Below, piece by piece: positions 1-34,550 of a stretch of 34,550 nt of DNA; the first letter of the stretch is position 1, and each line of letters begins with the position of its first letter. The notes beneath the pieces are model-generated. The model was not told the DNA's origin. It made no database searches and saw only the letters and a list, made by a program, of their open reading frames with translations. Source of the DNA: a virus; the IMG/VR virus record IMGVR_UViG_3300018421_000091, positions 1-34,550 of that record; one strand, 5' to 3'. The position numbers were made by a program, and so were the translations under genes.

Positions 1-811
1 CCCTAAATCTTCTTTCAAGAGAACCTCTAATATTAGCGTCCCCACCAAATAAATGGGAAGGAACACTAGGATCTATTCCAGTTCTTTGATTATATGTTGT
101 TTGTTGTTCTATTAATTCACCTTTTGGTTCATGTGAATTTGCTAGTTTAACGGGTTTTGACGGAACAATTTTTTCTCCTGGTCCTAAAATTTTTCTAAGT
201 GCATCATCAGGATTTTTGTAAGGAGTTCCAGGACCAGTTCTTACTTGCTCTGAAGTGACGATCTTTGCTTTACCCTTTCTTTCTGGATTTGGATCTTCTC
301 TACGCTTCTTCTTCGCTCTTCTTTCTCTTTCATCCTCACTCATTGATGCACGGTCATCAGCATCACGACAGAAAGGTTTGGTCTTTTGACCTGGTTGCTT
401 AGCACAAGGTTTACCATCATACTTGCCACCTGCCTGAACCCATCCACCACCTTTAAACCAGTCACGAAGTGAGTAACCAGGATCCTTTGCGGATTTACCA
501 TCTCTTTTTTCTGTGATGGTTTCTTCATTAGTCACATAATCTGCCGCAGTGTCAATGTAATCTGCTGCCTTAGTAATCTTTGACTGTACCCATGCCTTAA
601 GTTCTCCTTCACCCTTTTTACCCATCTTTTTTTGAAGACGAGAAACAGCGTTTTTAATAGTCTTCAATTCAGAACGAGCCATGGAATACTCGTGATCTTT
701 TTTATTTTCCTCATTCATTTTTTTCTTTTTTCCCTGACAATGGGCACGCTGAGAAAATCCTTTTGGGTTATTGCAGTCAATTGACTTTTTATATTTGTCG
801 GACCAACCCAT
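1..811 (-). CDS. Partial protein with two CX11C cysteine pairs (C-terminus cut off)
   Basis: The reading frame starts at ATG 811, six bases after the gp16 stop, and stays open to the left edge (270 codons seen). From the N-terminus I see a motif CNNPKGFSQRAHC (residues 13-25) followed by a lysine run; a helical stretch at about 42-93 rich in A/K/D; a second domain at about 112-150 with SLRDWFKGGGW and GGKYDGKPC; a basic, acidic-mixed linker (about 155-185); then a Pro-rich tail. Both cysteine pairs have the same spacing (C13/C25 and C136/C148), which suggests metal binding or disulphides, but that is inference. Similar sequences occur in marine phage genomes as uncharacterised proteins; I believe the second domain is a DUF, function unknown. 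In T4 the gene after gp16 is the large terminase gp17; nothing visible here looks like a terminase ATPase. Confidence 0.75.
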   Translation of the reverse strand, partial: MGWSDKYKKSIDCNNPKGFSQRAHCQGKKKKMNEENKKDHEYSMARSELKTIKNAVSRLQKKMGKKGEGELKAWVQSKITKAADYIDTAADYVTNEETITEKRDGKSAKDPGYSLRDWFKGGGWVQAGGKYDGKPCAKQPGQKTKPFCRDADDRASMSEDERERRAKKKRREDPNPERKGKAKIVTSEQVRTGPGTPYKNPDDALRKILGPGEKIVPSKPVKLANSHEPKGELIEQQTTYNQRTGIDPSVPSHLFGGDANIRGSLERRFR

Positions 812-817
812 TAGAAT

Positions 818-1249
818 TTAAGATTCTTCTTTATTATTTAGAAAACCTTGTTTGAGTAGTTTTGAAAGTTCTGCCGTTGAACCAACAAACAAAGCATTAT
901 TTGTGACATTGTTTGTTGTTTTTGTTCCCGAATCTTCTTCCAAATCTTTTACTTTTTTCTGTAAGTCAACTAACTTATCAGTAGTGTCTGCAACACTTTT
1001 AATAAGTTGACCAGCAACTTCATATGCTCTTGGACTACCACCCTCACCGGCAAGTTCCATAATTCCATTAATTGCTTCTTGACCTTTTTCAATTAATGAA
1101 TATAAATTTGCACGAGTATATTCATAATCTTTTGTGAGATCCTGGGATGTTTTATTGGGAACTTTTAATTCTGCTGGTTTCCCTTCTGTTTCTACGATTT
1201 CACACGTTGTGTTGAGTGCATCGTCTATGCTATCAAATTTATCAGACAT
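818..1249 (-). CDS. gp16: Terminase small subunit (gp16-like)
   Basis: The 143-residue product matches cyanophage gp16 proteins in length, charge and position directly after gp15. In T4-like phages gp16 forms a ring that recognises replicating phage DNA and regulates the gp17 motor during head filling. The middle of the protein (about residues 40-105) is predicted helical, with alternating hydrophobic and charged residues (YSLIEKGQEAINGIMELA, then a QLIKSVADTTDKLVDLQKKV coiled-coil-like segment), as expected for the central oligomerisation helices. An Asn/Thr-rich hinge (TKTTNNVTNN) precedes a short C-terminal helix that could contact gp17. The start follows the gp15 stop by three bases and has no clear Shine-Dalgarno sequence, so coupling to gp15 translation is likely. 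Assignment rests on recognition and synteny. Confidence 0.85.
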   Translation of the reverse strand: MSDKFDSIDDALNTTCEIVETEGKPAELKVPNKTSQDLTKDYEYTRANLYSLIEKGQEAINGIMELAGEGGSPRAYEVAGQLIKSVADTTDKLVDLQKKVKDLEEDSGTKTTNNVTNNALFVGSTAELSKLLKQGFLNNKEES

Positions 1250-1252
1250 GGA

Positions 1253-2299
1253 TTAAATATCAACTTTTCTTGTTGGACTAAAGTCAGCACCGCTTTCGAA
1301 GAAATCTAAAGATTCATTGAATCCAAAATCATCTCCTGGAATAATTAGAGCATCATCAGCAGTACTGAGAACATTAAGTTTTGCTCCATTTAAATGCTCA
1401 CTTGCAATTGTTTCATTATATCCCCTCATAACAGACATTGATGTGCTAGTTAATGAGGTTACCTTCATTATTTCATTATCAATAATGACTCTACTTCCTG
1501 TTACCAATCCAGAAGTATCATTTAGATTAATTACAGTTTCTGTAGTATCAACTGCTTCCGTCAATATTGCACCAGTATCATTATCATAATCTTTTCTTGC
1601 TTGTGGAGTTGCTGTATATCTTACCTGTCTTTGTGCCGTTAATCTATTAGTATCCGTATAGTAATCAACTTGAACCTTACGAATGATTCCATCTGTGCTA
1701 TCTGCAATAGGACCAAACAGATAAGTTTTGGCAGTAAACTGTAGAGTATAAATCAGTGCTCTACGTGTTGAAAAATCACCTTCATAATCATCTTGAAAAT
1801 TTATACTTTCTAAAACCACTGGAATATCTCTCTTTTCACCAATCGAATCAATTAGTTCAACTGTAATATTGAATGATGGTTGAAAATATGGAAGAATTTG
1901 TTCTAAAATTTGTAGTGCATCATCATTTAATTTTGTTAGAATATTTAATTCAAATCCCAAATTATATGGGACTGGCATATAAACTTTTTTAACTCTATTA
2001 TTTTCGTCTACTGCTTTAAAAGTTTGAGTTACAGAAACTTTTCTTGATGGGTCATATGAGATACTATTCATCTCAAATGACATTCTAGGCAAATTAATTT
2101 GAACAGCTCTATTTAATTCAGGTTGCTGTTCAAGTCTTGCTAAAAACTTTTGGGAAGGACCATATGCTAGAGGGACTTTAATTTCACTTTCAACTCCTCC
2201 ACTAGCGTTATCGTGCTTTACATAAATTTGATTAAACAGTGTTCCAAAAGAAACGACTGTTTTTCTAATTATTTCGTGATAAAAATAAGTTCCTAACAT
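1253..2299 (-). CDS. gp15: Tail sheath stabilizer / tail completion protein (gp15-like) with extra C-terminal module
   Basis: Residues 1-215 align by eye with T4 gp15: the N-terminal FYH...RR/K, the segment ILTKLNDDALQILEQILPYF (T4 has FTRYEDDMFQIVEQILPYF), then KRDIPVVL and GLIR-like motifs. In T4, gp15 forms the hexameric ring that caps tube and sheath and joins the tail to the gp13/gp14 neck. At 348 residues it is longer than T4 gp15 (about 272). The extra part is a module at about residues 246-312 with INLNDTSGL, IIDNEIMKV and VMRGYNETIAS, a pattern that recurs in two other proteins of this window. A short acidic/aromatic tail follows. Its ATG shares one base with the gp14 stop (TAATG), indicating translational coupling. 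Confidence 0.92.
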   Translation of the reverse strand: MLGTYFYHEIIRKTVVSFGTLFNQIYVKHDNASGGVESEIKVPLAYGPSQKFLARLEQQPELNRAVQINLPRMSFEMNSISYDPSRKVSVTQTFKAVDENNRVKKVYMPVPYNLGFELNILTKLNDDALQILEQILPYFQPSFNITVELIDSIGEKRDIPVVLESINFQDDYEGDFSTRRALIYTLQFTAKTYLFGPIADSTDGIIRKVQVDYYTDTNRLTAQRQVRYTATPQARKDYDNDTGAILTEAVDTTETVINLNDTSGLVTGSRVIIDNEIMKVTSLTSTSMSVMRGYNETIASEHLNGAKLNVLSTADDALIIPGDDFGFNESLDFFESGADFSPTRKVDI

Positions 2300-3933
2300 T
2301 AATAATTACCAAATGGATTGGATTCTGTAAAATCAAGTATGAGATCTGCCGCAGTTTCAATCTCGTCATTATCAGTATATTTATCATATGTATCATCATT
2401 GGTATGGAAATCAACTGCATATCTTGCTGAAGATGCCGTACCAACAATAAGTTCACCGTTAGTGAATGTTCCATCAACATAAGAGATTTTGAGAATACTC
2501 GTGTCTTTATCCCATTCTTTCACTCGTGCTGTTGTTCCTGATCTATCTCCAGTGACTATCTCATTAAACTGATATGTACCAATACCAGAAATAAGTGGTG
2601 GATCTGCAATTGTTATTGTTGGTGCAGTAACATAACCAATTCCAGGATTGATAATTCTAATTGCAGTGACAATATTGCCACTAGAAATTTCTGCTCTGGC
2701 AACTGCTGTTGCAAGTGATGGATCTTTAAATGCATCATCATTGGATATTGTTACAACTGGAGGGGTAGCATATCCACTACCAGGATTTGTAATCGTCAAT
2801 GCACTGATGGTTCCACCAACGCCCACGGTTGCCGTTGCTGTTGCTGTATTTCCGACACCAGAAGGACTTGCTATTGTAACTGTAGGTGCCGTAGAATACG
2901 CCGCTCCGGGGTTAGTTATGGTTAATTGCGTTACCGTTCCACCAAGACCAATTGTTGATGTTGCAGCGGCACCAGCAGAGGGAGAACTAATAGTTACAAC
3001 AGGAACAGATGAATATCCAGAACCACCATCATCAACAGTAATTGATACGAGTCCTTTTTGTGTAGTTTCAATAGAGCAAGTTGCCGCAGCACCTGTTCCT
3101 CCACCACCTGTGATGTATATTGAAGGAACTGTGGTATACCCAGCACCAGTATTCGTCAATAAAATTTCTTTTAGTGATGTAATACCACCTTTAGATGTCG
3201 TTATGGCAACTGCCGTGGCAGTTGTTCCAGAAACTGGTGCAGCATCAAAAGTCACAACTGGTGTGGATGTATATCCACTACCATCATTGTTTAAAAATAT
3301 TTCTCTAATATATCCAGTATTAATAAGAGATGATGCAGTTGCTGTTGCACCAATACCAATCAATTGTAAAGTTGTTATATAACCCTCATCCTGAATTTGT
3401 GTATCAATTTCATCAATCGTAGTATCAACAACTTCATCTTCATATTCGAAGAGTTCACATTTTAATTGATATACGTAATTTTTTCCTAGTTGATAAAATG
3501 GATCTTCGTGTTCAACAAATTTAACTTCAAATAATCTTTGACCTAATGGAAAATAAATTAAATCACCTTCTCTTGGACGAGTTGCCAATGCAATTTCAGA
3601 ATTATCACTAGCATCCAAAAATGGTGATATAAAATCTTCAAATCTTTCTTTTGATATTGTAACCGTTAGTTCGTCTCTTAAAGACATACCAAACTTTGTT
3701 AAAATATCACCAGCACCACTATATCCCTCAAATGTATTGATATATGCTTCAATTACATAGTTATCATCAAATTTTGATAACTCAACCTCATTCAAGATAG
3801 TATCCTGATTTAAAACTTTTCTTGGAATATATGTGACATCAACACCATGAAATCTCAGGTGCTCATTTATTATGTCCTGAACCAATCTCTGTTCAGATTG
3901 GGTGCCTTGAAGAAAGAACGGATTTAGTGCCAT
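2299..3933 (-). CDS. gp14: Neck protein gp14-like, enlarged by glycine-rich repeats
   Basis: The N-terminal 185 residues (MALNPFFLQG, then TQSEQRLVQDIINEHLRFHG and VTYIPRK) are typical of cyanophage gp14, the neck protein that with gp13 seals the filled head and docks the tail. At 544 residues it is about twice T4 gp14 (about 256). The added part, residues 195-450, contains six units of roughly 40 residues with the core GYxxxPxVTI (near residues 220, 264, 306, 345, 387 and 432) separated by Gly/Ala/Thr-rich stretches such as ATATATVGVGGTI. A different module follows at about 455-500 (EIVTGDRSGTTARV...FTNGELIVG). The last 25 residues (AADLILDFTESNPFG) look like the normal gp14 end. The repeats probably form surface beta-structures on the neck; that is inference. 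The gene overlaps gp13 and gp15 by one base at each end. Confidence 0.92.
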   Translation of the reverse strand: MALNPFFLQGTQSEQRLVQDIINEHLRFHGVDVTYIPRKVLNQDTILNEVELSKFDDNYVIEAYINTFEGYSGAGDILTKFGMSLRDELTVTISKERFEDFISPFLDASDNSEIALATRPREGDLIYFPLGQRLFEVKFVEHEDPFYQLGKNYVYQLKCELFEYEDEVVDTTIDEIDTQIQDEGYITTLQLIGIGATATASSLINTGYIREIFLNNDGSGYTSTPVVTFDAAPVSGTTATAVAITTSKGGITSLKEILLTNTGAGYTTVPSIYITGGGGTGAAATCSIETTQKGLVSITVDDGGSGYSSVPVVTISSPSAGAAATSTIGLGGTVTQLTITNPGAAYSTAPTVTIASPSGVGNTATATATVGVGGTISALTITNPGSGYATPPVVTISNDDAFKDPSLATAVARAEISSGNIVTAIRIINPGIGYVTAPTITIADPPLISGIGTYQFNEIVTGDRSGTTARVKEWDKDTSILKISYVDGTFTNGELIVGTASSARYAVDFHTNDDTYDKYTDNDEIETAADLILDFTESNPFGNY

Positions 3934-4772
3934 TATCCAATAAGATCGAGAGGTGGTAACTCATGCTCAAGCATCATGGTTTGCTTGAGTTGTTCTAATT
4001 CTCTTTCGGCATCATCATAAATCTCTCTACCATTTAATTCGATGCCACCAGGTAATTTAACTCCTCTAAACTTCAGTAAGTTTTGTCCCCATTGACGTTT
4101 AATTAGAGCAGTCAGATATTTTTTAACAAAACTATCATTATAAACTTGAGTAAATGATGCTGGATCGAGTGCTCTGTAACAATCAATAACTAAGAAATTG
4201 CCTGCGTTTTGTGCATTCCAATCGATGTCGAGATACATTCTATCTTGACGTTTATTAAACCTTATTTGTTTGTCTGTGGTTAATAAGTGATCAATATCTT
4301 CCAAGTAACTCTTTGTCATTGCATATTGCAATAATTCAACCGAGTTAAAATAATATAGGTCATTCAAAAATAACTGATATTTGATACTGAACATCCCACC
4401 AGAAATGCTGCTGGTATCAAACTTAAAAACTCTTTCAATTCCAATTACCGAATCTGGAACTTGAATATAATTTGATGTCTCATAAAAACTGAATGTTGTT
4501 GCTGAACCAACAATGGTTGCATTTGCAGTTGTAGTTACAATACCAACACCATTGGTTCCACCTGCTTTTCCTCTATCAATGTCTTCTTGTTGAAGTTCGT
4601 ACTTCAAGAACATTCTTTCAACACCATCAAAATGACGCTCATTAAAATATTGAATGGCGTCATCAACTAAATCATCAATTTGATCATCATCAACGTTGAT
4701 TTCTAAGACAGGGGCACCCAAACGCCTTAGGCAGTAATCGATTAATCCTTGACGCGTTGATGGTTTTGCCAT
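3933..4772 (-). CDS. gp13: Neck protein (gp13-like head completion protein)
   Basis: The 279-residue product begins MAKPSTRQGLIDYCLRRLGAP and has the acidic INVDDDQIDDLVDDAIQYF segment that characterises cyanophage gp13. T4 gp13 (about 309 residues) forms a complex with gp14 that closes the portal after DNA packaging and binds the tail. Residues about 75-110 contain a Thr/Gly-rich insertion (GTNGVGIVTTTANATIVG) before the conserved IQVPDSVIGIERVFKF block. The C-terminus is charged and helical (DDAERELEQLKQTMMLEHELPPLDLIG). It overlaps the upstream 81-aa gene and the downstream gp14 by one base each (TAATG), so the three are translated as a chain. Confidence 0.92.
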   Translation of the reverse strand: MAKPSTRQGLIDYCLRRLGAPVLEINVDDDQIDDLVDDAIQYFNERHFDGVERMFLKYELQQEDIDRGKAGGTNGVGIVTTTANATIVGSATTFSFYETSNYIQVPDSVIGIERVFKFDTSSISGGMFSIKYQLFLNDLYYFNSVELLQYAMTKSYLEDIDHLLTTDKQIRFNKRQDRMYLDIDWNAQNAGNFLVIDCYRALDPASFTQVYNDSFVKKYLTALIKRQWGQNLLKFRGVKLPGGIELNGREIYDDAERELEQLKQTMMLEHELPPLDLIG

Positions 4773-5017
4773 TACTCTTCAACCTCTGAGTTCTGAAAAT
4801 CATCATCTTTTACTGGAGACTTTGTTTTGGAGTTACTTACTGGTTTTCCTTTTTTGAATTCTAAAAGTTGTGCCAGAAGATTATTTTTCTCCTCTTCAAA
4901 ATCCTTTTTCAGTGTTTGGATTTTTGCCTCCAGTAAAACATTCTGATTAGTTAGTGCTGCTATTTTTTGATTATATAGAGTCACCAAAACATTAATATCT
5001 ACTTCACTATTCACCAT
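4772..5017 (-). CDS. Small coiled-coil protein upstream of gp13
   Basis: An 81-residue protein with a clear coiled-coil heptad pattern at about residues 12-53 (VTLYNQKIAALTNQNVLLEA, then IQTLKKDFEEEKNNLLAQLLEF) and a disordered Ser/Lys/Asp tail ending in SEVEE. I recognise the type as a small conserved protein next to gp13 in marine T4-like phages, without a known function. It starts two bases after the stop of the 540-aa fibre-like gene and ends overlapping the gp13 start. A chaperone or oligomerisation role in fibre or neck assembly fits the context but is a guess. Confidence 0.8.
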   Translation of the reverse strand: MVNSEVDINVLVTLYNQKIAALTNQNVLLEAKIQTLKKDFEEEKNNLLAQLLEFKKGKPVSNSKTKSPVKDDDFQNSEVEE

Positions 5018-5019
5018 TT

Positions 5020-6642
5020 TTAGAATGTTCCCCCGTCAATAGTTGTAGTCCAAACTGGTCTGTCACTATATGTAGTAGAAACGATAGTTGGATTTACAGA
5101 TACACTTGTTCCTTCAGAAACAATATCATTTGTGGTATCAAATGTTCCCTGAACACCGATCAAAGTCACTGTATTTGAAGCACTGGTAGTGGTTTTCACC
5201 ATACCATATGCCGCACTGTTATTTTGTTGAGTAATTTGTGATCCAGCAGCCAAACTTGCATTTCCACTCAATGTTAAAACTACCTCGGTTACGGCAGTCA
5301 AAAGTTGAGTAGAAGTAAATGTTGCCGCAGATGGTGCGGTTGTTGACCTCTGAAGACCAGTGCTATCAAAATAAGTAACACCATGTGTTGAGAAATCACC
5401 AGACTGATAATAGATACCTTTAATATCTAAGAAACCTTTTGTTCCTGAAACAACACTATTTGAAATAGTTGCATCGGGAATATAGGTTAATCTTCTACTA
5501 TCATTAGCATGTGATTCAAAAACACCAGAAGTGGCAATGGAACTATCATCCATACCAAAGAATCCAGTCTTATTATTACTGGTTCCACTACTTGTATTGT
5601 ATTCGAAAGAAATACCACGGTCAGTATTGGTATCAAATGCGTGAGTTACTGTTAATTCTGTTGTGGTTGAAATTCCAGCAATCGTTGGATCGGTTAGTGT
5701 AATAACTTTATTAACCGAATCATATGAGGTAACAGTGTTTGCGGCACCTATATTCAGACCAGCATCACCACTTATAACATCACCAGTATTGATACCAACA
5801 ACGGAGTCTAATCTAATAGTGCTTACACCAGAAACGACGGTTTCCATTACCGTCCTAACACTTGTTACATCACCAAGATTTAAAATTGCTTCGTTAGCAC
5901 TAACGGTCGATGAATTAACAGTAGTTGTTGTTCCATCAACTTGAAGATCACCCTTAACAATAACAGTTCCTTCATTACTGAAACCATCGGGATATGGGTC
6001 AATGTAAAGAACATTACCCCCACCAGGTCTTGTTGAAATAACGTTGGATGAAATACCAACGTTATCAATTACAAACTGACTGCCAGCAGGTAGATTATAT
6101 GTTTGACTTGTATTCCAAACCCAAGGAGCACCTGTTACTTGAACGGAATCAGATCCATTTTCATCATATTCGATTTTAGCATCTTTGCTATCACCGAAAG
6201 TTAGAAACTGATCGTCTGGAATTACAACTTCACCAGCACCATTAGTTCTTAATTCAATATCTCCATCAGTATCATTGGATGAAATTGTATTTCCATCTAT
6301 TGTTATATTATCTACTGACCATTGATCTACTCTAGGTAGACGTGAAATGGCACCCAAACCACCAGGGTTTCCTCCATTCTCCGTCAAAAGAACTGGAACA
6401 AAACCATTTGCTGGTGTTGTTGGATTATCTTGCCCAGCAACTAAACCTGGTGCAATACTTAGAAGATCTGTGTAATATCTACCACCAATTAACTGGGGAT
6501 TTTGCGAGTTGTCACCCGCATAAAGCCTTCCACCTCTATTACCATGTGTTCCAACGCCAATTGTTAATCCAAGTTCACCATAATTTAGAGTTGCTGGTGC
6601 GGTAGTACCAGTAGATCTTTTAACTCTAATGATACTTGCCAT
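5020..6642 (-). CDS. Fibre-like virion structural protein (540 aa)
   Basis: The N-terminus (MASIIRVKRSTGTTAPATL, then YGELGLTIG and GGRLYAGD ... LIGGRYYTDLL) is the domain found at the head of many marine phage fibre or tail-tip proteins; such domains usually anchor the fibre to the virion. The middle has beta-strand-rich segments (DGNTISSNDTDGDIELRTNGAG; QVDGTTTTVNSSTVSANEAI) and a module VSTIRLDSVVGINTGDVISG. The C-terminus reads TTTIDGGTF, closely matching the DINGGSF end of the 75-aa protein just upstream. In T4 this region holds genes 9-12 and wac; I infer a fibre, collar or whisker-like role but cannot say which. It begins by one-base overlap (TAATG) with the 75-aa gene. Confidence 0.8.
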   Translation of the reverse strand: MASIIRVKRSTGTTAPATLNYGELGLTIGVGTHGNRGGRLYAGDNSQNPQLIGGRYYTDLLSIAPGLVAGQDNPTTPANGFVPVLLTENGGNPGGLGAISRLPRVDQWSVDNITIDGNTISSNDTDGDIELRTNGAGEVVIPDDQFLTFGDSKDAKIEYDENGSDSVQVTGAPWVWNTSQTYNLPAGSQFVIDNVGISSNVISTRPGGGNVLYIDPYPDGFSNEGTVIVKGDLQVDGTTTTVNSSTVSANEAILNLGDVTSVRTVMETVVSGVSTIRLDSVVGINTGDVISGDAGLNIGAANTVTSYDSVNKVITLTDPTIAGISTTTELTVTHAFDTNTDRGISFEYNTSSGTSNNKTGFFGMDDSSIATSGVFESHANDSRRLTYIPDATISNSVVSGTKGFLDIKGIYYQSGDFSTHGVTYFDSTGLQRSTTAPSAATFTSTQLLTAVTEVVLTLSGNASLAAGSQITQQNNSAAYGMVKTTTSASNTVTLIGVQGTFDTTNDIVSEGTSVSVNPTIVSTTYSDRPVWTTTIDGGTF

Positions 6643-6869
6643 TAGAATGAACCTCCATTAATATCTAAATTCTGTGTAGCTCCTGGTGTTAATTCTAAAG
6701 TCGCATCCCACTTATTGGTTGTGGCATTGTAAACAAGAACCATGCCGTTTGATAGTGTTCCAGCATTGACGTCACTTAAACCAGAAAGAGTTCCGGCAGT
6801 ATCCCCAACAATTGAAGAAACAACCTTGATTGCGTTTTGTTGACCTACTCTTACTTTTATATCTGGCAT
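6642..6869 (-). CDS. Small fibre-tip-like structural protein (75 aa)
   Basis: This small protein starts MPDIKVRVGQQNAIKVVSS and continues with LSGLSDVNAGTLSNGMVLVYN, then KWDATLELTPG and the end NLDINGGSF. The 'LSDV.A..L.nG.vLvYn..t.kW' pattern recurs in marine myovirus structural and fibre proteins. It is the first gene after a late promoter and its stop overlaps the start of the 540-aa fibre-like protein, which has the same Gly-Gly-aromatic C-terminal tag. I infer a short trimeric tip, adaptor or collar component; no enzymatic residues are apparent. Confidence 0.75.
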   Translation of the reverse strand: MPDIKVRVGQQNAIKVVSSIVGDTAGTLSGLSDVNAGTLSNGMVLVYNATTNKWDATLELTPGATQNLDINGGSF

Positions 6870-6908
6870 AAGAACATACCGATTTGGTAATTTTCAGGAT
6901 CTAAAATA

Positions 6909-6916
6909 TATTTATA
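6909..6916 (-). promoter_or_regulatory. T4-type late promoter TATAAATA (fibre/neck unit)
   Basis: Minus-strand sequence GTATAAATATAT contains the exact T4 late consensus octamer. It overlaps the stop codon of the preceding 60-aa gene and lies about 40 bases upstream of the 75-aa gene start, so it likely starts the unit from the 75-aa gene through gp16. Confidence 0.7.
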
Positions 6917-7094
6917 CTCCTTCTAATCCGAGTTTGGACACAACTTCTTGTTGCTTTATAAAAAGTTTTAATGATACTTTAAGCATTGCTTTCAATTCGT
7001 TAATGTCATTACAATCATCAACCATTCTAGATTGTTTTTCATATTCGAACAGTTTGTTCATAGATTCCAAAGAAATTTCTTCAGGATTTATCAT
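6912..7094 (-). CDS. Small conserved phage protein (60 aa), unknown function
   Basis: The 60-residue product (MINPEEISLESMNKLFEYEK, then VDDCNDINELKAMLKVSLKLFIKQQEVV) looks entirely helical and acidic at its N-terminus. It belongs to a type of small protein recurring in cyanophage structural clusters, with the 'FEYEKqSR..D.C.di.eL' pattern; I know no function. Its start lies 14 bases inside the end of the 66-aa gene and its stop codon contains part of a late promoter. Confidence 0.75.
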   Translation of the reverse strand: MINPEEISLESMNKLFEYEKQSRMVDDCNDINELKAMLKVSLKLFIKQQEVVSKLGLEGV

Positions 7095-7281
7095 TGATTA
7101 ACTCCATGAGTAGGTTTTTTATCACTTGAACGTCTTTTTTTAATTCACTAATTTCATCTTTTTGTTTTTGACGTTCTTTTTTCATTCTAATATACTGATT
7201 ATATTCGTAAGTATCACAATTGACTATTGCCCCTGTTTTTTCGTCACGGAAAAGATTACTATGTCCTTCAATTGGTATCAT
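7081..7281 (-). CDS. Small coiled-coil protein (66 aa), unknown function
   Basis: The N-terminal half (IPIEGHSNLFRDEKTGAIVN, then YEYNQYIRMKKERQ) is a compact motif seen in small proteins of marine T4-like phages ('gh.nL.RD..t.AIin.d...Y..Y...r'). The C-terminal half (QKDEISELKKDVQVIKNLLM) is a predicted coiled coil. Its ATG overlaps the DUF4815 gene stop by four bases (ATGA), and its end overlaps the 60-aa gene. A scaffolding or assembly role is possible, but nothing in the sequence proves it. Confidence 0.78.
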   Translation of the reverse strand: MIPIEGHSNLFRDEKTGAIVNCDTYEYNQYIRMKKERQKQKDEISELKKDVQVIKNLLMELINDKS

Positions 7282-10200
7282 GCTAGTGCAATTGCCCTCA
7301 TATCACGGAATTTTGTAGTGTATGCTTCATTTGTTCCACTCATTACAATTTTGATTGCAAATCCAGAAAATTCTGGTAACTCATCTGCAGTAAATTGATA
7401 CTCGATGAATTCATTATCTTCACTTGCTTTTACATAAACATCTGGTAGACCATTATTTAAGGAAGTATCAATCACGGTATCTCCAATACCATCACCATCA
7501 ATATCCTTTAGATTACTGTAACCAGGGAATAGTTCATAGGATTGTTCAACCTCACTAGAATCTGGTCTAACCAGTTTATAAAGAACTCTAAAATCACTTG
7601 AAGAATTTCTATAAGATGTAAGAACAACTTTCAATGAAGTTGCTGGTTTTTGTAAATTAACTGTGTTTGAAATGTAAACAGAAGAATGTGGATCATTTGA
7701 AATTTGATTCGATCTAGAATCGGTTACATAGTTTTCAATTGGATTGTTAAGTCTATTTCTAGCAAATACAAATGTTGCTGCCTCAGTTAAATCAATAACT
7801 GGTGAAAGATTTTTGTTCGATGACTCCATCCTTACACCTAGTGTCAATGACTTGCTCTTTGGTAAAGATGTTAGTCTATTGACTTCATTAACTCTTGAGC
7901 AAACAATTCTTGGTGATGATAATGTATTAACTTTGTTAAGTGCAACAGATTCATATCCTTGGTCTAAGAAAGATTCTTCACTACCACCAGAACTTGTTCC
8001 AGAAACTGTTCTCAATGTTGCAGAAACACTAGTATTTTCAGGATTTAGTACATTAAAGTATGGGATTACTTCATTGTACTGAATATTCTGCGTTGCTCTT
8101 CCATTCGAACCACCGAAAGATCCTTCATTATTGAAACTTAATAAGTCCGCACCAGAATTTTTACCCGCAGGTCTAACAAATTCAAGGTGATATGTGTCAA
8201 TTTCTCTAGATGCAACTAAAGTTTGGTTAGTTGGCATTGTATGAGAATTATTAATTCTGGTTAGTGAAACACCATTCAATTCATATTTTCTAACAATGTC
8301 ACCAACCGCATGATTACGAACCGTCGATTCATTTTCACCGCGAGCAACAATGGTAACCGAACCAACATTAACTGCATTATATGAAATAATCTCATCATTT
8401 ATTAGTACATATCCTGGGTTTGAACCAGAAACTGCAGTTCCTTCAAAGGTCGAAAAGTCCGAAGTACTTCCAACAGATATTGTTGTATTTGTTGATGTGA
8501 CTGATGCAGTTAATGTAGTTGATTGGGTGTCTGGTAAAATTCCACTAACATTCACAATATTGCTATTGGAATGCATACCGTGATTGTAATGACTTACTTC
8601 AAATACATTTCCATTATAAAGATCATTAGGAACAGAAGATGTTCCCCTGACAGTGGTTCCAGACATTGAAACCAAAGTGTTTCCACTATAATACGATAGT
8701 GTTTGGTTTTGTCCAAATGCTTCACCACTAACATTTGTCAAATATAGAGTATCAATATTTGGAACCGATGTAACAGAAATCAATGCATTTCTTCCAGCAC
8801 CACCAACGGAACTGGTTGTAATACCAAGCAAGTCACCAACCTTATATCCATTACCGGTTGATGCAAGAGAAACGTTAGTTACTGTATTTCCAGAAACTGT
8901 GATATCTGCAGTTGCACCAGAACCATTACCATTAATTGTGTAAAGTGGAACTGCCGTGAACGAACCATTTGAATAACCAACACCAACGGTACTGATACCA
9001 ACTGTATTAATATTTCCACCAGTTGCTTCAATATAACCAGTATTTGAACCTTCTGCAACTTTTACACCCGTTGTCAATATACTATTAAGTGCATAACTAG
9101 TTGACATACCTACCGTTAATTTTCTTGGTAGTGTCTTTATTGGATTATTAGTTAGTTTTGGTAGATTTACATCAGCTGATGCATATGTACTTCCAATCGA
9201 AATAGATGGATTGTTGAAATATGCCACACCAGAAGTAGAAATAAACTCTGCCTTATAGAGTTTAAACTTCAGATCCTCAGAAATAGTAGGTGACCAAACA
9301 GAACCATTTTGTGGTTTAAACAAATTACCACCAGTATACTGATTTGAATAAATTACCTGATCCGCATTTGGATAGGACTGTGTATCTACAGTTGCTTTAT
9401 TCGTTTCACCAACCCAAACTTCGTAGTCATCTGAAGATGGGCAGATTAAAGTTAATGCATATTGCTTGTTTGGTTGCAAATATAGTGGTGAAGGTAATGT
9501 TACTTGAGTTGCAACTGATCCATCAGTAGAAGTTTTAACATCCGAAGGTAGTAAACCAACTCTTGCAAAATTTTGAGTTAATTTATCTTTTGGTGTTCCT
9601 CCAATATCAGTTTCTCTAATCTCAACAAATACCTTTTCACTAGTATCTTTTGATTTAAAGAATAAATCAATTTTTGTCAAGAATCCACCAACATTATCAC
9701 TTCTAAATGTTTGACTCAATGGATCTCTTCTTAGTGCATTTAAAGGAAGAGCAGTTGGGGTTCTTCTGATTGAAACATTTTCAGTATAAACTTCTGGATT
9801 AATAACTCCCAGACTATAGAATGATGTTTGAGAGAAATTAATTGATGTTCCCGAAGAATTTGAAGAACTAGTTGTCAATTTAAATGACTTAGTTCCTTTT
9901 TTGAAGGTTGTAGAAGGCGCTGGTGAAGCAAGAGGATTTCTAATGAATAAGCAACCAATCAAATCTCCAACCGTATCTGATGTAAGTGATTGTTTTGAAA
10001 CTGTTGCCTGAGCAGAACTAGTTTCTCCAACCAAAGTCATATCACTAACAACATATCCATAAAATCTTCCCTCAGAGTCATCTGCCAAGGAGAAAGTATC
10101 AATGTTTATTAATGCTGCAGAAGAGGAATATGTTGTAGCAATATCTAGTGAAGGTGAATATGGATTCTTATCATAAGTTTTTGTGGGACTCAGATAAGGA

Positions 10201-13200
10201 CCATACTTATGATTTGCATTTGCTAGTCTAAATGCCGCAACTTTCACACCATCTTGATATCCATAAACAGTCTCTCCTGCCTGGAATGCACCACTACTCA
10301 TCGTTACTTGTAAAAGTTTTGGAATTACATCAATATTTGAACTACCACCAAAGAATGAGTAGTGATTAGTTGATGGTTTTAATCCACTTGCTTCAAATTG
10401 AATGTTTCTTGATCTTAATTTATTGTTGATTTCAGAACTAGTGACTAGATTTGAGATGTAGGTATTTTCCCAATTGCTTTGAGACCTTACAATTCCACCA
10501 GATTGAACATTTAATGTTCTTACCCATGTGTCAGAAGATGGTGTTAACTTTATGTTACCATTATAATTTTCGACTCCGAATGGATTGATTTTTTGACTCT
10601 TAGTTGCAAATGTCTGTTTAATATCACCCCACTCAACGGAGGAATAGTTTAGAGTTATCAAATCTCCAGTCTTTTTGATATTTGGATCTAAAAGAGTAAA
10701 GTCTGAAGAGAAATCAAGAGTATTAATATCTTGATTTGATGATGGAGAAATTTGTGACTTTAATGAGTAGAATGCTAAATCAGATCTTAACTCAGTACTG
10801 GAAATATCAACCGTAGAATTTGCATCTGGATTTTCAGTATCAATAAATCCAGTTCCTTTAAAATTATCTACAAAAAATCCTGATTTGAATCTGCTCAGTC
10901 CATCGGTATCTTGAACCTGTAAAGTTTTGGTATCAAGTTCGAGGAGAGTTAGTGATGTGAGTTCTTCTACGGTTTCAAGTCTATCTTCGATATTACGAAG
11001 ATCTTGCATCGTATATCTCTTGTTGTTGACAAGTCTAACATTGACATCATCTGGATTATACAAGTATGCTGGAAGTTCTAGTGTTGCCAGGTCCATAGAA
11101 TTATCCACTGTTCCTGGTTCAACAGGATTTTGTGAGGCAACACCTTTTACAACAGAAATATTACCGTTTTTATTCAAAACGATTTTATCAATTCTAGGAA
11201 GATAATATGAATATCCTACAATGGAACTTTCATTTGGTGAAACAACCAGTGTTGGATTTGAACCAGCAGAACTAAAATCTCTACTTCCAAATGAAAATGG
11301 AGAGGATGTAGTTGAATTAAATGGTGCGACTCTAGGTCTAAAGTCTAAAACATCTGTTGCTCTTGTATTATTCTTGAGGAGAGGAATATCGGATGTGTAT
11401 CTTTCTTCTCCATAACTATTAACACTGAATACATCACCACTATCTGCTGATGGAACTGTGTAGTAATCGTATACAACTAATAGTCTTCTAGATGGAATAT
11501 ATGAATCAGATCTTCTAACAATTCTCGAATAGTCATAATATTGTTCTCTTTGACCTTTGTCCAACTTATAATCTTGTGTTTTATCCGTGTAATTTCCTTT
11601 TCCAACAGATAAAATTGAAGATCTAATATTAGATTCTTGGAAAACTACTGATTCATTTGGTGAAAATCTATTTGAGTTGAGATAAACAAATTCAACTTTT
11701 GTTGATGATACTCTATTAACTACCTGAGCAACAGCACCATTACCCTCCCCGATAATTTTTTCACCAACAATAGAAGCAGTGTTTAGATTCAGACCAGATG
11801 CAAATGTTAGACTATCTAGAATAACACTTCCATTATCTAGAGATTCATATACTGCAATAACCTTGTTTACATCTGGAACATTAAGTGATATTTCCTTATC
11901 TTCTACACGCAAACCATAATAATCATTTTGCGTCATTCCATAAAGGTCTGCCGTAGATTGTGAAGCACTATTAGAAATTTCTAATTGCTGACTTCTAATA
12001 TAATTTTTTAATTTATTCTGTATCGAGTTCTTTTTAACCGTTGCATTAACAAAAACGTTACTCTGATTTGGAATCAAACCACTGAATGTTACATCGAGGG
12101 AATTTCCAGAAACAACTACTTGGTCCGAAGTCAAATTTGCAGAAGTTCCATCTTCATAGAAAATTGAATATCTATCAACTGCATATGGTTCAAAGAAAGA
12201 ACTTGTGATGCCAACGTCTGTTCTATCAATCGACAATACACCATTATTATCTGTTGATTTTCCAGATGCTTGTCTTTCTACAAGAAGATTTGAACCAGAG
12301 AAAGAAACATTAGAAATATTTTTAGAATTCAAACTAGCATATAAGTGTGCCTTATCACTATTCTTGATTGATGATGCACCGATAGAGAATGTGGTGTTAA
12401 TTGTGGTTCCACTAGGAAGTGATCCATCACATACACCAGAAACATTTTCTACTGCCTCAAGTGTCATCTTAAGACCATCAGTGGAAACACCGATAACTCT
12501 ATTAAAGGTTTCTACGGTTTTACCAGAAATTTGATATTTTATAATAGTATCTGTTTTAATACCAGCAAAATTTCTACCAGCACATGTTGCAATACCGGCA
12601 GCACTAATATCTAACGTATCTGTAATAGAGAAATTTTTAGGAGTCTTTGATTCGAGAACAGTATCTGCAACAAATGCCGTACTTAAACCTGTTCCACCAC
12701 CAGTTCCTTGGAAAATTGACTTGATGTCCTGTGCTCCATACACATTTATCTTAGTAATAGATCTTGTAATAGACCCACCATTAATTTCAATTTCTTCACC
12801 AACAACAAAAGAACCAGAAGTTTGGTCTAGTTTGAATACTTCTCCTGCATGGGATACGACATAACCAGAAGCACCACTATTCTTTCCTTTAAAATGTGAA
12901 CCAACTGGAACTTCTGCTAGTGTTGCACTAGAACTCAAAGTTAGTTCGGTAAAGGTCTGAACATCCCAAAGATATAAGTCCCACTGATTAGCAGACTTAT
13001 TAACACTATCTGCATCAGCGAGTGAGAATGAGTATACTCTTGCTCTTCCTATCTGTGTTCCAGTTGCAGATTCGGTATCTTCTTTTCTTCTATTATAAAG
13101 ATCTACCGTAAAGTTATTATTAATTCCAACAACTGGAGTTCCAGAAACATTATTAACTTTTAACTTATTTCCCATCTCAAACGGGATAGATGCACTAGAA

Positions 13201-14351
13201 ACGTTTCTAGATGATCTTGGTTTTTCTATGTCTAAAATAGAAGTTGCTGTTTTTTCAACATCAAAACCCTGAACATATGCTTTTCCAGGTGAAACTTTAA
13301 TTGCCAGAAGATCATCCGATGGGGTATTTCCCTGCTCAGTAATCTGATTGGAGAAAAATACTCCATCAGACCCGATTCTATCATTTAATGAGTTTTCTAC
13401 TTCAACATCAAATGGATCTACGGCATAATTTCCAGATTCTTCAAAAGTTCTCTTTGCAATATAATCTTTAATTTGTGAGTAGGTATTTGTATCCTGTATT
13501 TTTTTAACTACACCGTCAGTTACCCTTAAAATTTCAACAAAATCTTTATCATCAGTATCGGTTAATCTTTTCTTAGAAAGAACTGCAGAAATTTTTAGTC
13601 TATCCGCACCAGGTGCTGCATAATTAGAAAATCCTCTTGCATTATCATAAAGACTATTATCGTCTTGTGCATCTATAATAGACTCTGTGATGAATAAACC
13701 TACTCTATATGAAGGAGTATTTGAATATTGGTCAAGTAATAATGTGTCATCATTGACATCTATAAAGTGTCCTCTTATATAATAAACACCCTGTGAAATT
13801 GAAACTGCAGATGCAGTAAATGTTGCTTCTGAATTAATTAGTGTTGCAAATGTATCACCTGTTGGAATAGTCGTATTTCCATACGTAATATTATCTAATG
13901 CGATTAGAGTTTCACCGTCTCTAAATTGTGAAATATTAAAACTAGCATCTGCTGTGATGTATTTTACATAAATTGTATAGTCACCAGTTTCAGACTCTGT
14001 ATTTTTAAGAACTTTTTGGACTATAGCGGTTAGTTGAGAAGTTTGTCCCTTAATCTTCTTACCAACCAACTGCTCTAGATACAATCCAACACTTAATCCC
14101 ACATGTGTTGGATTAATTTTAACAGCAAAATATGATGGATTATATGTAATATTTCCTGGAATTACAATGGAACCATCTTTAAAAATATGATTTGCAAAAG
14201 ATTTAACTTGATTTTGGAGAATTGACTGTAAAGTTGTCAGTTCTCTTGATTGAACTGGAAATCCGGGTTTAAAAAGAACCCTATAAAAATTACTATTGGG
14301 ATCAAAATCGTCATAATATGGCGAAACATTTAAATTTGTTTTTTGTGACAT
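7278..14351 (-). CDS. Very large DUF4815-type virion structural protein (2357 aa)
   Basis: The N-terminus (NLNVSPYYDDFDPNSNFYRV, then LFKPGFPVQSRELTTLQSIL) is the signature of the DUF4815 family of phage structural proteins. It sits directly after gp8, where T4 has baseplate genes 9-12, so it is probably a peripheral baseplate or tail-fibre network component. The first ~1000 residues form the conserved core; residues about 1130-1160 (VNNKRYTMQDLRNIEDRLETVEELTSLTLLE) look like a coiled coil. A GY-repeat pair lies near 1777-1860 (STVGVGYSNGSF; ASTGNGYKVGDL). A module near 1944-2020 has ISVGSTSDF, LINDEIISY and VARGENEST, also found in gp15 and the giant protein. The C-terminal part (SLKVVLTSYRNSSSDFRVLY ... 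FRDMRAIALA) looks like a receptor-side or capping domain common to these phages. Exact role unknown. Confidence 0.88.
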   Translation of the reverse strand: MSQKTNLNVSPYYDDFDPNSNFYRVLFKPGFPVQSRELTTLQSILQNQVKSFANHIFKDGSIVIPGNITYNPSYFAVKINPTHVGLSVGLYLEQLVGKKIKGQTSQLTAIVQKVLKNTESETGDYTIYVKYITADASFNISQFRDGETLIALDNITYGNTTIPTGDTFATLINSEATFTASAVSISQGVYYIRGHFIDVNDDTLLLDQYSNTPSYRVGLFITESIIDAQDDNSLYDNARGFSNYAAPGADRLKISAVLSKKRLTDTDDKDFVEILRVTDGVVKKIQDTNTYSQIKDYIAKRTFEESGNYAVDPFDVEVENSLNDRIGSDGVFFSNQITEQGNTPSDDLLAIKVSPGKAYVQGFDVEKTATSILDIEKPRSSRNVSSASIPFEMGNKLKVNNVSGTPVVGINNNFTVDLYNRRKEDTESATGTQIGRARVYSFSLADADSVNKSANQWDLYLWDVQTFTELTLSSSATLAEVPVGSHFKGKNSGASGYVVSHAGEVFKLDQTSGSFVVGEEIEINGGSITRSITKINVYGAQDIKSIFQGTGGGTGLSTAFVADTVLESKTPKNFSITDTLDISAAGIATCAGRNFAGIKTDTIIKYQISGKTVETFNRVIGVSTDGLKMTLEAVENVSGVCDGSLPSGTTINTTFSIGASSIKNSDKAHLYASLNSKNISNVSFSGSNLLVERQASGKSTDNNGVLSIDRTDVGITSSFFEPYAVDRYSIFYEDGTSANLTSDQVVVSGNSLDVTFSGLIPNQSNVFVNATVKKNSIQNKLKNYIRSQQLEISNSASQSTADLYGMTQNDYYGLRVEDKEISLNVPDVNKVIAVYESLDNGSVILDSLTFASGLNLNTASIVGEKIIGEGNGAVAQVVNRVSSTKVEFVYLNSNRFSPNESVVFQESNIRSSILSVGKGNYTDKTQDYKLDKGQREQYYDYSRIVRRSDSYIPSRRLLVVYDYYTVPSADSGDVFSVNSYGEERYTSDIPLLKNNTRATDVLDFRPRVAPFNSTTSSPFSFGSRDFSSAGSNPTLVVSPNESSIVGYSYYLPRIDKIVLNKNGNISVVKGVASQNPVEPGTVDNSMDLATLELPAYLYNPDDVNVRLVNNKRYTMQDLRNIEDRLETVEELTSLTLLELDTKTLQVQDTDGLSRFKSGFFVDNFKGTGFIDTENPDANSTVDISSTELRSDLAFYSLKSQISPSSNQDINTLDFSSDFTLLDPNIKKTGDLITLNYSSVEWGDIKQTFATKSQKINPFGVENYNGNIKLTPSSDTWVRTLNVQSGGIVRSQSNWENTYISNLVTSSEINNKLRSRNIQFEASGLKPSTNHYSFFGGSSNIDVIPKLLQVTMSSGAFQAGETVYGYQDGVKVAAFRLANANHKYGPYLSPTKTYDKNPYSPSLDIATTYSSSAALINIDTFSLADDSEGRFYGYVVSDMTLVGETSSAQATVSKQSLTSDTVGDLIGCLFIRNPLASPAPSTTFKKGTKSFKLTTSSSNSSGTSINFSQTSFYSLGVINPEVYTENVSIRRTPTALPLNALRRDPLSQTFRSDNVGGFLTKIDLFFKSKDTSEKVFVEIRETDIGGTPKDKLTQNFARVGLLPSDVKTSTDGSVATQVTLPSPLYLQPNKQYALTLICPSSDDYEVWVGETNKATVDTQSYPNADQVIYSNQYTGGNLFKPQNGSVWSPTISEDLKFKLYKAEFISTSGVAYFNNPSISIGSTYASADVNLPKLTNNPIKTLPRKLTVGMSTSYALNSILTTGVKVAEGSNTGYIEATGGNINTVGISTVGVGYSNGSFTAVPLYTINGNGSGATADITVSGNTVTNVSLASTGNGYKVGDLLGITTSSVGGAGRNALISVTSVPNIDTLYLTNVSGEAFGQNQTLSYYSGNTLVSMSGTTVRGTSSVPNDLYNGNVFEVSHYNHGMHSNSNIVNVSGILPDTQSTTLTASVTSTNTTISVGSTSDFSTFEGTAVSGSNPGYVLINDEIISYNAVNVGSVTIVARGENESTVRNHAVGDIVRKYELNGVSLTRINNSHTMPTNQTLVASREIDTYHLEFVRPAGKNSGADLLSFNNEGSFGGSNGRATQNIQYNEVIPYFNVLNPENTSVSATLRTVSGTSSGGSEESFLDQGYESVALNKVNTLSSPRIVCSRVNEVNRLTSLPKSKSLTLGVRMESSNKNLSPVIDLTEAATFVFARNRLNNPIENYVTDSRSNQISNDPHSSVYISNTVNLQKPATSLKVVLTSYRNSSSDFRVLYKLVRPDSSEVEQSYELFPGYSNLKDIDGDGIGDTVIDTSLNNGLPDVYVKASEDNEFIEYQFTADELPEFSGFAIKIVMSGTNEAYTTKFRDMRAIALA

Positions 14352-14353
14352 CT

Positions 14354-15910
14354 TTAGAATTCCAGGATAATTTTAATATCTTCTTTTTGTCTTGGGTTCC
14401 TTGAAACGCGAGGTCTATTATCGATGTAGATAATGTCTCCCGATCCTTTATTTATCTCGGAAAGAGCAATTCCATTTGTGAACTGAGTTGCTAGATTTAC
14501 ATTTTTTGTTGCAGTAACTGCGGTTGTAATACCTGTGAAATCTTGATCGATCGAACCACTAAAACTATTAACTGAAGTTATAGTTCCACCATCTTTTGAA
14601 AAAGAAACTTTCGTTGCTTCTGATACAACACTCTTTGAATCTTTTTGGTCATAAGAACCAGTATTGTAGTAGAGTGAGCGATCTTGGAAATACTTTAGAA
14701 CTTTTGTTTCAGTATCATAAGAAGCAATATAACCAGTTGCAGTTCCAACTCCAGTGACAGTTTGGAATATTTTATTTCCAGGATTGGCGTCTTCTGGATT
14801 AGATACCGAAGATAATTTAAAACCACCCAAGTTTGAAAATTGACTCTCTGCAAAAACAGATGATGCTGTTCCAATTCTACTTGGATTTTTAATGATACCA
14901 ATTTGTGCAAATCGTGTATCTAGTGGAAAGTCTTTCGTTGATGCATCAAAACGAGCATAAACTAGTACACGGTCTGTTCCTAGTTCCTCATAAACGTTGT
15001 ATCCATGACCTCTGGATGGTGGAATGATTGGAATCAAGTGGGCAAAACTAGTTGCACCTGAATTAATTGTCGATAAATCAACTCTTCCATAAGAATACCC
15101 CTTTCCTCCAGCAGAAACAGTTGCTGAAGTAATTTTTCCACCAACAACATTTACAACTGCTTTTCCACCTTCACCATCACCTAAAATTGGTAGTTCTGCA
15201 TCAGTTGTATTATATCCAGAACCCTCTTTTTCTACATAAATTTTCTTGATTTGATTTTCATTAATTGAAGAATCTCCATTATCTCTTACAGAAACAATTT
15301 GAGAATCTGTTGTAGTCTCCCAATCATTTGGAACTGGAATATACTCAATAGAATCGAATTTAATAATATCACTTGGAGAAACAGTGAAAAGATATTTCCA
15401 AATATATCCATCACCACTTTCACCTGCTCTAGATGGTTCTAGATCAACAAAAGTTGGTTCATCCTGTGAAAAGTTACCAGTTGGATTTGTTTCTGAAGAA
15501 CCATTGTCAATACAAACATAAACTCTGAAATCACTATTAATTACATAATAATTTGCATCATACAAGCGTGTTGAATTAGTTTGTGGTGATGGATTTGATA
15601 AACTGTAATCATGTCTGTACATTTCATATACAGTTCCCTGTTTCCAATCAACCCTTCTAATCAATCTTCTAATATCATTTTTGGTAATTCTCTTACCAAA
15701 AATCATAGTATCCTTAACATGACTTAGATAGTTAAGATTATCAATCGGAGATGGAATATTGCTATCCCAAGTCGAAGATCTACCGAATCCAACAACCGAT
15801 GGATTTGGTAAACTAAGGAAAACATAATATGAATTGTTAGGGTCACTAACAGAATCCACAAAATTTTTCGCGTTTAAAATTCTAAATTGATCTGTAACAA
15901 TCGCAGCCAT
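14354..15910 (-). CDS. gp8: Baseplate wedge protein gp8-like, with insertion
   Basis: Both ends match T4 gp8. The N-terminal region has AIVTDQFRILNAKNF, VDWKQGTVYEMYRHDYSL and SGDGYIWKYLFTVSPSD (T4: PGDGYVWEYLFEIPPD). The last 26 residues, with GDIIYIDNRPRVSRN and IKIILEF, match T4's GEMIYMENRPPI...INILFTF. Gp8 forms dimers that link gp7, gp10 and gp6 arms in the baseplate wedge. The product is 518 residues against about 334 in T4. The extra length lies in the middle (about 215-290), with EGSGYNTTDAELPILGDGEG and AGGKGYSYGRVDL, i.e. copies of the GSGY repeat that also enlarges gp14. A late promoter lies 20 bases upstream. Confidence 0.9.
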   Translation of the reverse strand: MAAIVTDQFRILNAKNFVDSVSDPNNSYYVFLSLPNPSVVGFGRSSTWDSNIPSPIDNLNYLSHVKDTMIFGKRITKNDIRRLIRRVDWKQGTVYEMYRHDYSLSNPSPQTNSTRLYDANYYVINSDFRVYVCIDNGSSETNPTGNFSQDEPTFVDLEPSRAGESGDGYIWKYLFTVSPSDIIKFDSIEYIPVPNDWETTTDSQIVSVRDNGDSSINENQIKKIYVEKEGSGYNTTDAELPILGDGEGGKAVVNVVGGKITSATVSAGGKGYSYGRVDLSTINSGATSFAHLIPIIPPSRGHGYNVYEELGTDRVLVYARFDASTKDFPLDTRFAQIGIIKNPSRIGTASSVFAESQFSNLGGFKLSSVSNPEDANPGNKIFQTVTGVGTATGYIASYDTETKVLKYFQDRSLYYNTGSYDQKDSKSVVSEATKVSFSKDGGTITSVNSFSGSIDQDFTGITTAVTATKNVNLATQFTNGIALSEINKGSGDIIYIDNRPRVSRNPRQKEDIKIILEF

Positions 15911-15928
15911 ATTACTAGCTTTTTTCTA

Positions 15929-15936
15929 TATTTATA
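15929..15936 (-). promoter_or_regulatory. T4-type late promoter TATAAATA (gp8 unit)
   Basis: Exact TATAAATA on the minus strand, in the 31-base gap between the giant gene stop and the gp8 start. It is one of the very few non-coding gaps in the structural block and is well placed to drive gp8, the DUF4815 gene and the two small genes after it. Confidence 0.75.
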
Positions 15937-15941
15937 AGTAA

Positions 15942-18900
15942 TTAACTAAGTTGTTTTCTCAGAGAACCATTGTCTCTAAGTCCATACTTTCTTCTTTGGA
16001 TTGTTGGGAACGTTGACAATCCAGAATTGACTGTAAATCCAGAAACACCAATACCAATAGAATTTGAAGATCTGGTAAATCCAGAAAGTCTTCCCCATGA
16101 AAATTCACCACAAGGATTTGTTCTAGATCCCGATGTTTCACCTATGGCGGTATAATCAGATGTTGAGAGAATGTTGGTTACTATTGAACCAGTAAGATTT
16201 ACTCTATTGAAGGAATGTACATAGTAAATATTGTCAGCAAATGTTGTTCCAATACCAATAACCGCATTGTCATCACCATCAATTGAAGTAATACCATTAC
16301 CAACTGCTGTATTTGAAACTAGAATTGGATAATTAACCAATAAAGAATCGATATCATCGGTTTGATTAAATTCAAGATCAAATTTGATTGCTAATGGATT
16401 TCCGCCAGTGCCAGTGGTTGTTGATATGCCTGTAATAATTCCACTGTACCCAGATACAAATCGTATTCCATCAATCAATTCTTTATTTGCATCTGGCAAT
16501 TTCGTAATCAGAGATGGTGTTGCAGAAGTTGTATAACCAGAACCAGGATTTGTTATCGTAACAGATGTAATAGTTCCTGCAGAAGAAACAACGGTATCTG
16601 CAACTGCTTTTTCTTGATCTTGATACAGACCAAAATCAAAAGTCCTAGTTATTTCTACAGTATTTGCAACAGATTTATTGAGTTCAACCTGACCATTATT
16701 GAAAGATGTGATACCAATCACATTGAAAGTATCATCAATAATTTCTAAACTACCACTAAAAATTCTATTCAAAGAATGACCCACTTTGATTTGTGAAGTA
16801 TTGATTCCAGTAATAACCGTAGATCCAATACCAACTGTTCCAACTCTACCAGAGATTTCTGGTTTGAATACTGTCCCAATACCACCAATAGGTGGTGCAA
16901 TTTGAACAGCAATTGTTGAAGATGGAGTATATCCACTACCACCATCAATAACATCAATTGAGGATATAGTTCCAGCAGCAGAAACAATTGCAGTAAATGA
17001 TGCTCCTACTGGTTCTGCCTTTCCGTCAAACAATAATCCAGAAACTTCTTGTATTTCAATACTTGATTCAGTTTCTTCATAATTGAATAATCGTGCATCA
17101 TCAACAAAAATTTCTAAATCATCCACATTGAAATCTTTAATAACTTTCGCCGTAGGGAATACCATACCCTCAAGAGAATCTCTAGATTTTGATTGTGGAT
17201 TATCACCAATCAAAAGATCTCTTTTTTGCTTATCCCAAGACAATGGTTTGTAATTAACTTCATCAATACCATCACCAAGGTATATTCCAGTCTCAGTTGT
17301 ATCTGCGGATGTAATACTTGAAACAATTCTACTATCTTGAGTAACTGTTCCTGTTATAGTATCATTTTTGTATATTCTAACTTCATCACCAGGTTTGATA
17401 GTCTCATTAACATTAATCTCAATACTATCAATACCACGAGTTCCTCTGTAGAAGAATACATCAACTTTATCTTGTGTTTTTGGTGCTTCGGTAAATCTGA
17501 AGGTTGTTCCTCCTTCAAATATGTAAGAAACACCTGGTTCTTGCATAACTCCATTAATATAAATCAGAAGAATAGCATCAAAATCAATCAGTGATGATGT
17601 TGCATCAGCACTATTTTTTTCAAAACTGAGAAGTTGACCATTTTTAAATAATGGGAATCTCGTTCTAGTTCCATTTTGTCTTGATTTATTACTATCGATG
17701 TAATCAAATTCACCTAATTGCCAGGAAGCAAATGAATCATTAAATACTTCTTCAACTGTAAATTCTAGTTCAGTAATTGGTGATGATAATCCTGCAGCAG
17801 TAACCAATCCAACAGGTTTGAATACATCTCCTTTTCTAAATGCATATCCTGGTTTTGTGATTTGGTATCTTGAAATTTCAAAATATGATGTACCGATACC
17901 AACAGAAGAAGGTGCAAGAGATAAAGTCATCGATAATCCAATACCAGTTGCAGTGGTGGCACCAATTCCAAGTCTTGATATACCTGTAACAGGTAAATTT
18001 TGATATGATGGACTATCAACCGTTACTAATGGATTAGTATATCCACTTCCACCATCAACAATATTGAATGCTAAAGTTCCTCCAGCACCGACTGTTGCTG
18101 TGATATTTGCCCCAGAACCATTTCCAGAAATATCAGTAATTGCAACACCAACATTACCTCTGTATCCAGAACCAAATGTTAGATTTGTAAAGTATTCTCT
18201 TACTGTTCCGCCAGTTTCATATGTATGGGGAATTGTACTGGTTCCAACATTTACATCAAACGTTGTTGCCGACGTAATACCAGTAACTGGGAATATAAAG
18301 TCATTAGTTCCATCTGGGAAAATTGTGGTTGTTCCAGCACCACTGGAGCAGGAGAATTCTAGACCTAATAGATAAACCTGCTTTCCAGATCCGCTTAAAT
18401 TGTGTGCAGAAGATGTGGTTATCTCTAAAATTCCAGTAACGTTATCATAACGTGAAGTACTAATGTTTAATGATGTGGAACTGAAGGTCGAAACACCCAA
18501 TAATCCAGAAATAGAGTTACCAGCACCAATGGTTGGTTTGACTTTTGCACCAACAAGAGGTGCATATCCTAATCCTCCAGTAGATGCTACAGAAATTACA
18601 ACACCACCTCTAGGTATTTGATTCTGATTAACATCTTCTTCAGAAATAATAACAACATCAGACCCCTCTCTAGTAATTCCAGTGAAAGTTACACTAGAAA
18701 TTCCCGTTACATTATCTGAAGCAAAACTGTAGTTATTGCCAGTATTATTAACAGTGTCTGGGGTCTGGAAAATATCATTGATGAATACTAAGTTACTTCC
18801 AGATTCTAAACCAAGAGTATTTTCACCCTCTTTATACACACTGAATGTTCTTCCAATACCATTAAATCCTAGAGAAATATCATCGTATACAGTGTTTCCA

Positions 18901-21900
18901 CTATAATCTTGTCTCAAATAAACTCTTCCATTAAATGTTGATTTTGGAAGTGCAAGAGCACTAGCATTTAATCTATTGTTATTACCCTTACCATCTGGTG
19001 CTTCTGTAAAGTGAATTTTATTTCCAACAATATTAAATGCACCTTTGTAAATTCTTGCCTCAGATCCATCCAAATGTGTGGTTGCAGAAGAACCAACAAA
19101 TCCTCTCGAAACATTAATGATTGGGAAAGTTCCCAAACCAGTAATTGGACCACTGGTAGTCGTTCCTAGACCTACGTTTTGAATTTCTAAGAATTCTTCG
19201 TCAACTTTAAGAATATCTCTTGGTCTAATCGAAGAAATACCAGTTAGTGATAAGTACGAAACTCCAGCACCAATAGTTCCACCACCATTATTCTCTAGAT
19301 TGAATACGAGTGGTGTGTACATTAGTGGATACTGTGTAACACCATCCACCGTAATTAGTGCCTTCTCAAGTTTTTTCTTCATCTCAAGTTTATGACGATT
19401 TCCAGATCCAGTATTGGTAAATGTAAATCCAATACCACTTCCACCAGAAGTTCCAGTTAATTTAAATGTGTCTTTGGATGTTCTAATGGCATAAACTCTT
19501 GTCGGCATTAAATCAGTACTAATACCAGTTGTAAACTGCTCTCTTATAGTTGATGCAGTAGAAACGTTTGATAACGTCACTGCCCAATTAGTATTATCTG
19601 CAAAATAAGACCTATTACTACCTTCACTTATAGACGTAGATGCTGTAATGGAATTAATTCCAATGGAAACAATTGTGCCCAATGAAGTATTATCACCAGA
19701 GAAAATACCAGCACCAACTTCAAGAATTGAAGTATTTCCAACTCCAGTGATAACCGTTGAACCACCACTAACAACGTCACCAAGGAAATAACTATTGAAA
19801 GTTTTTATTTCTGATATGGTTGTGTTCGCAGCAATACCATCACCAAATACCAAATCACCAATGTTTAAGTTGGTTGAATTACCAATACCAGTAATCGTTG
19901 AGAATCCAACTTCTACAATATCACCTGTAAGTAATGTACCACCAACGACAGTAGTTCCAATACCAACAGAAGTTGCGGCAATACCAATGAGTGTTGAATC
20001 TGGAGTATAAATTAATTCTTCACCAGTTTCGAAGAAATGATCATTAATTGTGAAGACACCTGTTGATGTGTTTAGTATAGTTGTACTTGATGGATTAAAT
20101 GCTTTTTCAAAAATAGGTATTCTATTGTAATTTAAATCAAAGTCTGTTTTATCTTTTCCGAATACATTGATAGATCCATAGAAAGCGTTTGATATGGATT
20201 CATTTAGTACTCCATTTTCAAAATCATCAGGAACGTTGAATTCATCAATGTCAGCATAAATGTGTTGATTATATGATTGAATTACAATATCGTCACTTAA
20301 AAATTCAGTATCTGGATGGAATTTAACAATAACATTTGATCCATCCATTTCGGATGAGAATGTTCCAATTCCTGAAGAAGTTCCAATATTAATAAATGGT
20401 GATTGCTGTATATTAGTTCTAATCTGGTCGGCAATAACCATTAAATTATGAACTGCTGATGTATTACCAACACTAACCTTAATAATTGATTTTTGGGTAA
20501 ACTGGAGAACACTATCAAATTCAAATACAGTGCTAATACCACTAATTACTTTGAACTGAGAATCAAACTTTGCAGTTCTTTCAGTTCCTTCTGGTTGTCC
20601 GTCAACTAAGTAACGATAAGTTCCAACACCAACAGAAGTTGTTCCTATACCAACAGTCTTTGTCTTAACAAGTAAGTTATTATTAGTATCATTTTCAAAG
20701 GTTAGTCTAATAACACCACCAGAAACATTTAATCCAAATGTACCAATATTCTCTCCAGAGAATTTGTCAAAATTGGATGTATCATAATAATATTCTGCAA
20801 TATGAGTATCTTGACCATCATAATGACCAACTATTTCAAAATAGTTCATTCTATTGGTATCAGTATTCAATACCTGAGCAAATGTATATGTGGTATCAAA
20901 CTTATTCGATAGTGCTTCAAAAACATCAGTCTTGAATCCCACCAAACCACTGCCATTTGCAGGACCAACCTTGTTTGTTCTGCTATCTAATCTAACAAAT
21001 CCAAATTCAGTAAATCCAGAACCAACATTTGCTGGAGTAAAAGATTCTCGGTAAACTTTTAAATTATAATTAAAGTTATCTGCATCTACGGGATCAAATC
21101 TCAATGTAGTATCACCACTAGCAGCAAAATCTCCAGAAAAATCTCCAAGTTTAACGTCCGTGAATAAATCAACCTTACTCAAAGTATATGTGTTGTTATA
21201 GTCATTTAAAACTACAACTTCACTAACCTGGGAACTTTGTTTATTTTCATCACTAATTTGAATCAAGAATCTGCTATAAAAATCTGTAATTGGATATTCA
21301 ATCGCTTCAACAAATCTATCCTTATTAAATTCTGAACTTGAGAATCTTCCACTGATGTCATCAATCTGAAGAACACGATTTGTTCTACACTCAATGTAAT
21401 CTGCAAGTCTCTTATTTTTAAAGATTATGAATCTGGAAGAATCTGCTGTTGCCTCATAGTCCTGAACCAAATCAAATACGTTAATTGTGTCAACTCTTCT
21501 TTCAGAAATAAAATCTAAAACTGGTGATACAAACGAATCTGATATACCAACACCAATGTTTGCCTTCGAGATGACCTCAGTGTCAGCAAAGTTTTTCATT
21601 CCGGATGGATGAATATGTCTACTTACATCCTCTTGAATTGATTCAAATTCTTGTGGACTCTTAATAGTATAAGAAAGATTTTGATAATAATCATTATCTG
21701 GAGTTACTTGTAAACTATCGTTTAGTTTACCAGTATCATTTTTCCACCCAAATCTTTTCTTACTGGAATAATCGACAGAAAATCTTCCATCATATTCTTT
21801 TACAGATTCAACAGTACCAAAAATTCCAGAGTTAACACCCTTGATTACATCACCAACTTTGATATCATAATCACCATCCACCTTAATAAGATTTTGTTCA

Positions 21901-24900
21901 ACAACTGTGGTTTCTAAATCTACGGTTGCATTTTGTACCGCTAGTTTCTCTCCCAAGAAAAATAGACCAGGAACTTGTCTAATTTCAAATACGGGAAGAT
22001 TTTCTTCTTTGATAACAGATGTGAAAGAAGTTTGAATTTCTACAGGAGTTCCAGCATCATCTGTATATTCGGAAATATTATATTTAAGAATAGCTGGGTT
22101 TGAATTTGTGTACTCTGTTACTGTAAAATACTGATATCCATGGTCTTCAGAATTAAATCCATCACCAGGAAAAGATACATTACCCAAAGTGTCAGTTACA
22201 GACTGTTTTTGTAGTCCTTCAACAAAGATTTTATCTCCCTCTGCAAATGGTGGAGTAATAAATCCATCAATTGGAGGAGTGCTCAATTCTAAAGTTACCG
22301 TACCACTACTATAATCAAGAATTCTTTCTACTTGAATACCATTACTATTTCTAATCGGAACTATTTTGTGCTTAACAGAATCCAATCCTCTTGGTTCTGA
22401 GACTATATTGATACCAATTATTGTATTTCCGGCAAATTGTGACTCCAAACTATAAAGGTCTGGATTAATCTTTTCCTTGGTATATGTATTTACAATAATC
22501 AAATCTGGTGGAGAAAGATAATTTCTACCACCATCAAGCACTTGAATTGATTCAATCTTATCGGTTCCAGTTAAAGTAAGTAATGATGATATATTTGCTT
22601 TTGGTCTCAGTGTTTTATCAGAAGCGTATTCAAAACCTTCATTAACAATTCTAAAATTACTTAGTTTACCAATAGTAGACGTTGTTGGTCTAATAATAGC
22701 ATTTGATCCAACACTATCAGCGGTTCCAGCAGAAAGACCACTAATAACTGGTAGTCTAGAATAATTTGATCCTGGAGAAACAATACTAATGTTTGCAATA
22801 GGTCCTGATGCGGTTCTTGAGTTAGTTTTATATTTTAGTGTATCAACCTCGGTTAAACTATATGACAATCTTTCTGGAACAACTGATGGTGAAATATTAA
22901 ATGTCGTTGCACCTATTCCAAAAACTTTGTAAGAACCAGTATACTTGCTGCCAATGTATTCTATTTCGGAATAATTTAAAACATCTGTATCTGGTTGAAT
23001 TGAAGAACCATCTTTTTCAAAAGAATAGTATAGTCTTGTGGGAAGATTATTATTATAAGTGATAGTATATGAGGAAGAAATTCCACTAGTTAAAACATTT
23101 TCTACAACAGAGAATGTTGTTGTTGAACCAGTAGAAACAAACTCATTACTTAACTTTCTATCGTAGTAGAACTTAAACTGATAGTCACTAAGAGAAGTGT
23201 CGGAAACATTGAAAACAATATTATTATTTTTAACTACGTTAATCTTTGGATTTAATAGGCTAATTTCATGTCCAGCACCACCAGTGCTTGCAATACTAAC
23301 AATAATTGGTGGATTCGAAGTAGTGTCATTATAAGTTTTTGATAACTTGAAGTTATTATCATCAACACGATAGATAAAATATCCACTGGTTGACAATCCA
23401 CTTGCTACCAAATCTGATGAGTCATAAAATACCTTTTCACCGGTTAAGTAACCATGGTTGTTGATATTAATCGAATTTTCTAAAGTATCGATTTTATCTG
23501 AACCAAATCCAACTGTATTAACAAGAATTTTCTTGTAAATTGAATTGTATTTGATGTTTACACTATCTGAAGAACCGACACCAATATTTAAAGATGGTTT
23601 AACATCCAACTCAATGGTATCACCTGTAGAAAGATTATGGTACGTTGATACCGAAACTTGAGTTTTAATTTTCTGAATATCTGCAGTTACTTCATTGAAT
23701 TTAGTTTCAAATGAATATTCTGGACTATTTGTTAATGGAACAGTGTTTATAAAGAATAAACCATCGGTAGAGGTAGTCAAACCAACTTGTGTAGTAATTC
23801 CAATATAATCCTTTCCTTTATTAATAATATAAAGAGTCTGGTCTGTTCCATTTACTGGTATTGTAAATTGGTTACTACCAACTTCAGTTCTTACTGTAAG
23901 ACCATTAAATCCGCCTGGAATTCTAAATTGAACTTCTTGATTTGTTTTAAATGGATGATTGGGAATATAAATTGATTGTGCGGGTACAGAAACGTTCTTT
24001 AGTGACTTTCCAACGTAGTAATTAATATCTACATCTGTTCCAGTTTGAATACCAACACCAAGAGATTCATTGGGATTGAAATAAATTTTATAGTTTTTAG
24101 TTGAATCTAGATAATCAGATTTTAATGGTATTAAGAATGAATCATTCTTTAACTCAACTATATCTGCAAATGTATGACCAATTCCAGGAACACCTCTTCT
24201 AACACGCAAAACATTTTCTTCTGCAAATACATTTAGCACAGAACAAATTTCAGTTCCAATTCCAATAGAACTTCCACTACCAACAGTTGGAATTATTGAT
24301 GAGATGTAGATATCCGTTGTTACACCAGAGTTTGCTTCTACAATATCAGTCAAACGTGTAAAGTAAGAGCTAATGCCAATGACATGTGAATCTGTCAGTT
24401 TATTGACAAATGTAGAAATTCCAGATACCTGAACTCTATCACCATCTAAAAGTTCATGTATTTCATTTGTATGAACTCTTATTTGATCATTATTTTCTCT
24501 AGTTACTACAGAATCTTCATACTTAACATATTGAGTACTTAAAGATAAAATATTTTTACCTTCAATTTTTGAAACTTCCGCTTCAGAACCACCTCCACCA
24601 GAAGAACCAACATTAAACTCTAACGAGTTTCCTACTTTATAATCTTGCCCAGAGTTTAAAATAACAAAACCGTCTACAGAACCCTTTGTTACAGATTCAA
24701 CTTTTGTAGTTTGATTAATTGGGGAGTTTGACTCAAATAAGAAGTCACTTCCAGAATATGGTTTTCCAGTTCTATGTGGGAAAGTATTTCTAACAAGAGA
24801 TGAATTGTTGAAATCAAATGTTTGATCAAGAATTATATTGGAAACTTTTGACCTATAAGTATCGCCAATAAAATATGGGAATTTTGGATCTAACTTTCCT

Positions 24901-27900
24901 GTCGTTGTATTTGTTGAAACACCAACATAGTATGCATATACACCATTTGGAAATTCTGGAGTTTTTGCATATCTTCCATTATGAATATCCAAGTCTCCAC
25001 TATCATTGAACCTATAATCCTCTACAAAATAACCTAATTCAAAAGTGTCCAATGATGGTCTATTTTTAATATTACTTGCATCTTCAATATAACCAGTTTC
25101 TAAACGTTTTGTTGGTGAGTTATCATCTTTTGGATCGGAGAATCCATATGGACCATAAATTGGATTACCATCATTTGCCCATCCAATAACTTTAGAGTGC
25201 TCGTCTTCCGTATTTGAATCTAAGAACGAAGTTCCATCACGGTCAGTTGAGTATCCAACAACTGCATAAGAAAGATCATCTTCGTACTCTACTAGTAATT
25301 CATCCGAGAATCTCTTCAGATTATTTACATTTAAATATCTGACGTTTGATTCTAAGACAACATTTCTTCCAGGTGGTTTTACTTTAATAGTGGTTGAACC
25401 TTCAACATATCCAGTTCCTTCATTAATGATGATGACATCGACTATTTTTCCATTTTTAACAACTGCTCTTAATTTTGCACCAACACCATCACCAACGACT
25501 TCTAAATCTGGAGCAGCATCGTAGAATACTCCGCCATTTAAAACATTAACGGCAATGAGTCTTCCCCTCTTAATAATTGCTTTTAACTGTCCACTCTGTC
25601 CAGTTTTAACAGTAACAACTGGGTTTCTGTGGAAGTTTAGAATATTGGAACCATAATCAGAACCACTCTCATAAACATAGGTATCAATAATTTCTCCCCT
25701 AACTATTGGAGTTGCAATAATAGTACTAGCTGCTCCACTAGAACCAGCAGTCAGTTCTGCATTAATTACAACTTCAATTGGTGGATATTCAAATATTTGA
25801 TATCCTTCACCACTAGTTGAACCAAAACTTACATAATTTCTTCTTTCATAATCTGTTGTTGCTGCACCAACTGCTTCAGCAAGTTGGAACTTGGAATCAT
25901 CAAGTTTTAAGATTCTATATTGAGATGTACTTGAAAGACCAGAAACGGCAGAAGTTTCAAAAGAATAATTAATTAAATCACCATCATTAAATCCATGATT
26001 TATGAAATTAATAGTATCATAAATCGTAGAAATTCCTGTTGGTTTTACTCTTAGTTTTCTATTTTCATATCCAGAACCAGGATTTATGACTTTAATTTCA
26101 GAAATCACGTTCTGTTCATCATAGGTTCTAAACTTATGAATACCTCCAGTATTAACAGTGGTAAAACCAACAGTGTTAATACCAGCAGTGTAGTCCTCAA
26201 GACTTCTGTATAGATAAACGGATTTTGTATTGATAATCTGTGGATAGTAAATACCACCGTTAGATAAAAACTCATCTTGAGATGTATTTGAACCATCAAA
26301 AGAACCAATTCCTAGTGGTTCATTGCCATTTGAACTATAGACGATTCTTTGCCCATCAATAAGACTATGAAAATCTTCAAAGGTTAGAGTATCGTTGGTG
26401 ATATCAATACCACCAGTCGCGGCAACACCAACTCTTGATGCATTAAATTCAATATCTCTAAATTGACGTGATATTACTGTTTCAAGAGTAGCACCACTTC
26501 CATTACCACCAGTTACAACAGTTGATAATACCCTATTAATATTGAAGTTTTGTGGATCAACTAAAACTTCTTTAACAGATCCACGAACAACTGCTTGAGC
26601 ATGTGCAGTGGTTCCGCTGCTTACGGAGGGACTTGAAACACTAATTGTGGGTGGATTAATTACATCATAATCTGTTCCACCATTTAGAACTTTAATGTTC
26701 TCAAGAGGACCATAATAAACTCTATCATTTGATTTATAGTTGTGTATTTCAACACCATTAATTAAAACTCCAGTTGGTCCTGGAATTGTTGGTGTATCTG
26801 TTCCAGATTGAATATTTGGAATCAGAGGTATTTTTGTCAGTGATTTTTTAGCTTTTAAATTTCTCTCATAGTGTTGCTTTAAAGTAAATACATGTTCAGT
26901 ATTGGATGTGAAAACGGTTCTATCAAATTCAACTTGTTGAGATGTTCCAATAAAAGAGCGTGCATTAAACAGTTTAATTCTATTTTTTCTTACTGGATTA
27001 GTATCTCTAATGACTTCAACATAGTATGTTCTACCAAATACTAAACCAACAATAGGATCGTTATTGCCACTATAAATTACGGCATCACCAGTTATGAATG
27101 GAACATCATTTGCAAATGATAAAATTGAATATTTTCCAGTGGTCGAAACAAATCCTTGATAGACATCATTGAGATTAGTTGAAGGTGTTATCGCAACAGA
27201 AGTCTTTGATATATTTTTTGTTATCTGATATTCTGGAAGAGAGTTTGATGCAACATACATACTCTCATCTTTTTCAAGATAAGTATTTTGAACGTTTGAT
27301 AAAATTTGATTTGATTCTAATTGAACACCACTTGATGTCGTATAATCAAATTTCTTTCTTATACTTAATTGTCTATTAGATGCTACGGTAACATTCTTGT
27401 TTAATTGAACATCTTTTAGATTAACAACGTTGACAGTTGCATCTGCAACAACAATGTTCTCGGCATTTCTATCGAGAATATCAACAATATCTCCGACCTT
27501 TAAACTTGATTTATCTGGAGTTTCGAATAATGTTACGGTGTTGTTATTAAAACTACTAATTTCGTATCTTGTTCTTGTATTATAAATCCAGGTGTTAAAA
27601 GCAAATTGCTTATAATTTTCATTATTATTTCTAATACTTTCACCAAGATTTTTTACTGATATTAAATCATCTTCAAAAAGAAGATCATATTGTTCTTTAT
27701 CTTCAATATCTGACATAACGCCAGTAACTCTAAGAACAACTCTCTTAGAGGTATCACCATTTTCATAACCATAAATTGTATCTGTATTCGAATAAACTAA
27801 ATCCTTTGCAGAAATTGTATTTGTTACTCCATTACATCCAAAAAACTGATTTACACTCTTATCAGTATATTCAATTACAGTATCACCCACTGTGAGAATA

Positions 27901-28907
27901 CCAGTTTGACCAAAACCAACCGTACTATCAACAGTAATTACTGAAGAACCTACAGAGACATTATCTGCTACTAAACTATTTGGTGTAATATTAAAAGTTC
28001 CTTCAATCAGACTTCTTTCATTATATCCAGAGAAAAGTTGAATCTTATAAAAGGTTTTATTATTTCTTGTAATAATCTCAACTTCGGATACTGGACCAGT
28101 TGCAGTATCTGTAAAGTTGCTGATCATCTGACCAACCAGATTATTAGGATCACCAGAAATTACCTCTGTTACGAGGACTCTTCTGCGGATGAATTCTGCA
28201 CTTGATGGTTTTAATAAGAAATCTTCAAGGTTTATAACTTTTGGAACCTGATCATAAAGAATTGCAAACAGAATTCTAAATGCCTCTTCCGTACCTTTAC
28301 TTTGGTAAAAATTACGAATCTGTTTTATAAAATTATTAACGTCTAGATTACTTACAAAATCAACTTCCTCGAATCCAGGTGCAAGTAAATACTTTAGTTT
28401 GCGATAAAATTCCTTTAAAAATAATGAACTCAAATTTATGATTTGTTCGCCACTAGAATGTGATTCTGCGGTCGATGAAGTAAATACTAATTCTTCTGGA
28501 TTTAAGGTATCTCTATATGACGTGATTCCACTAAAACCACGAATACAACCAGTGAATGTATTTGTTGTAATGCCCGTGTAACTGATGACCTCATCACCAA
28601 GTTTTACAAGACCATACTGTTTTGGAAAACCATTAGTTGTTGTTACATTGATGGTTGTATCCGATGACGTTACGTCAGATGTAATCGTTACGTGATCATT
28701 GAGAATATCTGGCGTAAGATTATTCAGACTTAGATACTGGTCTAAGTTTTCGACAAGATCAATCGGTCCTCCCTGAAATTCCTGTGAAACATAATATTGC
28801 TTCAGGAAATCTACAGATTTAGGACTTTCGGATAGTAAAAATTCTGGTAATTGATTATCAATGACTTGTTGGACTTTTACCCGAGCATCAAAACCAGTTG
28901 TAATCAT
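15942..28907 (-). CDS. Giant modular virion protein (4321 aa) in the gp7 position
   Basis: It lies between gp6 and gp8, where T4 has the central wedge protein gp7 (1032 residues). Residues 1-300 (VQQVIDNQLPEFLLSESPKS, FLKEFYRKLKYLLAPGFE, IRNFYQSKGTEEAFRILF) form a helical conserved head that probably docks in the baseplate. The rest is a chain of small beta modules. The 'EVI.Y...RG' module occurs near residues 71-133, 316-370, 1529-1585 and 3209-3280. GSGY-type repeats are numerous (for example VIDGGSGYTPSS, TITNPGSGYTTS, FNIVDGGSGYTNPL, VINPGSGYENR). A YHYH-type domain lies at about 1236-1350. Fibre-like motifs include LVFINDIFQTPDT and YINGVMQEPGVSYIF...FRFTEAPKTQD. The conserved C-terminus contains STFPTIQRRKYGLRDNGSL. 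A strong Shine-Dalgarno (GAGGGG, six bases before ATG) supports the start. I infer a gp7-equivalent wedge scaffold; direct homology to T4 gp7 is not demonstrable by eye. Confidence 0.85.
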   Translation of the reverse strand: MITTGFDARVKVQQVIDNQLPEFLLSESPKSVDFLKQYYVSQEFQGGPIDLVENLDQYLSLNNLTPDILNDHVTITSDVTSSDTTINVTTTNGFPKQYGLVKLGDEVISYTGITTNTFTGCIRGFSGITSYRDTLNPEELVFTSSTAESHSSGEQIINLSSLFLKEFYRKLKYLLAPGFEEVDFVSNLDVNNFIKQIRNFYQSKGTEEAFRILFAILYDQVPKVINLEDFLLKPSSAEFIRRRVLVTEVISGDPNNLVGQMISNFTDTATGPVSEVEIITRNNKTFYKIQLFSGYNERSLIEGTFNITPNSLVADNVSVGSSVITVDSTVGFGQTGILTVGDTVIEYTDKSVNQFFGCNGVTNTISAKDLVYSNTDTIYGYENGDTSKRVVLRVTGVMSDIEDKEQYDLLFEDDLISVKNLGESIRNNNENYKQFAFNTWIYNTRTRYEISSFNNNTVTLFETPDKSSLKVGDIVDILDRNAENIVVADATVNVVNLKDVQLNKNVTVASNRQLSIRKKFDYTTSSGVQLESNQILSNVQNTYLEKDESMYVASNSLPEYQITKNISKTSVAITPSTNLNDVYQGFVSTTGKYSILSFANDVPFITGDAVIYSGNNDPIVGLVFGRTYYVEVIRDTNPVRKNRIKLFNARSFIGTSQQVEFDRTVFTSNTEHVFTLKQHYERNLKAKKSLTKIPLIPNIQSGTDTPTIPGPTGVLINGVEIHNYKSNDRVYYGPLENIKVLNGGTDYDVINPPTISVSSPSVSSGTTAHAQAVVRGSVKEVLVDPQNFNINRVLSTVVTGGNGSGATLETVISRQFRDIEFNASRVGVAATGGIDITNDTLTFEDFHSLIDGQRIVYSSNGNEPLGIGSFDGSNTSQDEFLSNGGIYYPQIINTKSVYLYRSLEDYTAGINTVGFTTVNTGGIHKFRTYDEQNVISEIKVINPGSGYENRKLRVKPTGISTIYDTINFINHGFNDGDLINYSFETSAVSGLSSTSQYRILKLDDSKFQLAEAVGAATTDYERRNYVSFGSTSGEGYQIFEYPPIEVVINAELTAGSSGAASTIIATPIVRGEIIDTYVYESGSDYGSNILNFHRNPVVTVKTGQSGQLKAIIKRGRLIAVNVLNGGVFYDAAPDLEVVGDGVGAKLRAVVKNGKIVDVIIINEGTGYVEGSTTIKVKPPGRNVVLESNVRYLNVNNLKRFSDELLVEYEDDLSYAVVGYSTDRDGTSFLDSNTEDEHSKVIGWANDGNPIYGPYGFSDPKDDNSPTKRLETGYIEDASNIKNRPSLDTFELGYFVEDYRFNDSGDLDIHNGRYAKTPEFPNGVYAYYVGVSTNTTTGKLDPKFPYFIGDTYRSKVSNIILDQTFDFNNSSLVRNTFPHRTGKPYSGSDFLFESNSPINQTTKVESVTKGSVDGFVILNSGQDYKVGNSLEFNVGSSGGGGSEAEVSKIEGKNILSLSTQYVKYEDSVVTRENNDQIRVHTNEIHELLDGDRVQVSGISTFVNKLTDSHVIGISSYFTRLTDIVEANSGVTTDIYISSIIPTVGSGSSIGIGTEICSVLNVFAEENVLRVRRGVPGIGHTFADIVELKNDSFLIPLKSDYLDSTKNYKIYFNPNESLGVGIQTGTDVDINYYVGKSLKNVSVPAQSIYIPNHPFKTNQEVQFRIPGGFNGLTVRTEVGSNQFTIPVNGTDQTLYIINKGKDYIGITTQVGLTTSTDGLFFINTVPLTNSPEYSFETKFNEVTADIQKIKTQVSVSTYHNLSTGDTIELDVKPSLNIGVGSSDSVNIKYNSIYKKILVNTVGFGSDKIDTLENSININNHGYLTGEKVFYDSSDLVASGLSTSGYFIYRVDDNNFKLSKTYNDTTSNPPIIVSIASTGGAGHEISLLNPKINVVKNNNIVFNVSDTSLSDYQFKFYYDRKLSNEFVSTGSTTTFSVVENVLTSGISSSYTITYNNNLPTRLYYSFEKDGSSIQPDTDVLNYSEIEYIGSKYTGSYKVFGIGATTFNISPSVVPERLSYSLTEVDTLKYKTNSRTASGPIANISIVSPGSNYSRLPVISGLSAGTADSVGSNAIIRPTTSTIGKLSNFRIVNEGFEYASDKTLRPKANISSLLTLTGTDKIESIQVLDGGRNYLSPPDLIIVNTYTKEKINPDLYSLESQFAGNTIIGINIVSEPRGLDSVKHKIVPIRNSNGIQVERILDYSSGTVTLELSTPPIDGFITPPFAEGDKIFVEGLQKQSVTDTLGNVSFPGDGFNSEDHGYQYFTVTEYTNSNPAILKYNISEYTDDAGTPVEIQTSFTSVIKEENLPVFEIRQVPGLFFLGEKLAVQNATVDLETTVVEQNLIKVDGDYDIKVGDVIKGVNSGIFGTVESVKEYDGRFSVDYSSKKRFGWKNDTGKLNDSLQVTPDNDYYQNLSYTIKSPQEFESIQEDVSRHIHPSGMKNFADTEVISKANIGVGISDSFVSPVLDFISERRVDTINVFDLVQDYEATADSSRFIIFKNKRLADYIECRTNRVLQIDDISGRFSSSEFNKDRFVEAIEYPITDFYSRFLIQISDENKQSSQVSEVVVLNDYNNTYTLSKVDLFTDVKLGDFSGDFAASGDTTLRFDPVDADNFNYNLKVYRESFTPANVGSGFTEFGFVRLDSRTNKVGPANGSGLVGFKTDVFEALSNKFDTTYTFAQVLNTDTNRMNYFEIVGHYDGQDTHIAEYYYDTSNFDKFSGENIGTFGLNVSGGVIRLTFENDTNNNLLVKTKTVGIGTTSVGVGTYRYLVDGQPEGTERTAKFDSQFKVISGISTVFEFDSVLQFTQKSIIKVSVGNTSAVHNLMVIADQIRTNIQQSPFINIGTSSGIGTFSSEMDGSNVIVKFHPDTEFLSDDIVIQSYNQHIYADIDEFNVPDDFENGVLNESISNAFYGSINVFGKDKTDFDLNYNRIPIFEKAFNPSSTTILNTSTGVFTINDHFFETGEELIYTPDSTLIGIAATSVGIGTTVVGGTLLTGDIVEVGFSTITGIGNSTNLNIGDLVFGDGIAANTTISEIKTFNSYFLGDVVSGGSTVITGVGNTSILEVGAGIFSGDNTSLGTIVSIGINSITASTSISEGSNRSYFADNTNWAVTLSNVSTASTIREQFTTGISTDLMPTRVYAIRTSKDTFKLTGTSGGSGIGFTFTNTGSGNRHKLEMKKKLEKALITVDGVTQYPLMYTPLVFNLENNGGGTIGAGVSYLSLTGISSIRPRDILKVDEEFLEIQNVGLGTTTSGPITGLGTFPIINVSRGFVGSSATTHLDGSEARIYKGAFNIVGNKIHFTEAPDGKGNNNRLNASALALPKSTFNGRVYLRQDYSGNTVYDDISLGFNGIGRTFSVYKEGENTLGLESGSNLVFINDIFQTPDTVNNTGNNYSFASDNVTGISSVTFTGITREGSDVVIISEEDVNQNQIPRGGVVISVASTGGLGYAPLVGAKVKPTIGAGNSISGLLGVSTFSSTSLNISTSRYDNVTGILEITTSSAHNLSGSGKQVYLLGLEFSCSSGAGTTTIFPDGTNDFIFPVTGITSATTFDVNVGTSTIPHTYETGGTVREYFTNLTFGSGYRGNVGVAITDISGNGSGANITATVGAGGTLAFNIVDGGSGYTNPLVTVDSPSYQNLPVTGISRLGIGATTATGIGLSMTLSLAPSSVGIGTSYFEISRYQITKPGYAFRKGDVFKPVGLVTAAGLSSPITELEFTVEEVFNDSFASWQLGEFDYIDSNKSRQNGTRTRFPLFKNGQLLSFEKNSADATSSLIDFDAILLIYINGVMQEPGVSYIFEGGTTFRFTEAPKTQDKVDVFFYRGTRGIDSIEINVNETIKPGDEVRIYKNDTITGTVTQDSRIVSSITSADTTETGIYLGDGIDEVNYKPLSWDKQKRDLLIGDNPQSKSRDSLEGMVFPTAKVIKDFNVDDLEIFVDDARLFNYEETESSIEIQEVSGLLFDGKAEPVGASFTAIVSAAGTISSIDVIDGGSGYTPSSTIAVQIAPPIGGIGTVFKPEISGRVGTVGIGSTVITGINTSQIKVGHSLNRIFSGSLEIIDDTFNVIGITSFNNGQVELNKSVANTVEITRTFDFGLYQDQEKAVADTVVSSAGTITSVTITNPGSGYTTSATPSLITKLPDANKELIDGIRFVSGYSGIITGISTTTGTGGNPLAIKFDLEFNQTDDIDSLLVNYPILVSNTAVGNGITSIDGDDNAVIGIGTTFADNIYYVHSFNRVNLTGSIVTNILSTSDYTAIGETSGSRTNPCGEFSWGRLSGFTRSSNSIGIGVSGFTVNSGLSTFPTIQRRKYGLRDNGSLRKQLS

Positions 28908-28911
28908 ATTT

Positions 28912-28918
28912 CCCCTCT
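28912..28918 (-). promoter_or_regulatory. Strong ribosome binding site of the giant gene
   Basis: The minus strand reads AGAGGGGAAATATG just after the gp6 stop. AGAGGGG is a near-perfect Shine-Dalgarno sequence at good spacing, stronger than those of most neighbouring genes, which rely on stop-start overlap. Confidence 0.6.
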
Positions 28919-28919
28919 A

Positions 28920-30782
28920 TTACCTTGTTATTTTACCGTTTGAGTAACTTGATTTCACTGGGAAATTGACTCCAGAAATTTGTTCTCCGGAGACAATTGT
29001 ATCCTTTACCATATTTATAGTGCTTTTGGTGACGTCAAAGACCAAATATAAATCTCTTAGACCGATAACATCATTTGATTCTGGTATTGCCTGAATCTCA
29101 ATAATATTATCGGGAAGATCTGTGGATATGATATTAATTGTATTGATAATAATTTCTCCCTTCCTATAATCCACAGTTCCAATAGACTTTTTAACAACCT
29201 CGAATGTATCTGGATCCAAAGTTGGTTTGACGATTGACAAGATACCAATATCACTGTCTGCCGAAGGAACATCCAAGAAGTACACATTTTCCGATTCACC
29301 AGCAACTTTAAATCCAGTACTCTTGATATTGTATCCTGTTAACGTCTTATGAAAACGATTGCCAAAACAGATTTCGTACTGTGCAAATGTATTTGTAATG
29401 CAGTTGATATTTCTCCTCATCTTCACTCTAGTGATATTAGAGATAATTGAAGTATCAACATTATCAATAATTTGTTGCACTTTACTATATTTGAATCTTC
29501 CACCAAACTTATTCATATCGGTGGTTTTTGAATGTTTGGATAGTGTAGTAATCACATTGGTTCTAAGTGATGCAATGTCAGTAATTTTGGATGCATCATA
29601 GTAAATATCACTATCAATTTCAACAAATAGTAGTTTTAGATCCGTAAGTTCTTGCTTAACACCAGATATGGTGTACTGTTTTAAATCATTAAGGATTTGA
29701 TTTTTTGCAAAATCAGATATTGAAAATCCATTCTTTGGTTTAATGCTGATAATAACCTTTCCAAATTCTGGTGGATCTAACTCTTCTCCACCAACAACGG
29801 ATACGGATTCAGTGCTCGGGAATATCTGTGGTATAATTGCCTCATAGTCACGTGCAGTCACGGCACGGTACTGTGAAGAATACACTCTGGGTGCAAAGTA
29901 CTTAATAGAGTCTATTGCCTCTATGTCTCCTCCTCCGGTGGATGCCTGAGTCGTTGTTACTGATACTGCACTTGATGGTGCGATTAAAATTCCATTACTA
30001 TCAGTCGTTGTTCCAGCATATGAGAATAGAGAAGGACCATTTCCATCAGGACCGTCCGTAACAATATAAGTTACGGTGATTGTCTCACCAGTTGGAATCT
30101 TTTTACCAATGACACCATCACCAAAGAGAAGTTCATATTTCTCATCGGCAACTTCTTGAATCAAATAGATTTCAGAGTCTTTATTGATTGTAATGATATT
30201 ATCAATCTGCTTGTATTCGCGAGTACCGACTCTTACGACAATCGTCGAAGTATCAATATTCGAATTGTTTAGAATAAATCTTTGGTCTTGTGAATTATCA
30301 ACAACGAATTCTTTCGTTAAAAATGTTCCTTGATAAACCTCAAGATCTGTGAATGATGCCTGATTATTGACAATATTTGCCGTTACATCACCAGGTATCG
30401 TGAATGTATATTGTGAATTGTCCACTGCACCGACACACACCAGACCTGCTTTTAGAATCAATTGTGATGCCGATGAAGAAGTATCAATGGTGAATGATAT
30501 CTTTGCCTTTGCGGCACTCTTAGAACGGGGTATATAACCAATATTTCTTGCCAGAGAAACGACATTTTCTCTTAAGGTTGCAGAATCCAAAAAGGATTCA
30601 TTCACAACCATATTTGAGTTAAATGCCGTGATGTAAGTATTATATGCTAGCGTATCGATTAAAACAGAAAAATTAGACCCCTCAAAGTCAAAATCCGTGA
30701 AATCGGAATTTGCACGGAGATAATCTTTGATAGAAGTCTTTATCTGGTCAAAATCTAGATTTGTAAATTTAGTAAAAGGCAT
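28920..30782 (-). CDS. gp6: Baseplate wedge subunit gp6-like
   Basis: The 620-residue product begins MPFTKFTNLDFDQIKTSIKD and YLRANSDFTDFDFEGSNFSV, typical of gp6 in T4-like phages (T4 gp6, about 660 residues). Further landmarks are FNSNMVVNESFLDSATLREN and ARNIGYIPRSKSAAKAKISF, the motif ELLFGDGVIGKKIPTGETITVTY shared with baseplate J-type proteins, and APRVYSSQYRAVTARDYEAI near residue 300. Gp6 forms the continuous ring of the inner baseplate that changes shape during sheath contraction. It follows gp25 by four bases, and the giant gene starts 12 bases after its stop. No truncation or frameshift is visible. Confidence 0.95.
   Translation of the reverse strand: MPFTKFTNLDFDQIKTSIKDYLRANSDFTDFDFEGSNFSVLIDTLAYNTYITAFNSNMVVNESFLDSATLRENVVSLARNIGYIPRSKSAAKAKISFTIDTSSSASQLILKAGLVCVGAVDNSQYTFTIPGDVTANIVNNQASFTDLEVYQGTFLTKEFVVDNSQDQRFILNNSNIDTSTIVVRVGTREYKQIDNIITINKDSEIYLIQEVADEKYELLFGDGVIGKKIPTGETITVTYIVTDGPDGNGPSLFSYAGTTTDSNGILIAPSSAVSVTTTQASTGGGDIEAIDSIKYFAPRVYSSQYRAVTARDYEAIIPQIFPSTESVSVVGGEELDPPEFGKVIISIKPKNGFSISDFAKNQILNDLKQYTISGVKQELTDLKLLFVEIDSDIYYDASKITDIASLRTNVITTLSKHSKTTDMNKFGGRFKYSKVQQIIDNVDTSIISNITRVKMRRNINCITNTFAQYEICFGNRFHKTLTGYNIKSTGFKVAGESENVYFLDVPSADSDIGILSIVKPTLDPDTFEVVKKSIGTVDYRKGEIIINTINIISTDLPDNIIEIQAIPESNDVIGLRDLYLVFDVTKSTINMVKDTIVSGEQISGVNFPVKSSYSNGKITR
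29012..29019 (-). promoter_or_regulatory. Possible late promoter inside the 3' end of gp6
   Basis: An exact TATAAATA on the minus strand lies within gp6 codons, about 105 bases upstream of the giant gene start. Position fits an extra late start for the giant gene, but AT-rich coding sequence can yield this octamer by chance. Confidence 0.3.
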
Positions 30783-30786
30783 TATT

Positions 30787-31185
30787 TTATCTGGTTGCCT
30801 CTAGGATGAATGAAAATTGTTGAGGTGGAACCTCTTGTCCAACAATATTGAATGAGATTGTAATCTCAAAAGCATTCTGATCTGCTCTTGGATCGACATC
30901 AACCTGAACATTATCTACTCTTGGTTCATAGTTTTCGATTGCGATTAGAATTTGATTCTCAAGTAAGGATGCAGTACCGAAATCAACAAACTCGAATAGA
31001 CTATTCTTTACTTCCGAACCAAAAATAGGGTTAAAAAACCTTTCACTGGGAATTGTCTGAACGATATTACGAACAGATTTTTTAATCGCATCGGCATTTT
31101 TCAAAACGAGAATATCATTAGTCACTGGATGCCTATCGAATGATAGACTAATATCCTTAAATGCTCTGGATATCCTCTGAACCAC
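30787..31185 (-). CDS. gp25: Baseplate wedge protein gp25
   Basis: The 132-residue product is the usual length for the GPW/gp25 family (T4 gp25 is 132 residues). Family landmarks are all present: SFDRHPVTNDI, a NPIFGSEV motif near residue 65, LFEFVD, and the conserved ENYEPRV motif near residue 95 (EPR core). Gp25 initiates sheath assembly on the baseplate together with gp53 and gp6. The start is GTG at 31185: no ATG is available in this frame before the family's N-terminal motif ISRAFKDISLSF. A late promoter lies 28 bases upstream. The gene is followed four bases later by gp6, as in other T4-like phages. Confidence 0.95.
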   Translation of the reverse strand: MVQRISRAFKDISLSFDRHPVTNDILVLKNADAIKKSVRNIVQTIPSERFFNPIFGSEVKNSLFEFVDFGTASLLENQILIAIENYEPRVDNVQVDVDPRADQNAFEITISFNIVGQEVPPQQFSFILEATR

Positions 31186-31212
31186 GATTTAGATGGGTAT
31201 TATACTTGTTTT

Positions 31213-31220
31213 TATTTATA
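31213..31220 (-). promoter_or_regulatory. T4-type late promoter TATAAATA (gp25-gp6 unit)
   Basis: The minus strand reads GGGTATAAATAAAAAC just upstream of the gp25 GTG start, in the short gap after the 98-aa gene. This is an exact match to the T4 late consensus, well placed to drive gp25, gp6 and the giant gene. Confidence 0.75.
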
Positions 31221-31223
31221 CCC

Positions 31224-31520
31224 CTATCCAGAAATCTTACCATAGTACGGTTCCGTGCCGTATTCCCAATCATCATAGTCTTCATCATTACGAATTTTCT
31301 CATGAAGTTCGTTTTGTTGAACAAAATCGTGCTTTTTGGGTGTGATATCATCATTTGCGATTTCACGAAGCATCTTTTGATGTTGATGATTTGCCAAATT
31401 GTCTAAAAAATCGTGATTTGCACTCATTTCTTGTTCCTTGTAGTAGTCAGTAACGAGTTTTGTGGTCCCCCACATCTCCCTCATGTAGTTAGAATCTCTA
31501 TCGACAGGTGATCGTCCCAT
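31224..31520 (-). CDS. Hypothetical protein (98 aa)
   Basis: An unrecognised, strongly polar and acidic protein beginning MGRSPVDRDSNYMREMW and ending in an Asp/Tyr/Trp-rich stretch (RNDEDYDDWEYGTEPYYG). The centre is helical and rich in His/Asn/Gln (ANHDFLDNLANHQHQKMLRE). No enzyme motif or membrane segment is visible. It has a good Shine-Dalgarno (CAGGAGC before ATG) and a late-like promoter about 60 bases upstream. The position between a late promoter and gp25 suggests a late, possibly virion-assembly role, without further support. Confidence 0.7.
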   Translation of the reverse strand: MGRSPVDRDSNYMREMWGTTKLVTDYYKEQEMSANHDFLDNLANHQHQKMLREIANDDITPKKHDFVQQNELHEKIRNDEDYDDWEYGTEPYYGKISG

Positions 31521-31577
31521 TTTAGCTCCTGATTTACATGAAATCAGAACTTTTAGAGGGGTTGCTATCCCTTTTTT

Positions 31578-32243
31578 CTATTTATTTTCCTCTTCTTCAC
31601 GCTCCTTTGCCGTTTTCCAGTGATATTCCTCCTCACGTCCCATTCCAAGACGCTCATATCCACTCTCGACCTGATAATATTGAGTCGAAACCTTAAAATC
31701 TGGCATTTTTGGTTCCTTCGGTGTCAGACTATTATCAAAAATACGGAGTCTATTGTTTGGATACAGTGCATATTGACCATTTTTCAGTTCAATTAGGTTA
31801 TGAGACTTGTGTTCGGCGGGATTTTCACTCGTTGCCCAGTCGACCATGTCTGGATCACGGTGATAATTATCGATTGTACAGACATATGTACCCTTTTGAA
31901 TACCGTGATCACGTGTATAACACTCGAAGTCCATCGAACCAATGAATTTTTTATCAATACTTACGACACCATAGTCCATACAGTTCCAGAACTGTAGATT
32001 TGGTAGGTTCATGTCTGGGTCTGGTGTCTCTGGACGTGATAAAAAGGCACTGATGGGCAATTTATCGTACATTGCCGCATATTCGGGTAGATATGTCTCA
32101 AAATAAAAAGCACGCCCAGGTATCGATTTTGCCGATACCCAGACGCCCTTGACGAATTCACCCCATCCACTTTGATGGTCGGTTAGATATTCTTTACGAA
32201 CCCATACCTCGACCGAAGGTAGATTGGTGATTAAACAACTCAT
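31578..32243 (-). CDS. Hypothetical protein (221 aa) upstream of gp25 cluster
   Basis: I do not recognise a characterised family. The protein begins MSCLITNLPSVEVWVRKEYL and is rich in aromatic residues and Asp/Pro, with blocks KSIPGRAFYFETYLPEYAAM, FWNCMDYGVVSIDKKFIGSM and YVCTIDNYHRDPDMVDWA that look like a folded beta-rich domain. The last 20 residues are highly charged (KTAKEREEEENK). No signal peptide or membrane segment is seen. Its stop codon overlaps the late-like promoter AATAAATA of the next gene. Similar proteins appear next to baseplate genes in cyanophages as far as I recall, always without assigned function. Confidence 0.75.
   Translation of the reverse strand: MSCLITNLPSVEVWVRKEYLTDHQSGWGEFVKGVWVSAKSIPGRAFYFETYLPEYAAMYDKLPISAFLSRPETPDPDMNLPNLQFWNCMDYGVVSIDKKFIGSMDFECYTRDHGIQKGTYVCTIDNYHRDPDMVDWATSENPAEHKSHNLIELKNGQYALYPNNRLRIFDNSLTPKEPKMPDFKVSTQYYQVESGYERLGMGREEEYHWKTAKEREEEENK
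31579..31586 (-). promoter_or_regulatory. Late-promoter-like octamer AATAAATA
   Basis: One mismatch from the T4 late consensus in the first base (AATAAATAG on the minus strand). It overlaps the stop of the 221-aa gene and sits about 60 bases before the 98-aa gene. Confidence 0.5.
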
Positions 32244-32251
32244 GAGATGTG

Positions 32252-32280
32252 AAGGTTATTTTCTTAAATTATTTAACCTT
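32252..32280 (-). other. Inverted repeat at the end of the 49-aa gene
   Basis: Perfect 7-bp arms (AAGGTTA / TAACCTT) separated by 15 A/T-rich bases, spanning the stop codon of the 49-aa gene and the leader of the 221-aa gene. No U-tract follows, so a classic terminator is unlikely; it could be an RNA processing or stability hairpin. Confidence 0.3.
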
Positions 32281-32422
32281 TACCCTGTCCACGATATGCC
32301 TTTCGTGCTCCATTACGAGACGACGCGGCGTACTTGGTTCCATTACCACAACCCTGTCGTGTTTTCTTTGGCTTTCCTGCCACATAACCACTCTTGTTCA
32401 GACCCGTTTTTGCTTTTGCCAT
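32273..32422 (-). CDS. Tiny basic protein (49 aa) of cyanophage type
   Basis: Reading from ATG 32422 gives a 49-residue, very basic product: MAKAKTGLNKSGYVAGKPKK, then TRQGCGNGTKYAASSRNGA and RKAYRGQGKG. This Lys/Arg/Gly pattern with one central Cys matches a tiny conserved protein I associate with marine T4-like phages; its function is unknown. The composition suggests nucleic-acid or ribosome contact, which is inference. Its first 25 bases overlap the end of the 62-aa gene in another frame. The codons are AT-neutral and phage-like, not those of the GC-rich right end. Confidence 0.75.
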   Translation of the reverse strand: MAKAKTGLNKSGYVAGKPKKTRQGCGNGTKYAASSRNGARKAYRGQGKG

Positions 32423-32586
32423 TTTCCGTTTTCTCCAATAATAATTGTTTCAATTTCACCCGCTTTGGGTTTTCCAGTCTTGTAATATTCAATGGCAAAG
32501 TCTTCCATGAGATTCATGTACTCTTCTTCGGAAAGACCCTTGAAGATGACTTTACCATTTCGTAAAACAGTATAGGTGTCCATCAA
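32398..32586 (-). CDS. Hypothetical protein (62 aa)
   Basis: A small protein starting MDTYTVLRNGKVIFKGLSEE, with a two-strand beginning (YTVLRNGKVIFKGL), a helix (EEYMNLMEDFAIEYYKTGK) and a final strand (ETIIIGEN). I do not recognise a family with known function. Its ATG overlaps the stop of the glycosyltransferase gene (TGATG), so it is probably co-translated with it. Confidence 0.65.
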   Translation of the reverse strand: MMDTYTVLRNGKVIFKGLSEEEYMNLMEDFAIEYYKTGKPKAGEIETIIIGENGKWQKQKRV

Positions 32587-33338
32587 ATTACACGAGTTTT
32601 TTCGTGCCCGACTCTAATACGAGGATCGCACCAAATCTCAAAACCTGCCGCAATGGCGTCCAGACAGAAGGATACGTCTTCTCCGCACATGTCCTGTACC
32701 TCACCAGATTCAAAGACCTGCATCTTCGGTGCGAACCATGGATACTTGATACCTTCATCCTCAAACACTCCGTGTTTAATCAGAAGCCATCCAAAACCCG
32801 TGTAGTCCACCGTGAAGGGTTTCCGCCTCTTTGCGATACTCTCAAGAGTTTCGTGATTCATTACGCCACCATTGCTTCGGAAATCGTCCTCTTCCAACCA
32901 GTGTGCGACGGATGTTGTCTGACCGTCTTCGGTACAGTACCAACCAGCGGCAATGTCCTTCTCCATTAGAACCAATTGCCAGAATTTCTCTGAGTTAAAC
33001 ACGATATCACTATCAATCCATAATTGATAATCGTATTTTAGTTTACCGTCCCATGGTTTCTGGTCGGGTCCTCTCAGTACATTTGCACCCAGACACTTGC
33101 ATCGTGCAAAATTTACCATTGAACTATAATCTTGCGAGATTTGGATACTTGCTCCTGCCTGTACCAAATCAAAGCACAATTGTACAAAGTTTTTTAGATA
33201 CGTATAAGAAACTCCTCTACCAGGTAGGCAAAATACAATGCTTTTGCCTTTTACAAGTTCTCTTGCACGATCGTAGTCCCATTCTTGAGTTGTTTCTCTC
33301 ACGGGCGTTTTTGCCTTTACGGTGAATCCTTTAGCCAT
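32583..33338 (-). CDS. Glycosyltransferase-like protein, GT-A fold (251 aa)
   Basis: After an N-terminal strand (KSIVFCLPGRGVSYTYLKNF) comes a helix-rich region and the segment YQLWIDSDIVF with a DSD triad at residues 109-111, the metal and nucleotide-sugar binding DxD motif of GT-A glycosyltransferases. Later features match GT2-like enzymes: TSVAHW near 143, DYTGFGWLLIKHGVF (about 178-192), GEDVSFC at 219-225 (acceptor/catalytic acid region) and a terminal HEKT with H245. It probably transfers a sugar to phage DNA, virion protein or host envelope; the substrate cannot be read from sequence. A consensus promoter with an embedded palindrome lies directly upstream, and the 62-aa gene overlaps its stop. 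The start has no Shine-Dalgarno. Confidence 0.8.
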   Translation of the reverse strand: MAKGFTVKAKTPVRETTQEWDYDRARELVKGKSIVFCLPGRGVSYTYLKNFVQLCFDLVQAGASIQISQDYSSMVNFARCKCLGANVLRGPDQKPWDGKLKYDYQLWIDSDIVFNSEKFWQLVLMEKDIAAGWYCTEDGQTTSVAHWLEEDDFRSNGGVMNHETLESIAKRRKPFTVDYTGFGWLLIKHGVFEDEGIKYPWFAPKMQVFESGEVQDMCGEDVSFCLDAIAAGFEIWCDPRIRVGHEKTRVI

Positions 33339-33361
33339 AAGAAAGTGTAGTTACATCAGAT

Positions 33362-33390
33362 ATCATACAGTACTATGTAGTACTTGTCAA
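33362..33390 (-). promoter_or_regulatory. Consensus sigma70-type promoter for the glycosyltransferase gene
   Basis: On the minus strand: TTGACA (33390-33385), a 17-base spacer, then TATGAT (33367-33362). This is a perfect -35, optimal spacing and a -10 one base from consensus. The -35 overlaps the TGA stop of the AbrB-like gene. The expected start point leaves a leader of roughly 17 bases before the ATG at 33338. Confidence 0.75.
33369..33384. promoter_or_regulatory. Perfect palindrome inside the promoter spacer (candidate operator)
   Basis: Arms AGTACTA and TAGTACT around a 2-base centre fill 16 of the 17 spacer bases between -35 and -10. A protein bound here would block RNA polymerase. The neighbouring AbrB-like protein is the obvious candidate, by inference only. 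Confidence 0.6.
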
Positions 33391-33584
33391 TTGCTCTCGG
33401 TTACCTCGGTGATGATAATACAATCACCTTCTACCTCCATATTAATTTCCGTGCCCTCGTACCATCCGTACTCGTTCAGTACCCATTCTGGTATCGTAAT
33501 AAAGTACTCTCCAGTCACTGGATCGACTTCTACGGTCGTGAAATTTTCCTCCGGATTTTTTTGCATTTCATCAATCTTTTCCAT
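33387..33584 (-). CDS. AbrB/SpoVT-like small protein (65 aa)
   Basis: Residues about 22-60 (TGEYFITIPEWVLNEYGWYE, then GTEINMEVEGDCIIITE) follow the swapped-hairpin AbrB pattern: a beta strand, 'iTIP..vl...gw.eGt.i.....g..i.i'. Such proteins are dimeric or tetrameric DNA-binding regulators or antitoxins. The N-terminal 20 residues are acidic, unlike the basic DNA-contact face of classic AbrB, so DNA binding is not assured. No toxin gene is adjacent. Its stop codon lies within the -35 box of the next promoter, whose spacer holds a palindrome. A TATATA box at 33591-33596 sits so close to the ATG that the message could be leaderless. Confidence 0.7.
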   Translation of the reverse strand: MEKIDEMQKNPEENFTTVEVDPVTGEYFITIPEWVLNEYGWYEGTEINMEVEGDCIIITEVTESN

Positions 33585-33750
33585 TGTTTTTATATAGCGA
33601 AAAAAAATTTATGATGCCTTGTAAATTTAGCTGCCTTTCGTAACACTTTGTAGGTTAGGGTAGTTATGCGTTTTTATAACCGCCCCCATCGCGCCCACGC
33701 TTAAGGGGGGCACCAACGCCCCCCACTGCTGCCGTCACGAACGAATGGCG
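33585..33750. other. Intergenic junction between AT-rich phage DNA and GC-rich segment
   Basis: About 165 bases without a gene. The left part (to about 33,670) is A/T-rich with homopolymer A/T runs; the right part abruptly becomes G/C-rich with C and G runs. A hairpin lies at 33705-33724. No tRNA, integrase site or long direct repeat is visible at the change. Confidence 0.6.
33705..33724 (-). terminator. G/C hairpin downstream of the 60-aa GC-rich gene
   Basis: Seven-base arms GGGGGGC / GCCCCCC around a 6-base loop, 27 bases after the stop of the 60-aa gene on the minus strand. The following bases (TTAAGCG) give only a weak U-tract, so termination efficiency is uncertain. Confidence 0.5.
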
Positions 33751-33933
33751 TCAGCGAACATCCATCAGGGCGCTCGCCTTGGTGCTCTGATGAACGGAGC
33801 GGGAACCTGCCCCAGTGCGAACACGGGAGGAACCGCCCTTGATACGGTCTGCCCAACGGTTGGCGGCAGTGCCATGGGCGATGGGCAGGCGGGTGACCTT
33901 GAATTGAACGCCGTTGATGGTGGTGGTGGTCAT
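33751..33933 (-). CDS. Small basic hypothetical protein (60 aa), GC-rich
   Basis: I chose ATG 33933 because it lies 25 bases downstream of a TATAAT box; a longer in-frame extension would run through that promoter and its repeat. The product is MTTTTINGVQFKVTRLPIAH, then GTAANRWADRIKGGSSRVRT and a Ser/Ala/Arg-rich end. It is basic, with 'NGVQFKVTRLP' resembling the N-terminus of small proteins found in marine Synechococcus and their phages; no function is known to me. Codons end mostly in G or C, unlike every gene to its left. Confidence 0.6.
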   Translation of the reverse strand: MTTTTINGVQFKVTRLPIAHGTAANRWADRIKGGSSRVRTGAGSRSVHQSTKASALMDVR

Positions 33934-33945
33934 TGGGTTCGCTTG

Positions 33946-33969
33946 TGAACTGAAGTTATTATAGGGGCA
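33946..33969 (-). promoter_or_regulatory. Promoter repeat copy 1 (TATAAT at 33958-33963)
   Basis: A 24-base element (TGCCCCTATAATAACTTCAG...) identical at 23 of 24 positions to a second copy at 34490-34513. It contains a perfect -10 box and lies just before the 60-aa gene. No clear -35 is present. Confidence 0.65.
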
Positions 33970-34003
33970 GGAGGCACCCCCGAAGGGGGAAAGGTGTCCA
34001 GTA

Positions 34004-34171
34004 TCAGAACTGGATAGGTTCGGCGGTGGGGGCAGAGATGGCAGCATAATGGGCGGCGCACTCCTCAATGCCCTGGGTTTCCAGGTCGGCGGCAATGCTG
34101 TCCAGGATTTCCAGGAGTTGGGAACCGTCAGCGGCACGGTTCAGGAGAGCGGTGGCAAGGTCGCGGGTCAT
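34004..34171 (-). CDS. Small hypothetical protein (55 aa), GC-rich
   Basis: ATG 34171 opens a 55-residue frame: MTRDLATALLNRAADGSQLL, EILDSIAADLETQGIEECAA, HYAAISAPTAEPIQF. It looks wholly helical and acidic. The 'MTRDlA..lL..a..G.qlLeILd.i..d' pattern is familiar from tiny proteins of marine picocyanobacteria and their phages; function unknown. It lies between the two other GC-rich genes, 53 bases after the stop of the 82-aa gene, and its leader holds a short 7-base tandem repeat. It has no TATAAT box of its own, so it may be read from the upstream promoter. Confidence 0.6.
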   Translation of the reverse strand: MTRDLATALLNRAADGSQLLEILDSIAADLETQGIEECAAHYAAISAPTAEPIQF

Positions 34172-34182
34172 GGTAGGATGTT

Positions 34183-34202
34183 GGTTTGTGGTTTGTGGTT
34201 TG
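34183..34202. repeat. Short tandem repeat GGTTTGT, nearly three units
   Basis: Two perfect 7-base units and a partial third, in the leader of the 55-aa gene (minus strand CAAACCACAAACCACAAACC). Confidence 0.5.
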
Positions 34203-34224
34203 AAAGGAAAGGGGGAGGAGAGGG

Positions 34225-34473
34225 TCAGAGGTCTGCCATCATCTCCTCCATCTCAGCGGCATCGATGGCGGGGTCGTTCCATGCCACCCCATCGCCTGTG
34301 GTTTCCAGGTGGCGACCGATCTGCCCTTCGGTCATGCAGCGCACGAACTTAGTCCAGGGGGTCTCCCATGGGGCACAGAACTCAACACAGGCGCGGGCGG
34401 TGTTGTAGAGAAATTCATCGTTGCCGATCCAGAGGGCGGCATTCCAAGTTTCGTAGTTTGCCCAACCGTTCAT
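34225..34473 (-). CDS. DUF7249-like small protein (82 aa), GC-rich
   Basis: The start at ATG 34473 is chosen because the conserved motif begins there (MNGWANYETWNAALWIGNDE) and because a TATAAT box lies 29 bases upstream; a longer frame would include the promoter. The N-terminal 'NG(W/Y)ANYETWN..LWI.ND' signature is shared by small proteins of marine Synechococcus and cyanophages, which I believe are grouped as DUF7249. The remainder (FLYNTARACVEFC, FVRCMTEGQIGRHLETTGDG, VAWNDPAIDAAEMEEMM) is helical, with the usual 'DGVAW.D' step near the end. Function is unknown. Codon use is strongly GC-rich, unlike the structural genes in this window. Confidence 0.75.
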   Translation of the reverse strand: MNGWANYETWNAALWIGNDEFLYNTARACVEFCAPWETPWTKFVRCMTEGQIGRHLETTGDGVAWNDPAIDAAEMEEMMADL

Positions 34474-34489
34474 GGTCTGTCGTTTCGTT

Positions 34490-34513
34490 TGAACTGAAGT
34501 CATTATAGGGGCA
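34490..34513 (-). promoter_or_regulatory. Promoter repeat copy 2 (TATAAT at 34502-34507)
   Basis: Second copy of the 24-base element, differing at one base from copy 1. It carries a perfect -10 box ahead of the DUF7249-like gene. Flanking sequence toward the -35 side also resembles copy 1 (GGAG...GGCACCC on the plus strand), but no TTGACA-like -35 is seen. Confidence 0.65.
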
Positions 34514-34550
34514 CGGAGTGGCACCCATGGGGCATGAGTGGACAGTGCGC

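Follow-up and report, generated by a model that had tools for sequence, protein, structure and literature searches.

A conserved C-terminal tag on coupled fibre-like proteins of a T4-like marine phage as a candidate docking plug for the next fibre subunit

The tail fibre of bacteriophage T4 is a multi-protein chain, gp34-35-36-37, and T4 additionally encodes gp12 and wac between gene 8 and gene 13. In the BppU-BppL devices of Gram-positive siphophages and in the L-shaped fibre of T5 (LtfC), separately encoded proteins are stacked on the baseplate. To our knowledge, the recognition between separately encoded fibre subunits has been solved for only a few phages, and we know of no case in the BppU-BppL and LtfC devices where a generic C-terminal pentapeptide goes with a single type of N-terminal domain. 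For the N-terminal domain considered here (the KRS-type domain), the closest curated family and solved structure is the N-terminal domain of Mtd from Bordetella phage BPP-1 (PF18454; PDB 1yu0-1yu4). In the locus that we analysed, two neighbouring proteins, denoted A and B, share a short C-terminal sequence (the tag) and occupy the gene 8-gene 13 interval, like gp12 and wac in T4; no gp12 or wac (fibritin) family was found among the Pfam and PHROG matches of A or B.

The window, i.e. the whole 34.5 kb stretch, is the complete record of a T4-like marine phage. Its genes are ordered on the minus strand as a 4321-aa ORF, gp8, a 2357-aa virion protein with DUF4815 (7278..14351), two small genes, A, B, an 81-aa gene, a gp13-like head-tail adaptor (3933..4772; PHROG 211), a gp14-like head-closure protein annotated by family match (2299-3933), gp15 and the small terminase. 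Since the gp13-like gene is downstream of B, the A-B pair is located between baseplate and neck genes. The gp14-like protein of the window has a long insertion of GSGYxxxPxVTI-type repeats, and repeats of this type are also matched by numerous families of baseplate and other virion proteins. Protein A (75 aa; 6642..6869, minus strand) is short and adaptor-like, with an IKVRVGQ N-terminus, an LSDVNxxxLxxGMVLVYN motif and the C-terminus ...NLDINGGSF, whose tag INGGSF (6645..6662, minus strand) was read from the ORF directly before the stop TAA. Protein B (540 aa; 5020..6642, minus strand) is fibre-like. It has the KRS-type domain at its N-terminus (MASIIRVKRSTGTTAPATLNYGELGL...; 6445..6642, minus strand, end approximate; E 1.7e-17 to the P-SSM2 homologue) and the C-terminus ...WTTTIDGGTF, with the tag IDGGTF (5023..5040, minus strand) likewise read before TAA. 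The two genes overlap as TAATG, base 6642 being common to both. An earlier sequence-only reading of this DNA had pointed to a shared ending on two TAATG-coupled fibre-like neighbours, and both ORFs and both endings were confirmed.

Protein A matched PHROG 13853 (E 1.6e-26, function unknown), with no Pfam family above cut-off and no PHROG with named function, and the PHROG matches of B were phrog_15769 (E 8.5e-104, function unknown) and phrog_697 (structural protein) only. Searches with phmmer of A, B and a 112-aa protein encoded before A in relatives against PDB sequences gave nothing relevant. Among annotated relatives, P-SSM2 and P-SSM5 are the nearest (A 65%, B 48% identity), and the unannotated single-cell record AG-345-F15 is slightly closer to the window. 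Both A and B are annotated as "hypothetical protein" in P-SSM2. In virions of S-SM1, 41 proteins are reported to have been detected (PMC3037559).

In the loci fetched first, an [ND]GGx[FY] ending was present in 84 of 85 unique relatives of A, the remaining one stopping at LDING. A DGGxF ending was present in 113 of 115 unique relatives of B, the others being one IDCGTY and one apparently frame-shifted protein. The pattern [DN]GGx[FY]-stop matched 14 times in 12 whole named phage records (2.10 Mb), and 13 of these matches were ends of A, B or fused A-B genes; the fourteenth lies in P-HM1 (147428-147445, minus strand), antisense inside PHM1_170. The reversed pattern, used as control, matched 4 times in the same records. 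Sixteen further records gave 18 matches (reversed-pattern control, 5 matches), of which 11 were at the ends of A, B or A-like genes, 4 had TGG as last codon instead of a stop, and 3 closed frames only 19, 37 and 5 codons long; we do not read these 7 as ends of genes. The shared ending of A and B is not due to chance. Widely diverged named phages retain the tag or a near form in both proteins, the A/B endings being VNGGSF/IDGGTF in P-HM1, LDGGAF/IDCGTY in S-CAM9, LNGGTF/IDGGTYS in Melnitz, INAGAF/IDGGSF in Mosig and IESGQY/IDGGTY in Limnohabitans phage DC31. We also looked for related phages in which the endings vary freely in one protein only, which the sequence-only reading had named as the observation that would speak against it, and saw none. 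The tag of A is looser than that of B (SGGSF, ESGHY and NAGAF also occur in A), and a few B proteins extend one or two residues past the tag (e.g. IDGGTYS). When 12 diverse A proteins and fusions were aligned (mean column identity 21%), two columns were invariant, one of them being the third-from-last glycine. Among 4469 unique called proteins, from loci partly fetched by the tag, the tag stood at the end 468 times and inside the chain 29 times.

In viral contigs, IDGGTY-stop was found in at least 120 stretches and the permuted control IDGTGY-stop in 9. Each of the 81 IDGGTY matches among the 80 loci listed is the end of an open frame 66 codons long or longer, and nearly all of these frames are fibre-like by eye. 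In prokaryotic genomes, IDGGTF-TAA was found in 99 stretches versus about 90 expected (our own arithmetic, equal bases). About half of the 81 prokaryotic matches in the 80 loci listed resemble prophage fibre ends by eye, and the remaining ones include very short frames and unrelated genes. Beyond the A-B pair and marine phages, the tag occurs in prophage-like proteins of Clostridia, Paenibacillus and Malikia contigs. Furthermore, 66-84-aa proteins of podovirus-like contigs that carry MSNYTK (L276, L289, L301, L308 and similar) end in ..GTIDGGTY.

In order to describe the neighbours of the tag, we used the pattern M..I.IKRS...GELA for the KRS domain and a profile built from the N-terminal domain of B and related proteins (12 seeds, three rounds). 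Among the matches listed, a KRS domain begins the directly following gene for 59 of 83 tagged viral genes (IDGGTY set; 23 MSNYTK-type genes and 7 genes with no next gene set aside) and for 39 of 49 tagged prokaryotic genes (IDGGTF set; 3 genes with no next gene set aside). The viral value becomes 59 of 106 with the MSNYTK genes included. The background value in the same loci is 38 of 1103 untagged non-KRS genes. Of the 24 viral and 10 prokaryotic tagged genes that have no KRS domain directly next, 9 of the viral ones have it one gene later. When loci were instead fetched by a KRS protein of DC31, ignoring tags, 26 of the 32 pairs left after dereplication had a tagged gene upstream (15 strict and 11 near tags), and one of the six misses ends in ILGGSF; these pairs come from one query, with 50 KRS genes in the 80 loci listed before duplicates were dropped. 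Taking all loci together, including many that the tag itself had retrieved, the gene upstream carries the tag for 330 of 370 IKRS-type genes. A three-gene chain recurs, consisting of a small tagged protein, a tagged KRS fibre and an untagged KRS fibre. The search for marine phage proteins with GG[ST]F endings that the sequence-only reading had suggested led to fibre-like genes with a KRS domain usually next, in a range of phages that is not only marine.

The sequence-only reading is supported in part. Of the roles that it offered, a recognition tag for assembly agrees best with the data, in a narrower form: the tag predicts a following fibre gene whose product starts with a KRS-type domain. 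In the phage of the window, the proposed joint consists of the tag on A and the KRS-type domain at the N-terminus of the next gene, B. We consider it likely, with some reserve, that the tag is a docking plug and the KRS-type N-terminal domain of the next subunit its socket, linking A, B and a distal fibre. A, bound to the virion, would offer INGGSF to the KRS domain of B. The receptor of the B tag, IDGGTF, would be the KRS domain of protein C, a distal fibre encoded outside the 34.5 kb record, so that fibres would be built head-to-tail from separately encoded subunits. C, predicted to have a KRS domain and no tag, would end the chain. For this phage, we infer the physical contact, the trimeric state, the order on the virion and the identity of C. 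Prophage proteins in L401, L482 and L438 contain internal DGGSF/DCGDF-like units before their ends, which could be further docking sites.

Another explanation, which appears unlikely, is that the tag and the KRS domain belong to one co-inherited mobile fibre module and make no contact, the tag for example ending a beta-structured trimer. A, B and often C are indeed adjacent, and the module moves as a block, being located before gp13 in P-SSM2, S-CAM9 and others and after the small terminase gene in S-B05. The fibre bodies also have common repeats: with low-complexity filtering off, 142 of the 163 donor proteins fell into one cluster, and this clustering was not used for counts. The donors are not all independent. 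With filtering and 50% coverage, they formed 33 clusters, 25 of which have a KRS domain next in the majority of members. Against a co-inherited module, the donors that have no KRS domain of their own form 20 clusters, and 13 of these still have a majority with KRS next.

Tags and KRS domains were also counted per genome. Among 28 genomes, several of which are closely related, the number of tags equals the number of KRS domains in 26 by a hand count that includes after-the-fact choices. With the strict pattern, the counts are equal in 20 of 28, and in 27 of 28 the two features are either both present or both absent. Two tags and two KRS domains were counted in P-SSM2, S-CAM9, P-HM1, MED4-213, Melnitz, S-8S55, S-8S53, Mosig, DC31 and DSL-LC02, one of each in S-T4, S-SKS1, DSL-LC03, S-SRM01, ACG-2014f, Sf-CH8 and S-CAM7, and none of either in S-SM2, Bellamy, S-SSM7, HTVC008M, C48C1, S-CAM1, BUCT-ZZ01, Faust and BPP-1. 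The two discordant genomes are S-SCSM1 (no tag, one KRS domain) and S-B05 (three tags, two KRS domains). Gene position decided the counting of six degenerate tags, four in B (S-CAM9, S-8S55, S-8S53 and Melnitz) and two in A (Mosig and DC31). The KRS counts leave out the Mtd-type matches of S-SSM7, S-CAM1, HTVC008M (by eye) and BPP-1, a partial internal match in C48C1 and the domain inside the fusion of DSL-LC03, and the BPP-1 count was made without the KRS profile search. Sf-CH8, S-CAM7, DSL-LC02 and S-B05 were chosen blind to tags, from matches to the 112-aa protein. The counts are equal also where C is at least 80 kb from A and B (P-SSM2, S-T4, ACG-2014f), which speaks against co-inheritance. 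The second KRS protein of P-SSM2 lies at a distance of about 114 kb, and the candidate partner of the B tag there is a 617-aa protein at 214874.

Fusions and distal fibre proteins bear on the same question. Fusions in which, by eye, an A-type start runs into a B-type end occur in S-SKS1 (159 aa), S-SRM01 (213 aa), ACG-2014f (85 aa) and S-CAM7 (85 aa). All four have lost both the A tag and the KRS domain, and they retain the final tag. In the fusion of DSL-LC03, a degenerate A end, IDGQV (NEIDGQVNPTIKIKRTT), stands directly before a retained internal KRS domain. Loss of the A tag, mostly together with the KRS domain, is as expected if a covalent link makes the A-B joint unnecessary, and speaks against a module whose parts are only inherited together. 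In HTVC008M, an A-like start is fused to a 1020-aa protein that has no tag. The C proteins of P-SSM2, S-T4 and ACG-2014f, the three that were read to the end, begin with a KRS domain and have no tag. This again does not favour co-inheritance, and it also makes trimer capping, one of the roles offered by the sequence-only reading, less attractive. These three distal fibres (L647, L648, L649) have a common conserved end of their own, TPxIxAL.

Rather less probable than co-inheritance is that the tag serves as the recognition site of a shared fibre-assembly chaperone. Chaperones that act at fibre C-termini exist, namely T4 gp38 and Tfa of Mu and lambda, and the tag is C-terminal. The tag of B is also probably exposed, as judged from an AlphaFold model of B (mean pLDDT 66, both ends low) in which residues 527-540 are below 50, as for a free peptide. 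The exposure in structure models that the sequence-only reading had asked about is thus consistent with the model of B, and docking did not appear: in the monomer models of B and of a 116-aa KRG+tag protein (mean pLDDT 58), the tag is disordered and not docked, and the KRS region of B is itself of low confidence, so that the models speak neither for nor against docking. A Foldseek search with the model of B returned one match below E 0.001, to a tail tube (TM-score 0.13-0.25), and among weaker matches several to trimeric phage spikes and endosialidases. The model of the 116-aa KRG protein gave nothing useful in Foldseek. A chaperone leaves unexplained the near-equal numbers of tags and KRS domains, the missing tag on the three distal fibres read and the fact that A-B fusions mostly lose the KRS domain. 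Finally, that the ends were duplicated between neighbours by recombination, as the sequence-only reading had also proposed, or that a nucleic-acid signal (coupling or recombination site) encodes the tag by chance, is very improbable: the TAATG coupling of the neighbouring genes A and B is in its favour, but the third codon positions of the tag vary freely (371 dereplicated tags), so that selection acts on the protein, the residues just ahead of the tag vary between groups while the tag is constant (by eye), and the gap to the next gene is 0 to 28 bp in the listed A-B pairs, i.e. there is no fixed overlap.

The weightiest exceptions to the plug-and-socket reading are above all BPP-1, the RR[DG]..NW subclass of domains and the MSNYTK proteins. 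BPP-1 was used as an independent prediction, of a tag on the gene before mtd, and the prediction failed: this gene (bbp9) ends in GLADLGGIA, with no tag. Mtd-type and IKRS-type domains were treated as distinct only after this failure, a refinement made post hoc. Mtd-type domains are preceded by a tag in only 7 of 20 cases. With the prophage acceptor of L397 as query, relatives of the RR[DG]..NW subclass were obtained, and among the matches listed none of the 21 upstream genes carries a tag ending in [ST][FY]; six end in GGGA, GGRA or GGKA. Of 14 genes ending in DGGx[AI], 7 stand before an RR..NW domain according to the classifier and 3 before a KRS-like start, L650 being an eighth RR..NW case by eye; by our own estimate, the RR..NW cases represent no more than four or five lineages. 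Among 524 DGGx[FY]-like genes, not one stands before an RR..NW domain, and 13 RR..NW calls (one a false match) have no tagged upstream gene. Endings of the DGG[GRK]A type or similar ones before RR[DG]..NW..NPxL domains were seen in L650, L651, L653, L655, L659, L666, L668 and L327, and this combination may be a second tag dialect. In the MSNYTK proteins, the tag is present and the next gene is not KRS; of 18 such contigs, mostly short fragments, 6 have exactly one KRS domain, including both contigs longer than 25 kb.

A broader version of the docking hypothesis, which seems to us evenly balanced between true and false, is that a plug-socket code, [ILV][DN]GG[ST][FY] with KRS, spans tailed phages and prophages of distant hosts, with tags setting the acceptor and the chain length and possibly with a second dialect. 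Should a six-residue tag and a single domain type join fibre subunits in many phages, the order of these subunits would be readable from sequence alone, and uncharacterised fibre genes at distant sites of one genome could be paired. In marine phages such as P-SSM2, peptides and purified domains would then allow the path of the fibre to be tested. Judging from its spread in sequence data, the tag-KRS joint could be how many phages link their fibres. Among open-licence PMC papers, the tag motif strings gave no phage paper by title, and we claim no novelty. By title and abstract start, in the same collection, nothing relevant was found on C-terminal motifs, docking, adaptors or Mtd-like domains, and nothing on the tag in cyanophage or BPP-1 structure papers.

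Among curated families, that of Mtd is the closest to the KRS-type domain. The Pfam model PF18454 is matched by 6 of 26 KRS-type relatives, the KRS profile matches Mtd residues 1-41 with E 0.0045, and the KRS domain of the window itself matched no Pfam family, PF18454 included, at E up to 0.01. The 116-aa KRG model aligned to 1yu0 over 40 columns with E 3.8 at rank 50, behind many unrelated SH2 chains. Unlike the tag-KRS pairs, Mtd-type domains mostly have no tagged protein before them. A second likeness concerns the small gene that precedes A in many relatives, whose product is similar to LtfC (18 bits against a curated cut-off of 27; E 0.0045) and, in DC31, to BppU_N (17.8 bits, below the cut-off of 23.1). 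This LtfC-like gene precedes A in most named relatives read and is absent there in the window and in P-SSM2. The 112-aa LtfC/BppU_N-like protein (L149:14666-15004; homologues in L150, L151, L153-L159 and L161) often has its own conserved end (..VTR, ..EITK), perhaps another joint. In the donor-strand exchange of the chaperone-usher pathway and in the docking domains of polyketide synthases, a terminal peptide fits a domain of the next subunit and sets the order. We know of no homology between either system and the tag-KRS pair; the likeness is one of principle, and by a putative mechanism of this kind the tag-KRS joint would resemble both.
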